Of a stretch of DNA of 64,000 bases, positions 1 to 64,000 are shown in pieces. The position numbers and the translations under genes are program-made. The notes beneath the pieces were generated by a model. It saw nothing but the letters and a program-made list of their open reading frames with translations. It searched no databases and was not told where the DNA came from. The number at the start of each line of letters is the position of its first letter. The first letter of the stretch is position 1. This stretch comes from Thermoplasmatota archaeon (GTDB lineage Archaea; Thermoplasmatota; Penumbrarchaeia; Penumbrarchaeales; Penumbrarchaeaceae), in NCBI GenBank assembly GCA_029762535.1, contig JARVGK010000008.1:1-64000 (forward strand), given 5' to 3'.

Positions 1-152
1 AATCCAGATGAGAGTGATCCAATCGTATGGGCGATCCCCCCATCCAATGGATATGGCATACCTTCGGCATTCTCCCTTTCCGGATCCATATTCACATTGA
101 CCATAAGTAACATAATGATGATAGGGAGGATCAGCGATCTGTAATTCATCAT
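1..152 (-). CDS. Secreted or membrane protein, N-terminal part only (cut by window edge)
   Basis: An open frame runs from a double ATG at 147-152 to the left edge of the window, about 50 residues. It starts MMNYRSLILPIIIMLLMV and continues with polar residues after about residue 20, which is a typical signal peptide or signal anchor. On the minus strand a TATA-like TTTATAT lies at 177-183, about 28 nt before the start, consistent with a leaderless transcript. Too little is visible to name a family. Confidence 0.6.
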   Translation of the reverse strand, partial: MMNYRSLILPIIIMLLMVNVNMDPERENAEGMPYPLDGGIAHTIGSLSSG

Positions 153-321
153 TGAGTACTCAATCGAAAGACCGAGATATAAAGGTTTCACACTCATGTG
201 ATATGTTACGACAATTTAATAATAAAAAAACCGAAAGGATCATGATACAGTAAGGCTAAGCGGTTTTGGCATCGATGAGGTGAATCCATTTTCATTTGAA
301 CCTCTGCAAGATCAGTGAAAA

Positions 322-369
322 TACTCCCTGACCGATCAGGGGCGGATGATGCTTCAGATCTTCGGGTGA
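322..369 (+). pseudogene. Relic of the 3' end of a winged-helix gene paralogous to the one at 7560
   Basis: The last 16 codons encode YSLTDQGRMMLQIFG followed by a stop. The intact winged-helix gene at 7560-7850 ends YSLTDQGYMMLQIFG and stop, so one residue of 15 differs. A TGA sits in frame at 316-318, just upstream, so only the tail of the old gene survives. The nucleotide match is also close. It marks an old duplication or deletion at the left end of the window. Confidence 0.65.
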
Positions 370-478
370 GGAGGGGATCGATCATCCGTTCGCACCATCA
401 CATGTAGGGAGAATTATCCTCATCATAGCGACCCTGATCATCGCATTCTTGTGGAAGAGGGCCAGGAAACGGAAATGA
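350..478 (+). other. Possible relic of a C-terminal membrane anchor
   Basis: An open frame without a good start ends in a hydrophobic run (GRIILIIATLIIAFLW) and a basic tail (KRARKRK) before TGA at 476-478. This looks like the 3' end of a gene for a C-terminally anchored protein. It overlaps the winged-helix relic in another frame, so it is probably a remnant and not a working gene. The rest of 153-533 holds the promoter of the left-edge gene and nothing else I can identify. Confidence 0.3.
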
Positions 479-533
479 TCCGGATCCGGGCTTGATCCAT
501 TCTTTGATCGGACCATAAGGCAAATATGGCCCT

Positions 534-1001
534 TCAAGGCATATCAAGGGCAGAGGCTTGGATGAGCAGTGTTGATCCCAGCAGTCTCTTTATGAGGTCC
601 TCATAAGATTCTTCTGGCTTCTTCTGACGGGAGAGAGCCGATATGGACCCCTCATCCAAATGAAGAATTATGCTGAGAGGCTCGTTGAGGGGGATCCCCT
701 CATCGGCTCTGATCTCCTTTTCAATGTGGCCTATGGTCAACAGGCTCTCTAAATATCCGAGATTGCGCGATCTGACATCGTTCGGATTGAGGAGGTAATG
801 ATCGCATTTCCCGACCCTTCTACCTTTTACCAGGATTCCCTCAGACAGTAACGCCTCCAGTATTAGGTAGACATTCCTGCGGGAGATCCCGGTCATCTCC
901 ATGATCTGGGGTGCCGATAGGTGGTCCTCCGGGTTCTCAGAGAATACCTCCAGTATCCTTACCCTTGCGGATCCTCCGAAGGTCCTCGTGAACGATCCCA
1001 T
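534..1001 (-). CDS. Winged-helix transcriptional regulator
   Basis: A 155-residue protein with a winged helix-turn-helix near residues 12-70: RVRILEVF, then SAPQIMEMTGISRRNVYLIL as recognition region and EGILVKGRRVGKCDHYLLN as wing. The remaining 85 residues contain acidic and aliphatic segments and may dimerise or bind a ligand. The layout resembles ArsR/MarR-like archaeal regulators, but I cannot name a subfamily. Two nested inverted repeats lie between its TATA-like box and ATG, so autoregulation is likely. It is divergent from the ferredoxin-like gene at 1203, which may be a target. Confidence 0.75.
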   Translation of the reverse strand: MGSFTRTFGGSARVRILEVFSENPEDHLSAPQIMEMTGISRRNVYLILEALLSEGILVKGRRVGKCDHYLLNPNDVRSRNLGYLESLLTIGHIEKEIRADEGIPLNEPLSIILHLDEGSISALSRQKKPEESYEDLIKRLLGSTLLIQASALDMP

Positions 1002-1004
1002 GGT

Positions 1005-1045
1005 ATCATATGATGCATACCTTTCTAAGTATAAAAAATTATACT
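1005..1045 (-). promoter_or_regulatory. Promoter and probable operator of the winged-helix gene
   Basis: ATCATATGAT at 1005-1014 is a perfect 10-bp palindrome directly upstream of the ATG, flanked by GGT and ATACC. Further out, AGTATAA (1028-1034) and TTATACT (1039-1045) form an inverted repeat around AAAA that contains the TATA-like element. Both sites would be covered by a dimeric repressor such as the adjacent gene product. The repressor-operator pairing is inference. Confidence 0.45.
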
Positions 1046-1202
1046 TTCAAACCTTTAACACTTTCGGCACTCCCCCCTCATGGGAGATTGAATCTACATT
1101 ATCCAGATATGATTATGATGATTAATTCATAAAAACCCTCAGCATTCTTTAATGTCAATATCCCACGGAACGCTTAATTAATGACCGTCACATTGTCCAT
1201 CG

Positions 1203-2519
1203 ATGGGGCATACCACCTCGAGATCCTATCTCCGGCTCCAGGAGAGACTGGATCGCAATCCCCAGGGAGCACCTCCTTCTGAGGCCCTATTCCAGATCCT
1301 CCAGGTATTGTTCACCGAGAGGGAGGCCGAACTGGTCTCGAAACTGCCCTTGAGGCCATTCACCACAGAGGATGCCGCAAGGATCTGGAAATGCTCCAAG
1401 GAGGAGGCGTTCCCTATCCTCGACGAGCTTGCCGACAAGGGGATCCTCTTCGATTCCGAGCACAGGGACACAAGGGTGTACTACCTCGCTCCCACCATGG
1501 CAGGTTTCTTCGAGTTCTCTCTGATGAGGACCGACGGGAGGTTCGACAGGAAGGTCCTCTCGGAGCTTTACTATCAGTACATCAACGTGGAGGATAGGTT
1601 CGCAAAGAACATACTCGGGATCACCCCACCCATCGACAGGGTCTTCGTCCACGAGGACATGATCCCCGACGATCCCGAACTAGTCATTCTCGACTACGAG
1701 AGGGCCTCCAAGGTCATAGAGACGGCTACCTGCATCACCGTCGGGACCTGCTACTGCAGGCACAAGATGGAGCATCTGGGAAAGGCCTGCGACAATCCCC
1801 AGGAGGTCTGCCTCACCTTCAATGGGGCCGCGAAGACCCTATCCAAGCACGGCATAGCAAGGGAGATCTCCAAGGAGGAGGCGTTCGAGATCCTCCATAT
1901 GGTAATGGAACTGGGCCTTGTCCAGATCGGGGACAACGTCCAGGAAGGAGTGAACTGGATCTGCAACTGCTGCTCCTGCTGCTGCGAGGCGATCAACGCC
2001 TACACCCGTTTCGGGCATGCCCCCAAGATCAACTCCAACTTCCTGGCGAAGGTGGAGAAAGGATGCAACGCATGCGGGATCTGCGCGAAGAGATGCCCGG
2101 TGAACGCGATCACCATCGAGGGATCGAAGCCAAAGGGCAAGGCCGTGGTCGATCCTGACATATGCATCGGATGCGGGGTATGCGCCAGGTTCTGCCCGAC
2201 AGGAGCATCGGTCATGGAGAGGAGGGAGAGCACCATGTTCGTCCCAAAGGACTCCTTCGAGAGGATCGTCCTCTCGGCGATAGGCACAGGCAAGCTGCAG
2301 AACTTCCTCTTCGACAACAGGGACCTCTGGACCCACAGGACCCTGAATCGTTTCGTCGGGTTCTTCCTGAAGCTCGAACCGACCAAGAGGATCCTGGTAC
2401 AGGAACAGATCCGATCCTCGTTCCTCAACGCCGCCGCGGGGATCCAGTACAGGCGCGATCCCGCCCTCTTCGGGGGGAAGAGGCCGGATTACTCCCATCC
2501 TGAGATGAAAAGCTTATGA
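1203..2519 (+). CDS. Winged-helix / cysteine-cluster / 2x[4Fe-4S] ferredoxin fusion protein
   Basis: A 438-residue soluble protein. Residues about 50-105 look like a winged helix (FTTEDAARIWKCSKEEAF, then a YYLAP wing). A middle section has two cysteine clusters, TCITVGTCYC near 176-185 and ICNCCSCCC near 254-262. A bacterial-type ferredoxin domain follows, with C288/C291/C294/C298 and C321/C324/C327/C331, enough for two [4Fe-4S] clusters. No membrane segment is present. The order suggests a redox-sensing regulator or an electron carrier attached to a DNA- or protein-binding domain. Its partner is unknown. ATG 1203 lies about 25-30 nt after an AT-rich element at 1172-1180, so it is probably leaderless. 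Its last 6 bp overlap the convergent RibD-C gene. Confidence 0.8.
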   Translation: MGHTTSRSYLRLQERLDRNPQGAPPSEALFQILQVLFTEREAELVSKLPLRPFTTEDAARIWKCSKEEAFPILDELADKGILFDSEHRDTRVYYLAPTMAGFFEFSLMRTDGRFDRKVLSELYYQYINVEDRFAKNILGITPPIDRVFVHEDMIPDDPELVILDYERASKVIETATCITVGTCYCRHKMEHLGKACDNPQEVCLTFNGAAKTLSKHGIAREISKEEAFEILHMVMELGLVQIGDNVQEGVNWICNCCSCCCEAINAYTRFGHAPKINSNFLAKVEKGCNACGICAKRCPVNAITIEGSKPKGKAVVDPDICIGCGVCARFCPTGASVMERRESTMFVPKDSFERIVLSAIGTGKLQNFLFDNRDLWTHRTLNRFVGFFLKLEPTKRILVQEQIRSSFLNAAAGIQYRRDPALFGGKRPDYSHPEMKSL

Positions 2520-3170
2520 CCCCTTTCGGACCCGATAGACCGACTGGATCACCCCTCCGGGGTGGGTCATCGTCCTTTCCAGATCAAGCTTTATAATATC
2601 CGGGATCCCCAGGCTGCGGAAAAGGGTCGGACCCTCCCCGCCCACGATGACCGGGACCGTCAACAGGCTGATCATATCGACCAGTCCCTTCTCCAGCAAG
2701 ATGGAATTGAGTATATCCCCGCTGTCGGTCCTCACCCTTTTTATTCCGTATTTTTCGTGTAAGATCCCCAATGCCTCCTCGAGATCGACCTTGTCCACCC
2801 CGGAGATGACATATTCGTATTCCCTCTCCCTCAACCATTCCAGATATTCCTTCGTAGTGGATCGGGAAACGAGGACGATGATCTCCCTTATGTAGGGCTG
2901 CTGTCTGAAGACATGTTGGGACCTCACCCTTCCTCCGGAATCCACGAGGACCAGATAGGGAGCCTCCGGGCTTCCTGTCTTCTTCACCTTGTCCTTCTCC
3001 TCCTCCGGAGGGATCTCCGGGATCGCTGAAAGGACGGTATTGGATCCCACGAGGGCCGCATCGTAACCGAGTTCCGCTGCTGTCCCGTAATAGAGGTCCA
3101 TATCGACATCGAACCCCGTCAATCTGTTATCGAGGCTTATCATGCTGTGGATGATGACTTGAGGTCTCAT
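2514..3170 (-). CDS. RibD C-terminal / dihydrofolate-reductase-like NAD(P)H reductase
   Basis: A 218-residue single-domain protein. MRPQVIIHSMISLDNRLTG is the typical N-terminal strand and substrate loop of the RibD_C (DHFR-like) family, followed by the GYDAALVGSNT nucleotide-binding segment. The C-terminal half has RTDSGDILNSILL, PVIVGGEGPTLF and HPGGVIQSVYRV. Members reduce the ribosylamino-pyrimidine intermediate of riboflavin synthesis or other substrates; archaeal RibD-C proteins with this length are often ArfC/Rib7-like. The usual EGG motif is TDSGD here, so the substrate is uncertain. A broken paralog lies at 8628-8972. Confidence 0.75.
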   Translation of the reverse strand: MRPQVIIHSMISLDNRLTGFDVDMDLYYGTAAELGYDAALVGSNTVLSAIPEIPPEEEKDKVKKTGSPEAPYLVLVDSGGRVRSQHVFRQQPYIREIIVLVSRSTTKEYLEWLREREYEYVISGVDKVDLEEALGILHEKYGIKRVRTDSGDILNSILLEKGLVDMISLLTVPVIVGGEGPTLFRSLGIPDIIKLDLERTMTHPGGVIQSVYRVRKGS

Positions 3171-3290
3171 TTGGATCCCCCAGGGAGGGATACGATCCCG
3201 GGATAAAGTATTGATGGGGAGGGATGACCGGATCCATTTTATTAAGCTGTTCCTTCATTCATCGAAAAGCGTGTCGATCCGAAGGTTAAC

Positions 3291-3331
3291 TATAAATATT
3301 TACATCACTTTGTCAACTTTAAAAGGTTGAC
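3291..3331 (+). promoter_or_regulatory. TATA box and operator of the HTH–membrane-protein operon
   Basis: TATAAATA at 3291-3298 is a strong archaeal TATA box. A start site about 25 nt downstream would fall in the inverted repeat GTCAAC (3312-3317) / GTTGAC (3326-3331), which ends four bases before the ATG at 3336. A repressor bound here would block initiation. The first gene of the operon encodes an HTH protein, so autorepression is the simplest reading. Confidence 0.6.
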
Positions 3332-3335
3332 ATGT

Positions 3336-3782
3336 ATGGGGCGGAGATCGGAGTCGCAGTTCCATTACTGGGACCTGAGGCGGAGAGGGTCCTCCCAATC
3401 CGAAATATCGAAGGTTTATTCCGTATCCAGGCAGGCTGTCTCTAAATCCATACAGGCCCAGGAGAACAATGTGGAATACAGGCTTCTGGAGTTCGCCGAA
3501 TCCAGCGGGATCCTGGTGGAATGGTATGATCGATCCCGAGGGATACTCATAGGGATCATCCCTCCTCTTGACGATATGCTTTGTATCATCATGATCGACA
3601 GGAAGAACCGGATTCGCGTCCATTACGATCCGGAATCGATCAAAGGGAGATCGAAGCGAGAGAAGGCCTGGGACAGATTAAGATCCGATCTAAGGTCCTT
3701 TCTCGGCAGTGATCTGGACTTAAAAAGGGATACAAGATCGATAGTGGATATGATCATATCTCTGGGAGGGATCCGTAAATGA
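3336..3782 (+). CDS. HTH DNA-binding protein (Tfx-like), first gene of the membrane-protein operon
   Basis: 148 residues from ATG 3336; an in-frame TTG at 3327 lies inside the operator and is less likely. The N-terminal 45 residues form a helix-turn-helix with the segment GSSQSEISKVYSVSRQAVSK, resembling the Tfx/sigma-70 region-4 type. Residues about 60-105 look like beta strands (GILVEWYD, GILIGIIP, MLCIIMID), possibly a sensing domain. The C-terminus is helical. The stop overlaps the next start (ATGA at 3779-3782), so it is translationally coupled to the three membrane proteins and probably regulates them. Confidence 0.65.
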   Translation: MGRRSESQFHYWDLRRRGSSQSEISKVYSVSRQAVSKSIQAQENNVEYRLLEFAESSGILVEWYDRSRGILIGIIPPLDDMLCIIMIDRKNRIRVHYDPESIKGRSKREKAWDRLRSDLRSFLGSDLDLKRDTRSIVDMIISLGGIRK

Positions 3783-5236
3783 AGCTGAGTTTTTCGAACA
3801 AATTATTGATCTTGATATTATTGATGACGATCATTTCGAACACTGGATCTTCCTATCAATCGCCAGATCTTTTTTCCAAATGGGGAGAGGAGGATTCCTT
3901 TAATTCGAATTATCATATCGATAGAGATCTTGTAGAGGCAAATATTTCCAATGCCATTCATGCAAGCGAGGGAACCTACAACGGTTCCGTGAAGTATGGC
4001 GATATTGATATCTCCATCGATATCTATCGGTTGGACATCCCCGAGAAAAGATTCCTGCAAGACCAATTCATACTTTTGATTTTGAACAGGACGTCAAATG
4101 ATGATGATATCATAAACATGTTGGTATTATTCCCAGATTATTCCAGTTCTGATGATATCGATCATCTCTCGATAATAGATGAGGGACAGATCGAAATCAA
4201 TACAGCTGATAAAAAAACTGATCATATGAATATTGTCATATATGGAAATGGCAATTATACGATCGACATCATTTTTTTCGCCAACAACGATGATATCAGA
4301 ACGATCTATGGTCTGATGTTCATGATCGCTTTACTTATACTGTCATTATCAGTGCTACTTACTGCATCCACATGGATCATATTCTTATTAATCGAATATA
4401 TCAAGAGGACGAATAAGAATAAGGATACCTCCTATGGAAGAAGGATCCACGATGATGAGATCGAGAATTATTTAATCAAAAACAGGAAGAAGAAGAAGAT
4501 TATGATTGTATTAAAGCTTGTATTATTGACATTTCTGTATGCATTCTATTTTTTATATATGATTTTTTATTCTCTCTCAACAACTGATCTAGTGGGATAT
4601 TACAAATTATTTCAACCTTTTATATTTATTATTTTGGCAATTATCTCATTTCCGGCATTTATGTTCTTTTTATATATGATATATGAAGAAAAGAGGGCTT
4701 ATGATATTATGTCCCGCAAGCCCTTTGTACATAAAAAACCTTCTTCATATGTCAATGATTTCAAGGAAAGGATATTTCTCTTGGGCGATCTGCCATGGTA
4801 TATCGCCCCATATACCTCTGTTATTTTCCTTGCAGCTCTCACAACAATTATTATGATGAAAATATCGACAGTTTGCATTATTATTAACTTATTATATTAT
4901 GTAATTATAATTTTTATAATGATTTTACTATGTCATCGATTGAATCCGATTATTATTTGCAATAGGGATTCCTTTACCTATTCTACAGGGCCTAAATGGA
5001 TCCCATATAGTATGAAAATTCATAAAAGAAGTGATATATTCACTATAAGACCTATGACTAAATCAGGTAACCTATTCGTAAATCCGGGAATGATAAAGGT
5101 TAACGGAAAATGGCAATTGGTCCGAACATGTGTGGCAATAGTTCTAAATGATGGGACTGTAAATACCTATCTAACATCACGTCCAATGGATGTGATCGCA
5201 CTTTTAGGAGAGGACAGGGGGGATATCAATGAATGA
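3779..5236 (+). CDS. Membrane protein A, paralog 1 of 3, unknown family
   Basis: 485 residues. A signal peptide (residues 1-22) is followed by an extracytoplasmic domain of about 155 residues rich in Asp and Asn, a membrane segment near 178-205, a basic linker, about four more membrane segments (near 240-265, 278-302, 342-362, 366-388) and a C-terminal cytosolic domain of about 100 residues. That last domain ends TSRPMDVIALLG and is shared with the next two genes. It has alternating strands and could be PH-like, which is inference. The gene is very AT-rich and uses A/T-ending codons, unlike its flanks. I do not recognise the family. Confidence 0.7.
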   Translation: MKLSFSNKLLILILLMTIISNTGSSYQSPDLFSKWGEEDSFNSNYHIDRDLVEANISNAIHASEGTYNGSVKYGDIDISIDIYRLDIPEKRFLQDQFILLILNRTSNDDDIINMLVLFPDYSSSDDIDHLSIIDEGQIEINTADKKTDHMNIVIYGNGNYTIDIIFFANNDDIRTIYGLMFMIALLILSLSVLLTASTWIIFLLIEYIKRTNKNKDTSYGRRIHDDEIENYLIKNRKKKKIMIVLKLVLLTFLYAFYFLYMIFYSLSTTDLVGYYKLFQPFIFIILAIISFPAFMFFLYMIYEEKRAYDIMSRKPFVHKKPSSYVNDFKERIFLLGDLPWYIAPYTSVIFLAALTTIIMMKISTVCIIINLLYYVIIIFIMILLCHRLNPIIICNRDSFTYSTGPKWIPYSMKIHKRSDIFTIRPMTKSGNLFVNPGMIKVNGKWQLVRTCVAIVLNDGTVNTYLTSRPMDVIALLGEDRGDINE

Positions 5237-6644
5237 CTTGAGAAAGTTATTGTTATTATGCATGATCATATGCCTAATTATCCCTTTCGAAGCTGATGGA
5301 TCCCGCGCTGATGATATGCGGTGGGAATTGGATATATCCATTGTAGAGATGAATTTGAAGAACGCCACAGACCTTTCCTACGGTCGAAGGGTGAACGGGT
5401 CAGTAGTGATGAACGAAAGTGATACTACATTAAGAATATTCAAGGTCCATATTCCGCATAAAGGACTTGATCGTTATACGGAATTGTACATCAATCTCGA
5501 GATGATCTCAATTTCAGGAGAGATATACCTTGTAAATTACTATCCCGATCTTACAAAAGCGGACAATAACCTATATTCTCATCTGAAAGATAATGATCAA
5601 AAATCTTTTTGGATAGATTATGAAGATGTCCGAACTGATCATCTATACCTTGTGATCTATGGAAATGGTGATTTTGAACTCTCCGTGCACCAGGTGACAA
5701 GACCTTCATTCTCAGGTACTTTCCTACTCATAAGCATCTTTATCGGATCCTTTATCTTCCTGTTATTGATGATGATCCTATTGATTTATTATAATTACTA
5801 CAAGCCCAAGATATTGAAGAAGGAGGCGGGTCATATTGAAAAACACCTTGATGAGGGAAAGGAACGATCCGGGATATCAGATTATTCTTCGAAACAAAAG
5901 GCCAAAAATTTGTTCGATAAGATCATAAAATATTTTTACAATATATTTTCTTTTTTCAGTATTCCAATTATCATTCTTTTTTTCTTTATTACAAATGAGA
6001 TGACAATAACTAAACCATGGGAGACCATACTATTAGGATCATTCATTATGATCGGTATATCATATTTTGGCGTATTTATCTTCCTTCTTTCTTTTTGGTA
6101 TGACAGGAAATATGAATTGGAAGAATATTTGAAAAATAAAAAGACCTTAAAGACGCCCATCCCAAATTTTCAAATGTTCAAAGAAAAGATAATTCTAACA
6201 GGAAGATTGAGATTATCCATACCGATCATCTTAATTAATATCTATGCAATTTACCACATTATCCATTTTTATATAATAGAACCATATTCCATTGATAGCA
6301 TATTTGAGGTTTTTATTTTTTATATTCTCTTTGGATTTATGGTAATCATTTTTTGTCTACTTGTATTACTTTTCCACACTTCAATATACAAGGTCGAATG
6401 TAAAAAGGGAGTTCTGATATGTTCCAATGGAATATTTTCAAGGACCATTTACCGTTCGAAGGATATAGTTCGGATCCATCCAGTTACCACCTCGATATGG
6501 TTCGACCTCTTCCCTGGAAGATGCAAGGTCGATGGAACATGGGTCCGGGTCAAGACAGCTGTGGTGTTTGTGATGAAGAATGGCAAGATAGAGACCGTTC
6601 TAACATCTAGACCAATGAATGTTATAGCTCTCATGGAGAGGTGA
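5229..6644 (+). CDS. Membrane protein B, paralog 2 of 3, unknown family
   Basis: 471 residues with the same architecture as the previous gene: signal peptide (MNDLRKLLLLCMIICLIIP), extracytoplasmic domain of about 140 residues, membrane segment near 166-192, basic linker, about four membrane segments, and a cytosolic C-terminus ending TSRPMNVIALME. Both paralogs share the pattern of a YGNG segment shortly before the first internal membrane span. It overlaps the preceding gene by 8 bp, which implies coupled translation. Composition is AT-rich. Confidence 0.7.
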   Translation: MNDLRKLLLLCMIICLIIPFEADGSRADDMRWELDISIVEMNLKNATDLSYGRRVNGSVVMNESDTTLRIFKVHIPHKGLDRYTELYINLEMISISGEIYLVNYYPDLTKADNNLYSHLKDNDQKSFWIDYEDVRTDHLYLVIYGNGDFELSVHQVTRPSFSGTFLLISIFIGSFIFLLLMMILLIYYNYYKPKILKKEAGHIEKHLDEGKERSGISDYSSKQKAKNLFDKIIKYFYNIFSFFSIPIIILFFFITNEMTITKPWETILLGSFIMIGISYFGVFIFLLSFWYDRKYELEEYLKNKKTLKTPIPNFQMFKEKIILTGRLRLSIPIILINIYAIYHIIHFYIIEPYSIDSIFEVFIFYILFGFMVIIFCLLVLLFHTSIYKVECKKGVLICSNGIFSRTIYRSKDIVRIHPVTTSIWFDLFPGRCKVDGTWVRVKTAVVFVMKNGKIETVLTSRPMNVIALMER

Positions 6645-6648
6645 ATAT

Positions 6649-7434
6649 ATGGAAGAACATGTTATAAGTGTGAGATCAAAGAGAAAGACTATCAATTTTC
6701 TCTATCTTGGTTTGTTGTCGCTGTTCTTCATATTAACGATCATAATGGCCATTTCACTAATTAGTTTGATAATAATCGATCGGCTTTCTTTAGATAAGTT
6801 GACCGAAGGTATTGTATTGGGGATCCTCGGAATTATACTTTTGATATGTTTAGTAACGATATTATTCATGTTAATAATAGCAATTATATTGATTCTAAAA
6901 ATACCCAACATGCCCGAAGGGATTTTTAACAAAAAGAAGATAATAACCAAGGGAAAATTTAAGCCATTCGAAGAACGGTTTTATTCTCTCTCATCATTAC
7001 TTTATTTTCCCGGTGGGATCTTTATATCACTCATATTTATATCATTTATTATTCAATTATCTGATGTTATATTGTCGGATTATATTAACATATGTTTCAT
7101 CATCCCCGTCATTTACATGGTCGTTCATATATATTTACATTTATACTTGTTCAGTGTTCAAGTGAAATGTAATAGAGAGGAATTATTCTTTGTGGATAGG
7201 CCCCGGTTTATTTATAAGATTTTATATAAAAAACATACTTTTAAACCTGGGGAAATTCGATCGATACGGCCGATCACAGCCTCTATATTCAATGGGTTAT
7301 TCCCAGGATTCAATTTCGAAAATGGAAGGATAAATTTGATCAGGACAGGTGTCAGAATAGTCGACAATGAGAATAATCAATACAATATCATAACATCACG
7401 TCCAATGGATGTGATTAGACTTCTGGGAAAATGA
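6649..7434 (+). CDS. Membrane protein C, short paralog 3 of 3, unknown family
   Basis: 261 residues, starting 4 bp after the previous stop. It lacks the signal peptide and extracytoplasmic domain. It keeps four hydrophobic segments (near 16-44, 54-84, 117-140, 150-172) and the shared C-terminal domain ending TSRPMDVIRLLG. The conserved part between the last membrane span and the end includes RSIRPITASIFNGLFPG, matching IRPMTKSGNLFVNPG and IHPVTTSIWFDLFPG in its paralogs. It may form a hetero-oligomer with them. Confidence 0.7.
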   Translation: MEEHVISVRSKRKTINFLYLGLLSLFFILTIIMAISLISLIIIDRLSLDKLTEGIVLGILGIILLICLVTILFMLIIAIILILKIPNMPEGIFNKKKIITKGKFKPFEERFYSLSSLLYFPGGIFISLIFISFIIQLSDVILSDYINICFIIPVIYMVVHIYLHLYLFSVQVKCNREELFFVDRPRFIYKILYKKHTFKPGEIRSIRPITASIFNGLFPGFNFENGRINLIRTGVRIVDNENNQYNIITSRPMDVIRLLGK

Positions 7435-7435
7435 A

Positions 7436-7575
7436 CTACCGTCTATTGAGATCCTCCCTCATCCTCTCCGGATCCCCCGCCGGAACGGAGCAACTTCCCC
7501 CGCTGCACAGGTATGCCGGGGTGATCCCTTCCAGGGAAACCTTCTCCTCGATATCCTTGATGACCCCTCCGGACC
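7436..7575 (-). pseudogene. Fragment of the 3' end of a DUF255 (YyaL-type) gene
   Basis: On the minus strand this stretch encodes GGVIKDIEEKVSLEGI, then [17 protein letters not shown] and about ten more residues to a stop. It matches the tail of the complete DUF255 protein at 14406-16487 ([33 protein letters not shown]). A 39-bp segment at 7478-7516 is identical to 14454-14492, same orientation. No upstream part of the gene is present. A gene caller may mistake the opposite strand for an N-terminal extension of the winged-helix gene at 7560. Confidence 0.8.
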
Positions 7576-7850
7576 AGGAAACGATCAGGAACCTGAGGAT
7601 CTGGATCGAGTCGACGGGAAAGGCTGGGACACGGTACACCCGGGAGGTCATGTCATCCCTGGAGACCTCCGGCCTCCTGGATGGCTTATACATGGACGAC
7701 CCCAGGACGAGGATCTCCCAGGGTGCTTTGATGAGGTTCCGAAGGAACTTACTTGAGAAATGGGAGGATCAGGGCCTAGTCGAGAGGGGGTCAAAGGGGA
7801 GGTATTCCCTGACCGATCAGGGATATATGATGCTTCAGATCTTCGGTTAG
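7560..7850 (+). CDS. Winged-helix DNA-binding protein
   Basis: 96 residues from ATG 7560. RISQGALMRFRRNLLEKWEDQGLVERG and GRYSLTDQGYMMLQIFG form the recognition helix and wing of a small winged-helix domain. Codon usage on this strand is good from 7560 on; upstream of this, the frame is antisense to a DUF255 fragment and should not be counted. Because the ATG lies at the edge of that fragment, the gene may be truncated at its 5' end. A relic of a second copy's tail is at 322-369. Confidence 0.55.
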   Translation: MTPPDQETIRNLRIWIESTGKAGTRYTREVMSSLETSGLLDGLYMDDPRTRISQGALMRFRRNLLEKWEDQGLVERGSKGRYSLTDQGYMMLQIFG

Positions 7851-7891
7851 AATACTATAAGTTTATCTATAATACGATCCGATCGTGTTCC

Positions 7892-8638
7892 ATGGGATCG
7901 CCTGAGAGAAAAAGGGGGAAGGTGAACTCTTTCTTCGACAGGATCGCCCTAAGGAACTCCGCTCGGTTCGTCCGGATCGTCCGGTGGCTGAACAGGAAGT
8001 TCCCTGAGAGGAACATCAAAACGGCGGTGGGGATCGCCGTCTCTCTGATCCTCACTCCTCCCCTTTTTCTCCTGGTGACCTTGCTTTTACTGCCCTTTTT
8101 GATCTGGGACATCTTCGATCCCTTCGGGCTCGACGTACCATGGCTGGTATATCTGCTGTTCTTGTTCCTCTATGCATGCGTGGGTTATCTCGTGTACATG
8201 TTCGTGGAGGACGCCCTGCACATACTGGACGTGATCTATCATCCGATAAAGTATCTGAGGGGGAAACCGGCATCGGTCCTCACCAGGCCTTTGAGGAGGA
8301 TCCTCCGCAAAGGAGGGATCTATCTAGGCATCGTGCTCGTGGCGATCGAGTTGATCCTCGCGATAGCCATGGTCGTATTCGGTCCGACCGCGATCCTGGT
8401 CTTCCTGATGGTGATCATCGCTTTATTGTTCGTGACGATGATCCTTATCGGAAAGTTCGTGATGTGGCTGACCAAAGCCATCGTCAACTTCCTGGGCAAT
8501 ACCATACTCAGAAGCGTGGACAGCAGACTGAGGATCAAGGAGAGGCTCGAAAGATATGGATCCAGGGTCGATGACGAGATAAAGAGGAACCGCCTCGAGA
8601 AGAAGAGGAAGGAGTCCCACCATCCCCCTAAGCCATGA
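7892..8638 (+). CDS. Multi-pass membrane protein, unknown family
   Basis: 248 residues from ATG 7892. This start is chosen because an AT-rich TATA-like stretch (TTTATCTATAATA, 7862-7875) lies about 20-25 nt upstream and the longer frame would overlap the previous gene. A basic N-terminus is followed by hydrophobic segments near residues 40-70, 82-106, 144-166 and 168-190, and a highly charged C-terminal tail of about 45 residues rich in Arg, Lys and Glu. I do not recognise it. It overlaps the convergent RibD-C pseudogene by 11 bp. Confidence 0.6.
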   Translation: MGSPERKRGKVNSFFDRIALRNSARFVRIVRWLNRKFPERNIKTAVGIAVSLILTPPLFLLVTLLLLPFLIWDIFDPFGLDVPWLVYLLFLFLYACVGYLVYMFVEDALHILDVIYHPIKYLRGKPASVLTRPLRRILRKGGIYLGIVLVAIELILAIAMVVFGPTAILVFLMVIIALLFVTMILIGKFVMWLTKAIVNFLGNTILRSVDSRLRIKERLERYGSRVDDEIKRNRLEKKRKESHHPPKP

Positions 8639-8972
8639 CCCTGTATCGAAGATGGACCACCCCTCCGGGGTGTATCCTCTGCTCCATCAGGTCCAATTTG
8701 AGAGGCTTTTCCAGTTTCAGGCTCTCGAAGAGCGTGGGGTGGGGATCCCCCACGAGAACGGGAAGGACTATGATGCTCATCTCGTCTACCAGCCCTTGAC
8801 GGATCGTTTCTGATATCAGGATGTCCCCGGTATCTGTCAACGCCGATCCAACAAAGGCTGCGTCGTATCCGTTCTCCACGGCAGTGCCTTAGTAGAGCCC
8901 GAGATCCGCCTCGAACCCCGTTATCCTCCCATCGAGCGAGGTCATTATATGGACCCATACCTCCGGTCGCAT
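8628..8972 (-). pseudogene. Disrupted RibD-C reductase, paralog of 2514-3170
   Basis: The 5' part reads MRPEVWVHIMTSLDGRITG through DLGLY, then a TAA, where the intact paralog has DLYYGTA; after the stop the frame continues GTAVENGYDAAFVGS, matching the paralog. It then jumps to LTDTGDILISETI, so about 85-90 residues of the middle are missing. The C-terminal part (LPVLVG, HPGGVVHLRYRV) is preserved. One nonsense codon (TAC to TAA type) plus an internal deletion make a working enzyme unlikely. A shorter product starting after the stop is possible but would lack the N-terminal fold. Confidence 0.85.
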
Positions 8973-9013
8973 GAGCGACCGGAGGCGATCTGGATCGAGA
9001 CATGGGATCATGT

Positions 9014-9047
9014 ATGTAAAGTATGAAAAGTATGATATATCATATCG
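9014..9047 (+). promoter_or_regulatory. Promoter with short direct repeats upstream of the AbrB–ABC operon
   Basis: Two tandem copies of AAAGTATGA-like sequence (9018-9034) run straight into a TATA-like TGATATATCAT (9033-9043), itself nearly palindromic. The AbrB start lies at 9073. Repeats like these next to the promoter suit binding by an AbrB-type dimer or tetramer; the regulator is likely the first gene of the operon. Confidence 0.4.
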
Positions 9048-9072
9048 ACATGGAGAGGATCGAGGCGATCCC

Positions 9073-9315
9073 ATGGAAGATCATGTCATAGGCAGCGCGA
9101 AGGTCGGGGCAAGAGGACAGATAGTCCTCCCCGTGGAGATCCGGAAGAAATGCGGGTTCGATCCCGGGGACACGGTCATAATGATGTCAAGACCGGGTCC
9201 CGGAGGACAATCCGTAGTCCTGATGAAGGCATCCTCCATGGCCGATTTTCTCGATCACATGGAAGGGGCGACAAGCAGGATCCGAAACATAATCTCCAAG
9301 GGGAAGGAAGAATGA
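9073..9315 (+). CDS. SpoVT/AbrB-type DNA-binding protein
   Basis: 80 residues from ATG 9073. KVGARGQIVLPVEIRKKCGFDPGDTVIMM-like sequence at residues 10-38 is the swapped-hairpin AbrB fold. The C-terminal helix (MADFLDHMEGATSRI) may extend the dimer. An earlier in-frame ATG would place the start inside the RibD-C pseudogene promoter area and is not used. The stop overlaps the next start (ATGA at 9312-9315), so it is coupled to the ABC transporter and is its probable regulator. Confidence 0.8.
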   Translation: MEDHVIGSAKVGARGQIVLPVEIRKKCGFDPGDTVIMMSRPGPGGQSVVLMKASSMADFLDHMEGATSRIRNIISKGKEE

Positions 9316-10322
9316 GGATCATCCAGACGGATAAACTGACCAAGAAATTCAATTCCTTCACTGCCGTAGACAAGGTAACGATGGACGTGGAGGAAGGAGA
9401 GGTCTACGGCCTTCTCGGCCCCAACGGGGCCGGGAAATCGACATTGATCAGGATGCTGACCACCCTCTCGGTCCCTTCGGAAGGGACGGCGAAGGTCGCT
9501 GGATACGATATAAGGAGGGATCCCGACAAGGTCAGGCAGGCGGTGGGGATGGTATCCGAGAAGATGATAATGTACGAGAGGCTCACAGCCTATGAGAACC
9601 TCAGACTGTTCTCAAAACTCTACAATGTTCCCAAGAGAGATATGGAAGAAAGGATAGCGGACCTGTTGAAGATTGTCAATATGACGAAATGGGCCGATAC
9701 TCAGATAGGCAAGTTCTCAACTGGAATGAAGCAGAGGATAAACGTCATCAGGGCCTTGGTGAGCATGCCCAGGATAGTTTTCATGGACGAGCCCACGCTG
9801 GGTCTGGATCCCCAGAGCACGACGGAGATCAGAAAGTTGATCAAAAAGCTCAACGACGAGCAGGGGCTCACGATCGTGCTCACGACCCACATCATGAACG
9901 AGGCGGACGTCCTCTGCGACAGGATCGGGCTCATAGACAAGGGGAATATAGCAGCGGTCGGATCCCCCAACGACCTTAAGTCGATGATCACCGAGAGGGG
10001 AAATACCATCGTGGACCTGGACCTCATCGATCCTCCGGCAAATGCGTGGGAGATGTTCAGGGACCTCAAAATCGTTAAAAGCGCATCCCAGACGGAGAAC
10101 ATGGTCAAAGTCATTGTCTCCAGGGAGGATGCGTTCCAGGAGATCGTAACAGCATCGACAGGTCTTGGTCTGAGGTTGAGGAACGCCAATATCAACCAGC
10201 CTTCTCTGGAGGACGTGTTCCTTCATTTCACCGGCAGGGCTATGGTCGATGAGGTCAAAGGTAAGGTCTCATCCGGCATGAAGCATGGCCCGTTCAGAAG
10301 GTCCGCCGGAAGGGGGAGATGA
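9312..10322 (+). CDS. ABC transporter ATP-binding protein (DrrA-like)
   Basis: 336 residues. Walker A GPNGAGKST near 36-44, Q-loop region with GMVSEKMIMYERLTAYENL, signature FSTGMKQRINVIRAL near 134, Walker B IVFMDEPTLGLD near 154-165, and a switch His in TTHIMNEAD. The C-terminal 90 residues are the accessory domain usual in daunorubicin/CcmA-type exporters. With the next gene it forms an ABC-2 exporter; substrate unknown. Start ATG 9312 overlaps the AbrB stop. Confidence 0.88.
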   Translation: MRIIQTDKLTKKFNSFTAVDKVTMDVEEGEVYGLLGPNGAGKSTLIRMLTTLSVPSEGTAKVAGYDIRRDPDKVRQAVGMVSEKMIMYERLTAYENLRLFSKLYNVPKRDMEERIADLLKIVNMTKWADTQIGKFSTGMKQRINVIRALVSMPRIVFMDEPTLGLDPQSTTEIRKLIKKLNDEQGLTIVLTTHIMNEADVLCDRIGLIDKGNIAAVGSPNDLKSMITERGNTIVDLDLIDPPANAWEMFRDLKIVKSASQTENMVKVIVSREDAFQEIVTASTGLGLRLRNANINQPSLEDVFLHFTGRAMVDEVKGKVSSGMKHGPFRRSAGRGR

Positions 10323-10323
10323 C

Positions 10324-11517
10324 ATGAGCTTTTCCACTGCCATCAGGCATTCCCTGTGGATCGCTCACAAGGATCTTCTGGAGTTCTCCCGTAACCGGAT
10401 CCTCCTCGTGATGCTGTTCGTGTTCCCTCTATTCATGATGGCCATGTTCGGGTACATCTTCCCGTCCGGGAATTCCATAAAGGACATGCCAGTCGCCATC
10501 GTCAATCTTGATGTGGATGACGGATCTCCCGGGAACGAGAGCCTGTTGTTCATCAAGGATTTCGAGGCCATTAACGATCGGGGGGGGTATTTCAAGATAA
10601 GACATGCCGGAACCGAAAAAGAAGCTATGGATGAGATAACAAGGGGCGACCGAAGCGGCGCTGTCATAATTGGGAGGAATTTCACCAGCAAAATCGCATC
10701 TGGCCAACAAGGTGAGGTCACCGTCATGTACGACCAATCCAAACCACAGATCTCCTCTCAGATGATGGCCCTCCTCGACTCCGTGATCGCCAGGATGGGA
10801 ACGGTGAAGGCTGTTTCCACTGTCAATTCAACGACCGGGCTCGACATGAACACATCCGCCGCGATCGTCACACCATACCTCATTCAGAACAAAGGTACGG
10901 TGTCCGGGGATCCCAGCTATTTCCAGTTCCTTGCCCCGGGAATGATGATGATGGTGGTGATGTTCTCCGTTATGCTCGGCCTTCCCCGGGCGATCTCCCA
11001 CGAGAAGGAGGCTGGGACCTTCGACGGGATACTCGCCGCCCCTACCTCAAGGTTCTCGATAATAATGGGAAAGACCATGGCTCAAAGCGTGAGAGGCATC
11101 GTTCAGGGATCCGTCGTTCTCATCTTGGCGATCATCCTCTTCGGTGTGGTGATACACGGGTCGATCCTTCTGGTGTTTGCCCTCTTGCTGTTGGGGATAT
11201 TCTCCTTCATTGGGATCGGTATTGCGATAACGGCCGGGGCCAAGGACGAAGAGACGGCCCAGACCTTCATGATGATCCTGCAGTTCCCGATGATGTTCCT
11301 GTCAGGGATATTCTTCCCGGTGGAGCAGATGCCAGTATTCCTGCAGTATGCCTCGAAAGTCCTGCCGCTGACCTACGCGGCCCAGGCGATGAGAAAGGTC
11401 GTAGTTCTAGGAGCGGGAGTGGATGACATTCTCTTAGAGATCGGGGTCATGACGATCTTCGGGATCGTCATGCTCGCAGTGGCGATCCCGCTGTTCAAGC
11501 GGGCGATGACACGATGA
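10324..11517 (+). CDS. ABC-2 type transporter permease
   Basis: 397 residues from ATG 10324, one base after the ATPase stop. One membrane span near 25-50 is followed by an extracytoplasmic domain of about 150 residues and five further spans between about 205 and 392, the standard ABC2_membrane_3 layout. The motif FLAPGMMMMVVMFSVMLGLP begins the second membrane block. It works with the preceding ATPase in export of a lipid, peptide or drug-like substrate. A T6 run at 11542-11547 probably ends the operon. Confidence 0.88.
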   Translation: MSFSTAIRHSLWIAHKDLLEFSRNRILLVMLFVFPLFMMAMFGYIFPSGNSIKDMPVAIVNLDVDDGSPGNESLLFIKDFEAINDRGGYFKIRHAGTEKEAMDEITRGDRSGAVIIGRNFTSKIASGQQGEVTVMYDQSKPQISSQMMALLDSVIARMGTVKAVSTVNSTTGLDMNTSAAIVTPYLIQNKGTVSGDPSYFQFLAPGMMMMVVMFSVMLGLPRAISHEKEAGTFDGILAAPTSRFSIIMGKTMAQSVRGIVQGSVVLILAIILFGVVIHGSILLVFALLLLGIFSFIGIGIAITAGAKDEETAQTFMMILQFPMMFLSGIFFPVEQMPVFLQYASKVLPLTYAAQAMRKVVVLGAGVDDILLEIGVMTIFGIVMLAVAIPLFKRAMTR

Positions 11518-11541
11518 TCAGCCATCACAAAGAGTAAAAGG

Positions 11542-11547
11542 TTTTTT
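11542..11547 (+). terminator. Oligo-T transcription terminator after the ABC exporter
   Basis: A run of six T residues shortly after the permease stop and before the promoter of the LamG gene. Archaeal RNA polymerase terminates at such runs without needing a hairpin. Confidence 0.4.
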
Positions 11548-11583
11548 ATCATTGAATAGATTTATTGGACATGGTGGACTATT

Positions 11584-14394
11584 ATGAAGTCGCTTATTGG
11601 GATTGTAGGGGTTATTTCATTAATCATTTTTGGTATTATTTGGACATACCCGAATACGGTTCTCCGTTCAGCTGAAGGGGATCATTACTATCGAACCGAG
11701 TCCATCGTTGTTCATTACATATTCAATGATGTAACCGGAGATGTGATCAGAGATATGTCATCGAATTGCAACAACGCAACTATAGTTGACGCGGAATGGG
11801 CAGAAGGGATCCAGGGGTACGGGTTGAAATTCAACGGCAATGGCGCTCATATCAAAGCTCCTGATGCTGCATCTCTTGATATCAGTTCCCAGATAACGAT
11901 CAGTCTCTGGGTAAATGCGTCCTCTTTTTCCGGAAACGGTGCTCAATCCGGCAACTCATTGGTGAGAAAATGGTATTCATCTCCCAATGGCCAATATGCG
12001 ATCGCATCCTATTCGGACGGCGGATTGAAATTCTGGCTGAGTGACGGCAATGTCGTCAATTATCTGGATGTCGGACCGGTATTGACAACCGGAATATGGC
12101 ACCAAATTTCGGGAACCTGGAACGGTTCGACAATGGCCCTCTATGTCGATGGCAGGGAGGTAGGAAGTCGGGATACTACCATCGGATCATTGAAAGCGGA
12201 CGAATATTCTAACGATGACCTGTACGTGGGAGGTGACGGAGTTGTCGGCAGCCCGTGGGATTTTTCCGGGGTCATCGATGAAGTCATGATCAGAGATGTA
12301 TGCTTTTCCCCGGAGGAGATAAACAGCAGTTATCATGAAGTTTGGCCAATAAGACTATCACGTCTAAACGATACATATGAAATTGATCAGGGATCATCCT
12401 TTAAACTCGCCCTGGTGAACCTGGGCTCTTCATCGGAACCGATCTGGACCGTTAATACCACGAGGAAATGGCTCGATTTCGATGTTGGAACAACAACACT
12501 ATCGGGAACACCGGATAATGGGGATGTCGGTTTCACGAGGGTAACTGTAAAGGTCAGTGACGGCAACATCTATTCAGAAAGATGCTCATTCACGATCATC
12601 GTGAACAACCTCCCGCCAAAGATCATCACCGAGGATGTGAAGACGGTCTTTCAGGATGAATACTATCACGTGGATTATGACTCTGACGAAGAAGGAGAGC
12701 CGAAATTCACCTGGATATTCACTTCCGATGCCCGGTGGTTGAGTTTCAATTATACTTCAGGGGTTCTCAATGGGACTCCCACAAATGACGACGTTGGAAC
12801 TTACGATATCTTGATAAAATGTGATGATAGGAACGGAGGTACGGATTCCCGTTCCTTCGAACTTCAAGTGATCAACGTCAACGATCCCCCAAAGATCATC
12901 ACCGAGGATCTGACGATGATATACCAGGATGTGAATTATAAAAGGACATATCAGGCGGTCGATCCGGACCCTGGCGACACACTGCGTTGGAGTATGACCA
13001 CCAACGCATCATGGTTGAAACTCTCAGGAAGCACGATCGAAGGCCGACCTTCAAAATTCGATATCGGAATATACTCGGTCAATATATCCGTGATGGACCA
13101 ATGGAATCTATCTGATCATCGTCTATTCGATCTCGTTGTCGTTAACGTGAACGACCCACCGGAATTCATCTCTGTTCCGGCAGACGTCGTTTTGAATTCC
13201 GGGGATTCGTATACTTTTGACGTGGTCGCACATGATTTTGATCCGGATGATACGGTGACGTACAGTATCCGCTCAAATCCCTCGTCGGATATCAGAATAG
13301 ATGACCGAACAGGAACCATCACATGGACAGCAAATACGAATTTTTTTCAAAGTAAACCTTACATCATGATGATCGTGGTTTCCGCTTCCGATGGAGAGGA
13401 ATCCACGAATCATCAATTCAAGATAACAGTGAATGATACTTTAACCAAAGATAATACGGTCGATCTTATCTCACCTCGGAATGATAGGGTCATTCCATCC
13501 CGCAAATCCATACTGGCGTGGTCCTTCCATGGCGGAGAGGATCACAATATCTCATATGACATCTACATGCACCAGACCCTGGTCTATCTATTATCCTTGA
13601 ACGAGGAGGCACTGTATCTCTCAGGATACAACGGCACCTCTCTCGAGATAACGAATATGGAATTGGGAAAGAAGTACTTCTGGACCATCATACCGCTGGA
13701 CGGTAAGCATGAAGGGATATGTAATGATGGTGTATGGTGTTTCACCATCAACAATCCGCCTACCTTCGTCGATATCGATATTGAACCGGCCTATACAGGG
13801 AAAAAAATGCAGATGAGGATGCAGGCCAGGGATAAGGATCCGAATGACGTTTCAAAATTATTCTATACTTTGGAAAAAGCACCGCAAGGTATGACTTTAG
13901 GTAACCGGACGGGATCCCTGAGTTGGACTCCAACGAAGGATCAAGTAGGAATACATGATGTTGGGGTGAACGTCAGTGATGGTGTAGAGGAGTCCAGTTA
14001 TTATTTCATTATCGAGGTGCTCTCCTCCCAGGAGAGCGGAACTAACGACCCCCTTATACTGGCCATAGTTGTCGGTATTATCGTATTCATCATTGTTGCT
14101 ATGGCGATGGGATTCATTATGCTGAGAAAAAGAGGTCCGAAGGACGATGTCATGGAGGAGGAGACGATCATAGGCTCCTCCGGGGAAGAAGAGGAATCAA
14201 CCAAGGTAGATTGCGCGGTCGCGACCACTCTTGGCGAAGCTCATGCCAACCTCGGGGAACAAAAGGTGAGGTCATATTCGGATCTTTACGGGGAACCGTC
14301 ACCAGAAGAGGAGGAAGTATCGACATTGAGCGAATTGAAGGATTTTATCAATGAAGGAATAAAAGAGATCGAGGAAGGAAAATCTGAAATTTGA
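11584..14394 (+). CDS. Surface protein with LamG-like and cadherin-like (He_PIG) domains, C-terminal anchor
   Basis: 936 residues. A signal peptide (1-28) precedes a concanavalin/LamG-like domain at about 40-245 (DGREVGSRDTTIG, VDGVVGSPWDFSGVIDEVMI). It is followed by three or four Ig-like repeats with the boundary motif PPKIITED and internal DVGTYDI/GTPTNDDVG-type sequences, typical of putative-Ig and dystroglycan-cadherin repeats. A membrane span lies near 822-848 and an acidic cytosolic tail of about 85 residues follows. It probably binds glycans or other surface proteins outside the cell. Many N-X-S/T sequons are visible. It is transcribed alone, converging on the DUF255 gene 11 bp away. 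Confidence 0.8.
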   Translation: MKSLIGIVGVISLIIFGIIWTYPNTVLRSAEGDHYYRTESIVVHYIFNDVTGDVIRDMSSNCNNATIVDAEWAEGIQGYGLKFNGNGAHIKAPDAASLDISSQITISLWVNASSFSGNGAQSGNSLVRKWYSSPNGQYAIASYSDGGLKFWLSDGNVVNYLDVGPVLTTGIWHQISGTWNGSTMALYVDGREVGSRDTTIGSLKADEYSNDDLYVGGDGVVGSPWDFSGVIDEVMIRDVCFSPEEINSSYHEVWPIRLSRLNDTYEIDQGSSFKLALVNLGSSSEPIWTVNTTRKWLDFDVGTTTLSGTPDNGDVGFTRVTVKVSDGNIYSERCSFTIIVNNLPPKIITEDVKTVFQDEYYHVDYDSDEEGEPKFTWIFTSDARWLSFNYTSGVLNGTPTNDDVGTYDILIKCDDRNGGTDSRSFELQVINVNDPPKIITEDLTMIYQDVNYKRTYQAVDPDPGDTLRWSMTTNASWLKLSGSTIEGRPSKFDIGIYSVNISVMDQWNLSDHRLFDLVVVNVNDPPEFISVPADVVLNSGDSYTFDVVAHDFDPDDTVTYSIRSNPSSDIRIDDRTGTITWTANTNFFQSKPYIMMIVVSASDGEESTNHQFKITVNDTLTKDNTVDLISPRNDRVIPSRKSILAWSFHGGEDHNISYDIYMHQTLVYLLSLNEEALYLSGYNGTSLEITNMELGKKYFWTIIPLDGKHEGICNDGVWCFTINNPPTFVDIDIEPAYTGKKMQMRMQARDKDPNDVSKLFYTLEKAPQGMTLGNRTGSLSWTPTKDQVGIHDVGVNVSDGVEESSYYFIIEVLSSQESGTNDPLILAIVVGIIVFIIVAMAMGFIMLRKRGPKDDVMEEETIIGSSGEEEESTKVDCAVATTLGEAHANLGEQKVRSYSDLYGEPSPEEEEVSTLSELKDFINEGIKEIEEGKSEI

Positions 14395-14405
14395 ACAAAA
14401 AACCT

Positions 14406-16487
14406 CTATCCTCCAGAGCCTCTTAATACCATCTTGAATGATTCCAGATCCCTCGCCGGAACGGAGCAACTTCCCCCGCTGCACAGGTATGCGGTGGGGA
14501 TCCCATCAATTGGGACATTGTCCCTGAGATCCCTGACGATCCCGTCGAGAAGCGATCCATCATTGAGGATCAGAGAGTGGTTCGGGAAATAGATGGAGTT
14601 CACCATCTCCACCATGGCCCGGGTCTTGGGATCCTCCCTCGATCCCGCGATCACGATCTCCTTTGACGGGCCTACGGCCATGTCGAGGGCGCAGAGCAGA
14701 TATGCGAAGGACGAAGGCGATCTCCCGATCTCCTCGGAGAATGCCCTCCCCGTCATCCTAGCGATCCCCTCGAGGGAGTGGTCCCCAGTCATCCTAGCGA
14801 TCCTGACCAGGTTCAGCATCTGCACGGAATTTCCGGAAGGGATAGCCCCATCGTAAGCCTCCTTGTTCCTCATCATCAGGGCCTCATGGCCCGGAGATAT
14901 CTGAAAGAAACCGCCCCTATCTTCGTCCTGGAACCTCTCGATCGTTAACCGGTTCAGGGATAGTGCCTCTTTCAGATGTTCCTCCTTCAACGTCGCCTCG
15001 TATAGGTCCAGTAGGGCCTGGACCATGAACGAGTGGTCCTCGAGGAAGCCGTCGATCGTCGATTCAACATCTCTGTATCTATGGAACAGGGTTCCGTCAT
15101 CCTTCCTCATCCTGCCAAGTATGAAGGATGCGGCCCTCTCGGCCCTCTCGGCATACGACGGCTCCTTCAATGACCTGGAGGCCCTGGCAAGGGCCGATAT
15201 CATAAGCGCGTTCCAATCGGTCAGGACCTTGTCGTCCTTCTGGGGGCGGATCCTTCGATCTCTGACCTTTCTCAACTTAATTAGGACATCCTCGATCAAA
15301 GGGGGATCCCCCCCGCCTGAAAGCGAATCGGCTGGGATCCCTCTCTTAAGGAAAAGGATGTTGCCCCCGGTCCTGACACCCGTAGCCTCATCCTTGAAAT
15401 TTCCTTCGGAGCGAAGGTCGTATGTCCGATCGAGCGTTCTGAACTCATCCTTGTCAAGGACCGATCCCAATTCATCATAAGACCAGACGTAGAACTTACC
15501 CTCCTCGCCCTCGGAATCGGCATCCTCGGCAGAATGAAAACCGCCTTCAGGATCGGATAGATCCCTCATGACGTATTCCAGCGTTGACCTCAACGTTCTG
15601 GAATATCGTGCCTCGTTCGTCGCCAGATACGCCTCCGACAGCAGTATGGACATCATGGCCTGATCGTAGAGCATCTTCTCGAAGTGCGGCACCCTCCATC
15701 CTCTATCGGTGGAATACCTGTGGAACCCGCCTCCGATGTGATCGTGTATGCCTCCGGATATCATGGCATCCAGAGTGCCCTTGACCATGTCGAGGGCCTC
15801 CGCATCGCCTGTCCTCTTCCAGTAACGGAGCATCAACATGCCCTGATGAGGGGAAGGGAACTTCGGGGAATTACCAAAGCCTCCATTATCTCTGTCATAT
15901 GCCATCTTTAGCCTGGTTACTGCCTTCCCGATATGGGACCTGTGCAGGTCCTCCCCCTCCCCCTCTTGGCTGAAGGAGGACAATGTCCTTCCGATCTCGG
16001 ATGCCGCGGAAAAGGCGTCATCCCTGCGATCCCTCCAGAGTTCGCTCACCTCTCGTATCAGGTCCAGAAGGCCCATCATCCCCCATCTACTGGACTTGGG
16101 TATATATGTCCCCAAAAAGAAAGGCTCCTTCTCGGGGGTCATGATGACGGTCAGCGGCCATCCTCCCTTCCCCGTCGCCAGCTGACATGCCTTCATGTAG
16201 ACCGCATCAATATCCGGTCTCTCCTCCCTGTCGACCTTGATCGAGACGAAGGACCGGTTCATGGCCTCCGCGACCTCCGGGTCCTCAAAGGATTCTCTCT
16301 CCATAACGTGGCACCAATGGCAGGTGGAATACCCTATGGACAGGAATATCGGCCTGTCCATCTCCCTGGCCCTTTCGAAGGCCTCTTCGGACCATGGATA
16401 CCAATCCACGGGGTTCCTTGAATGCTGGAGTAGATACGGGCTCTTCTCATTAACGAGCCTGTTGACATATTCTCTATTATCTTTCAT
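14406..16487 (-). CDS. DUF255 thioredoxin-like / glycosidase-fold protein (YyaL type)
   Basis: 693 residues, full length for the family. The thioredoxin-like DUF255 domain is at 1-170 with [13 protein letters not shown] (C56, C59) and [11 protein letters not shown]; the rest is an alpha/alpha six-hairpin fold with [15 protein letters not shown] and [11 protein letters not shown]. The C-terminus carries [13 protein letters not shown]. The biochemical role of the family is unsettled. A TATA-like TATAATAT lies near 16505-16515, about 25 nt before the start. A fragment of a second copy is at 7436-7575. Confidence 0.9.
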
Positions 16488-16552
16488 GACACCATTGATT
16501 TTGATATTATATCCTATAATACAATTGACCCCTAAATGGTTCCATTTCGATC

Positions 16553-17287
16553 CTAAAGGACGTTGTGCCCCCTCTGTATTATGCGCTCGTTGATACGCCG
16601 TCCGCTGACGAAAACGGCCTCGGAACCATCGATCGCCTCCAACGTATAATCGGCATTGTCCGCCAGTATGACGCCTTTTCCACCTTCCACATCAAGACCA
16701 GAAAGGTCCAGATGTCCGTCGGAGAGGTAGACGAAGGAGTTGAAGCCCTCCTCGATGGAGATCTCGAATCCCGATCCCTTCGTCATCGTCAAGTGCTGCA
16801 TCCTTACAGGGGTGATGGAAGGGAGCGCGGTTCCCTCTCCGAGAACGGTCGATATCATTACGCCATCCTTGAAACTCCTCTCTATCCTCTCAGGGGACGC
16901 CTGCTGATAGTTCGGCGCCATACCCTTGTTGGCCCTGGGCAGGTTGATCCAGAGCAGATAACCTCTGGTCATCGCCTCCGACCTTGGCTCCTCGAGATGC
17001 TCGAAACCCAGACCCGTCAGGAACCTTCTTGCCCCTCCCGCGACGATGGTGCCCTCGTTCCCCAGGCTGTCCCTGTAGTAGGTGGATCCCTCGATTAGGT
17101 ACTGGATGCCCTCGAACCCGGTATGGGGGTGCATGGGGAACCTGGCCCCGGGCTCGATCATATACTCATCGAAAAGGACGAACGGGTCCAGATGTCCAAT
17201 GCCCTCCCCGGGAAAGAGCCTCCTCGCGACCGCTCCTATTCCTTCCTCCACTGTCGACGGCTCTATCACTTTGACCAGACGGCTCAT
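16553..17287 (-). CDS. Pirin family cupin protein
   Basis: 244 residues, two cupin domains. The metal site of pirin can be placed at H53 and H55 ([10 protein letters not shown]) and H97/E99 (FEHLEE), matching the usual His-His-His-Glu set. The C-terminal half has the second cupin barrel ([13 protein letters not shown]). Family members are iron proteins with quercetinase or regulatory activity. The gene stands alone between DUF255 and GT2. Confidence 0.88.
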
Positions 17288-17337
17288 GATTACCCGAAGT
17301 TACACCCTCCCTATAACGATGATGATTGGATCTCCGT

Positions 17338-18753
17338 CTAGAACTTCTTCCTGACCATCGTTCCCCAGGACCTCTTCCTCTTCATCAGGTCGATCAGGCC
17401 CCTCAGCCTCCAGTAGGTTATGAGCTGCCTGAATCCAAGGTTCTCCACCACCGCAAGGGCTATCATCCGCGTGATGTCGTTCTCGTCGATGTACTTCTTC
17501 ACACTGATCTCCTCGAGTATCAGGGCGAACATGGACAGTATTATCCCCAATACCACAGCGAGGAACAGGAACACCAGAAAGAAACCTATGTTTATCCATC
17601 CCATCAGGACCGATACTATTACCATGAAGTATCCGAAGACCTCAAAGAGCGGCCCGATCCCCTCGAAAATGAGGAAGAACGGATAGGAGAGCATGCCAGC
17701 GGCGCCGTATCGAGGGTTAAAGGCCATCTCCCTGTTCATGAGCAGGCTCTCGATGAGCCCCCTCTGCCACCTGTTACGCTGCCTGCTGAGGATCTTGAGC
17801 TCGTCCGGCGCCTGCGTCCAGCAAACAGGGTCCGGGACGAAAATGATCTTGTACGGCCGCTTCTTCTTTCTCATGTAGCGGTGCATCCTGACCACTAGCT
17901 CCATGTCCTCGCCCACGGTCTTGTGATTGTAACCACCGGCCTCGATCACTATTCTGCGGTCGAAGAGGCCGAACGCTCCGGATATTATCAACAGGGCGTT
18001 GATGAGGTTGAACCCCGACCTGCCACAGAGAAATGCCCGTATATACTCCACCACCTGGAGCGCAGGCAGCATCTTCCTGGGCATCCTTATCTCCGTTACC
18101 TCCCCGTCCTTTATCGTGCAGCCGTTCGCTATCCTTATCATGCCGCCGAGGGCGATGACCTCCTTACCCTCGGTCAGATATTCCTCCACCATCCTCTGCA
18201 ATGCGTTCTTCTCGAGGAGCGAATCAGCGTCTATAGCACATACCAACTTTGATCGTGAGAAGTTGATGCCCACGTTCAAGGCGTCGGCCTTTCCACCGTT
18301 CTCCTTGTCAACGACCAGAAGGTTCGTATGGGTCCTGGAGCGATAGACGTCCCTGATCTCCTTTGTCTCCAGGCGCCCGGAGGGCTTCCGCTTCGCCAGT
18401 TTGAGCTTGAATCCCTTTTTCAGGGCGTCGAGGGTCCCGTCCTTGGACCCGTCGTTTATCACGATTATCTCGAGCTTCGGATAGTCGACCTTCAACAGGG
18501 AATTCACGCTCTCGACTATGGTCACCTCCTCGTTGTATGCCGGGGAGAGTATGGACACGCTCGGCAGGATGGGGGATCCCTTGACGTTCCTGTGCCGGCT
18601 CATGCGCCTCTTCCTGAAGTTGATGAGCTGTATGGTCGAAAGCGCCGACAGGAAAATATAATACAGGTTCAGGCACAGGAAATAGAATAGTATCATCAGG
18701 TTGAAGACGAAGAGAACAAGTTCCAGGTAGTGCCAGAAGCTTGCCATCCGCAC
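17338..18753 (-). CDS. Membrane glycosyltransferase family 2 (processive, PgaC/IcaA-like)
   Basis: 471 residues. N-terminal membrane span near 8-40, GT2 domain about 63-330, then three or four spans between about 350 and 425. Catalytic signatures are visible: SPAYNEE (70-76), D175-A-D177, GED at 281-283, and QRNRW at 325-329, the Q-x-x-R-W motif of processive beta-glycan synthases. Product sugar cannot be read from the sequence; poly-GlcNAc- or hyaluronan-like polymers are options. It follows the HEAT-repeat gene with a 15-bp gap, so the two are one operon. Confidence 0.88.
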   Translation of the reverse strand: MRMASFWHYLELVLFVFNLMILFYFLCLNLYYIFLSALSTIQLINFRKRRMSRHRNVKGSPILPSVSILSPAYNEEVTIVESVNSLLKVDYPKLEIIVINDGSKDGTLDALKKGFKLKLAKRKPSGRLETKEIRDVYRSRTHTNLLVVDKENGGKADALNVGINFSRSKLVCAIDADSLLEKNALQRMVEEYLTEGKEVIALGGMIRIANGCTIKDGEVTEIRMPRKMLPALQVVEYIRAFLCGRSGFNLINALLIISGAFGLFDRRIVIEAGGYNHKTVGEDMELVVRMHRYMRKKKRPYKIIFVPDPVCWTQAPDELKILSRQRNRWQRGLIESLLMNREMAFNPRYGAAGMLSYPFFLIFEGIGPLFEVFGYFMVIVSVLMGWINIGFFLVFLFLAVVLGIILSMFALILEEISVKKYIDENDITRMIALAVVENLGFRQLITYWRLRGLIDLMKRKRSWGTMVRKKF

Positions 18754-18768
18754 TACCCCTTCATGAGA

Positions 18769-19803
18769 TCAACCCATTATACTATCGCTGTCCCAGCATT
18801 CGGGCCCCATCGTGTTGCCTAATGAGATATCATCGACGATCGATGGCGACTCCAGAGGCTGGTCCCATATCGAAGAACGATGCTTTCGGACCGGTACGTT
18901 CTCCATTGACTCCTCGACGGCGTCCCCGACGATCTCGTCCGTATCCCATACCATATCCTCCAGCACCTTCGCCGCGGACGGAGTGCCTATCCTCGAAAGT
19001 GACTTGGCCGCATGCGCCCTTACATTAGCATCAGGATCCCTTGAAAGCGGCCTGAGCAACCGGGCACCCCTGTTTAGCCCTTTCCTCCCTACAAGGATCG
19101 CGGCTGCCATCCTGCAACGGGCATCGGCCGACCCGGCCAGCTCCTGGATGTGCTTCATATCGATATCCGATCCGAGCAGCTCGTACATCAGCTCCCTGAA
19201 ATGAGAATCCGTGCAGGACGATATCAACTCTGGGAGCCTGGTGGAGAGGAACCTGCTGTGGATGGAGGTCAGATATGATATGCAGGATATCACGAGATCG
19301 TTATTGTCGTCATCCAGCAGATCGACGGCATGGTCCTCGGCATCGTTTAGCTCTAGCCTCGACAGCCTTCCGAGGGCAATGGCCTTCTCCCATGCGCTGC
19401 CGTTCTCGATTATAGCCATGTCATCGATGACATACCCGATCTCCCTGTAGAGGAGCCTCAGCCTTCTCCTGTCCGATTCGCTCAGGCTCTTCTCTATGAC
19501 GATCTCCGGGTTCGAAGGGTCCTGGGAGGATCCGCTGTATAGAGCGATAAGGAGGTCCCTGAAAAGGGTCCTCTCCCGATCGTCCAGCTCGATGATGCCG
19601 GCCCTCTTTCCTCTGCGCAGGTAGGAATCTATGTAACGGGACCATGAAGGCATAGCCTTTTTCAGGCTCCTCGACCTCTTGTATTTGCTCACGGTGATCG
19701 TGGAATATATCAGAAGCTGCAGGAACAGGAACACGACAGCGCCGGCTATCAGGTATGCTACCAGCTGATAGAGCATCTGCTCGAAACCGTGTCCTACCTG
19801 CAC
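18769..19803 (-). CDS. Membrane-anchored HEAT-repeat protein
   Basis: 344 residues. One membrane span near 12-36, a basic segment, then an all-alpha region with HEAT-like repeats in the second half: LELNDAEDHAVDLL, CRMAAAILVGRKG, VRAHAAKSLSRIGTPSAAKVLE. The cytosolic repeats would serve as a protein-binding scaffold. It is the first gene of an operon with the GT2 synthase, so it may hold or regulate that enzyme. A TATA-like ATTAAATA lies about 25 nt upstream of the start. Confidence 0.75.
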   Translation of the reverse strand: MQVGHGFEQMLYQLVAYLIAGAVVFLFLQLLIYSTITVSKYKRSRSLKKAMPSWSRYIDSYLRRGKRAGIIELDDRERTLFRDLLIALYSGSSQDPSNPEIVIEKSLSESDRRRLRLLYREIGYVIDDMAIIENGSAWEKAIALGRLSRLELNDAEDHAVDLLDDDNNDLVISCISYLTSIHSRFLSTRLPELISSCTDSHFRELMYELLGSDIDMKHIQELAGSADARCRMAAAILVGRKGLNRGARLLRPLSRDPDANVRAHAAKSLSRIGTPSAAKVLEDMVWDTDEIVGDAVEESMENVPVRKHRSSIWDQPLESPSIVDDISLGNTMGPECWDSDSIMG

Positions 19804-19913
19804 GAAGGCCTCAAGGCCGATGATTTCGTATTTAATGTTTCCTTATTATTCTCCCTGCCAGAGAATCATATTCGGTGACGATGAACCGATTAGTATCGAT
19901 ACCGTCTATAAGA

Positions 19914-20747
19914 TCAGGAGCACTCGTCCTCGGGACGCTTTTCCAGGCAGTCCACATGCTTTCTGCGCATTATATACCTGGTCCATAGCGATCCGGCGAC
20001 CCTGACGAGCATTTTCCTCGTCAATATCCTAGACGATCCAGCGATCGCTCTGAAGAACGATCCCGGGACGAACGAGGGCGTCCTTCCCAGCTTCCTGAGC
20101 GCCTTTGAAACCACCTTCTCCGGTTCCATCAGCCCGAAACCGCTGCCCACCTCAGCCACCTTCCCGAACTCGGTCTTGACCGCCCCCGGCGCCAGGGAAA
20201 GTACGTCCACCCCCCTACCCTTCAATTCGTACCATAGGGCCTCACCCAGCATGAGATCGTATGCCTTGGTCGCGGCGTAGTTCGCCATGTAAGGCAGGCT
20301 TATCATGCCCGCCATCGAGGCCAGGAAAATGATCCCGCCCCTGCCCCTCCCAACCATCGCAGGGGCAAGGGCCTTTGTCAGGACGAGCGGAGCTCTGGCG
20401 TTCACGTGCAGCATCTCGAGCTCCTTCTCCGCATCCGTCTCCAGGAATGGTCCGGACGTAGCGAATCCCGCGTTGTTCACGAGAAGTCCGATCTCGAGGT
20501 CATTTATCACAGGATCCAGCTCGAGCATGAAATCCTCGAGCGAGAGATCGACCGGGGCGACCCTGACATCCACATGGTATCTCGTTCGCAGTTCCTTTGC
20601 GATCCTATCGAGCCGGCCTTTTCTCCTGGCAACCAGGACCAGGTCAAGGCCCTCTGCCGCAAGTTGACGGGCGAACTCCTCTCCGATCCCAGAGGATGCG
20701 CCAGTGATCAGAGCATATCTACCGTATCTCCCCTTCATGTCCTTCAT
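19914..20747 (-). CDS. Short-chain dehydrogenase/reductase
   Basis: 277 residues, classical SDR. TGASSGIG at 15-22 binds the cofactor, NNAG at 91-94, catalytic S144, Y157 and K161 (YAATK). Two Arg at 41-42 after the second strand (LVARRKGR) favour NADP(H). The C-terminal extension with a basic, hydrophobic stretch (ILTRKMLVRVAGSLWTRYI) is like DltE/YqjQ-type membrane-associated SDRs. Substrate unknown. Confidence 0.85.
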   Translation of the reverse strand: MKDMKGRYGRYALITGASSGIGEEFARQLAAEGLDLVLVARRKGRLDRIAKELRTRYHVDVRVAPVDLSLEDFMLELDPVINDLEIGLLVNNAGFATSGPFLETDAEKELEMLHVNARAPLVLTKALAPAMVGRGRGGIIFLASMAGMISLPYMANYAATKAYDLMLGEALWYELKGRGVDVLSLAPGAVKTEFGKVAEVGSGFGLMEPEKVVSKALRKLGRTPSFVPGSFFRAIAGSSRILTRKMLVRVAGSLWTRYIMRRKHVDCLEKRPEDECS

Positions 20748-20833
20748 CGATTAGACCTCGAATGTTCTACCTTATCATTGTCAATTCCATACTATAACTA
20801 TTCCCTAACAGTTCACGGCCTTACCCGACTTCA

Positions 20834-21484
20834 TCACATCAGCGGTATGACGAAGAAGAATATCCCGAAGAATTGAAGGACCGTCCCGCCCAGAACGAAG
20901 ACGTGCCAGATGCTGTGGAAATATTCCCGGTCGTGCATGGCGTAGAAAGGCACGCCCAGAGTGTACACGATCCCGCCCTGGGCGATGAGGACCAGTGCGC
21001 CAAGTGGGACTTTGGAGATCACCCAGGGGAGGGCTATGATGATACACCATCCCATGGCAACGTAAAGGACCAGAGAGAGCACCTTGAAGCGGTCCACCCA
21101 TATCGATTTCACAACGGTCCCCACGATCACGCAGAGCCATACGAAACCGAACAGAGGCCAGCCCCAGCCCTCCCTGAGGAACACGAGCGTTATGGGGGTG
21201 TAGCTGCCGGCTATCAGGAAGTATATGGATGAGTGGTCCAGGACCTTGAACAATCTCTTCGCTGTCTTGTTGGTCAGGGAATGGTACATGGTGGAGGAGG
21301 CGTAGAGAAGGATGATGGTCGCACCGTATATCGAGCATGATACTATGTGCCATGCGTTCCCATACAGGCTCGCGAACACGACGAGAAGGGAAAGGCAGGC
21401 GATACCCATGACCCAGCCGATCCCGTGTATCACGGAGTTGGCGATCTCCTCGCCGACACCGTACTTGCGAGTTCCCTTGATCAT
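20834..21484 (-). CDS. Hemolysin III / PAQR family membrane protein
   Basis: 216 residues with seven predicted membrane spans, the standard length. Family motifs are present: NSVIHGIGW, SSTMYHSL, LDHSSIYFLIAGSYTP, and the C-terminal HSIWHVFVL; the conserved Ser, His and Asp residues would bind zinc as in adiponectin receptors and TrhA/YqfA. Likely role is in membrane lipid or fluidity homeostasis. The start is ATG 21484; a 27-bp-longer overlapping frame has no such features. Confidence 0.88.
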   Translation of the reverse strand: MIKGTRKYGVGEEIANSVIHGIGWVMGIACLSLLVVFASLYGNAWHIVSCSIYGATIILLYASSTMYHSLTNKTAKRLFKVLDHSSIYFLIAGSYTPITLVFLREGWGWPLFGFVWLCVIVGTVVKSIWVDRFKVLSLVLYVAMGWCIIIALPWVISKVPLGALVLIAQGGIVYTLGVPFYAMHDREYFHSIWHVFVLGGTVLQFFGIFFFVIPLM

Positions 21485-21526
21485 CGGCAGGGGAGATGCA
21501 CGAGGGCCTTTTTAAGTTTCCACGGC

Positions 21527-22351
21527 TCATATCCGGTCCTTGAGCCATTTCCACAGTGAATCCTGCAGCTCGATCCTCTTTCCTATGAAAGAATGGTCCG
21601 CATCTATCCTGACCTCCTCCACATTCCGGGCTCCGGCCTCACGAAGGGCGGTGAGGATCAGATCGTGATGGAAAGCGGGGTGCGATGTCTCGTCCAGGTT
21701 TCCGCAGATCATAAGAATGGACCTGTAGGCCAATACCGATGCGATGTTGAGGAGATCGAACCTTTTGGAATTCTCCCTGATCTCCCTCATGAGCCCCTCG
21801 GGCGAACAACCGGAGAGAGGGGGCATGGAGGATGATAATGTCTCCAGCATCCTGTTCTCGTTCTCCTCGGAAAGGGAAACATACCGATCGGTGAGGCCCA
21901 GATTGAATCCAGCTATGAAGGCGATATTCCTGATCGCCGGGTCATCTGATGCCGCCATCATCGCGGCCCATCCTCCCATCGAATAGCCCACGAGGGAGAT
22001 CCTATCGGGATCGATCCCGTATTCGGCATGTTCCTTCCTGAGATGGGATATGACATCCCTCACGCTCTCGACCATTCCCGAGAAGGAAAAACGGCCTCCG
22101 GAGCCCCAGGATCCCTTGTAGTGGAACACGGCAGAGGCCATGCCGCCCCTTGTCAGCATATGGGCGATGTCCATATTGTCATCGTGCCCGGGAAAGCCAT
22201 GGCACAGGACGACCGCGGGGCAGGGAGCATCACCCCCTGGGATCAAAAGCGTTCCGAGGATCGGCCCATCCACTATCGATAGGTGTTCCAGCCGTCCGGG
22301 ATCGGACCCCTCCCCGACGACCGGGTCCATCGCGACCGGATCATGTTCCAT
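21527..22351 (-). CDS. Alpha/beta hydrolase (serine esterase/peptidase-like)
   Basis: 274 residues. The nucleophile elbow GYSMGG places Ser124; CHGFPGHDDNM at 50-60 forms the oxyanion-hole region; GNLDE and DADHSF near the end supply the acid and His230s-240s. The lid region (160-210) is helical. Similar proteins are called osmotically inducible OsmC-associated or BAAT-type hydrolases. Substrate unknown. It is 30 bp downstream of the HAD phosphatase gene on the same strand and probably cotranscribed with it. Confidence 0.8.
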   Translation of the reverse strand: MEHDPVAMDPVVGEGSDPGRLEHLSIVDGPILGTLLIPGGDAPCPAVVLCHGFPGHDDNMDIAHMLTRGGMASAVFHYKGSWGSGGRFSFSGMVESVRDVISHLRKEHAEYGIDPDRISLVGYSMGGWAAMMAASDDPAIRNIAFIAGFNLGLTDRYVSLSEENENRMLETLSSSMPPLSGCSPEGLMREIRENSKRFDLLNIASVLAYRSILMICGNLDETSHPAFHHDLILTALREAGARNVEEVRIDADHSFIGKRIELQDSLWKWLKDRI

Positions 22352-22380
22352 CGCACGTCTCCTTGTTCGTGATCATGTTC

Positions 22381-23142
22381 TCATTCATCGTCCGGATCCA
22401 GTATTCCTGATGCGTAAAGTAGCTCGAGGGCGCCCTTCCAGTGGTCCCGCTTCGCTACGATGTCGGCTATCTCCTTGAGCTCAGGGGTCGCGTTCCCTAC
22501 GACGCAAACCATCCCCCCATTGTTCTTTACTGCCCGGGCACCGGGGACATCGTTTCGGGAATCACAAAAGAACATTATATCCTCCAACCCGATATCGGAG
22601 AGCTCGCAGTACCTGCTGACCCCCGTTCCCTTGTCAACGCCTAATGGGACCACCTCTACCGATGCCGATGTGAGAATGATCTGACATTCCATCTCCCGGA
22701 CCGAGGCGGTGACGGCATCGTAGAGGGCCGCGAGCTGTTCGACGGTATAGGGCTTCCCCTCCATGTAACCCGGGACGTAGATGGATAGAATGTATCTCTT
22801 GGCCGGGTCCATTTCAGCGTTCTCGAAGACCCCGTCGTCCTTTAGCCGATCTATGATGCCCTGTCTGTCCATCAGGCATGCGTTCGGGTCCACCTCGGCC
22901 CCTGATGGTCCGACGGGGAAGGGAATGACCACAGAACCGTTCTCGGCGATCCCTCCTCTCATGGGTCCGAGCCCCCATCTCTTCCTGAACTCGTTCATGT
23001 AGTCGATATCCCTTCCCGAGCAGAGTATCACTGGTGTGCCCTCGCCCTGGACCCTACGCAGGGCCACCTGCAGGGGATAGCCCATATCCCTGCCCGAGGC
23101 ATCGGTTATCGTACCTTCGATATCGAGAAGCAGATGCATCAT
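22381..23142 (-). CDS. HAD-superfamily phosphatase, archaeal phosphoglycolate-phosphatase / sucrose-phosphatase type
   Basis: 253 residues with a C2 (Cof-like) cap. Motif I is LDIEGTIT at 6-13, motif II the CSGRD segment near 41, motif III K in PLGVDKGTG, motif IV CDSRNDV. The second acid of motif I is Glu instead of Asp, which is unusual because this residue is the general acid/base. The closest role is dephosphorylation of phosphoglycolate or a sugar phosphate. The promoter region is shared with the divergent DUF362 gene. Confidence 0.75.
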   Translation of the reverse strand: MMHLLLDIEGTITDASGRDMGYPLQVALRRVQGEGTPVILCSGRDIDYMNEFRKRWGLGPMRGGIAENGSVVIPFPVGPSGAEVDPNACLMDRQGIIDRLKDDGVFENAEMDPAKRYILSIYVPGYMEGKPYTVEQLAALYDAVTASVREMECQIILTSASVEVVPLGVDKGTGVSRYCELSDIGLEDIMFFCDSRNDVPGARAVKNNGGMVCVVGNATPELKEIADIVAKRDHWKGALELLYASGILDPDDE

Positions 23143-23213
23143 CTGGTAATGGCCCTACTGATATATGTGCTTCCCCATAATTGATATATAACACGGTCCT
23201 TTCCAGAAGCAGT

Positions 23214-24281
23214 ATGATAGAATCCGATAGGCCCATGGTCCACATCGAAAGGGCGAAGGAGGAACGTGGTCTTCCCGCCCTGCGCAGCACGATGGAAGCA
23301 CTGGATTGGACGCGGAATATCAGGGCCAATAGCAGGGTCGCGATCAAACCCAACGGATGCCATATCCGCTATCTCCCCGGCCTGATAACCACGCCTCACC
23401 TTCTGGGCGAGCTGGTCCGCATCGTTAAGACCCGGGCCTCGGAGGTCATCGTTGTTGAATCCGATCTCCAGCGGTTCAACGCGATGGATGTCTTCGAGGG
23501 CACAGGTTACCTGGAGGAGGTGGAAAAGGCAGATGGGAGATGCTCCAATCTGACCGAGGAGGAGCAGATAAAGGTAAAGGTCCCCGGCGGTCAGATGTGG
23601 AAGGAACGCACCATGCCCAGATCGCTCGTGGAATGCGACCACTTCATCTCCATGCCGGTGATGAAGACGCACAAGCTATGGCTCGTCTCTTTGGGGATCA
23701 AGAACCAGTTCGGGAACGTCCCGGAATCGGACCGGGTGAAGTATCAGAAATACCTCCCTCAGGTGGTCGGAGACTTCAACGCCTACAGGCCAGCGGATCT
23801 GGTCATTGCCGATGGGTTGATCGGCCTCGAGGCCGATGGACCGATAGCGGGGATCCCGAAAAGATTGGACCTGATCGTCGGCGGGACCAACCTCGTCGCG
23901 ACCGATGCCGTGATGTGCAATATCATGGGCTTCGACCCTCTTGCAAGCGGATTGATCAAGAACATGTACGAGAGAAGGCTTGGCCCTATCGAACTCGATA
24001 GGATCGATCTCTCAGGTCTGCCTCTTGATAAGGCCAGGAGCAAGTTCAGGGGACCATCGCAGGACATCATCTCGAAGATGGAGCGACAGGTCAGGCGCCA
24101 CCCCAAGCTGTCCAATTTCATCTACCGGTCCTGGTTCTTCACCTTCGCCAAGAGGACGGCCTGGGCCGTCAGATCGATCTCTGGATACAAGGGAGGATAC
24201 GAGTCGGAGGTGGAGAGGACGGGTCTCTGGAAGGACTACGACTGGAAGAGCCTGATGGAAGTGTATACCCCCATTGCTTGA
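23214..24281 (+). CDS. DUF362 domain protein
   Basis: 355 residues from ATG 23214; an upstream in-frame start at 23181 sits in the TATA-like TTGATATATAA and is unlikely. DUF362 features are IKPN near 41, HLLGELVRIVKTR, VIVVES, MPVMKTHKLWLVSLGIKN, and ATDAVMCNIMGFDP. There is no ferredoxin domain. DUF362 proteins are found with iron-sulfur and tRNA-related functions but none is firmly assigned. The C-terminal 70 residues are basic. Confidence 0.8.
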   Translation: MIESDRPMVHIERAKEERGLPALRSTMEALDWTRNIRANSRVAIKPNGCHIRYLPGLITTPHLLGELVRIVKTRASEVIVVESDLQRFNAMDVFEGTGYLEEVEKADGRCSNLTEEEQIKVKVPGGQMWKERTMPRSLVECDHFISMPVMKTHKLWLVSLGIKNQFGNVPESDRVKYQKYLPQVVGDFNAYRPADLVIADGLIGLEADGPIAGIPKRLDLIVGGTNLVATDAVMCNIMGFDPLASGLIKNMYERRLGPIELDRIDLSGLPLDKARSKFRGPSQDIISKMERQVRRHPKLSNFIYRSWFFTFAKRTAWAVRSISGYKGGYESEVERTGLWKDYDWKSLMEVYTPIA

Positions 24282-24285
24282 TGGT

Positions 24286-25548
24286 TCATTGAAGGAGGTA
24301 TCTCCAAAGAGGTATGATATCGATCCCTTCCGGAACGGATTCTTCCCCGGTCCAGGTTATCAAGGTCCTTCTACAATCATCATCTATCGACCTCGCAAAG
24401 CTCTTGAATCCTTTTATCTCGCGAGCGATGCTGTTATCATCCAAAGCGTAGGATACCTGGACCAGATCGGTGATCCTATCTCCCTTGACGATCACGAAAT
24501 CTACCTCTCTGTCATGGTCCTTCCAGTAGAACAATCTGATCCCTCCATAGAAGGATTGTTCCCTTAAAAGATGGAGGAATACGGCGTTCTCCATCGACCT
24601 TCCGATCTGCTTCCCTCCGATCGTACTTCCCATAGCCGGGTCTGGCAAATAGACCTTCGGGGTTGACAGATCGGATGACCGGTCGGAAGGATGGTACCTA
24701 TACAATGGTAATGCGAACATCGCTTCCTCGAGATGACCGAAATATTCGTAGAAGGTCTTCTTGCTAGCCTCGAACCTCATCGATCGCCAGGTGTTGAAGA
24801 GTCTATTTATGGAGAATTCCTTCGATCTCGAGCCGATAACGGCCTTTTGAATGAACCGCAGGATCCCTGTGTTGCTTATGCCATGCCTCTCGACCAGATC
24901 TCGGTAGAGGACGAGGTCCATGTACTCCTCATAGAACTTTGAAAGCGGACCTGGATATGTTAAAATGCCTGGAAAGGACCCATTGTAAAGATAGTCCTCC
25001 AGATGGGATCTCAATTCAGCCTTCTGGCGGGTGGATGAGGGATCCTCATAGGTCACACCTATGAAATCAAGGTATTCTTTGAAGGAAAGTGGGAGCACGA
25101 GATGGTTGATGGTCCTTCCTCTGAGGGTTGTTGCTATCTCCCGGGCTAGCATTTTTGATGAGGACCCGGTGATCATGATCCTGTAGCGTTTCCTTTCGTA
25201 AAGTGTGATGACCGCCTTCTCCCAACCATTGACCCTTTGCACCTCATCCAGCAGGACCATTTCCGGTTCCTTACGATAAATCTCTTGGTATATGGTCACG
25301 GATCTGACGATATCCTGGGGCGTCCATCCGTCCAATTGAATATCGTCGAAGTTAAGGTACAGGATGTTGTTATTGTTCATGAGCATTGAGTAGAAAAGAA
25401 AGGATTTGCCAGACCTCCTCGGACCATAGATCGAAGTGATGAAATCGAGGCTCCCTTCCAAATGGATGCGCCTCTGTCTGACATCGATCCTTTCCATGTC
25501 CTCTCGCTTATCGGACATGTAAGTTCGAAGTGTTTCGATATCTACCAT
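24286..25548 (-). CDS. AAA ATPase with DUF4143 domain
   Basis: 420 residues. Walker A GPRRSGKS at 42-49, Walker B MVLLDEVQ near 96-103, sensor ITGSSSKML, and an AAA_14 core up to about 190. The C-terminal half is DUF4143, with the nuclease-like end FYWKDHDREVDFVIVKG that resembles the Holliday-resolvase/PD-(D/E)XK-type strand often seen there. Such proteins are abundant in archaea and poorly understood. TATA-like TTTTTATATATT lies at 25568-25580. Convergent with DUF362 by 4 bp. Confidence 0.85.
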   Translation of the reverse strand: MVDIETLRTYMSDKREDMERIDVRQRRIHLEGSLDFITSIYGPRRSGKSFLFYSMLMNNNNILYLNFDDIQLDGWTPQDIVRSVTIYQEIYRKEPEMVLLDEVQRVNGWEKAVITLYERKRYRIMITGSSSKMLAREIATTLRGRTINHLVLPLSFKEYLDFIGVTYEDPSSTRQKAELRSHLEDYLYNGSFPGILTYPGPLSKFYEEYMDLVLYRDLVERHGISNTGILRFIQKAVIGSRSKEFSINRLFNTWRSMRFEASKKTFYEYFGHLEEAMFALPLYRYHPSDRSSDLSTPKVYLPDPAMGSTIGGKQIGRSMENAVFLHLLREQSFYGGIRLFYWKDHDREVDFVIVKGDRITDLVQVSYALDDNSIAREIKGFKSFARSIDDDCRRTLITWTGEESVPEGIDIIPLWRYLLQ

Positions 25549-25780
25549 ATTATCCCATTAATAACACCATAATATATAAAAAGTTTCCTCGTTGAGGGGG
25601 AAATATGGTTATTATGCTATTACATGCCGCCCTACCGTTATTCGGGTAAACGAGGTGCCACGAGTTTGAATTGGAGACTATGGACCTCTATAGGGACCAC
25701 GACCAGGGTGGCCTAAAGAAAGTCAATATTCCGATCGCGAAAAAATTGCTAGGAATCGCGCAAACTTTAAACAATGTATG

Positions 25781-25801
25781 AAAAACACCGGGAATCCCGG
25801 A
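25781..25801 (-). terminator. Hairpin plus T5, end of the PadR–HAAS operon
   Basis: Read on the minus strand, CCGGGATTCCCGG forms a 6-bp stem at 25789-25801, followed by TG and five T residues. It starts 13 bp after the stop of the HAAS gene. The rest of the 25549-25813 gap holds the promoter of the ATPase gene and a 7-bp inverted repeat (CCTCGTT/AACGAGG) of no clear meaning. Confidence 0.5.
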
Positions 25802-25813
25802 AAGACCGCTACT

Positions 25814-27280
25814 TCAAACCCGTTTCAATACCTTGACCTCCAGGTCGGAATATACCAGTTCCAGACCGGGGATCCCCTCCCCCTTCCAGATCCTGTGGAT
25901 TACAGTACTCTTTCCAAGATCCGTCAAAGTATTCGTTTCCCAGTTGATGTATTCACTTGGGTCCTTTCCGGCACCAAGAATGAGAGCATACAGAATCGAG
26001 TATTGTTGTCTAGCGGTCGTGAGGAGATAGGTTGCATTATTCTGGCCCATCAAGTTCAAGGTAACCGAAGGATCTGTTGTGATCAATCCCAGAGAAACAT
26101 CCCTTAATCTGATCTCATCTTCTTCCCATTCCTCGACTGAAGAGGGATCCCATAAAGTTTGTTCGATATACCTTGAAGGTTTATCGATCACAACATCCAA
26201 TCCAGTATAGCCTTCAATGCTATAACCAAGGTCCCACCACGCGAATACAACCTCGCCTGGGTTTGAATTATTCAGCAACCATTGAGCAGCACCTTGTATA
26301 CTCGGATTAAAGAAGTGTGTTACCTCCTCACCATTCTCTTTGTAGATGATCTTGTAAGCTGTATCCATGTAAGGTCCGTGACCATTCCAGACTTCTATCC
26401 TGACTCCTGGCCTTACATGGATCGTCTCAAGTAGTTCGTTCTGTTCGAAGGTCCTATCCTCCCTGTTCATGTCATGATCGAAGAGTCCTATTGAAAGAAG
26501 TCCAATTAGGATAAGGAACACGATGCCTGTACTCAAAGCGAGCGTTTGCCCTCTCTTTCGGTACCTGATAATCCTACCCGGGTCTTCCTCCTTTACCTCA
26601 AGTATCCTCCTGAACCTGTCGAAGAGGGGGGGGAAAACTAAGAAGGCCAAGATCGGGACGATGGAGATCGCCCCTACCACAAGGTTGTTCGGGTATGACC
26701 AGAGATCGTAGCCGAGTTCCCATTCTATAACCTGCTGGAGGATCCCTCCCAATATAGCTGCCACGATTGAGAAAACAGATATTATTAACGTCAAGTGACC
26801 GAGGTATGATATTTTTGTCGTACTGCGAAGTTGCATGATCGAGAGCGTGCCCAATGTTATTCCTAACACGCCGTAAACCGCGCCTATTGAGAGTGCTCCC
26901 CAGAAATAACCATGATCGGTGTATTGCCAAATTGCCTCCCAGTAAGCATCCCTGAAGTAGAATGCCATTATGAGAATATCGAGTACGGCTATGAAGATAC
27001 AGTATGAGAGAATGGCTTTGATTGTTAAAGGGGTCTTGATCTTCATATCCTTCCGGTACTCACCAGCCACTTCGAAGGGATTTCCGAAGTCTTTCAGGGC
27101 CTCCCGGACCGTCCTCTCGTCGGGTCTGTCCAGACCCCGATCCTTCGCAGCATCCATGGTTCTATCCTTGATATGGGCGCGGATCTCGTCAAGGGCAGTT
27201 TTTCTCGCTTTGGGATCCAGCCCGAACAGCTCCGAGTCGATCCTCTTCAGATAATCATCTACGATATTTTCTATTCTCAT
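25814..27280 (-). CDS. HAAS domain–5 TM–STT3/AglB C-terminal-like fusion protein
   Basis: 488 residues. The N-terminal 80 residues (IVDDYLKRIDSEL, ALDEIRAHIKDRT, VREALKDFGNPFEVAGEY) match the HAAS/DUF1700 module found with PadR regulators. Five membrane spans lie between about 83 and 280. The remaining 200 residues, outside the membrane, have AAQWLLNNSNPGEVVFAWWD followed by LGYSIEG, resembling the WWDYG region that binds the sequon in archaeal oligosaccharyltransferase AglB, and later NATYLLTTARQQYSI. The catalytic 13-span half of AglB is absent. Its start overlaps the PadR stop (ATGA). Function unknown. Confidence 0.72.
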   Translation of the reverse strand: MRIENIVDDYLKRIDSELFGLDPKARKTALDEIRAHIKDRTMDAAKDRGLDRPDERTVREALKDFGNPFEVAGEYRKDMKIKTPLTIKAILSYCIFIAVLDILIMAFYFRDAYWEAIWQYTDHGYFWGALSIGAVYGVLGITLGTLSIMQLRSTTKISYLGHLTLIISVFSIVAAILGGILQQVIEWELGYDLWSYPNNLVVGAISIVPILAFLVFPPLFDRFRRILEVKEEDPGRIIRYRKRGQTLALSTGIVFLILIGLLSIGLFDHDMNREDRTFEQNELLETIHVRPGVRIEVWNGHGPYMDTAYKIIYKENGEEVTHFFNPSIQGAAQWLLNNSNPGEVVFAWWDLGYSIEGYTGLDVVIDKPSRYIEQTLWDPSSVEEWEEDEIRLRDVSLGLITTDPSVTLNLMGQNNATYLLTTARQQYSILYALILGAGKDPSEYINWETNTLTDLGKSTVIHRIWKGEGIPGLELVYSDLEVKVLKRV

Positions 27281-27651
27281 AATTCAACCCCCGCATTCTT
27301 CAACATATCTGATACCAGTTCGTTTATGAATTTCCACTCCTTAAGACAGATCTCAAAGGCTTTCCTGCCCTGGGGAGTGATCTCGTAATATTTCCTTCTG
27401 GGACCGGTCTTCGAGTCTCCCCAATAGGTTTTCAGAAACCCTCTTTCTGAGAGCTGGTTCAAGATAGGATAGACCGTTCCCTCGGGAAGGGAATATCTTC
27501 CCCCGCTGTAGGACGCCAGATTATTGATGATCCTGTAGCCGTAGGTTGGATCTTTCTCTGAGCCGATGGTTGCGAGAAGGAGAAATGAGAGCAGTCCCGA
27601 CTTCATCTCCTTCTCGAACTTGTTCTTGAAGACTTCAAGGTCTCGATCCAT
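27277..27651 (-). CDS. PadR family transcriptional regulator
   Basis: 124 residues. The PadR winged helix is clear: LLATIGSEKDPTYGYRII, then YSLPEGTVYPILNQLSERGFL and RRKYYEITPQGRKAF. A C-terminal helix for dimerisation follows. The stop overlaps the HAAS-fusion start by four bases, so the pair is coupled; PadR–HAAS pairs are common and the PadR usually represses its own operon. Intergenic 27652-27882 holds its promoter, with nothing else recognised. Confidence 0.9.
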   Translation of the reverse strand: MDRDLEVFKNKFEKEMKSGLLSFLLLATIGSEKDPTYGYRIINNLASYSGGRYSLPEGTVYPILNQLSERGFLKTYWGDSKTGPRRKYYEITPQGRKAFEICLKEWKFINELVSDMLKNAGVEL

Positions 27652-27882
27652 ATAATTACCTCGATGAACAAGGTATGTAGAGGTTCGAGGTAGTATTTTT
27701 AGGTTTCTCTCTCGTGTAATTGAAACAATACAATGACACCAAGAAGCATGGTGAAGGGATCACCTCGCACCCGATCAAGGCTATGGCCCCCGTCCATTAT
27801 CAGAGAAAAACTGTCCTAAAAGACACATCAAACGTGAATTGGAGGAGAAAAGAATATTAACTATATTTTATTATAGTTGGCT

Positions 27883-28113
27883 ATGGTAGTGCCTTTGACC
27901 ACGACGATCCAGATCTCCGAAGAACTGCAACAGGAGCTTGTCAATAAGAAACTCTATCAGAAAGAGACCTACGAAGAGGTCATATGGAGCCTTCTGGAGG
28001 ACACCAGGGAGCTGTCCGAAGAGACAAAAAGAGAGATAGCAGAGGCCAGAGAGGAGATCAGAAAGGGTAAGTTCCACACGCTCTCCGACGTCAAGAAAGA
28101 GCTGGGACTATGA
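27883..28113 (+). CDS. RelB-like antitoxin
   Basis: 76 residues from ATG 27883 (a TTG two codons earlier is possible). N-terminal TTTIQISEELQQELVNKK is a ribbon-helix-helix-like start; the rest is a charged helix rich in Glu and Lys that would wrap the toxin. It precedes a RelE gene with an ATGA overlap (28110-28113), the usual antitoxin-toxin order. TATA-like AT-rich sequence lies at 27851-27874. Confidence 0.8.
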   Translation: MVVPLTTTIQISEELQQELVNKKLYQKETYEEVIWSLLEDTRELSEETKREIAEAREEIRKGKFHTLSDVKKELGL

Positions 28114-28364
28114 CATATCAGATCATTTTCTCCGATCGAGCCTTCAAACAGTTGAAGAAGTTGGACCGAAACACCCAAGAGAGGATCATATCCTCTCTGG
28201 AGCGCATCAGGATCCGTCCTGAGCATTTCATCACCAAACTGGTTGGGGATCCAGGTTATAAATTGAGGGTCGGGGACCACAGGATAATTCTCGATCTGGA
28301 TAACCATATGTTGCTGATATTGATCATCAAGGTGGGGCATCGAAAGAACATCTACGATAGATAG
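28110..28364 (+). CDS. RelE/ParE family toxin
   Basis: 84 residues. Typical RelE fold: YQIIFSDRAFKQLKKLDRNT, then PGYKLRVGDHRIILDL and a terminal strand ending VGHRKNIYDR. Conserved basic residues (R54, R59-type positions in LRVGDHR, and HRKNIY) suit an mRNA interferase. It forms a type II toxin-antitoxin module with the preceding gene. Confidence 0.88.
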   Translation: MTYQIIFSDRAFKQLKKLDRNTQERIISSLERIRIRPEHFITKLVGDPGYKLRVGDHRIILDLDNHMLLILIIKVGHRKNIYDR

Positions 28365-28401
28365 ATATTTACTATTCGATCCCTCACTAGAAAGGATCCA
28401 C

Positions 28402-28815
28402 CTAGTGCTCTTCGCTCTCGCAGTGGGCCTTGTATGGATCCACGTCCATGAGCTTTGAGGTCTCCGAGGGGTCTCCTATCTTCATCTTGTATATCCAGTT
28501 CTCGTAAGGGTCCTCGTTCAGCTTTTCCGGCGCGTTGATGACGTCCTCGTTGACCTCGAGGATCTCCCCGGAGAGGGGGGAATATATCGGAGTGGATGCC
28601 TTCACGGACTCCACTGCCCCCTCGGGCGACAGCTCCTTGAACTGTTCGCAGTTCTCCCCGACGATGGGGGATTCGACGTACACGATATCGGTGAGATGAT
28701 GCGTCGCATAGGCTGTGATCCCCACGACGGCGATATCGCCCTCTATCCTGGCCCACTCGTGGGTGGGTGTATACTTCAGACCCTCTATGAATTTTAGATC
28801 GCTTATCTCCGACAT
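28402..28815 (-). CDS. gcvH: Glycine cleavage system H protein
   Basis: 137 residues. THEWARIEGDIAVVGITAYA is the family start, and lipoyl attachment Lys72 lies in VESVKAS. It carries the aminomethyl group from the P-protein to the T-protein. It is downstream of gcvT with a 55-bp gap on the same strand. The C-terminal tail is rich in Glu and His. No lipoamide dehydrogenase gene is present in the window. Confidence 0.95.
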   Translation of the reverse strand: MSEISDLKFIEGLKYTPTHEWARIEGDIAVVGITAYATHHLTDIVYVESPIVGENCEQFKELSPEGAVESVKASTPIYSPLSGEILEVNEDVINAPEKLNEDPYENWIYKMKIGDPSETSKLMDVDPYKAHCESEEH

Positions 28816-28870
28816 GTCCTTGCCTCCTTTGTTCCTTATCTTGTACCTCTATTTTAATCTTCATGGGGGT

Positions 28871-29947
28871 TCAGGCCCTGGGGTTCACTACCTCTATGGG
28901 GACCATCCTTTCCTTTATCCTGACATCGAGCTTTGTTCCGAACTCGTGCAGATCGTATTTGACGTAACCCAATCCGAAACCGATCTTCCTTGCGGGTATC
29001 ATCGTACCCGATGTGACGTCCCCGACCTTCTCATTGTCCTTGAAGATCTCCATGCCGGTTCGAGGGATCCCGCGGTCCTTAAGCTGGAAAGCGACGAACT
29101 TCTGGGGGATGCCGTTCCTCTGCTGCTCTTCGAGCACGCTCTTCCCGACGAAATCATGGTCCATCTTGACGCACCATGCGACGTTGGTCTCGAGAGATGT
29201 ATGGTTGAAATCGAAATCCTGGCCGGACAGAAGCAGGGCCTTCTCCATCCTCAACGTGTCCCTTGCTCCCAGTCCTATAGGTTTGATGCCGAACTCCTCC
29301 CCGTGCTTGAAGATCGACTTCCAGACTGCAACAGCGTCCTCGTTGGGGATCATAAGCTCGAAACCGTCCTCACCGGTGTATCCGGACCTCCATACCAGAT
29401 AGGTCCGGTCGAGGTCCTTGAAATGCATATAGTCGCAGTTGAAGAACTTCATCTCGCAGGGATGGGTGGTCGCCTTCCTCATCACTTCCACCGCTTTCGG
29501 ACCCTGGACTGCCAGTATCGCGTAGTCATCGGAGATGTTCTCCATGACGGTCCCGGGCTTCCTGTACTTGTTGAAATGGTCCCAATCCAGCTTGATCTTT
29601 GCGGCGTTGGGGACGGAGAAGTAATGATCCTCGGACAATCTCGCGATTATCATATCATCGACGATCATCCCTTCCTCGTTGAGGAAGTGGGTGTACTTCA
29701 ACTGCTTCATCCTCATGCCGCGTATGTCCTGGGTGAGGATATTGTCCATCGTATCTGTTGCCGTGTCGCCGTATATCCTGAAATTGCCCATGTGCGACAC
29801 GTCGAATACACCCACACCGGTCCTTACCGTTACATGCTCATCCGTTATGTTCGTGTAATGGGTGGGAAGGTAGAAACCGAAGAAATCCACCATGTTCCCG
29901 CCCATCTGAACGTGGACCTCTGCAAGAGGAGTCTTTTTTAAGGTCAT
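28871..29947 (-). CDS. gcvT: Aminomethyltransferase (glycine cleavage T protein)
   Basis: 358 residues, folate-binding T-protein. The N-terminus reads TPLAEVHVQMGGNMVDFFGF; DVSHMGNFRI, GYTGEDGFELM and GLGARDTLRMEKALLLSGQD follow, with the GcvT C-terminal barrel at about 275-358. It releases ammonia and transfers the methylene group to tetrahydrofolate or tetrahydromethanopterin. A palindrome lies over its predicted transcription start. Confidence 0.95.
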   Translation of the reverse strand: MTLKKTPLAEVHVQMGGNMVDFFGFYLPTHYTNITDEHVTVRTGVGVFDVSHMGNFRIYGDTATDTMDNILTQDIRGMRMKQLKYTHFLNEEGMIVDDMIIARLSEDHYFSVPNAAKIKLDWDHFNKYRKPGTVMENISDDYAILAVQGPKAVEVMRKATTHPCEMKFFNCDYMHFKDLDRTYLVWRSGYTGEDGFELMIPNEDAVAVWKSIFKHGEEFGIKPIGLGARDTLRMEKALLLSGQDFDFNHTSLETNVAWCVKMDHDFVGKSVLEEQQRNGIPQKFVAFQLKDRGIPRTGMEIFKDNEKVGDVTSGTMIPARKIGFGLGYVKYDLHEFGTKLDVRIKERMVPIEVVNPRA

Positions 29948-29960
29948 TTTATCATCCCAG

Positions 29961-29976
29961 CGTCCCCCGGGGGACG
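29961..29976. promoter_or_regulatory. 16-bp perfect palindrome in the divergent gcv promoter
   Basis: CGTCCCCCGGGGGACG is a perfect inverted repeat. It sits 14 nt upstream of gcvT and close to the start point expected from a TATA-like TATTAAAATAC on the minus strand (about 29997-30007). The intergenic region 29948-30109 also has GGGGTC/ACCCC repeats at 30041-30066 nearer gcvPA. A shared regulator is likely but not encoded next to it. Confidence 0.5.
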
Positions 29977-30109
29977 GATGTGCATAAGGGAAATGTGTAT
30001 TTTAATATTGGGTCACAAGCCGTATTCGAAAGAGACGTAAAGGGGTCTTTTCACCCCACGTTGGGGACATACCCTAACCATTCCATGGAAAAGAATTAAG
30101 AAAAGGACC

Positions 30110-31501
30110 ATGATTACCCACGGCCCCAAGGGCGAAGGACGGTCGGTCGTATTGCATTACCTGCCTAATCACAACAACGAGAAAGAGATGCTTGAAAGGA
30201 TAGGGATCAAGGCCATTGGAGACCTGTTCTCGGACGTCCCCGAACACCTGAGGTCCAAGGAACTGGGACTCCCTCCGGCAGTGTCGGAGGTCGAACTCCT
30301 GAGAGAGACCGATGAACTGATGGGAAGGTCAAGGAGCGGGAACGACATGCTGATGTTCCTGGGAGGCGGCTTCTATGATCATTTCATACCAACGGTCGTG
30401 GACAACGTCACGTCCAGATCCGAGCTGTACACATCATACACCCCCTACCAGCCCGAGATGTCCCAGGGCATACTGCAGGCGCTCTTCGAATACCAATCCC
30501 TCATGTCCGACCTCCTGGGCATTGACGTCGTCAACACATCGATGTACGACCAGCAGACCGCGATAGGCGAGGCCATACTGATGGCGAACCGAATAAACCA
30601 TAGGAACACCTTCCTCATCCCCGAACACATATCCCGGGACAAGGAATGCGTCATCGCCAACTATATCCTTGGGTCCGGGATAGAGCTCGTGAAGGTTCCC
30701 TTTCAAAACGGGGTCATGGACCTGGGGGCGCTCGAAGGCCTGCTCGGCCCGGAGGTGTCCGGCCTCTACGTCGAGAACCCCAACATCCTCGGCATGTTCG
30801 ATCCAGGGGCACTGAAGGTCCGATCGATCCTGGACCCGAAAATGGTCCTCGTCGTCGGGATCAACCCGATGACGCTCGGCATAGCCGCACCTCCCGGCTC
30901 CTACGGTGCCGACATAGTCGTAGGGGACGTTCAGCCCTTGGGGGTCCCTATGAGCTACGGAGGACCATCGGCCGGAATATTCGGAACAACGATGCAGCAT
31001 GTCAGAAAGATGCCCGGAAGGCTCATAGGAGCCACCAAGGACGATATGGGCAGGCGCGCCTTCTGCATGACCCTCTCCACAAGAGAGCAGCACATAAGGA
31101 GGGATAGGGCGACTTCGAACATATGCACCAACGAGGCCCTAACTTCGATCCGCGCCGCCGCTTATCTCGCATCCCTGGGCAAGGAGGGATTCAGGTCGCT
31201 CGGGATCCAGCTCGCCTCCAGGGGAAAACACCTCTCCGAGAGGATCGACTCCCTCGAGGGTTTCACTGCCCCGGCCTTCCCGGGTCATTTCTTCAACGAG
31301 TTCCCGGTAAGATCCGACGTTGACGCTTGCGCCCTACTCGATGAGTGTGAGAGCCGTGGGGTCCTGGCAGGAATCAACATCAACAACGACATCCCGTCGC
31401 TTGAGAACATCTTCACGGTGGCCACCACGGAGATGCACACCTCGAAGGATTACGACAAACTGCTAAGAGTCCTCAAAGCCTCCAGGGAGGCGATCCTATG
31501 A
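30110..31501 (+). CDS. gcvPA: Glycine dehydrogenase (decarboxylating), subunit 1
   Basis: 463 residues, the N-terminal half of a split P-protein, as in archaea and many Gram-positive bacteria. It has YTPYQPEMSQGILQALFEYQ, MYDQQTAIGEAILM and GGPSAGIFGT. It pairs with the subunit encoded next. Together they decarboxylate glycine and load the aminomethyl group on H protein. Start ATG 30110 gives the normal N-terminus; the next gene begins 4 bp before its end. Confidence 0.95.
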   Translation: MITHGPKGEGRSVVLHYLPNHNNEKEMLERIGIKAIGDLFSDVPEHLRSKELGLPPAVSEVELLRETDELMGRSRSGNDMLMFLGGGFYDHFIPTVVDNVTSRSELYTSYTPYQPEMSQGILQALFEYQSLMSDLLGIDVVNTSMYDQQTAIGEAILMANRINHRNTFLIPEHISRDKECVIANYILGSGIELVKVPFQNGVMDLGALEGLLGPEVSGLYVENPNILGMFDPGALKVRSILDPKMVLVVGINPMTLGIAAPPGSYGADIVVGDVQPLGVPMSYGGPSAGIFGTTMQHVRKMPGRLIGATKDDMGRRAFCMTLSTREQHIRRDRATSNICTNEALTSIRAAAYLASLGKEGFRSLGIQLASRGKHLSERIDSLEGFTAPAFPGHFFNEFPVRSDVDACALLDECESRGVLAGININNDIPSLENIFTVATTEMHTSKDYDKLLRVLKASREAIL

Positions 31502-32967
31502 GGTTCGAATTCCAGCAGGCCAGATGGGATGAGCCTCTTCTGAACGAAAAGAGCAGAAAGGGGCGTGTGGGCGCATCGATCCCGCCTTGGGACGACGTGA
31601 GGGAGGTCTCAACACTGCTCCCCGAGGGAATGCTGCGCGAGGAACTCAATCTGCCCGAGCTATCGGAGCCAGAGGTGGTAAGGCACTATGTCAGGCTCTC
31701 GCAGATGAACTTCGGAACCGATTCGGGCATATACCCCTTGGGGTCCTGCACCATGAAGTACAATCCAAAGATCAACGATCGGATCGCTTCACACTCCACC
31801 CTGACCAGAATGCACCCACTTCAGCCAGAGGACACCATACAGGGTGTCCTCGCCATGATGTACGAGCTTCAAGAGGCACTCTGCGAGATAGGCGGCATGT
31901 GCGCTTGCACGCTTCAGCCTGCCGCCGGTGCCGCCGGAGAGTTCACCGGACTCCTTATTGCCAGAAAATACCACGGATCCAGAGGTGATCATCGAGATGA
32001 GATCATCATCCCCGACTCGGCCCACGGAACCAACCCGGCTTCGGCAGTGATGGCCGGGTTCAAGGTCATCGAGATCAAGTCCGCCCCCGACGGTTCGGTG
32101 GACCTGGACGCATTGAAAGGCGCCCTCTCCGAGAGGACTGCTGCGTTCATGATAACCAACCCCTCTACCCTGGGCATATTCGAGAAGAACATATGTGAGA
32201 TACAGCAGGCATGCCACGATGCGGGAGCGCTTCTGTATTACGACGGGGCGAACTTAAACGCGTTGATGGGGATCTCAAGGCCGGGGGACATGGGCTTTGA
32301 CATCATGCACTACAACCTGCACAAGACCTTCTCAACCCCACACGGCGGCGGTGGGCCAGGGGCCGGACCCGTCGCGGTAACGGCCGAACTGGCAAAATTC
32401 CTACCCGTCCCGGTGGTGGTGAAGGAGGGCAACACCTACAAGCTAGATCACGACAGGCCTGATTCGATCGGCAAGGTCAAGGGCTTCTACGGGAACGTGG
32501 GGGTCCTTATCAGGGCATGGGCCTACATCAAGACCCTTGGGGCGGAGGGGTTGAAAAGGACCTCGGAACTGGCGGTCCTCAATGCATCCTACATAAGATC
32601 GAGAATAGAGTCCGTATATCCCGTGCCGTTCAACGCACCGTCGAAGCACGAGTTCGTTGCCTCCGCGGATTTCCTCAAGGAGAATGGGGGTTCCGCCAAG
32701 GATGTCGCAAAGATGCTGGCAGAGAGAGGCCTGCATCCGCCTACGAACTACTTCCCCCTTATCGTAAGCGAGGCGCTGATGATCGAACCGACCGAGAGCG
32801 AGACGATGGAGGAACTGGACAGGTTCTGCGATGCTCTTCTCGATATAGCCAAGTCGGATCCGGAAGAGTGGAAGAAGGCCCCGCGAACCACGACCGTCTC
32901 AAGGGTCGATGACATAACCGCCGCCAAGAACCTGATCCTCAACTGGAACCAGTTACCCAGGGAATGA
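31498..32967 (+). CDS. gcvPB: Glycine dehydrogenase (decarboxylating), subunit 2
   Basis: 489 residues, the PLP-binding half of the split P-protein. The Schiff-base Lys is K276 in NLHKTFSTPHGGGGPG. Other family segments are YPLGSCTMKYNPK, LQPAAGAAGEFTG and PDSAHGTNPASA. Overlap ATGA with gcvPA suggests coupled, equimolar synthesis. The gene ends 12 bp from the convergent M20 peptidase gene. Confidence 0.95.
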   Translation: MRFEFQQARWDEPLLNEKSRKGRVGASIPPWDDVREVSTLLPEGMLREELNLPELSEPEVVRHYVRLSQMNFGTDSGIYPLGSCTMKYNPKINDRIASHSTLTRMHPLQPEDTIQGVLAMMYELQEALCEIGGMCACTLQPAAGAAGEFTGLLIARKYHGSRGDHRDEIIIPDSAHGTNPASAVMAGFKVIEIKSAPDGSVDLDALKGALSERTAAFMITNPSTLGIFEKNICEIQQACHDAGALLYYDGANLNALMGISRPGDMGFDIMHYNLHKTFSTPHGGGGPGAGPVAVTAELAKFLPVPVVVKEGNTYKLDHDRPDSIGKVKGFYGNVGVLIRAWAYIKTLGAEGLKRTSELAVLNASYIRSRIESVYPVPFNAPSKHEFVASADFLKENGGSAKDVAKMLAERGLHPPTNYFPLIVSEALMIEPTESETMEELDRFCDALLDIAKSDPEEWKKAPRTTTVSRVDDITAAKNLILNWNQLPRE

Positions 32968-32979
32968 AAATTGAATAGC

Positions 32980-34212
32980 TCAAAAATCACCCATCATGAA
33001 CAGGGTCGCTATGACCTTGCAGTCGCTTATCATATTATCCACGAGGATGTGCTCGTTCGGCGCATGGGCCTGGTTCAAAACCGTCTCCCAGACAGCCACC
33101 TCGAACCCGGCGTTCCGGAGCATTGCAGCGCAGGTGCCACCTCCTATCCCCCCTGTATAGGCCTTCTTCCCGGTCGCCATCTCGATAGCGCGTGAGAGAT
33201 TTCTTACGATCATGGCATCCGGCCCGGTGGGATGGATGGTTCTCTCGTTGAGGACCACCTCGAGATCGATCCTTACTCCAGTCCTTGATTCTATATCATC
33301 CGCGACCCCTCTCATCACCGATAGGACATCCTCAGCATCATACAGAGGTAAAAGCCGGCAGTCCATGTAAAAGACATCCTCACCAGGCAGCACGTTGATC
33401 CCCGACACACCTGGTTCCCTTTTGGTAGGTTCGAAACTGGAAAGAGGGTGATCGAACGAATCGTCCCTCTGGTCAAAGCGCTCATGGAGCGCCCGATCCG
33501 CTTCGGATCCGAACATCATGGACGCCCTGAAGGCGTTGTTGCCCAGGTGGGGCATGCTTGCGTGACATTGCTTTCCCTTGACCTTTACCCTGACCCAGAG
33601 AAGGGATTTCTCACCGATCTCGATCATTCTCCCTTCAGGCTCTCCGTGATCGGGGACGAGGATGAGGTCGCTATCTCGAAAAACGCCCTCTTTGAGAAGA
33701 TGGCCGATACCTTTCTCGTTCGTCTCCTCCTCGTCGGAGACGAAGAACAGGGCAATATCAAAGGCTGGTTCCGCTCCGGTATCGAGAAGCGCCCTGGCCG
33801 CGAATATGGAGGCGGTAAGGGCCTGTCCGTTGTCCTCGGCGCCCCTGCCCGTGACCTGGCCATCCCGGACCTGAGCGTCGAAGGGATCGGACTCCCATGC
33901 GCCCGGATCGCCGGGCGGGACGACGTCCATGTGGGTGATCACGACGATCCTCCTATCGGAACTCCGACCCTTTATATCGACCATGATATTGGGCCTGAAA
34001 CCGGAACTCATATCACTGTCGGGAGCATCGAACCGCAGTATTTTCCCGAATCCGCGGTCCCGAAGGTATTTCTGGATGAACGCGGCCTTGTGCTCCTCTC
34101 CGCTGCCTCCCGATCCAGGACCTACGGCGGGTATCGAGATGATGTCGGTAAGGAAGCGAACCATCTCATCCTTATGTCCATCTATATGTTCAAACCACTC
34201 TTTATCGGCCAT
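32980..34212 (-). CDS. M20 family metallopeptidase in the cyanophycin operon
   Basis: 410 residues from ATG 34212, one base after the cphA stop; longer readings run into cphA. Zinc ligands fit M20: H94 and D96 (THMDVVPPG), D127 (GAEDNG), E161/E162 (SDEEE), D188 (PDHGE), and a late His in the NEHI segment. The catalytic and lid domains are both present. Its place as third gene after cyanophycinase and cyanophycin synthetase suggests that it hydrolyses the beta-Asp-Arg dipeptide released from the polymer; this is inference, and a general diaminopimelate/ornithine-type deacylase activity is the alternative. Confidence 0.8.
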   Translation of the reverse strand: MADKEWFEHIDGHKDEMVRFLTDIISIPAVGPGSGGSGEEHKAAFIQKYLRDRGFGKILRFDAPDSDMSSGFRPNIMVDIKGRSSDRRIVVITHMDVVPPGDPGAWESDPFDAQVRDGQVTGRGAEDNGQALTASIFAARALLDTGAEPAFDIALFFVSDEEETNEKGIGHLLKEGVFRDSDLILVPDHGEPEGRMIEIGEKSLLWVRVKVKGKQCHASMPHLGNNAFRASMMFGSEADRALHERFDQRDDSFDHPLSSFEPTKREPGVSGINVLPGEDVFYMDCRLLPLYDAEDVLSVMRGVADDIESRTGVRIDLEVVLNERTIHPTGPDAMIVRNLSRAIEMATGKKAYTGGIGGGTCAAMLRNAGFEVAVWETVLNQAHAPNEHILVDNMISDCKVIATLFMMGDF

Positions 34213-34213
34213 A

Positions 34214-36874
34214 TCAGTCCTCATTCGATGGGTCAATTGACTGCATTTCGCGTTTGCGGGACGTGTATTCCCTGAGAGAGTCCTCCTTGTAATCCAATAC
34301 GTCCTGTATGACCTGCTGGACATTATCCGCCTGAAGGACCACCACATCGCCCTTACGTGCCATGTCAAGGGCATACCTTGTCGCTTCCCTGCCGTCGAAC
34401 ACCATCGATATGTCCTCTTCTTTCAAACCGCCTTCGACAAGGCCTTGCTTGACGAGGCCCGCCACCTCCCCCAGGGGGCGGCCCCGCGGGTCCGTATCGG
34501 CGATGACAACATGGTCGTAGTATCTGGAGAGGGTGAGGCCGTACTCCTTGATGTCCTCATCCCTGCGGTTTCCAGTTCCTGCCGCCATGCGGATCCTCCT
34601 GCCCGGTGCCAGATGGGGTAGCAGCTCTCCAGTTGCCTTGATCGCGCCCATGTTATGTCCGAAATCTATTATCGCCTTGAAATCCCGGACCTCGATTATG
34701 TTCATCCTGCCGGGAGATAGGCCCAATGACGGGCTGAAGCTGACCAGCCCCGCCCTTATCTGCTTCTCGTTCAGGCCCAGGGCGGATGCGGCTGCCGCCG
34801 CGGCCATTGCGTTAAGGATGTTGAAGGTCGCTTTGCCCCCAAGGGTTATCGGCACCTCGACCACCTTGGCGACATTGGATGTCCACCCACCTTTCTGAAT
34901 GATGATGGTCTCGTCTTTGACGGTAACGTTCATGCTGCCTTTGTTCAGATTCTCTTTAAGGGCAGGGTTCTCGGGGTCCAATGAGAATAATATCGGCATA
35001 CCGCCTGCCTTGTCCCTGAGTTTGAGAACGATCGGATCGTCCGCGTTCAGGACGGAGTATCCTGTCTCCTTAACGGTCTCCACCACGATACCCTTCAGGT
35101 TCGCCAGGTCCTCCAAGGTATCGATGCCCCCTTCCCCGAGGTGATCGGAGGTCACGTTCAAGAGGACACCAACATCGCTCTCGTAAAAACCAAGCCCCCT
35201 TCTGAGGATCCCGCCCCTGGCCACCTCAAGGACCGCATGGTCTATGGTGGAATCCATAAGTACTACCTTTGCCCCGCCCGGGCCGCTGTAATCACCGACC
35301 AGTATGGGATCGTTGTTAACGACCACCGCATCCGTGGAGGTCATACCCACCCTGGCGCCGTTAAGTTCCAGAATGTGGGAGATCAGGCGGACGGTGGTCG
35401 TCTTGCCGTTGGTCCCGGTAACGGCAATTATCGGCACCTTGAACTCCTTTCCCGGAGGGAAGAGCATGTCAAGCACTTTTGCCGAGACGTTCCTGGGCTT
35501 TCCCTCCGAAGGGCTCAGGTGCATCCTGAACCCCGGGGCTGCATTGACCTCGATAACGGCCCCGCAGCCTTCGCATATCGGTTGGCTGAGATCGTTGGCG
35601 ATCATATCGATCCCCATCACGTTGAGGCCCACGATCTTGGATATCCTCTCGGCCATGGCCCTGTTGACCGGGTGCACATCATCCGTGACGTCGATCGCCT
35701 TCCCTCCTGCGCTCAGATTGGCCGTCGATTTGATGTAGACCTTCTCGCCCTCCCTCAACACCGTTTCGAGCGTCATCTGTTTGAACTTGAGCAGCCTCTC
35801 CGTCATGTAGTCTATCTTGATCCTTGTCAGGTTCTTTTCGTGTCCGAAACCCCTCGCTGGGTCGCTGTTGATCGCTTCGATGAGCTCCCTGATCGTTGAG
35901 GTGCCATCTCCAACAACGTAGGCTGGCTCTCTTAATGCAGCCGCGGTGAACTTCCCGTCTATGACGAGTATCCTGAAATCGAAACCCGCGATGAATCTCT
36001 CGATGAGCACCGTTCGGTTGTACTTCCTGGCCACCTCGTAGGCGATCTCGAGTTCCTCTCGTGTCCTGATATCGGTGGTTATCCCCTTTCCATGGTTGCC
36101 GGAGAGAGGTTTCACCACAACGGGATAACCGATCCTGTCCGCAATTCGGCATGCCTCATCGAGCTCCCAGGCCGAATAACCCTTTGGTACCGGAATACCC
36201 ATACGATCGAGCATCTCTTTGGCCCTCTCCTTGTCATCGGCGATCTCCACGCCTATGGATGAGGTGTTGTCCATCATCGTCGCCTGTATCCTTCTCTGGT
36301 GGACGCCGTATCCCAGCTGGACATAGCTCTCGTCGTTGAGCCTTATGACCGGTATATCCCTCTTCTTGGCCTCATCGACGATGGACTGCGTCGAGGGGCC
36401 GTAGAGGTTCTTTTCCCTTATCTCCTTGAGTTCGTAGACGACCTTCCTGATGTCCACATCCTCTCCCTTGAAAAGGCTCTCAACGATACGTACGGCGGCC
36501 CTGCCCGCCTCGATCCCGACCTGCTCATCACGGTAGCGGAAGACCACATGATAGATGCCCTTCCTTTTTGTGTCGAAGGTCTTGCCGAAACCCACCTCGG
36601 TCCTCGCCAGACACTGCAGTTCTATTGAGACATGTTCGACCACGTGCCCGGCCCAGGTCCCGTCTTCGATCCTCTTGAAGAAACCTCCCTCCGTACCAAC
36701 TGAACAACGATGTTCTCTAAGCGAAGGGATCGCCTCTTCGATCCTCTTCCTGAACCCCGGGACCTTGTCCGTGGGCGTTTCCTCCAGATCGCCGATGTCC
36801 AGTTCCATGAACACTGTCGGATATCGGCTGTAGTAATTCGGACCTCTGAGAGCGCGTATCTCCAATATTTCCAT
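34214..36874 (-). CDS. cphA: Cyanophycin synthetase
   Basis: 886 residues from ATG 36874, chosen because GGGGGG lies 7 nt upstream and CphA proteins start M(K/E)ILEIRALRGPN. Domains: N-terminal CphA domain to about 160; ATP-grasp about 165-480 with VVKPLSGNHGKG; Mur-ligase domain with TGTNGKTTT near 484-492 and the catalytic-type GPGGAK and STDAVV segments. The synthetase adds Asp to the backbone and Arg to its side chains. The full three-domain length agrees with characterised enzymes. Two other in-frame ATGs (36880, 36892) are possible starts. Confidence 0.93.
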   Translation of the reverse strand: MEILEIRALRGPNYYSRYPTVFMELDIGDLEETPTDKVPGFRKRIEEAIPSLREHRCSVGTEGGFFKRIEDGTWAGHVVEHVSIELQCLARTEVGFGKTFDTKRKGIYHVVFRYRDEQVGIEAGRAAVRIVESLFKGEDVDIRKVVYELKEIREKNLYGPSTQSIVDEAKKRDIPVIRLNDESYVQLGYGVHQRRIQATMMDNTSSIGVEIADDKERAKEMLDRMGIPVPKGYSAWELDEACRIADRIGYPVVVKPLSGNHGKGITTDIRTREELEIAYEVARKYNRTVLIERFIAGFDFRILVIDGKFTAAALREPAYVVGDGTSTIRELIEAINSDPARGFGHEKNLTRIKIDYMTERLLKFKQMTLETVLREGEKVYIKSTANLSAGGKAIDVTDDVHPVNRAMAERISKIVGLNVMGIDMIANDLSQPICEGCGAVIEVNAAPGFRMHLSPSEGKPRNVSAKVLDMLFPPGKEFKVPIIAVTGTNGKTTTVRLISHILELNGARVGMTSTDAVVVNNDPILVGDYSGPGGAKVVLMDSTIDHAVLEVARGGILRRGLGFYESDVGVLLNVTSDHLGEGGIDTLEDLANLKGIVVETVKETGYSVLNADDPIVLKLRDKAGGMPILFSLDPENPALKENLNKGSMNVTVKDETIIIQKGGWTSNVAKVVEVPITLGGKATFNILNAMAAAAAASALGLNEKQIRAGLVSFSPSLGLSPGRMNIIEVRDFKAIIDFGHNMGAIKATGELLPHLAPGRRIRMAAGTGNRRDEDIKEYGLTLSRYYDHVVIADTDPRGRPLGEVAGLVKQGLVEGGLKEEDISMVFDGREATRYALDMARKGDVVVLQADNVQQVIQDVLDYKEDSLREYTSRKREMQSIDPSNED

Positions 36875-36888
36875 ATTCATACCCCCCG

Positions 36889-37761
36889 TCATCTGCAAAC
36901 CAGTTCCAAGCATTCCATGTCCTCTGGCTTGAGGTACTTCATTTCCTTTAAATTATAACCATAACCCCGGACCAGAGTATGAAGATGTACGTTCTCCACA
37001 GCGATCGCATCACCTTGTTTGATAGTTGTGATGTTCGAATACCTGATGTGGCGCCCGTCGAATATCACAACAAGACCCGATCCTATGGCCTTTATTATAT
37101 GCCCCCTCTCTATGACGACACCGGTGTTCTCCCCGAGGCCCAAGCCTATATGTCCTGGGTTGGTGCTCGCTATCTGCATCAAGCGGCTGAACCTTCCCCT
37201 TTTTATGAAATGACTGTCGATAATCACGTTGTTTATGAGTCCGATCCCGGCGGTCACATTGACGGTTCCTTTAAGGATCGCTTCCGAGGCCTCCCCGCCG
37301 TAGATCATGGTCTCCGACATCGCGCTCGCTCCCGCGCTAGTTCCGGCGATGATCGCTCCGTCGTTGAAATACCTGGACCTGACCTCTTTGAGGATCCCGG
37401 TCCCTCCGAGAATGCTTGTTATGCGGAGTTGGTCTCCGCCTGTGAAGAATATGATGTCCGCCTCATGGACCCTGGCTATTAACGACCCATCATTCCCCTT
37501 ATCACGACTATCAACATGCATCAGATCTATATCGTTCCCGCCTATCTTCCCGAAGGCTTTGAGATACTGTTTCCCAACCTCGTTTGGGATCTCGCTCGCG
37601 GTCGTGATGACCTCGATCCTGACGACATCCTTCCTCGCCAGGGATATGATCGTCCTCAGGATCGAAAGATCGTGCTTCTTGTCCTCGTTGCCTCCGACGG
37701 CGACCAGGATCCCTTTCGGTTCCTGAAAGGACGACGGCCCTCTTTCCGAGAAATGGGTCAT
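36889..37761 (-). CDS. cphB: Cyanophycinase
   Basis: 290 residues, S51 family. The nucleophile elbow AGTSAGASAMS places Ser142; FFTGGDQLRIT at 106-116 and NDGAIIAG support the family. It releases beta-Asp-Arg dipeptides from the polymer. It has no signal peptide, so it acts inside the cell. TATA-like TTTAAATAT lies about 30 nt upstream of the start, and the gene is the first of the operon with cphA and the M20 peptidase. Confidence 0.93.
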   Translation of the reverse strand: MTHFSERGPSSFQEPKGILVAVGGNEDKKHDLSILRTIISLARKDVVRIEVITTASEIPNEVGKQYLKAFGKIGGNDIDLMHVDSRDKGNDGSLIARVHEADIIFFTGGDQLRITSILGGTGILKEVRSRYFNDGAIIAGTSAGASAMSETMIYGGEASEAILKGTVNVTAGIGLINNVIIDSHFIKRGRFSRLMQIASTNPGHIGLGLGENTGVVIERGHIIKAIGSGLVVIFDGRHIRYSNITTIKQGDAIAVENVHLHTLVRGYGYNLKEMKYLKPEDMECLELVCR

Positions 37762-37923
37762 GGAAGCATGACTTGAGTTTCAGAAGATATTTAAACCCAC
37801 GCTCCAACCGGCCTATAACCGCTCACGGCGATGTATGTTCCAGAATACCGGGGTATATACATTAATAAAGCAAGAATCGATGCGGTATGGGCCGGATCAC
37901 TTAACGGTAAAGGATGTGCGGAT

Positions 37924-39345
37924 ATGACGGATAGCGACAACACGATGGAGATCATCGTCGTCGGACTGGGTGCGAGCGGCCTCTACGCGGCAAAGAGCGC
38001 ACTCAGCCAGAACAGACAGGGCCATGTGACCATCATCGAGAAAAGGGATTTCGACCAGTTCTCACCCTGTGGCCTACCGTTCGTCATAGAGGGTATCGTT
38101 CCTGACTTCGAACACCTCAAACACGTCGTCCCCGAGGTAAAAGGGAAGCTATCCAAGCTCCTGAGGCACGAGGTCCTCTCGGTGGATCATGATAACAGGA
38201 CCTTGAAGGTAAGGGACCTCTCCACGAATGAAGATAAGGATATCGGGTACGACGCATTGATACTTTCGAACGGGTCGATCCCAGTGAACCTTCCCATCCC
38301 GGGAGCGAAAGAACTGCTGGGAAAAGGGGTATTCTTCTGCTCGAGCATCGACGATTCATCGGACATACTTGAAACCGCACTCAACGCTCCAGGAAAAAGG
38401 GCCGTTGTGGTCGGAGGAGGTGCCATAGGCCTCGAGGTCGCAGTGGCCTTGAAGGAAAGAGGGTTGGACGTATGCGTGACGAAGAGAACCCCTCCCCCGT
38501 TCCCGAGGAACCTCGACCCCGAAATGGGGAAACTGATAACCGACCATCTCATAGAGCTGGGCATCGATGTGAGGTTCGGCAAGGGAATCGACGCCATAAA
38601 CGGGAGCGACATTGTGACCTCCGTCACCATTCAGGGGGAGGAGGTCCCCTGCGACCTCGTCGTGATGGCGGTAGGTACACGACCCAACACCTCACTGGCC
38701 GAAAGCACAGGCTGCTTGACGGTCAGGGACGGTATAGTGGTCGATAACAGGATGGAGACGACCGTCAAAGGGATCTTCGCCACGGGGGACTGCGTCAGGA
38801 CATATTCCCGCATCGACGGCACGTCGGCCACCATGCAGCTTGCCACATCCGCTTTCAGGCAGGGCATGGTAGCCGGGACCAATGCCGCAGGAGGCAATGT
38901 GGGATATGATGGTGTGCTCAACACGTTCCTCACCAAGATAGGGAGGTTGGAGATCGCATCCACCGGATACACGCTCGAGCAGGCGAAGGCCTTGGGATAT
39001 GATGCGATCGGGATATCGACCAGGAAGGAGATCAAGCCCCATTACATGCCCGACTGCCCCGATATCAACCTCAGGGTCGTATGCGAGAAGATTGACGGCA
39101 GGATACTAGGCTTCCAGGCCGTCGGCGAACAGGGCGCCGGGTGGAGGGCAAATATATTCGCCCTTGCGATACAGGCAAGGATGACCTTGCAGGATATCAT
39201 GGATGCTGAGCTGTCCTACAATCCTCCGGTATCCCAGATGTACGATCCGATCTACCAGCTTGTCGAGATAGCCCTCAAGAGGCTGAGGCTGGAATTCCCT
39301 TCCCCGAAGGAGGTCTTCATTCCGGATGAGCAGAAGAGGTGGTAG
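37924..39345 (+). CDS. FAD-dependent pyridine nucleotide-disulfide oxidoreductase (CoA-disulfide-reductase/Nox-like)
   Basis: 473 residues from ATG 37924; the longer frame to 37831 has no signal or family match. FAD-binding GLGASG at 14-19, single redox Cys49 in SPCGLPF, NAD-binding VVVGGGAIGLEVA near 160, ATGDC near 290, and a C-terminal dimer domain ending with NPPVSQMYDP. A single active-site Cys points to CoA disulfide reductase, NADH oxidase or a related polysulfide/peroxide reductase. It is followed by a metallo-beta-lactamase gene overlapping by 7 bp. Confidence 0.85.
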   Translation: MTDSDNTMEIIVVGLGASGLYAAKSALSQNRQGHVTIIEKRDFDQFSPCGLPFVIEGIVPDFEHLKHVVPEVKGKLSKLLRHEVLSVDHDNRTLKVRDLSTNEDKDIGYDALILSNGSIPVNLPIPGAKELLGKGVFFCSSIDDSSDILETALNAPGKRAVVVGGGAIGLEVAVALKERGLDVCVTKRTPPPFPRNLDPEMGKLITDHLIELGIDVRFGKGIDAINGSDIVTSVTIQGEEVPCDLVVMAVGTRPNTSLAESTGCLTVRDGIVVDNRMETTVKGIFATGDCVRTYSRIDGTSATMQLATSAFRQGMVAGTNAAGGNVGYDGVLNTFLTKIGRLEIASTGYTLEQAKALGYDAIGISTRKEIKPHYMPDCPDINLRVVCEKIDGRILGFQAVGEQGAGWRANIFALAIQARMTLQDIMDAELSYNPPVSQMYDPIYQLVEIALKRLRLEFPSPKEVFIPDEQKRW

Positions 39346-40070
39346 TCACGCCAGAGGAAGTTATCGCATCGAAATGGCATCTGCTCAAGGATGGGACCTT
39401 CGAGATCGATGGCGGATTCCTGGTATACGGCGTCCAGAAATACTACGGGAAGAAATTGACCGCGCATCTCAAACCACTATATGTCGAATCGGGGGATGAA
39501 AGGATACTGATAGACACCGGGATCGGCGATCCCCCGGAGAGGTATTCCTCGACCTACAAGGTGAGGAAGGATGAGGACCTGATGGGATCTCTCAAAGGGA
39601 TCGGCCTCTCTCCCGAGGACATAACGATGGTGATCAACACCCACCTTCACTTCGACCATACGGGCTACAACACGTCTTTCACCAACGCGAGATTCCTCTC
39701 CCAGGTCGATGAGATAAGGTACAGCGCACAGCCAGACAGGTTCCAAAAAGGGGCTTATCTCAAGGACAATATCAAGGACATCGATTTCTTGGCGCTCGAT
39801 GGGGAATGCGAGGTGGCGCCAGGCGTGACCGTTATACCCACACCAGGTCATACGCCCGGACATCAATCGGTCATAGTCGAGCTTGAGCAAGAGGTCCTTA
39901 TCTATACGGGCGATGTCTCTCCCTTGAGGATCAACCTGGAAAAGGACCTGATCGTAGGGGTCCTCCACGACCCTGTGGCGGCGCAGAGGTCCCTATCGAT
40001 TTTATGCGCCCTCTCGGACTGGTTCCCTGAAAAGCTCAAGAGATACATATTCAGCCATGACATGGAGTGA
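39339..40070 (+). CDS. Metallo-beta-lactamase fold hydrolase
   Basis: 243 residues from GTG 39339, within the end of the preceding gene. Zinc motif HLHFDH at 102-107, then PTPGHTPGHQS and YTGDVSP, ending with FSHD. The overall form is like N-acyl homoserine lactonase (AHL lactonase) proteins of archaea, but substrate is unknown. It overlaps alaS by 4 bp (GTGA), so it is in an operon with flanking genes. Confidence 0.8.
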   Translation: MVVTPEEVIASKWHLLKDGTFEIDGGFLVYGVQKYYGKKLTAHLKPLYVESGDERILIDTGIGDPPERYSSTYKVRKDEDLMGSLKGIGLSPEDITMVINTHLHFDHTGYNTSFTNARFLSQVDEIRYSAQPDRFQKGAYLKDNIKDIDFLALDGECEVAPGVTVIPTPGHTPGHQSVIVELEQEVLIYTGDVSPLRINLEKDLIVGVLHDPVAAQRSLSILCALSDWFPEKLKRYIFSHDME

Positions 40071-42748
40071 TCCATACGCTTACCGAGAAGGAGATGAAAC
40101 AGAGGGTAAAGGAGGAGGCCTCGAGGGACCCTGACCGCTTCTTCCCCACCGGGAAGATGAAGGAAATGGGGCTGATGAGAAGGACATGCCCTAAATGCGG
40201 GACCTTCTTCTGGAGCGCTGATGCGGAACGGACCCTCTGCGGTGAACCAGCATGCCTTGGGGGCTACTCCTTCATAGGAAGGAAGAGCTGCAAGCATAGA
40301 ATGGATTTCATCGGCGTCTGGAAGAGGTTCTCCGAACTGTTCTCCAGTAGGGGTTACACCCCCATCAAGAGATATCCATCTATCTCACGATGGAACTCGA
40401 CATCGGAGTTCACCCTGGCCTCGATCACCGACTTTCAGCCCTACGTCGTCCGCGGAGCGGTCAAACCACCGGCCAACCCCCTGGTGGTACCTCAGACATG
40501 CCTGAGGTTCAACGATGTGGACAACGTTGGAATAACGGGCAGGCACAACACGGGTTTCATAATGATAGGGCAGCATGCCTTCGAGCCGGAGCGGAGTTTC
40601 GATCAGGACAGGTATTTCGAAGATATCCATGCCTGGCTGGTTGAGGGCATGGGGATCCCTCTCACGGAGATCGTCTATCATGAGGACGCATGGGCAGGGG
40701 GTGGGAACTTCGGATGCTCCCTGGAGTTCTTCTCCGGGGGGCTCGAGATCGGGAACCAGGTCTATACTATGTACGAGCGGGATGGAGATTCCCTTAAAGG
40801 ACTTGATATTCGGGTACTTGACATGGGAATGGGGCAGGAGAGGCCAGCATGGTTCTCGCACGGCACCCCTACGTCCTACGAGCCCAACTTCCCGACCGTT
40901 ATGGAGAGGCTGTTCAAGATCGCCGGGATCGGTCCTGAAGGTGAGGAGAAGGAGCTGATGATGAGATTCCTGCCCTATTCCGGCCTCCTGAACCTTGAGG
41001 AAGTGGATGACATCGACAAAGTATGGGCTGATATAGCCGAAAGGATAGGAGCCGAAGAGGGGCTGCTGCGGCGCAGCGTTATGATCAACGCGGCCCTCTA
41101 TTCGATAGCGGACCATGCCAGAGGGCTTCTGTTCGCCCTTACGGACGGGGGGCTGCCATCGAACTCCGGCGGAGGATACAATCTCAGGCTCATCTACCGC
41201 AGGGCCATGAACTTCATAGAGAAGTACGGCTGGAACCTGGACATGGGCGATGTCTGCCACTGGCATGCGGAATACCTTAAACCCCAGTTCCCAGAGATGC
41301 TGGATTCCTTATCCGAGGTGCGTGAGATCATTGACCATGAGAGGGGGAAATTCCTCCAGACCAGAGAGAAAGCCAGGTCTACCGTCATAAAGCTCAAGGA
41401 AAAGGAGATGCGCGGGCAGAGGGTCTCAGTGGATGATCTTATAATGCTCTACGATTCGCAGGGTATTACCCCTGATCTTATGCTGGACTCGGGCCTCGAC
41501 GTATCGGTCCCGCCGGACTTCTACGCCAGGGTCTCGGCCCTGCACGAAGCAACGGAGCCATCGGCACGAACCGGGAAGGAGTTCCAATACGAACTTTCCA
41601 CCATACCCGAGACGAAGATACTTTATTACGACGACTACCTCATGGTCGAGTTCGAGAGCGAGGTCATGGCTGTGATCGAAGATAACGTGATATTGAAGGC
41701 TACCGCCTTCTACCCGACCTCGGGGGGGCAGCTCCATGACATCGGTTCCCTCCATGGGCCATCCGATCTCCGGGTAACGGAGGTCTTCAAGCAGGACAGG
41801 GTCATCCTCCACAAGGTCAGCGGAGATCTCTCAAAATGGAGCGCTGGCACAAAGGCCAGAGGGCATATAGATGAGGAGCGCAGGAGACAGCTTGCCCAGC
41901 ACCACACATCGACCCACATCATAAACGGAGTGGCCAAATCCATACTGGGAGGCCATATCTGGCAGGCCGGCGCTGAGAAGACCGAGGAGAAGGGCAGGCT
42001 CGACATCACCCATTACGAGTCTCTGAGCCCATCTCAGCTCGAGTCGATAGAGGAGAGGGCCAACGAGATAATTTCCTCATCCCTGCCAGTCAGATCGATG
42101 GTACTTGCCAAGGACGAGGCCGAGAGAAGGTTCGGATTTCGGCTTTATCAGGGTGGTGCCGTCCCCGGCGAGACGCTGAGGATCATCGACATCGACGGGC
42201 TGGATACTGAGGCTTGCGGCGGAACACACCTGAAGAACACGTCCGAAGCGGTTCGCATAATACTTCTCGGTACCAAGAAGATCCAGGACGGCATCGTCAG
42301 GATAGAATACGTGGCGGGCAAAAGAGCGAGGGATATATACGAGTCCGATCTGGACCATCTCCTTCGGGCCATGGCCGTGCTTTCGATAGATGATCCGCAC
42401 GACCTCGTTAGTGCCTGCGAGCGCGTCTTCAACCTCTGGAAAACGGCCAGAAAGCTACGCGCTAGGATCAGGTCAGCAAATCCCGATAGTGCGAATGGGG
42501 AGAAGGAAGATGCCCTTGTAATTCTGAGAGGGGATCCTGCCTACCCTTATCTTGAGTCCTATCGGAAATTGGGCCGGCCTACGGACATCGGAGGGGTCGA
42601 TCCCAACTCGGTGAAGAAAATAATGAGGCCGCACGAGTATGTGACCAGGGCCGCACAATCCTTCAAAGTGCAGAAAGAGCATCTGGGAAAGACCATCTTA
42701 AGGTTTCTATCAGAGACAGATTCGTTCGAGGAGGACATACAGAGGTGA
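40067..42748 (+). CDS. alaS: Alanyl-tRNA synthetase, archaeal type
   Basis: 893 residues from GTG 40067. It has the archaeal N-terminal zinc segment (CPKCGTFFW, LCGEPAC near residues 39-62), then the class II core (RFNDVDNVG, GGGNFGCSLEFF), the tRNA recognition helix region, the editing domain with HHTSTHI and CGGTH, and a shortened C-Ala domain. It charges tRNA(Ala) and clears Ser-tRNA(Ala). It ends an operon with the preceding two genes. Confidence 0.95.
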   Translation: MIHTLTEKEMKQRVKEEASRDPDRFFPTGKMKEMGLMRRTCPKCGTFFWSADAERTLCGEPACLGGYSFIGRKSCKHRMDFIGVWKRFSELFSSRGYTPIKRYPSISRWNSTSEFTLASITDFQPYVVRGAVKPPANPLVVPQTCLRFNDVDNVGITGRHNTGFIMIGQHAFEPERSFDQDRYFEDIHAWLVEGMGIPLTEIVYHEDAWAGGGNFGCSLEFFSGGLEIGNQVYTMYERDGDSLKGLDIRVLDMGMGQERPAWFSHGTPTSYEPNFPTVMERLFKIAGIGPEGEEKELMMRFLPYSGLLNLEEVDDIDKVWADIAERIGAEEGLLRRSVMINAALYSIADHARGLLFALTDGGLPSNSGGGYNLRLIYRRAMNFIEKYGWNLDMGDVCHWHAEYLKPQFPEMLDSLSEVREIIDHERGKFLQTREKARSTVIKLKEKEMRGQRVSVDDLIMLYDSQGITPDLMLDSGLDVSVPPDFYARVSALHEATEPSARTGKEFQYELSTIPETKILYYDDYLMVEFESEVMAVIEDNVILKATAFYPTSGGQLHDIGSLHGPSDLRVTEVFKQDRVILHKVSGDLSKWSAGTKARGHIDEERRRQLAQHHTSTHIINGVAKSILGGHIWQAGAEKTEEKGRLDITHYESLSPSQLESIEERANEIISSSLPVRSMVLAKDEAERRFGFRLYQGGAVPGETLRIIDIDGLDTEACGGTHLKNTSEAVRIILLGTKKIQDGIVRIEYVAGKRARDIYESDLDHLLRAMAVLSIDDPHDLVSACERVFNLWKTARKLRARIRSANPDSANGEKEDALVILRGDPAYPYLESYRKLGRPTDIGGVDPNSVKKIMRPHEYVTRAAQSFKVQKEHLGKTILRFLSETDSFEEDIQR

Positions 42749-42768
42749 TGAAGGGCTCAGGTTCATGA

Positions 42769-42776
42769 TTTTTTTT
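42769..42776 (+). terminator. T8 terminator after alaS
   Basis: Eight T residues start 20 bp after the alaS stop, flanked by ATGA and CAT. A run this long is a good archaeal terminator. A TATA-like GTTATATTG at about 42792-42800 then begins the next unit. Confidence 0.6.
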
Positions 42777-42917
42777 CATAATGGCGGAACAAACGTTATA
42801 TTGAGAAAACTCCAATTCCATTTGGATGGTAGGACCCCCTTCAGACAGCACATGCCATATTGATGATATCATCGACCGATCCAGTAAATTCTCGGAGATG
42901 GTATCCTGAAGGGCACG

Positions 42918-43271
42918 GTGATGATCGTGGATGACGAGGATTTCATCCACCAGCTGTACAATGACATTCTGGAAATGCACGGTTACAAGGTGATCGCGAG
43001 CGCGTTCGATGGGGATGATGCGGTGGACATGTTCTTGGCCATGGAAGATAGGCCTGACATCATAATCATGGACCACCGCATGCCTCGAAAGGACGGTGTG
43101 GACGCCATGGTCGATATCAGGCTTGTGGACAGGAAGACACGTATAATTTTCGCCTCAGCTGATGGGACGGTCCGGGACAAGGCAATGGGGGCGGGAGCGG
43201 ATGGTTTCCTACTCAAGCCTTTCAAGATATCGGAGCTTTTGGGATCGCTCGACCCCGATGCGGACCGATGA
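42918..43271 (+). CDS. CheY-like single-domain response regulator
   Basis: 117 residues starting at GTG 42918 (ATG 42921 equally possible). Acidic pocket VDDED at the start, phosphoacceptor Asp52 in IIIMDHRMPRKDG, switch Ser80 in FASAD and Lys100 in LLKPF. No output domain is present. No histidine kinase is nearby, so its partner lies outside the window. It precedes the RNase P RNA promoter. Confidence 0.9.
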   Translation: MMIVDDEDFIHQLYNDILEMHGYKVIASAFDGDDAVDMFLAMEDRPDIIIMDHRMPRKDGVDAMVDIRLVDRKTRIIFASADGTVRDKAMGAGADGFLLKPFKISELLGSLDPDADR

Positions 43272-43285
43272 GTCCCACCATACGG

Positions 43286-43292
43286 TTTTATA
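43286..43292 (+). promoter_or_regulatory. TATA box of the RNase P RNA gene
   Basis: TTTTATA lies 26 nt upstream of the predicted 5' end of the RNA. It is 14 bp after the response regulator stop. Confidence 0.6.
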
Positions 43293-43312
43293 GCAGGGCC
43301 CCCTCTACAGGT

Positions 43313-43643
43313 CTCCGGGCCGAGAGAAGGCGGATGGCCGACGGTGGCCCATGAGGCCGCTGGGGAAAGTCCTCCCTCGTCGGGATGCCCGGGCCGGGCG
43401 CAAGCCCGGGGCGCGAGAGCGTCGGCAATGGAGCAGAAACGACACCACCGCGTATAATGGGATGATGGGATATGTCCCGGACGTCTGCGCGGATAGGATG
43501 AAACGGCCAACCCCCCGGGGAGCAAGCCCAAATGTCCGATACGACCCCATCCCGGGATCGGAAGGTAGGGCGCTCAGATAGATGCCATCTACCCGCTTCC
43601 GCGGGAAAACAGAAGGAGGCTTATGTCCTTGACTCGACCCGCA
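43313..43643 (+). ncRNA. rnpB: RNase P RNA (archaeal type A)
   Basis: Universal core elements are present in order: CR-I GGGGAAAGTCCTCCCT at 43362-43377; AGCAGAAACGACA at 43433-43445; GGGAGCAAGCCCAAATG near 43518-43534; CR-V ACAGAAGGAGGCTTAT at 43609-43624. P4 pairs AAG-U-CCTCC (43367-43375) with GGAGGCTT (43615-43622), with the conserved bulged U. The terminal helix P1 can be drawn from CGGGCCGAG (43316-43324) and CTCGACCCG (43633-43641) with one mismatch. Ends are set from this helix and the TATA box; error is about 5-10 nt. Confidence 0.93.
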
Positions 43644-43734
43644 CTATCCCATCAGCGAACAGTTTAATTACATGCATCCTTTTCCAATGAAAAAACCCGA
43701 CAATGGGATCGGATCTTCGAAGTGGTGCTGTATC

Positions 43735-44196
43735 ATGGAACAGGACGATATCAATAAGGTCGCCCGGCAGATAGAGATGGGATTGGCCAGGATGGATTCC
43801 CTCAGGGGACAGATGGACTCATTGAAGGGACAGATGGAGGCTTTGAGAGCGGTCATAATCGACCATGGGTCATCGATGGACTCCCTGAAAGAGCTAAAGA
43901 CCGGGTCCTCTGACAGGTCCCTGATCGGGCTGGGATCCCAGGTCTTCATCAATGTCAGGATAGAGGATACGGACCATTGCATCCTGAGCGAAGGAGCTGG
44001 AATATACATCAAAAGGGATATCGACACCGCTATCTCTGCCATCGAGGATAGGAAGAAGGTCCTCGAGGACGTGATAGAGAGGCTAGGATCCCAGCTCAAC
44101 GAAATGGCCGAGGCCTACAACTCCCTCGCTGCACAGACACAGGAGCTTTACGGTCAGCAGATGCTGATGGCGCAAGGTACGCAAGGTAATTTCTGA
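43735..44196 (+). CDS. pfdA: Prefoldin subunit alpha
   Basis: 153 residues from ATG 43735. Long N- and C-terminal coiled-coil helices flank the beta hairpin region (GLGSQVFINVRIEDTDHCIL, GAGIYIKRD). The C-terminal helix includes LNEMAEAYNSLAAQ. It combines with prefoldin beta, encoded elsewhere, to pass nascent proteins to the thermosome. It lies directly upstream of ftsY, a common euryarchaeal order. An in-frame ATG at 43672 would add an unusual Cys-rich extension. Confidence 0.9.
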   Translation: MEQDDINKVARQIEMGLARMDSLRGQMDSLKGQMEALRAVIIDHGSSMDSLKELKTGSSDRSLIGLGSQVFINVRIEDTDHCILSEGAGIYIKRDIDTAISAIEDRKKVLEDVIERLGSQLNEMAEAYNSLAAQTQELYGQQMLMAQGTQGNF

Positions 44197-44211
44197 TCAT
44201 GGGGTGTGGAG

Positions 44212-45339
44212 ATGTTCTCGGCTCTCAAGGAGAAGCTCAGGTCCTTCAAGAAGAAGGCGAAGGACGACCTTGAACAGGAGAGGGCCGCAGGACCTGTTAA
44301 AGTTAATGAGCAGGATACCAGGGCCAGAAAGGAATCTAAGTTCCTGGGAAAGATCTTCTCAAAGAAAACCAAGAAGGATGGAATCGACCAGAACGCCGGT
44401 CCGGCCTCGGATGGACACATCGAGGTGAAGGAAGCAGGGGCCTTTGCCCTTCAAGGCCGTGATTCTCTCATAGAGGAAGGAGGGGGGATCTTCGCCAAGA
44501 AGATTACCCAGGACAAGCTTGAAGATATCATGTTCGATCTCGAGATGGCTCTGCTTGAATCCGATGTGGCCCAGGGTGTCGTCGAGAGGATCAAGAACTA
44601 CATCATAAAGGAGCTTGAGGGCGCTAAAGTGAAAAGGAGCAGCGAATTGGAAGATGTCATAGAGGGCGCCTTGAAAAAAGCGATCAGACAGGTTCTTGAC
44701 ATAAAGAGCATCGATCTCATCGACAGTATACGGGCCAGCGAGAAACCCTACGTTGTGATGTTCGTAGGTGTGAACGGAACGGGTAAGACCACCGCTATAG
44801 GCAGGATCGCTCATCGGCTGCAGAGAGAAGGCATCTCATGCGTTCTCGCTGCAGGGGATACGTTCAGGGCCGGGGCCATAGAACAGCTCACAAAGCATGC
44901 CGAGAACCTGGGGTTAAAGATCATAAAGCACTCGGCAGGCGCGGACCCGGCTGCCGTCGCATACGATGCGATAGAACATGCCAAGGCAAGGAAGAAGGAC
45001 GTGGTGCTTCTGGATACGGCCGGTAGGATGCAGACCAACATAAATCTCATGGACGAGATGAAGAAGATCAGAAGGATCGCAAGACCAAATCTCATCGTGT
45101 TCGTAGGCGACGCGCTTGCCGGCAACGACGCCGTGATCCAGGCCAGCGAGTTCGACAAGGCCGTCGGCGTCGACGGGGCCATTCTTACGAAGATCGACGC
45201 TGACGCCAAGGGCGGCGCAGCGCTGTCCATTGCTTACACGATCGGCAAGCCCATCCTGTACGTAGGGACCGGGCAGGGATACGAGGACCTCGAACCGTTC
45301 GATGCGAACTGGATGATCGAGAGGCTCTTCGAGGAGTAG
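44212..45339 (+). CDS. ftsY: Signal recognition particle receptor FtsY
   Basis: 375 residues from ATG 44212, with GGGGTG as a possible ribosome site just upstream; GTG 44206 is an alternative. A charged A-like domain (to about 85), N domain, then the GTPase: G1 GVNGTGKTT near 186-194, AAGDTFRAGAIEQL, DTAGRMQTN, TKIDADAKGG, and the terminal YVGTGQGYEDLEPFD. It docks SRP-bound ribosomes at the membrane. Confidence 0.95.
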   Translation: MFSALKEKLRSFKKKAKDDLEQERAAGPVKVNEQDTRARKESKFLGKIFSKKTKKDGIDQNAGPASDGHIEVKEAGAFALQGRDSLIEEGGGIFAKKITQDKLEDIMFDLEMALLESDVAQGVVERIKNYIIKELEGAKVKRSSELEDVIEGALKKAIRQVLDIKSIDLIDSIRASEKPYVVMFVGVNGTGKTTAIGRIAHRLQREGISCVLAAGDTFRAGAIEQLTKHAENLGLKIIKHSAGADPAAVAYDAIEHAKARKKDVVLLDTAGRMQTNINLMDEMKKIRRIARPNLIVFVGDALAGNDAVIQASEFDKAVGVDGAILTKIDADAKGGAALSIAYTIGKPILYVGTGQGYEDLEPFDANWMIERLFEE

Positions 45340-45343
45340 CTGT

Positions 45344-45922
45344 ATGGTCTCCATTGCCGAAGGGCTCATGTCGGCCCTTGAGAACCTCCCATGGTGGGGG
45401 AAATACATCTCCACCATTCTCATATCCATGCTGCCTATCATCGAACTTCGCGGGGCCCTGCCCGCCGCAGTGAAGGTCTTCGGCCTTTCGTGGGGGGTCT
45501 CATACGTCCTTTCGGTCTTCGGGAACATGATCCCTGTCCCATTCCTTTTGAGGTTCTATCCACAGGTCGAAAGGTTCCTAAAGAGGTTCGGCTTCATGAG
45601 GACCTTCTTCGAATGGCTCAATGCGAGGACGATCCGTAAAGGAAAGCGAAAGGTCCAGCTCTGGGGGGAGATGGGGCTCATACTCTTCGTAGCGATCCCC
45701 CTCCCTGTGACAGGAGCATGGACCGGCACCCTTGCCGCATATCTTTTCGATCTAAACCGCCCGAAGGCCTTCATGGCGATCCTGGCGGGGGTCCTGATAG
45801 CCGGATTGATCATGATGGCCGTGACCTTTTTTCATATTGTGGTCGGGATCATCATAATCCTGTTCCTCGCCCTTGTATTGGTCCTCATCGGCTGGATGGA
45901 GAACAGGAACCCGGCGGAATAG
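45344..45922 (+). CDS. COG2426 small membrane protein (putative small multidrug export family)
   Basis: 192 residues, start 4 bp after ftsY. Four hydrophobic segments, with the family signature LISMLPIIELRGALPAA and GNMIPVPFLL, and GTGAWTG-like GAWTGTLAAYLF. Despite the family name, transport activity is not established. It is likely cotranscribed with ftsY. Confidence 0.85.
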   Translation: MVSIAEGLMSALENLPWWGKYISTILISMLPIIELRGALPAAVKVFGLSWGVSYVLSVFGNMIPVPFLLRFYPQVERFLKRFGFMRTFFEWLNARTIRKGKRKVQLWGEMGLILFVAIPLPVTGAWTGTLAAYLFDLNRPKAFMAILAGVLIAGLIMMAVTFFHIVVGIIIILFLALVLVLIGWMENRNPAE

Positions 45923-45934
45923 TTTCGGAATGGA

Positions 45935-45951
45935 CCACACCGAAGGTGTGG
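45935..45951 (+). other. Small perfect hairpin after the ftsY operon
   Basis: CCACACC-GAA-GGTGTGG makes a 7-bp stem with a three-base loop, 12 bp after the COG2426 stop. No T run follows immediately. It may stabilise or end the ftsY transcript. Confidence 0.4.
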
Positions 45952-46081
45952 GATACAACGTCATAGCGGTTTCTGACGGCCACCCCTTCGGATATCCTTC
46001 TAATAATACCACTTTAATGGCGGTTATGCCCTTCATCCGTTTGGGAGGGCAACGAAAAAAAAATGAAACGGAGGAAAAGAG

Positions 46082-46705
46082 ATGTCGATAATGGCAGTTG
46101 GCGACGAAGAGTTGCTGGATTATGTGATAGAGAAGGACATGGAAGACGCGGTGTCGAGGATCATACTCGGATGCCTGAAATGCTTCGAAAGGGGGACCGG
46201 AAGGAAGCGTCTGAGCAGGGTCCTGAGAGGAAAGGACCCCGGATATCTGATAGACGGAAGGGAGGAGGTCACGCCCTTCTTCGGAAGGCTGTCCCAGCTG
46301 GACGAGGACCAGGTTCTCGACTTCATCGAATCCCTGACCAGACTGGGCCTCGTCCAGAGCACGCCCGGGGACCTACCCATGATAGAGATATCCGAAAGAG
46401 GGAGAAAAGCTCTCTTAATGAGGGATGCCATCCCGGCGATGATCCCATGGCCCCTCCCCGCAAGAACGATACCCCTCCCGCGTGATCAGGGAATATACAA
46501 ACAGCTCAAAGAAGTGAGGAACCGCATTGCAAGGGATCATGATCTGCCCCCTTATTGTGTGGCGAACAACGTCACTCTCGTTGAGATCGTGAACAGCGGT
46601 GCGAGGGATATCTCCGACCTCGAAGGGATCAAAGGGTTAGGGACGATGAGGTTGGAGCGGTTCGGCGATCGATTTATCGAGGCGATCTCATCGCTCAAGG
46701 AATGA
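46082..46705 (+). CDS. Free-standing RQC winged-helix + HRDC protein (RecQ C-terminus without helicase)
   Basis: 207 residues. Residues 10-115 match the RQC domain of RecQ: RIILGCLKCFERGTGRKRLS, VLRGKDP, LIDGREEVTPFFGRLSQLDE, and IEISERGRKALL. Residues 125-205 are an HRDC domain with YKQLKEVRNRIARDHDLPPY, and ISDLEGIKGLGTMRLERFG. No helicase motifs are present, and nothing upstream looks like a RecQ helicase. A strong GGAGG precedes the ATG. It probably binds branched or single-stranded DNA. Confidence 0.85.
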   Translation: MSIMAVGDEELLDYVIEKDMEDAVSRIILGCLKCFERGTGRKRLSRVLRGKDPGYLIDGREEVTPFFGRLSQLDEDQVLDFIESLTRLGLVQSTPGDLPMIEISERGRKALLMRDAIPAMIPWPLPARTIPLPRDQGIYKQLKEVRNRIARDHDLPPYCVANNVTLVEIVNSGARDISDLEGIKGLGTMRLERFGDRFIEAISSLKE

Positions 46706-46782
46706 CCGCTGTTATCCCGCTGGAGGGTTGAGATTTCACATGTGTAAAAACCTATTATATACTGTGAAAAAACATATCAGCG

Positions 46783-46867
46783 AACGTTGGTTCCATCCAT
46801 AGAGTGGCGACGCTCATCTCATAGGGTTTCAGGTTGTTGCCACCGGGGGCGCAAGACATTGCGCCCC
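46783..46867 (+). other. Two-hairpin intergenic element, possible small RNA
   Basis: Between two convergent genes. Hairpin 1 pairs GTGGCGAC (46804-46811) with GTTGCCAC (46836-46843) around a 24-nt loop; hairpin 2 pairs GGGGCGCAA (46846-46854) with TTGCGCCCC (46859-46867) around GACA, a perfect 9-bp stem. A TATA-like TATTATATACT lies at about 46752-46762, so a plus-strand transcript could start near 46783. It lacks a tRNA, box C/D or H/ACA pattern. Confidence 0.4.
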
Positions 46868-46878
46868 GAATTTCCTTT

Positions 46879-48063
46879 TCATGTTCCCAGCATGAGCCGG
46901 ATCAGATCCCTCATACCAGGTCCGAATCCGAGAACCAGTATCGCCAATTTGACGAGCGTTATCAGATAACGGTTGGATCTGGCGTCCTCCTCCATCGAAA
47001 CATCGATGAGATAGAGGGCTGGCAGTAGGAACACGAGCTTTAGTGGGAACATCACCAGGGCGGTCCCGGTCGCCTCCATGAGTATCGCTGGCAGGCGATG
47101 CTTCTCTACATATCCGAGATAGTCGACCCCAATGAAGGTGGCGGAGGCGTCGAGCATATGACCCACAACTATTGCCATGTTCACCGGTGAGACCATCATG
47201 CCTAGTTTGGGCCATTTTTTTGATGATAGCCGAAGGGAAACATACACAAGGAATGCGGCCAGCGCGACCAGTGCGACCGCGCCAAGGCCGTGGAGGAGAT
47301 AACCGGAGGAGGGCGACGAACCGGTGATCGCCGTATAATTGGACCTCCAGGTATCGTCCGTGAACCATAGCGTGTACGAGTAAATGACATGAAGAAGTGA
47401 AGTCCCCCAGGTCCACCCGAGAAGGGCCAGATAACCGCCCTTCCGGAATATAACGGGATACATCAGGGACATGGCCAAGGATATGCCAAGTATCGCGACT
47501 ATGGACACGTTAGCGTTCAAGGCTTCGGGGAAGGCCTTGACGACCAATGCCGTAATGAGGCCGGGGATCAGGACCAAAAGGGATGATGATGTCCTCCTTT
47601 CCCTGTCCTTAAGGTAGCTTATTCTGATGGATGTGTAGAGAAGACCAAAGGTGCTCAAACCCAGGAATATGTATATCAGAGGGGAAATAAAGACATATTG
47701 CAGAGGGGTGTTGAAGAGGTACATGTCCTCCAATACCCTCAGTGAAGGCCCGATCAAGATCGCTGGAGCCAGGGCGAAGAAGAAGGGATCGACGTTCACA
47801 TCCCATCTTTTCATGGCGCGTTGGATGAGGAAAACGGCCCATGCCAGTATCAATCCGTAGGATATCGTGTCAATCCAGTTGTAATCGGATGTGATCCCTC
47901 CCGCATCCCCTCCAGCATCGGCGACGATCGGACCCCAAAAATACTTCCAGATGAACTCTTCATAAAATATATGAGGTAACAGGATCGATAGCAATACTAT
48001 GATGGATATCAGAAGTACGGGTAACAACAATAGCGTTCTTTCCACTATCGGCCTTAACTGCAC
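46879..48063 (-). CDS. DUF63 family membrane protein
   Basis: 394 residues with about ten membrane spans. Family traits are the N-terminal hydrophobic span, a loop with YNWIDTISYGLILAW, the middle PAILIGPSLRVLEDMYLF segment, GHMLDASATF with conserved His and Asp, and the terminal LVLGFGPGMRDLIRLMLG. DUF63 proteins occur almost only in archaea and have no assigned function. It is divergent from the KaiC-like gene. Confidence 0.82.
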   Translation of the reverse strand: MQLRPIVERTLLLLPVLLISIIVLLSILLPHIFYEEFIWKYFWGPIVADAGGDAGGITSDYNWIDTISYGLILAWAVFLIQRAMKRWDVNVDPFFFALAPAILIGPSLRVLEDMYLFNTPLQYVFISPLIYIFLGLSTFGLLYTSIRISYLKDRERRTSSSLLVLIPGLITALVVKAFPEALNANVSIVAILGISLAMSLMYPVIFRKGGYLALLGWTWGTSLLHVIYSYTLWFTDDTWRSNYTAITGSSPSSGYLLHGLGAVALVALAAFLVYVSLRLSSKKWPKLGMMVSPVNMAIVVGHMLDASATFIGVDYLGYVEKHRLPAILMEATGTALVMFPLKLVFLLPALYLIDVSMEEDARSNRYLITLVKLAILVLGFGPGMRDLIRLMLGT

Positions 48064-48191
48064 GTCGGGGGATGTTCATCATCGATATAACTATATACGT
48101 ATCCTCACGAGTTTTTCCCCGATACTAAACGCGATAGCTATATCTATTAGTTGTATCATTTTCGAATCGGTCCTGAACTGGACTCGATCAC

Positions 48192-48929
48192 ATGGTTTCG
48201 GCGGGTGTTGATATGTTCCAGAATACCATCAAGGGTATAGACAAGATTTTCCGAACGAACAACTATCAGAACATGATCATCATGGTCTCGGGCTATACCG
48301 GCACGCTGAAATCGACCTTCACGTATTCGCTCATATCCAAATATATCGAGAAGAACCCGGATGCGATAGGACTATATGCCACGATTGAGGAGCCAAAGGA
48401 ATCGCTCTTGAGGAACCTCAGATCGGTGGGTATCGACATCAATGAGAGGATATTCATCGCCGATTACAACAGGACCAGGGAGATGTACCGGGAGGAGGCG
48501 GAGAACACGGACTTCCTCGAGCTCACCGAGAAGCTTATCCTTTCGACGAAGGAGGAGAAAGGGGACGCGTTCTGCGTTTTCGCTCTCGACTCCCTCAACG
48601 CCCTCTACACCCTGACGAAGATGGACAACGAGCACCTCATAAGAAAGAGGATATACTACTTCTTCAAGCTGCTGAGGGACTCCAATCTGACCTCCTTCAT
48701 CCTTCACGAGCTGCCAAGGAACCAGCAGTTCAACTCAAGGGATAACGAGAACTTCCTCGCCGATGGCGTGATCGAGCTTGGTGTTAGAAGGACCCTCGAA
48801 GGTAAGAAACGCTACATCGAGGTCATCAAGATGAGACAGAACAACCATTCCATGAAACAGTACGTAATAGACCTCGATCATGAAGGGCTCTCCATACTGG
48901 GGCCCTCTGTCGATGATATGGGACTCTGA
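48192..48929 (+). CDS. KaiC-like / RAD55 family RecA-superfamily ATPase
   Basis: 245 residues, a single RecA-type domain. Walker A SGYTGTLKST at 33-42 keeps the catalytic Lys and Ser/Thr but replaces the usual P-GTG with T-GTL. Walker B is in VFALDSLNAL, and a Glu pair occurs in TIEEPKES. The C-terminal segment VIKMRQNNHSMKQYVID is typical of KaiC-like proteins. Such proteins serve in signalling, often with membrane or motility partners. TATA-like elements at about 48090-48150 precede it. Confidence 0.82.
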   Translation: MVSAGVDMFQNTIKGIDKIFRTNNYQNMIIMVSGYTGTLKSTFTYSLISKYIEKNPDAIGLYATIEEPKESLLRNLRSVGIDINERIFIADYNRTREMYREEAENTDFLELTEKLILSTKEEKGDAFCVFALDSLNALYTLTKMDNEHLIRKRIYYFFKLLRDSNLTSFILHELPRNQQFNSRDNENFLADGVIELGVRRTLEGKKRYIEVIKMRQNNHSMKQYVIDLDHEGLSILGPSVDDMGL

Positions 48930-48976
48930 GGCCTTTTTCATCCCCATATGTTGGCTTAGGATGAGGGAAATTATTC

Positions 48977-51900
48977 TCAATCCCCGGACATCTCATTCAG
49001 GAGGTCCTGAAGCGATTTTTCCCTGTCGGTGGAGACGGTCCTGTCCGAATCTATTGTATCTGACGTGCTTACCTCCTGAATGGTCTCGGAGGCCACAAGG
49101 TTCATCCATGCATCCTCCGATGTCTCATCGACGAGCGTCGGGGCCTCCTGTTGGGCCTTTTCTGCCGGCTCGGTCTCCGAAGGCTGTCCAGATGCAGCGA
49201 TACCGGCCGATGGGACCGATCTTCCCAGTCCCTTCGGCTGAGGCGCCGTCCTCGCCCCGTTCGAACTCGCCATCCCGTACTCGGACTCGAGCTCCGAGAG
49301 CTCGGATTCGATATCGCGATGTTTCTCTTCGGTCTTTCTCTTCACCAGGAAGTAATATAGGCCTCCCAGGACCATCATGATCAGGACGATGACTATGATC
49401 CCGATGATGATATACAAGCCAATGGGGTCCTCCTCAGGCGGGGCGACCTGAACCGGTCTCTGCGTTATCTCAAGAGGGACCGAGACGTTCCTGATTATGC
49501 CCCAGTTCGACTCGAAAGTGAAGTTCAGGGTATAATTGCCTACCGTTGCGTTGGGAAGGATCTCGACATCGAGGTTGATCACCAGCTCCTGCTGGATATC
49601 CAGGCGGTAAATGCCGTTCCTGATCAGGAGCCACTCGTATCTGATGAGGGAACCCATCGGTCCGTCGTGGCCTTCTAGATCAATGATCGGAGTGATGTTC
49701 ATGGGCTTCTGCCCGATGTTCGCGATGTCGAAGGATAGGATCGAAGTTGGGGTCCCCTGCTGCAGTTTAATCCTCTCGACATGGGAGGATACCGTAAAGG
49801 CATAGTTCTCCTCGTTGGAGACGGAGAACGAGAAGACACCGTTCGTGCAGTTTCCGACGAACTTGTTCTGGGCCACGGGGACAACGGTCCAGTAATAGGT
49901 TCCGAAATCCAGACCGATCGGGTCGTATGTAGTCCCCTTGAAGACCTCCGTCCAGAGTGATGAGGACTTGAGCTCGAGGACGTCGAGCTTCCTGTTCGAC
50001 ATGTATATCTTATAGGATACGTCCTCTGGATCGAAGAACGTCACGTTCCATTCCAGTTTAACGTCGTCCGGATCCGCGAAATCCGTTCCGTCAGGCGGCC
50101 ATACCAGGGTCGCGATGGGATATCTCAGCGAGGTGTCGACCAGAATATTATAGACTGTGGATGTGAAGACCGTGCCCGCTCCATCCTGGCATTTGAACTG
50201 AATGAAATTATCATATGTGTCGCTGAGGCCCTTGAGCTCCAGGACGAATTGATAATTGTCCTGGTGGAAGGATGTCCATATGTCCTGAACGTATTTCCAC
50301 GAGGCGATCCCCAGCCATTGAACGGGATCATTTAGCCCATTGTTGCTGAAACGATACATCACCGACTGGGATATTATCGTGGATCCGCCCAGGTCCGTCA
50401 TGTTTATCTCGAAATCGATGGCGGTATAGGGGACGATCTCATCCAGGTCCGGTCTTATCACCGTGAAGGTGGTCGGGTCCATGTCGATCATTATCCGAGC
50501 GCTCTCCGCTGGACCTATGTTGCCGACGAGGTCCTCCGCCCATACGTATATCGTATGCGCTCCCTTGCCTGGAAGCTCAACGACCGCGTCGAGGCCCGAT
50601 TCCACCCGAGTTCCGTTCCTCGTTCCTCCGTTATCTTCGAATGACCAATAGTAGAACAGGACGCCTGAAGCGGTCTCCGGAGCGCTCTGCCAGCTCAGGA
50701 ACACCTCCGTATCGTTGTCGTACCTGGTCCTCTGGTCGTTAAGGTCATCCGCATGCAGTATCACCGTTGGGGGCTTTCCCGGCGGATCCGCATCCGTGGA
50801 AAGACGGAATGAAAGATCGGATGTGTCCGTATCGGGAGGGACCCCGGAAATGTTGATCCTGTACCTGTATTCCGTTTTCGTGGTGTTCGGTGAGACCAGG
50901 GTGATATTGAGGGGCTCCCCGGGCATATGGGAGCTTGTGAACATCTCATCATCCTCGTCCCACAGCGTCAGCATGTAGCTGTCCAATGGCGGATACAGGT
51001 CCGCTCCGACGTAGGCCACAACGGGACCCAAGAAGTTCACCCATTCCCCTGCCCGGATCCAGCTCTGGTTCTGGATCGGCCCCTGGACCTCCGAGCTGAC
51101 AGAAAGAACGCCCCTCAGCTCCAGCTGATTACGAACTGTCAGGAAGTTCCTGACGATCAGCTCATCGGGGGCCACGTCATATCCCATGATCCTCACGGTC
51201 ACGCTGCGGTCGATTATGTTCGGCCTGTTGGTCCAGGTCCAGTTGAACTTGATCCACATGTCCAGGTTCAGGAAGACCCCATCGACGGATACGCTCCGAT
51301 CCACTAGGAAGCCCCTGTTTCCCGGATCATGCTCGACCCAAGTCCCCTGGGTGTGATTGTAAACGACCGAGAATGCACCGTCCCTGTGGTTGAATATGTA
51401 TCTTACCTCGCTGATCTCGGACACATCCTCGACCGCTTTGACCATGGATGTGAAATGGTATGGCTTGAGCATGGAATATGCAACGTTCGCACCTTCCGAA
51501 GGGTCGTCGAAGGAGACCCTCTGTATGGCCAGCCTGTATGGGATGCCGAACCTCCATATCCCATGCCTTCCCGAACCATATATCCAGAGGTCCCTCGTCT
51601 CGGGGATGAATATGGAAGCGTGATTGTCCAGGTCCCCCGGGTGCACCAGATAGTATTCCGGATACCATTTCCCCTCCAGTATCCTGTACTTCGACATGTC
51701 GTTGTTCTGGCTTCCCCCCGTCATGATTATCTCCCTGGTCAGGGGATCGTAGCTCATCTTGGAATACGCCCTGCTCGATGGTTTGAACTGCGCGTCGATC
51801 TCGGTCCAGGTCTGGGTGGAGAAATCGTAGGTCCAGAGGTCGTTCTCCTCCTGGGCGTTGGCCCCTCCTTCTTTAAGGTACCATCCCCCGAAGAGATACA

Positions 51901-53776
51901 GCAGATGGTCGTCCGGCTCGTACATTAGCGCGGCGCCGTAACGCATCCCTGGCGTGGTCCCTGCGGGGTTCAGCTTGCTGAAGGCCGTGCTCGCCGGGTC
52001 GAAGCTGTAGAAATCGTCGTATATTATCCGGTCGGAGGAGGTCGTTGGATGGTAGTAGCCTCCGTAGAAGTATATCTTGCCGTCCTTGGTGTTGAGGACC
52101 ATATCGAAGCCCTGCCTGGGACCGGGACCTGCCGGAGCCCAGACCACAGACCATTCGAACGTATCGAGATCTATCTTCCACATGTCGTCGCGGTTGTAGT
52201 AATACGTGGTCTGGCCCTGTCGCGTGGTGTACCCGCCGCCGTATATGAACACCTCGTTCCTGTCGGGAACGTAGCAGATCCCGGCATTGCTTCTCGATCC
52301 AGGATTGCTCGATCCGCTGTTATAAATCGGACCTTTCCAATCCCTGGTCATCAGGTCGAAATAATAGATATAGCCAGATCCGTTGCCTCCCCATCCCGAT
52401 ACCAGGTTCGGACCGATATAATACAGCCTCTGCTGCACCTCGTTGTGTGCGAAGATGCCCCCGTTCACCGAACTCACAGATGTGTTGAGCGGGAACCGGG
52501 TCCACTCCTTTGTCGTCATGGTCATGTAGTTCATATCCCTGTATCTGTACGGATATGAGTACGGCTCGGAGGAGTACCACCTGCCCTGAAAAACGAAGAA
52601 GAGATCGGCGGCGGATGAATAATGGGTCGTGTAGAACATCCTGCCGCTGGGGCTGTCCCCCGCAGAGAAATGCTTCCATGACCATGACTGCATATCGGCG
52701 TTATATGTCCACAGCGTCCTGTTCATCGTGGTCTGCTGCATGGTCTGGCGGCCGCCCCATATGTTTACAGTGAGATCGGTCCCCGTTCTCCTGAAGAACA
52801 TCTTCGAGCCGTGGAGGACCATGGACTGCATGCTGATGTCCGTTGAGAGCTGGGTCCACTGATCGGACGGGATGTTGTACACCCAGAAATCGTTGAGATA
52901 GACATTATTATCAGTCCCTATCCTGTGTCTCCCTCCGTAGAGGTAGATGTTCTTGTTGACGGTATCTATGCACATGTCGTGATCGTAACGCTCGATGAGG
53001 CCTGAACCGGAGCCGTCGTTCAATGATACCGGGGCCTGCATGGGCTTGCTGATATCGATCTTGTAAAAACCGGTCAGGTTGTCGTAGTCGTTCTGGGCCT
53101 TGCCCATGTGTATATAGAGCATGCCCATATCCCCGTCCATGGGATCGATGACCATGGGCGCCCCGGCCCTCCTTGTGGTGAACACAGAGGATGAGAGCCT
53201 TGTCCAGGCCTCGGTGTCCATGTCGAATACCCAGAGATCGTTGACCATGGACCCGTCCATGTATCCGCCGTAGATGTATATCTTCCCGCGTATCTCGTCC
53301 ACGGCGTAGGATGAAAGGTATCTGCCGCCAGGGCTCGTCGCTTTTTCGACAGATACCCATCTCTGGGTGTTGATGTCGAAGTAGAACATGTCGTTGATCG
53401 TGTTGTGTGTTATCTGACCCCCGAAACCCGTGCTCTGATAGCCGCCGCCGTATGTGTATACCCTTCCCGAGCTCGCGTTATATCCCATAACCCCGGACTC
53501 CCCGGACTGATGATAGCTGAACCTCTCCCACAGCCCCCATGGCTCGCTCCTTACCGCATCGGGAGGCAGCGGGATCCCCATCTCGAGGACCTCCTCTTCT
53601 TTGATAAGGTTGTCCGACATCTCCTCGATCTGAACAATGACATCCACATCGTCGGCCCCTGCGACATCCTGGCTCCCTTCGCTAAGGAGCGGGATCGGCA
53701 GTGCCATGATAAAGGTCAAAAACAGCGCAGCTAACATCTTCCACGAGGGATTGGATGGCCTGAACACGTGCATCAC
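48977..53776 (-). CDS. Giant Kelch-repeat surface protein with C-terminal anchor
   Basis: 1599 residues. A signal peptide (1-37) leads into about 700 residues of Kelch repeats (YTYGGGYQSTG, IYIYGGYMDGSMVNDLW, IYLYGGRHRIGTDNN, LYLFGGWYLKEGG), enough for one or two beta propellers. Ig-like or FN3-like domains cover about 820-1440 (WEDDG-like ENGGTRNGTRVESG, VRIMGYDVAP). A membrane span lies near 1453-1478 and an acidic tail of about 120 residues follows. It is likely cell-surface bound and may bind glycans or other cells. It stands alone, converging on the KaiC-like gene. Confidence 0.85.
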   Translation of the reverse strand: MMHVFRPSNPSWKMLAALFLTFIMALPIPLLSEGSQDVAGADDVDVIVQIEEMSDNLIKEEEVLEMGIPLPPDAVRSEPWGLWERFSYHQSGESGVMGYNASSGRVYTYGGGYQSTGFGGQITHNTINDMFYFDINTQRWVSVEKATSPGGRYLSSYAVDEIRGKIYIYGGYMDGSMVNDLWVFDMDTEAWTRLSSSVFTTRRAGAPMVIDPMDGDMGMLYIHMGKAQNDYDNLTGFYKIDISKPMQAPVSLNDGSGSGLIERYDHDMCIDTVNKNIYLYGGRHRIGTDNNVYLNDFWVYNIPSDQWTQLSTDISMQSMVLHGSKMFFRRTGTDLTVNIWGGRQTMQQTTMNRTLWTYNADMQSWSWKHFSAGDSPSGRMFYTTHYSSAADLFFVFQGRWYSSEPYSYPYRYRDMNYMTMTTKEWTRFPLNTSVSSVNGGIFAHNEVQQRLYYIGPNLVSGWGGNGSGYIYYFDLMTRDWKGPIYNSGSSNPGSRSNAGICYVPDRNEVFIYGGGYTTRQGQTTYYYNRDDMWKIDLDTFEWSVVWAPAGPGPRQGFDMVLNTKDGKIYFYGGYYHPTTSSDRIIYDDFYSFDPASTAFSKLNPAGTTPGMRYGAALMYEPDDHLLYLFGGWYLKEGGANAQEENDLWTYDFSTQTWTEIDAQFKPSSRAYSKMSYDPLTREIIMTGGSQNNDMSKYRILEGKWYPEYYLVHPGDLDNHASIFIPETRDLWIYGSGRHGIWRFGIPYRLAIQRVSFDDPSEGANVAYSMLKPYHFTSMVKAVEDVSEISEVRYIFNHRDGAFSVVYNHTQGTWVEHDPGNRGFLVDRSVSVDGVFLNLDMWIKFNWTWTNRPNIIDRSVTVRIMGYDVAPDELIVRNFLTVRNQLELRGVLSVSSEVQGPIQNQSWIRAGEWVNFLGPVVAYVGADLYPPLDSYMLTLWDEDDEMFTSSHMPGEPLNITLVSPNTTKTEYRYRINISGVPPDTDTSDLSFRLSTDADPPGKPPTVILHADDLNDQRTRYDNDTEVFLSWQSAPETASGVLFYYWSFEDNGGTRNGTRVESGLDAVVELPGKGAHTIYVWAEDLVGNIGPAESARIMIDMDPTTFTVIRPDLDEIVPYTAIDFEINMTDLGGSTIISQSVMYRFSNNGLNDPVQWLGIASWKYVQDIWTSFHQDNYQFVLELKGLSDTYDNFIQFKCQDGAGTVFTSTVYNILVDTSLRYPIATLVWPPDGTDFADPDDVKLEWNVTFFDPEDVSYKIYMSNRKLDVLELKSSSLWTEVFKGTTYDPIGLDFGTYYWTVVPVAQNKFVGNCTNGVFSFSVSNEENYAFTVSSHVERIKLQQGTPTSILSFDIANIGQKPMNITPIIDLEGHDGPMGSLIRYEWLLIRNGIYRLDIQQELVINLDVEILPNATVGNYTLNFTFESNWGIIRNVSVPLEITQRPVQVAPPEEDPIGLYIIIGIIVIVLIMMVLGGLYYFLVKRKTEEKHRDIESELSELESEYGMASSNGARTAPQPKGLGRSVPSAGIAASGQPSETEPAEKAQQEAPTLVDETSEDAWMNLVASETIQEVSTSDTIDSDRTVSTDREKSLQDLLNEMSGD

Positions 53777-53859
53777 CCCGTTACCGGGTCCGCGAATGCT
53801 ATCCTATCAAACATCCAGAGGTACCGGCCGGTCATAAGGATGATTCACATCTTCTAATA

Positions 53860-55689
53860 TCAAGGTTTTGATACGCTGTTTTCATGCCCGGTGGCCGGGC
53901 GGACCTTCGTTGAGATAATATGGGCCAGCATTCTTTCGGCCAGATCGGATGGCAGAGAACACCTCCTGGCGACCTCCGCGGGGCCCGCCTCCAATAGAGC
54001 ATCCAGGGAATCGAACTCCCTGGATATGGCAAGGTACCTCTTCTTTCCGATCCCTTGGACCTCCATCAATATGCTCTCATCGATCCTTCGTGTGCTGCGC
54101 TGATAGGTCACCGCGAACCTATGCGCCTCGTCCCTGATGCGCTGGAGCAGTTTCAAGGCGGGGTCGTCCCGCCTCAGGACCAAGGGCAGAGCCGATCCAC
54201 TCCTGTATATCGTTTCCTCCTTTTTCGCCAGCGCTGCGACCGGGATCGTATCCGCCACGCCCACATCGCTCAATGCGTCCAAGGCGGAACCAAGCTGTCC
54301 CTTCCCTCCATCTATCAGGATAAGGTCCGGAAGGGGGTCGCCATGGTCCAGAAGCCTCCGATAACGCCTTGTGACGGCCTCTTTCATGGAGAGATGATCG
54401 TCGTTGACCTCCCTCGATATCCTGAAGCGCCTGTAGCCCGACTTCGCGGGGCGGCCAGATCTGAACTGCGCCATGGCGGCGACGGTGTTCGTCCCTCCGA
54501 GATGCGATATGTCGAAGCACTCTATCACTTGAGGCAACACCTCGAGGTCCAAGGCCTCCTTCAGCCTGACGAGGGAATTGGGGCCCTCCAAAGCCCTGAC
54601 CACGGACCTTGCCTTCTCCTCGGCATTGCTACGAGAGACCGCGAGCAGATGCCTCTGGTCATCTCCTCGGGGCCTCCTTATCCTGACCGGTCTTCCCCTC
54701 TTGGCCGATAGGAACTGCTCCATGTCCTCCCTCCATGACCCCTCGAGGTCCGTTCGGTCCAATACGATCCTTTCCGGAAGCGACCCCGCTATAGAATAAT
54801 ACGATGTCAGAAAATCCTCGGAGGGTCCGCCGATGGGCTCGGACCCCTCCAAGGTGAACTTCACTGCGTCCATCATCCTTCCCCCTCTAACGATCAGAAC
54901 GGAGGCGGCCGTTCTATCTTTGGAGAAGGATATTAGATCGACGTCCGAGGAACCCTGAAGGACGGCCTTCTGTCCCTCTAGCATCCTCTCAAGCCCTTTT
55001 ATGATATCCCTCATCAGTGCAGCCCTCTCGTAGGCTCCCTCCGAGGAGGCTCTCCACATCAGATCGTTCAATTCCCCGAGCAATGACTCGCCCCTGCCGG
55101 AGAGGAACTCACGGATGCCCCTCACGGCCATCGTATAAGCATCTTTATCGACAATGCCCGCGCAGGGTGCGAGACAACGGCCAATGTGGTGCTCCAGGCA
55201 GGGCCTGGATCGCCTGGACATGTCCCTCGAACAGGAGCGTACCGGAAATACCTTCCTCAGCCATCTCATGGACCTCCTCACGGCTAGCGGGTCCCCGTGA
55301 GGTCCGAAATGGTCCCCTGAACCCGGATGCAGTCCCCGAACATGCCTTACAGAGGGGTATTCTTCCCTGGTCACGAGAATATACGGGTAGGACTTGTCGT
55401 CCTTCAACCTGATGTTGTACCTGGGCTGATGCTTCTTGATCAACGTGTCCTCCAGTACCAGCGCCTCCAGCTCGTTCGAGGTCAGTATCCAGTCCACAGT
55501 AAGGGCGTGCTCCCTGAGCATCGCCTCCTTGGGATCGTCCCTGTTCTGAAGATGGGACCTGATCCTCGATCTTATATCGATCGCCTTGCCGACGTAGAGC
55601 ACCGATCCTGAAGCGTCCTTGAACAGATAGACGCCGCATGCTGAGGGCAGAGTAGATGTATCGATGTCCATCCTTTCATCCATAGACAT
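53860..55689 (-). CDS. uvrC: Excinuclease ABC subunit C
   Basis: 609 residues. GIY-YIG nuclease at about 12-90 (CGVYLFKDASGSVLYVGKAI), Cys segment RPCLEHHIGRCLAPCAG, UVR domain near 200-235, RNase-H-like second nuclease (ECFDISHLGGTNTVAAM), and terminal helix-hairpin-helix (VQGIGKKRYLAI). It cuts on both sides of lesions in the UvrB complex. It lies 53 bp downstream of uvrA. Confidence 0.95.
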   Translation of the reverse strand: MSMDERMDIDTSTLPSACGVYLFKDASGSVLYVGKAIDIRSRIRSHLQNRDDPKEAMLREHALTVDWILTSNELEALVLEDTLIKKHQPRYNIRLKDDKSYPYILVTREEYPSVRHVRGLHPGSGDHFGPHGDPLAVRRSMRWLRKVFPVRSCSRDMSRRSRPCLEHHIGRCLAPCAGIVDKDAYTMAVRGIREFLSGRGESLLGELNDLMWRASSEGAYERAALMRDIIKGLERMLEGQKAVLQGSSDVDLISFSKDRTAASVLIVRGGRMMDAVKFTLEGSEPIGGPSEDFLTSYYSIAGSLPERIVLDRTDLEGSWREDMEQFLSAKRGRPVRIRRPRGDDQRHLLAVSRSNAEEKARSVVRALEGPNSLVRLKEALDLEVLPQVIECFDISHLGGTNTVAAMAQFRSGRPAKSGYRRFRISREVNDDHLSMKEAVTRRYRRLLDHGDPLPDLILIDGGKGQLGSALDALSDVGVADTIPVAALAKKEETIYRSGSALPLVLRRDDPALKLLQRIRDEAHRFAVTYQRSTRRIDESILMEVQGIGKKRYLAISREFDSLDALLEAGPAEVARRCSLPSDLAERMLAHIISTKVRPATGHENSVSKP

Positions 55690-55742
55690 ACCAATTATTT
55701 ATCGGATTTGATGGCTTGTATAGAGGAGCCGGGTCCGGGGTT

Positions 55743-58646
55743 TCAGCGTGATCCAGGGGCTGGATGTTTCCTAGGCCTGCCTGGCCCCTTCTTCGCTTTG
55801 ATGGGTTCGGGCGAGAGACCCGACACCTTTGCCAGGTATCTTCCAGTATGGCTTTGCGGATGATAGGCAACTTCCTCCGGGGTGCCCTCGCAGACGATCC
55901 CCCCACCTTCGTCCCCTCCCTCCGGACCCATGTCGATGACCCAGTCGCCGGTCTTTATCACATCCAGATTATGTTCTATGACAACGACCGAATTCCCTTT
56001 GCATCTGAGCCTCAAGAGAACGTCTATGAGCTTTCTCACATCGTCGAAATGCAGCCCGGTGGTGGGCTCGTCGAGGAGGTATATGGTCTTGCCGGTCGCC
56101 CGCTTGGACAGCTCGGTGGACAGTTTCACCCTCTGGGCCTCGCCTCCGGAGAGGGTCGTGGCGCTCTGACCGAGCTTTATATATCCCAATCCTACGTCCA
56201 TCAGGGTCTGGAGCTTGCTCCTTATCGAATTCACGTTGGTGAAGAACTCCAGTCCCTCCTCGACGGACATGTTCAGGACATCCGAGATCGTCCTTCCCTT
56301 GTATCTTATGTCGAGCGTCTCCCGGGTGTACCTCTTCCCCTTGCAGACCTCGCAGGGTATGTAGACGTCGGGGAGGAAGTGCATCTCGAGCTTGATTATG
56401 CCCCCGCCCTCGCAGTTCTCGCACCTTCCCCCCTTCACATTGAAGGAGAACTGTCCCGGTTTGTAACCCCTCGCCCTGGCCAAAGGTGTTCTGGCGAACA
56501 GGTCCCGTATGGGGGTGAAGGCCCCCGTGTATGTCGCAGGGTTGGATCTGGGGGTCCTGCCTATGGGGGACTGGTCTATGACTATGACCTTGTCGAGGTG
56601 TTCCAGTCCGTCTATGCCCTCATGCCTGCCGGGCGATTCCCTGGAGCCGTGCAGGCTGCGCATCAGGGCTTTGTGCAGAATATCAAAGACCAGCGTGGAC
56701 TTTCCCGAACCCGAGACCCCCGTTACACATGTGAGCACGCCGAGGGGGATCCTCACGTCGATCCCTTTGAGATTGTGCTCTGATGCTCCCTTAATAAGAA
56801 TATGCTCGCCATTCCCCTTCGGGCGCTTTGCGGGGACGGGGATGCTCCTGCGGCCGCAGAGGTAGTCCCCTGTAAGCGAGCGCTCCGACGCGCACATGTC
56901 CTCGACCGTTCCCTGAGCGACCACCTCTCCCCCGTGTATTCCGGCTCCCGGACCCAGATCGACCACATGGTCGGCGCTCCTTATCACCTGTTCGTCATGC
57001 TCGACGACTATGATCGTGTTCCCGAGGTCCCGTAGGCGGAAGAGGGTGTCTATTAGCCTCGAATTGTCCCTCTGATGCAGGCCGATGGAGGGCTCGTCAA
57101 GGACGTAGAGGACGCCCATGAGCGCGGACCCGATCTGGGTTGCGAGCTGTATCCTTTGGGCCTCACCGCCCGAGAGGGTCCCCATGGTGCGGTCGAGGGA
57201 TATGTAGTCAAGGCCCACGTCCCTCAGGAAGGCCATTCGGGACCGGACCTCCTTCAATACGTCCTTGGCTATCGAGATATCCTTCTCCGAAAGGGATGCT
57301 TCGAGCTGCTCCAGATAGGGTAGCGCATCCCTTATGGACATCTCCAGCAGCTCGTTGATGTTGAGTTCCCCTACCGTCACCGCCAGGGATGCGGGGTTCA
57401 ATCTCGCCCCGCCGCAGGCGGGGCATGGCTGGGCGCTCATGAACTGCCTGTAGAATTCCCTTGCACCCTCCGACTGGGTCTGCCTGTACCTTCTCTGTAT
57501 TGTGGGGATCACACCCTCGTATCTGCGGTCCATGCTCCACTCGTACTTCGGGGAGGTTATGTGGAGCTTGTAGCTCCTCTCGGTCCCGTAGAGTATGGCC
57601 TCCCTCACCCCCTCGGGAAGGGACTGCCAGGGTGTCGCGACCGAGAATCCCATTTGTTTTCCCAGCCCCTCGAGTATCCTTAGGTTGTAGGAACCGTCCG
57701 GATCGCTCCTGAACAACCCGATGGCTCCCTGCGATATGCTCTTCTTCGGGTCCGTGATGATAAGAGTGGGGTCCACCTCGAGCTTGAAGCCCAATCCAGA
57801 GCATTCCTTGCACGCCCCGAACGGGGAGTTGAAGGAGAACATCCTCGGCTCCAGGGCCGGGATCGAGATCTTGTGTATTGGACACGCCATCCTCTCCGAG
57901 TAGAACGAGTCCGCCCCCTTCCTCCTCCCGGATAGCTCCCTGACGATGAGCGATCCGTCCGAGAGCTGCATGGCCTGATGAACATCGTCCGCCAGCTGAT
58001 CGCGGTGCTCCTCGTCGCATACCAGCTCGTCCACGATGACCTGCACGTCGTGCTTGACGTTCCTGTCAAGTTCCGGAAATGATGAGACGTCGCATTCCTC
58101 ATCGTCGATGATGAGCCTCCTGTAACCGCCCCTTTTCAGCTCGGCGGCCCTGTCCTTGTGGGTTCCTTTCTTTCCGGAAACGATAGGGGACAGGACCGCG
58201 ATCCTCCTATTGCCTCCCTCGAACACGGAATCCAATATCTGATCGATGGACTGCTTCTCGATCTCCCGGCCGCAGACGGGGCAGTGGGGGATCCCTACTC
58301 TGGCATAGAGCAGCCTCAGATGATCGTGTATCTCGGTCGCCGTGGCCACCGTGGACCGGGGATTCCTCGTGGGAGAATGCTGCTCTATCGATATCGCGGG
58401 GGACAGCCCCTCTATCGAATCCACGTCCGGCTTGTCCATAACTCCGAGGAACTGCCTTGCATACGATGAAAGCGATTCTATGAACCTTCTCTGGCCCTCG
58501 GCGTATATGGTATCGAATGCGAGGGAGGATTTTCCCGATCCCGACAGCCCCGTGATGACCACAAGGCGGTCCCTGGGGATCGTGACGTCGATGTTGCGGA
58601 GGTTGTGCTGCCTGGCACCCTTAATTATCAGATCCGAGCTTGCCAT
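55743..58646 (-). CDS. uvrA: Excinuclease ABC subunit A
   Basis: 967 residues. Two ABC ATPase halves: first Walker A TGLSGSGKSSLAF near 32-44, second TGVSGSGKSTLVF near 645-657; two signature/Walker B sets (TLSGGEAQRIQL, LDEPSIGLH; TLSGGEAQRVKL, LDEPTTGLH). Zinc modules CPVCGREIE (paired with the CKECSG segment) and CENCEGG...CEVCKGKRY are present. It finds DNA damage and loads UvrB. TATA-like TTTATAAATATATT at 58673-58686 precedes it. Confidence 0.95.
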   Translation of the reverse strand: MASSDLIIKGARQHNLRNIDVTIPRDRLVVITGLSGSGKSSLAFDTIYAEGQRRFIESLSSYARQFLGVMDKPDVDSIEGLSPAISIEQHSPTRNPRSTVATATEIHDHLRLLYARVGIPHCPVCGREIEKQSIDQILDSVFEGGNRRIAVLSPIVSGKKGTHKDRAAELKRGGYRRLIIDDEECDVSSFPELDRNVKHDVQVIVDELVCDEEHRDQLADDVHQAMQLSDGSLIVRELSGRRKGADSFYSERMACPIHKISIPALEPRMFSFNSPFGACKECSGLGFKLEVDPTLIITDPKKSISQGAIGLFRSDPDGSYNLRILEGLGKQMGFSVATPWQSLPEGVREAILYGTERSYKLHITSPKYEWSMDRRYEGVIPTIQRRYRQTQSEGAREFYRQFMSAQPCPACGGARLNPASLAVTVGELNINELLEMSIRDALPYLEQLEASLSEKDISIAKDVLKEVRSRMAFLRDVGLDYISLDRTMGTLSGGEAQRIQLATQIGSALMGVLYVLDEPSIGLHQRDNSRLIDTLFRLRDLGNTIIVVEHDEQVIRSADHVVDLGPGAGIHGGEVVAQGTVEDMCASERSLTGDYLCGRRSIPVPAKRPKGNGEHILIKGASEHNLKGIDVRIPLGVLTCVTGVSGSGKSTLVFDILHKALMRSLHGSRESPGRHEGIDGLEHLDKVIVIDQSPIGRTPRSNPATYTGAFTPIRDLFARTPLARARGYKPGQFSFNVKGGRCENCEGGGIIKLEMHFLPDVYIPCEVCKGKRYTRETLDIRYKGRTISDVLNMSVEEGLEFFTNVNSIRSKLQTLMDVGLGYIKLGQSATTLSGGEAQRVKLSTELSKRATGKTIYLLDEPTTGLHFDDVRKLIDVLLRLRCKGNSVVVIEHNLDVIKTGDWVIDMGPEGGDEGGGIVCEGTPEEVAYHPQSHTGRYLAKVSGLSPEPIKAKKGPGRPRKHPAPGSR

Positions 58647-58821
58647 GAACGAATCCTCGCATGAGGAGGCCGTTTATAAATATATTGGGCGGGGCCGGAC
58701 ATATGTGAAAGTGAGAGGGTTCCCGTTTCGGACCACCTTGATCTTCCACGGGTTCGATACAACGATGGACCGAAATTTCTTTATATGCCCCTTGGTGGTT
58801 AACCGAACTTGAGGGATCGAA

Positions 58822-61800
58822 ATGAGGGGGAGCTCGATCGCTTTCATCACGCTGTTCATGCTAATGCTCTCCGCCGCGGTCCAGATCGGCATGGCAGAAG
58901 ACGATGCGCATGCTGGACCGACATCTACCCCATCTTGTGATCTCGATCATGTGAAGGCTGCCCCAACGAGGGATGTCCATGAGGCGATAATCGGATCGAG
59001 ACTTATAGGAGGGTCCGGGAAGGAGTTCATCTCCTCTTGCTGCGATGACGGTGGCGATCTGATCGTCGCCGGGTGGACGACCTCCGACGATCTCGATGCG
59101 GAGGGAGCTCCCCTCCACGGAAGCTACGCGGGGGATAAGGACATCTTCATCGCAAGGATGGGAATGAACCTCAGCATCTCATCCCTGGCCCTCATCGGCG
59201 GAAGCATGGCCGAGGAGCCTACGGGCATCGGCGTTCTCCCTGACGGCAGCGTTTACGTCGCGGGATGGACGGCATCCTCCGACCTGCCTGCCGGGGAACG
59301 ATCCCTCTTCAACGCTTCGGCCGGAGGCGAGGACGGTCTCCTGATGGTCCTGAGCTCCGACCTGTCCCGGATCGTCTTCTCCACATATTTCGGGGGATCG
59401 CAGAACGACAGGATCAACGCCGCAGATGCCGGTCCCGATGGAACGATATACATCACCGGCATCACGTTCTCGGGGGATCTGCCCACGACGGAGGGATCCT
59501 ACAGGAACGCATCCGAAGCTACCGTTCCATACGGACCTGACGCTTTCGTGGCCAGGATCGACACGGATGGTCGCGACATCGTCTATTCCACCTTCCTCGG
59601 GGGGATAAGAGCCGACTCGGGGACGGCCATCGCCATCGATGGGTCAGGAGCCGCATACGTTTCAGGTGAGACATCCTCCAAGGATTTTCCGATAACCCCT
59701 GGGGTTTATTCCAATGAAAACATCTATTACAATTACCCGGACATTTTCATCGCCCATCTATCGAGCAACGGTGGGACGCTGATATCCTCGACGGTAATCG
59801 GGGGCCTATACACGGACCAGGCCTTGAGCGTTCGGATCGGGAGCGACGGCCTCTTCGTGACCGGAAGGTCGATGTCATACGACTTTCCCTTAACGAATGA
59901 TGCTTTCGACAGCAGCAACCCCGTGGGCAACAGAAGGTCCTACGACGGATTGCTCTTGAAGATGCCCCTCGATCTGACGGAGCTCGATTTCTCATCATAC
60001 CTGGGATCTACGGAAAATGACTGGATATCTGGCCTTGACCTTGACGAAGTGGGCAACATCTACATCACGGGTCTTGTCTCGAACGCGAGGCAATTCGTCA
60101 CTTCCCATGCATCCAGCCCTTTATACAACGGCGGCGATGATGCCTTCCTCGCGATCACCGACCTGTCGAACAACCTACAGTACTTCACTTTCATCGGTGG
60201 AGGCGGCAGCGATCAGGGGACCCGGGTGCTGCATACCAGTCCCGGGAGATGTACGATCGTTGGACAGACATGCTCAGTGAATTTTCCCATAAGGCACGAT
60301 ACGGGTCAAGATCTCCGCGGTATCTCGGACGCATTCATCATGGTCCATGCCACTCCGACGCCCCCTTCAGCCCCAAAGATCGTAACATCCAGGGCAGGGG
60401 ACTCCCGTATTGAGATCGAGTGGGCGGCTCCAAAGGACGACGGCCTCTGCTCCATATCGGGCTACAACCTTCAGCGCATCTGCGTCGATGGGAATATCAC
60501 GATATCGCTTCCCATCCAATTCTCCTACATCGATACGGAGGTGAAGAACGGTATCGAACACGAGTACAGGGTCTCGGCGGTGAACCGCCTGGGCGAGGGC
60601 GAGCGTTCCGAACCGGTCATCGTTCGCCCGGGGACGATCCCATCTGAGCCCACGAACTTCAGCATTATGACCGGCAAAGGTTTCGCTTCGTTGGAGTGGG
60701 ATCCGCCGAGCCACGACGGCTGGGTCGGGATCGAGGGATACATCATCCAGAAGAAGGACAGCGGCAGCGATCCGATCGAGGTCCTGACCTCGAATGGGAG
60801 TTATGAGGATAGCGATGTGAAGGCTGGATCCTATTACAGCTACAACGTCAGGGCCTACAACGCGATGGGGATCGGGCCAAAATCCCCCACGATAGCGGTG
60901 AGGATACCGACGCTTCCTGACAGGGTCAGGGACCTCAAGGCGATCCCCCAGCCCGGCGCGGTCCTTCTGAGCTGGGTCCCGCCTACCGATGACGGCGGAG
61001 CCCCGATAGAAGAATACGTCATCCACCGAAGGACGGCAGGCTCGGGGAATGAGACCTCGATCCGATGGCCTGGACTCGAGTTCCTGGACGAGGGCCTAAC
61101 CCCCGGGGTGGAGATGGAGTACAGGGTTGCCGCGTCGAACCTGTTCGGAGAGGGCGAGCCTACATATTGGACCAGGGTCGAGCCTTACGGCCCTCCCGGA
61201 CCACCTACCCTCCTCAAGGCCGATGCGGGCGACGGTGTCATCGTCATCGAATGGGATCCTCCGTCCTGCGACGGGGGAAGATCGCTTTCGGGGTTCCGGA
61301 TATACAAAAGTGTGGATGGATCGGATTTCGAACTCGCCGCTGACCTCTCTTTATGTTCGATATTCTTCGATCGGGACGTCGTTAACGGTGTCCTGTACTC
61401 TTACAGGATCACCGCAAGGAGCAGGGCGGGTGAAAGCGAGCCCTCATCGGTCATGAACGCCAGGCCGGTCGGCCCGCCCTCCACTCCTTTGGGACTCACC
61501 GCCTCTAAGTTCGACGGATACGTCGAGCTGCGGTGGTCGGCGCCGATGCGCGATGGAGGATCCGAGCTTCTGGGATACCGTCTATTGCGATCGGCCCACG
61601 GAAACCCGTTGCGGCATTACAGGGATCTGCCCCCCTCCACCCGCTTCTCCGACAGCGATGTGATGAACGGGATAGAGTACTCGTACGCCTTGACCGCCTT
61701 CAACGAGGTCTACGAAGGGGATATGTCCGGGAAGGTCAGGGCCATGCCGATAGGTCTGCCCGAGGCACCCTTCGATGTCCGCATAGACGAGCTGGACCAG

Positions 61801-62535
61801 ACCCTGGTCCTGAGATGGTCCGTGCCAAAAGATGACGGCGGGTCCGCGATAACGACCTTCATCATCTTGAGAGGGGGAGGACCGGATGATCTGTCGTTCC
61901 TGGCAAGGATCCCCGCTGTGACGTATTACAGCGATCACAATCTCGACAACGGTAAAAGGTACTTCTACAGGATCTCATCCGAGACAAGATACGTCTCGGG
62001 AGAACCCTCCGATATCGTGAGCGGATCCCCATGCGGGCTGCCCTTCCCCCCCTCAGGTCTGCGGGGGAAGGTGGAACGCGGAAGGGTCGAGTTGAGCTGG
62101 GACCTGCCTTACAGCGACGGCGGAAGGTCCATTGTGGGCTACAACATCTACAGGATAGACCAAGAGGGGGTTGAGACCGTTCTTGCCAGGAACTCGAGCA
62201 TGAGATCGTTCGCAGATCATCCGTCCCAGGGTAGGTATCGTTACGCGGTTAGCGCAACCACGGAAGCGGGAGAAGGAGCCAGGACCGTATCCAGGCCCGT
62301 CACGCTCGATATTCGGAGGCAGATGATCGCGGGAACCGCCATCATTTCACTGGTACTGATCGCGATATGCGTTTTCGTCGGCATAAGGATATATTCCTTC
62401 CGTAGAGCGAGGGCGAGCGCCGATCGGGCCTGGAAGACGTTCGAGATGGACACGCTCAAGCTAGGACGCGCCCGATCGCTCCCGCCGCCGAATCGAGGAC
62501 GTCGGCTCCTACCACCAGGGGAGGGGCGAACCTGA
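58822..62535 (+). CDS. SBBP-repeat and seven-FN3 surface protein with C-terminal anchor
   Basis: 1237 residues. Signal peptide (1-25); about 500 residues of SBBP beta-propeller-like repeats (GGSGKEFISS, FGGSQNDRINAA, FLGGIRADSGT, YLGSTENDW, each with D-x-F-[IV]A); then seven fibronectin type III domains at about 513-1150, each starting at a P-rich boundary such as PPSAPKI, IPSEPTNF, LPDRVRDL. A membrane span lies near 1167-1192 with a short basic tail. The last 80 bp overlap the convergent ornithine aminotransferase gene. Confidence 0.85.
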   Translation: MRGSSIAFITLFMLMLSAAVQIGMAEDDAHAGPTSTPSCDLDHVKAAPTRDVHEAIIGSRLIGGSGKEFISSCCDDGGDLIVAGWTTSDDLDAEGAPLHGSYAGDKDIFIARMGMNLSISSLALIGGSMAEEPTGIGVLPDGSVYVAGWTASSDLPAGERSLFNASAGGEDGLLMVLSSDLSRIVFSTYFGGSQNDRINAADAGPDGTIYITGITFSGDLPTTEGSYRNASEATVPYGPDAFVARIDTDGRDIVYSTFLGGIRADSGTAIAIDGSGAAYVSGETSSKDFPITPGVYSNENIYYNYPDIFIAHLSSNGGTLISSTVIGGLYTDQALSVRIGSDGLFVTGRSMSYDFPLTNDAFDSSNPVGNRRSYDGLLLKMPLDLTELDFSSYLGSTENDWISGLDLDEVGNIYITGLVSNARQFVTSHASSPLYNGGDDAFLAITDLSNNLQYFTFIGGGGSDQGTRVLHTSPGRCTIVGQTCSVNFPIRHDTGQDLRGISDAFIMVHATPTPPSAPKIVTSRAGDSRIEIEWAAPKDDGLCSISGYNLQRICVDGNITISLPIQFSYIDTEVKNGIEHEYRVSAVNRLGEGERSEPVIVRPGTIPSEPTNFSIMTGKGFASLEWDPPSHDGWVGIEGYIIQKKDSGSDPIEVLTSNGSYEDSDVKAGSYYSYNVRAYNAMGIGPKSPTIAVRIPTLPDRVRDLKAIPQPGAVLLSWVPPTDDGGAPIEEYVIHRRTAGSGNETSIRWPGLEFLDEGLTPGVEMEYRVAASNLFGEGEPTYWTRVEPYGPPGPPTLLKADAGDGVIVIEWDPPSCDGGRSLSGFRIYKSVDGSDFELAADLSLCSIFFDRDVVNGVLYSYRITARSRAGESEPSSVMNARPVGPPSTPLGLTASKFDGYVELRWSAPMRDGGSELLGYRLLRSAHGNPLRHYRDLPPSTRFSDSDVMNGIEYSYALTAFNEVYEGDMSGKVRAMPIGLPEAPFDVRIDELDQTLVLRWSVPKDDGGSAITTFIILRGGGPDDLSFLARIPAVTYYSDHNLDNGKRYFYRISSETRYVSGEPSDIVSGSPCGLPFPPSGLRGKVERGRVELSWDLPYSDGGRSIVGYNIYRIDQEGVETVLARNSSMRSFADHPSQGRYRYAVSATTEAGEGARTVSRPVTLDIRRQMIAGTAIISLVLIAICVFVGIRIYSFRRARASADRAWKTFEMDTLKLGRARSLPPPNRGRRLLPPGEGRT

Positions 62536-63655
62536 TGGTCTGAGCGTGAGTGTCCTTCGCAAGGATCCCCTCCTCTATCAACTTGTAACAGTAAGGCCTT
62601 GCGGGGCCGGCCTCCTCCTTCAGCTCGAGGGCCACCAGAAGGCCCTTGCCCCTGACCTCCTTGACCTTCGGTGAGCCTATCGCCCTCAGCGCATCCATGA
62701 AGCGTTCCCCCAGTCGTTCCGCCCTCTCGTCGAGGCGCTCATCCTCCAGCACCTGTATGGAGGCGAGGCCTACAGCGGATGCCATTGGATTGCCCCCGAA
62801 AGTGGACCCGTGGGATCCAGGGGTGAAAACGTCCATGATCTCCCGGTCGGCAAGGACGCCGGAGACGGGATAGAGGCCGCCGCCAAGGGCCTTGCCCACC
62901 ACAAGGACATCCGGTCGGGCGTCCTCATGCATCCATGCAAAGCGCTTTCCCGTCCTGCAGAATCCCGTCTGGACCTCATCGAACATGAGGAGGACGTTCT
63001 TCTCAGAGCAGACGCGCCTAACACAGGAGAGATATCCGGGATCAGGGACCTTGACCCCTGCCTCGCCCTGTATTGGCTCGACGAGGAAGGCGGCGGTGTT
63101 ATCCGTGATCGCTTCGTCGAGGGCCCTGGCATCGTTGAAGGGTACGATCTTGAAGCCGGGGGTGAAGGGGCCGAAATCCGAATATGCGTCGGGATCAGTG
63201 GACATACCCACGATCGTCGTCGTCCTGCCGTGGAAGTTCTCGCAGCATACGATGATCTCCGCCTTATCCTTGGGGACTCCCTTCTTGCGGTATGCCCATC
63301 TTCGGGCGAGCTTTATGGAGGTCTCCACGGCCTCCGCTCCTGTGTTCATGGGGAGCGCGGATCCGAATCCAGTGTATTCGCACAGCTTGTTGAGGAACTC
63401 TCCCATCCTGTCGTTGTGGAAGGCCCTGCTGGTGAGGTCCAGGACATCCAGCTGGTCCTTGAGCGCCTGGACGATCCTGGGATGCCTGTGGCCCTGGTTC
63501 ACGGCGGAGTACGCGCTGAGGCAGTCTAAATAGCGCTTCCCCTCCACGTCCCATACCCATGGGCCTTCGGCCCTGGAGAGAACTACCGGCAGCGGATGGT
63601 AGTTGTGGGCCCCGTATCTCTCGTCCAGCTCTATGATCTCCTTCGTCCTTGACAT
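62456..63655 (-). CDS. rocD: Ornithine aminotransferase (ornithine–oxo-acid transaminase)
   Basis: 399 residues, class III PLP enzyme. GAHNYHPLPVVLSRAEG at the start and FHGRTTT, FDEVQTGFCRTG and VVGKALGGGLYP (PLP Lys) fit ornithine:2-oxoglutarate aminotransferases more closely than acetylornithine enzymes. It turns ornithine into glutamate semialdehyde, and could receive arginine-derived ornithine from cyanophycin breakdown. A GGAGG ribosome site lies 7 nt before ATG 63655. A downstream TATA-like AT-rich stretch lies at 63714-63724; nothing else is seen in 63656-63867. Confidence 0.88.
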   Translation of the reverse strand: MSRTKEIIELDERYGAHNYHPLPVVLSRAEGPWVWDVEGKRYLDCLSAYSAVNQGHRHPRIVQALKDQLDVLDLTSRAFHNDRMGEFLNKLCEYTGFGSALPMNTGAEAVETSIKLARRWAYRKKGVPKDKAEIIVCCENFHGRTTTIVGMSTDPDAYSDFGPFTPGFKIVPFNDARALDEAITDNTAAFLVEPIQGEAGVKVPDPGYLSCVRRVCSEKNVLLMFDEVQTGFCRTGKRFAWMHEDARPDVLVVGKALGGGLYPVSGVLADREIMDVFTPGSHGSTFGGNPMASAVGLASIQVLEDERLDERAERLGERFMDALRAIGSPKVKEVRGKGLLVALELKEEAGPARPYCYKLIEEGILAKDTHAQTIRFAPPLVVGADVLDSAAGAIGRVLA

Positions 63656-63867
63656 ACATCTTCCTCCTTTTCCGTTTCTCCGAGTATATCGCCTGGGGCC
63701 GTTATGAGCTGGTCCTAATTATTCTTTGTTGCGGGCAGGATCCCCTGTTTATTTGGATCCACCTGGCGATCATTTCCCTCCCTCTTTGGGTCCCCACCAT
63801 AGCGGAAAATGAACGAATGGTCTTGGCGATCCGAGTTATGATCGAAAGACCCCAGGGGGGATGAGGA

Positions 63868-64000
63868 TCATCTCATCCTGGCCTTCTTGAGCTCCGTGAT
63901 CCTGTCGCGGATCACCGCTGCCTCCTCGAAGCGCAATGAGGATGCCGCCAGATGCATCTCGTTCTCGAGATAGGCGATCAGCTCCTCGATATCCCCTTCC
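63868..64000 (-). CDS. uvrB: Excinuclease ABC subunit B, C-terminal end only (cut by window edge)
   Basis: The last 43 codons encode a UVR domain: DIEELIAYLENEMHLAASSL, then FEEAAVIRDRITELKKARM and stop. This is the UvrC-binding coiled-coil at the end of UvrB. The rest lies beyond the right edge. With uvrA and uvrC nearby, the complete nucleotide excision repair set is probably present. Confidence 0.9.
   Translation of the reverse strand, partial: EGDIEELIAYLENEMHLAASSLRFEEAAVIRDRITELKKARMR

Follow-up and report, generated by a model that had tools for sequence, protein, structure and literature searches.

A PadR-family regulator and a membrane protein that joins an N-terminal HAAS domain to an AglB-like outer domain are encoded at 25814-27651 (minus strand) of the window, the whole 64,000-nucleotide stretch of Thermoplasmatota DNA that we analysed. 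This confirms the observation made in the initial annotation. We moderately favour the reading that the two proteins act as a signalling pair of the HAAS-PadR type, with an orphan copy of the oligosaccharyltransferase's acceptor-binding core serving as sensor. Supporting this reading are the domains and the overlap of the two genes, the fold of the tail, the recurrence of the fusion in a second genome, the orphan family around the tail, a second coupling to helix-turn-helix (HTH) genes, the retained pocket and the charge pattern of the membrane part. The presence of a catalytic AglB elsewhere in most genomes with an orphan domain, and the grouping of the tail with the orphans and AglB-S, also speak for it.

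The stand-alone PadR-like wHTH gene directly adjoins the HAAS gene, its stop overlapping the start of the HAAS protein (Table 1). This agrees with the earlier view of HAAS as the usual partner of PadR. In a full-length AlphaFold model, the HAAS domain formed four helices (residues 3-17, 23-47, 55-65 and 68-77; pLDDT ~90), and its G66 and P68 are invariant. The membrane part was modelled as five long helices, with low confidence there. Counting Lys and Arg residues, we find 19, 1 and 9 in the N-terminal part and the inside loops and 0 in the two outside loops. With HAAS inside and five spans, the tail is therefore inferred to lie outside the cell, as the positive-inside rule, the odd number of spans and the location of the enzyme's STT3 domain indicate. 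The 488-aa protein gave no match to PF02516, the 13-span catalytic half of STT3/AglB/PglB with its DXD motifs, and it has five spans only; the catalytic half is thus absent, as had been proposed.

Table 1. Features of the PadR operon (window positions) and HTH-coupled fusions in other genomes (locus positions).
Feature	Position	Strand	Basis or remark
PadR-family winged-helix regulator, 124 aa	27277..27651	-	Pfam PadR PF03551, E 1.1e-22
HAAS - 5 TM - STT3C (AglB-S-like core) membrane protein, 488 aa	25814..27280	-	4-bp overlap of its start with the PadR stop
HAAS domain, residues 9-72, GxP = G66-N-P68	27065..27256	-	Pfam HAAS PF22564, 8.5e-9, over cut-off
Five predicted transmembrane helices, residues ~85-268	26477..27028	-	model helices, hydropathy, charge
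Predicted extracytoplasmic STT3C domain (AglB-S central-core unit plus N-terminal beta hairpin), residues 283-488	25817..26434	-	AF2, Foldseek, hhalign
WWDLG motif, residues 348-352, first part of Ser/Thr pocket	26225..26239	-	WW 28/28, D 27/28 in orphan family
QYSILYAL, DK/MI equivalent, residues 426-433, Ile429 at second signature position	25982..26005	-	alignment; motif definitions PMC3703281
8-bp perfect inverted repeat TACCTCGA-N20-TCGAGGTA	27657..27692		candidate operator, closely upstream of PadR start
HTH gene, then MGWCP(DUF1673-like)-TM-STT3C fusion	L060 1195-2939; L086 6760-7991; L087 5360-6585		
HTH gene, then MGWCP(DUF1673-like)-TM-STT3C fusion	L088 upstream of 7585; L094 5844-7527; L095 5359-7012		

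Pairs of PadR with HAAS (HTH-associated alpha-helical signalling domain) have been put forward as a counterpart to two-component systems, with HAAS relaying the signals of its fused domains to PadR (PMC11237479). The window pair resembles this dyad in its adjacent PadR, its N-terminal HAAS with GxP and its multi-span membrane part. The fusions named in the portion of that paper drawn on here are FtsX/MacB, FtsW/RodA, PspC, LiaI-LiaF, Toastrack, VanZ, pentapeptide and uncharacterised 2/4/6-TM types; an oligosaccharyltransferase domain is not among them.

We find that the tail is a remote member of the STT3/AglB core, placed by structure and profile comparison and not by a Pfam threshold. The single sequence gave a sub-threshold match to the STT3/PglB/AglB core (E 0.0034; 18.3 bits versus a cut-off of 23) and E values of 0.07-0.7 against STT3 entries of the PDB. 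Because this single-sequence match is weak, the AglB-like claim needs more than one sequence. A profile of three sequences reached STT3 with an E of 3e-6, while Pfam STT3-PglB_core (18.3-21 bits against the curated cut-off of 23) and AglB_core-like (best 7.4e-5, among the relatives) stayed below their curated cut-offs. Performing profile-profile comparison with hhalign, we aligned the three HAAS tails nearly end to end with the C-terminal domains of catalytic AglB-S-like enzymes of 560-620 aa (E 5.9e-9); eight orphan domains reached 5e-13 against the same domains.

Modelled by AlphaFold with eight homologues, the tail gave a pLDDT of 79 (90-97 across much of the core) and a pTM of 0.77. All of the best 27 Foldseek matches in the PDB were STT3, AglB, PglB or DPY19, and the closest in whole domain and size was AfAglB-S2 (3vu0; E 2.4e-6, target-normalised TM 0.74-0.76). 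The predicted fold thus agrees with the AglB globular domain, as the initial annotation had suggested. AfAglB-S1 and S2 have nothing beyond the central-core unit (PMC3703281), and the same holds for the window tail as modelled. With these Archaeoglobus fulgidus proteins (3VGP, 3VU0; PMC3703281) it shares the minimal core fold, the WWD and the Lys/Ile pocket position. Unlike them, the window protein has no 13-span catalytic half, carries HAAS and five unrelated spans, and has Ile in place of Lys.

The enzyme accommodates the +2 Ser/Thr of the sequon in a pocket made up of WWD and the second residue of the DK/MI signature, which is Lys or Ile (PMC3703281). The 28 orphan domains that we aligned keep the WW throughout and the D in all but one, so the predicted conservation of WWD among homologues holds. 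The rest of WWDYG is looser (Tyr in 23 of 28, Gly in only 10), and the window copy reads WWDLG. At the aligned second DK/MI position (column 429) we find Lys in 19, Ile in 5, Leu in 3 and Tyr in 1, that is, Lys or Ile in 24 of 28. Many orphan relatives show the textbook DxxKxxx[MI], such as DIWKFPAI, DVYKFKAM and DEIKAAWM. The window sequence QYSILYAL has Ile429 second, with Gln first and Leu third (motifs DxxKxxx[MI] and MxxIxxx[IVW], on the kinked helix). The Lys of E-x-K-V-R-D-V after WWD was rejected as the DK lysine, the DK/MI equivalent being the later helix with DIWKFPAI or QYSILYAL.

The few Tyr and Leu replacements and the one missing D run counter to the sensor reading. These replacements, together with the often altered YG, would fit a plain structural outside domain that binds lipid, sugar or metal and keeps the motif as an inherited relic. 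We hold this to be very improbable, since W348, W349 and D350 rank with the best-conserved columns, and none of the 166 columns is more restricted to Lys/Ile than column 429 when weighted over seven sequence clusters (91%, against a column mean of 13%); relics would drift. The earlier suggestion that the tail senses sequons, or competes with AglB, and reports to PadR is consistent with this apparently retained Ser/Thr pocket and with the second HTH coupling described below.

Searching the genome contigs with the single tail sequence gave no matches; the orphan relatives were obtained with the three-sequence tail profile. Orphan proteins of ~200-440 aa with the whole domain occur in Bathycorpusculum, Methanophagales and Methanosarcinales, and also in additional genomes from these phyla. 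The family spans at least three archaeal phyla, uses various membrane anchors and is always non-catalytic. It includes a one-span type (L031-L033, L081, L082), a different one-span type (L083-L085) and lipoproteins with a lipobox-like start (L089, L090, L092, L097-L099). No further STT3C orphans were found in four other genomes of the class of G027, the second genome with the fusion. In a tree of 64 core domains, which has several long branches and an inner order that is not resolved, the orphans grouped with AglB-S-like enzymes and apart from the long AglBs (93/81 support). The orphan-domain family around the window tail is new here. Our search of open-licence papers turned up neither orphan STT3 cores nor a PadR/HAAS-STT3C fusion, a combination that the initial annotation had called unfamiliar; novelty is thus not proven.

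Most orphan relatives are lone single-span proteins or lipoproteins without a neighbouring regulator, and the domain is therefore useful without transcription. This would suit a membrane protein that is itself the effector, PadR merely setting its level, with a core that, for example, holds unglycosylated or unfolded surface proteins or presents them to AglB; the retained pocket residues would suit it too. We consider this unlikely, though a serious contender. A HAAS fusion would be superfluous for an effector alone, HAAS is already known as PadR's signalling partner (PMC11237479), and six fusions in other archaea set the STT3C domain behind a different HTH gene. Side observations on the family include lipoprotein-like STT3 cores in at least three lineages with no regulator seen alongside, and an orphan STT3C lipoprotein gene split into two overlapping frames (L096 7362-8076).

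A catalytic AglB is encoded elsewhere in 20 of the 22 genomes with an orphan domain, the two misses being small assemblies. The window genome's own AglB is a 2520-aa protein on another contig (C11; L026 6736-14298), laid out as an STT3 half, a diverged core, many CarboxypepD_reg/SdrD-like repeats and CARDB; G027 has a similarly long AglB frame of 2371 aa. The window tail is separate from this AglB in the 64-core tree. An origin of the tail as a displaced fragment of this AglB was rejected, the long form grouping elsewhere.

At the apparently equivalent place, the own AglB reads NTGIFYAP, Ile-type as is QYSILYAL in the tail. Comparing the pocket types of sensor and enzyme within each genome, we found the two to be preferentially of one type (Fisher p 0.013; 20 genes, typed by eye). 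This co-typing is only suggestive, because the test takes no account of relatedness and the two G027 copies differ in pocket type, one being of each. The seeming match, the shared domain type and the presence of AglB in the same genome would all be expected of a protein that binds or competes with AglB, as a dominant-negative or regulatory subunit whose tail senses AglB occupancy and not free peptide. We regard such a role as quite improbable. The tail does not derive from the genome's AglB with its long insertions, and the lipoprotein versions lack spans for docking on the enzyme.

The search for further HAAS proteins with such tails, proposed at the outset, gave two full-length relatives of 24-28% identity in G027 (Euryarchaeota archaeon M_DeepCast_200m, contig VGTL01000057; 37 genomes were searched first), which belongs to another family of the same phylum. 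There, one PadR gene is flanked by two copies, in the order HAAS-TM-STT3C, PadR, HAAS-TM-STT3C. These two further copies led us to reject an assembly chimera. A 318-aa protein in G010, matching over residues 1-188, was discarded as a relative; it has no tail and is an ordinary HAAS protein. Altogether, the fusion was present in 2 of 390 sampled genomes of the phylum, namely the window genome and G027.

In a sister genus of the window genome (G003) the neighbourhood is kept (GCV-T, GCV-H, AAA_14/DUF4143 ATPase and DUF362), and the syntenic place holds a decayed 33-codon remnant of the gene end, 52% identical (L027 5451-5552). Because it is rare and decayed there, the gene is dispensable and has been lost in the sister genus. 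The PadR operon has as neighbours a ParE-type toxin gene, GCV-H and the DUF4143 ATPase, and no glycosylation gene adjoins it. Divergent from the operon, the window carries at 27883-28364 (plus strand) a small ORF of ~76 aa, likely an antitoxin by position, and then the ParE-type toxin gene.

A second kind of coupling came from six genomes, in which an STT3C domain is fused to an MGWCP-type membrane part (Table 1). In all six fusions an HTH gene lies directly upstream, overlapping or a few bases apart. Its product is a protein of ~148-174 aa with the pattern FWxLRRxxxxNxxIAxxxxISRQAVSKAL and weak HTH Pfam matches. The six share only the MGWCP-like start; Pfam DUF1673 on L094 was sub-threshold (1.4e-5; 25.6 bits versus a cut-off of 30.4), and a DUF1673 search in nine genomes returned the known fusion only. 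The tail's relatives thus carry an N-terminus of the type known from the DUF1673/arCOG06827 MGWCP membrane proteins of Methanosarcina (PMC4158269) behind an HTH gene; the window protein, unlike these, has HAAS and no MGWCP part. Because neither this HTH regulator nor the MGWCP part shows a sequence relation to PadR and HAAS, the outside STT3C domain has been coupled to transcription factors on at least two occasions, in two unrelated ways.

Upstream of PadR lies a BRE/TATA-like GAAACC-TAAAAATA, its TATA-like element at 27694-27701. The inverted repeat comes directly after it and flanks the expected transcription start of the PadR operon. The repeat is compatible with autorepression; it is a weak operator candidate, because by our own estimate ~0.16 such repeats are expected by chance in the region searched upstream of PadR.

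Returning to the signalling pair, we assume that the outside domain probably binds sequon-like peptides. The core would bind peptides with a hydroxyl residue at +2, such as unglycosylated N-X-S/T or exposed stretches of surface proteins; an enzyme-linked equivalent of such a peptide is an alternative ligand. Occupancy of the core could be passed through TM5 to HAAS and alter the hold of HAAS on PadR. PadR might then release or grip its operators, its own operon included, and the output would be an adjusted glycosylation or envelope capacity. Peptide binding by the enzyme also involves its transmembrane half, so the isolated core may bind peptide weakly. The rarity and dispensability of the gene, the absence of an adjoining glycosylation gene and the statistical weakness of the candidate operator also count against a sensor.

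We know of no archaeal sensor of N-glycosylation state. We put forward, tentatively and as a doubtful extension, that the catalytically empty cores form an archaeal family of outside receptors for unglycosylated sequons, wired independently to PadR (via HAAS) and to another HTH regulator (via MGWCP) for transcriptional quality control of surface-protein N-glycosylation. In the window protein, the part of the glycosylation enzyme that reads the acceptor is combined with what would be a one-step transcription switch. Residues W348, W349, D350 and I429, along with a defined repressor, make the sensing of S-layer under-glycosylation in archaea testable. The tail also offers a ready-made soluble system in which acceptor recognition can be studied separately from catalysis.

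Further observations concern the surroundings and matches of single orphans. Methanophagales have a 2TM-domain (PF13239) gene immediately ahead of the single-span STT3C gene or genes (L031 574-921; L032 3022-3330), with a tandem STT3C arrangement in L032. The orphan core at L030 147-854 was matched by NCBIfam HaoB (hydroxylamine oxidation protein, TIGR04392; 1.1e-4), and an STT3-like core may be present in bacterial HaoB too.
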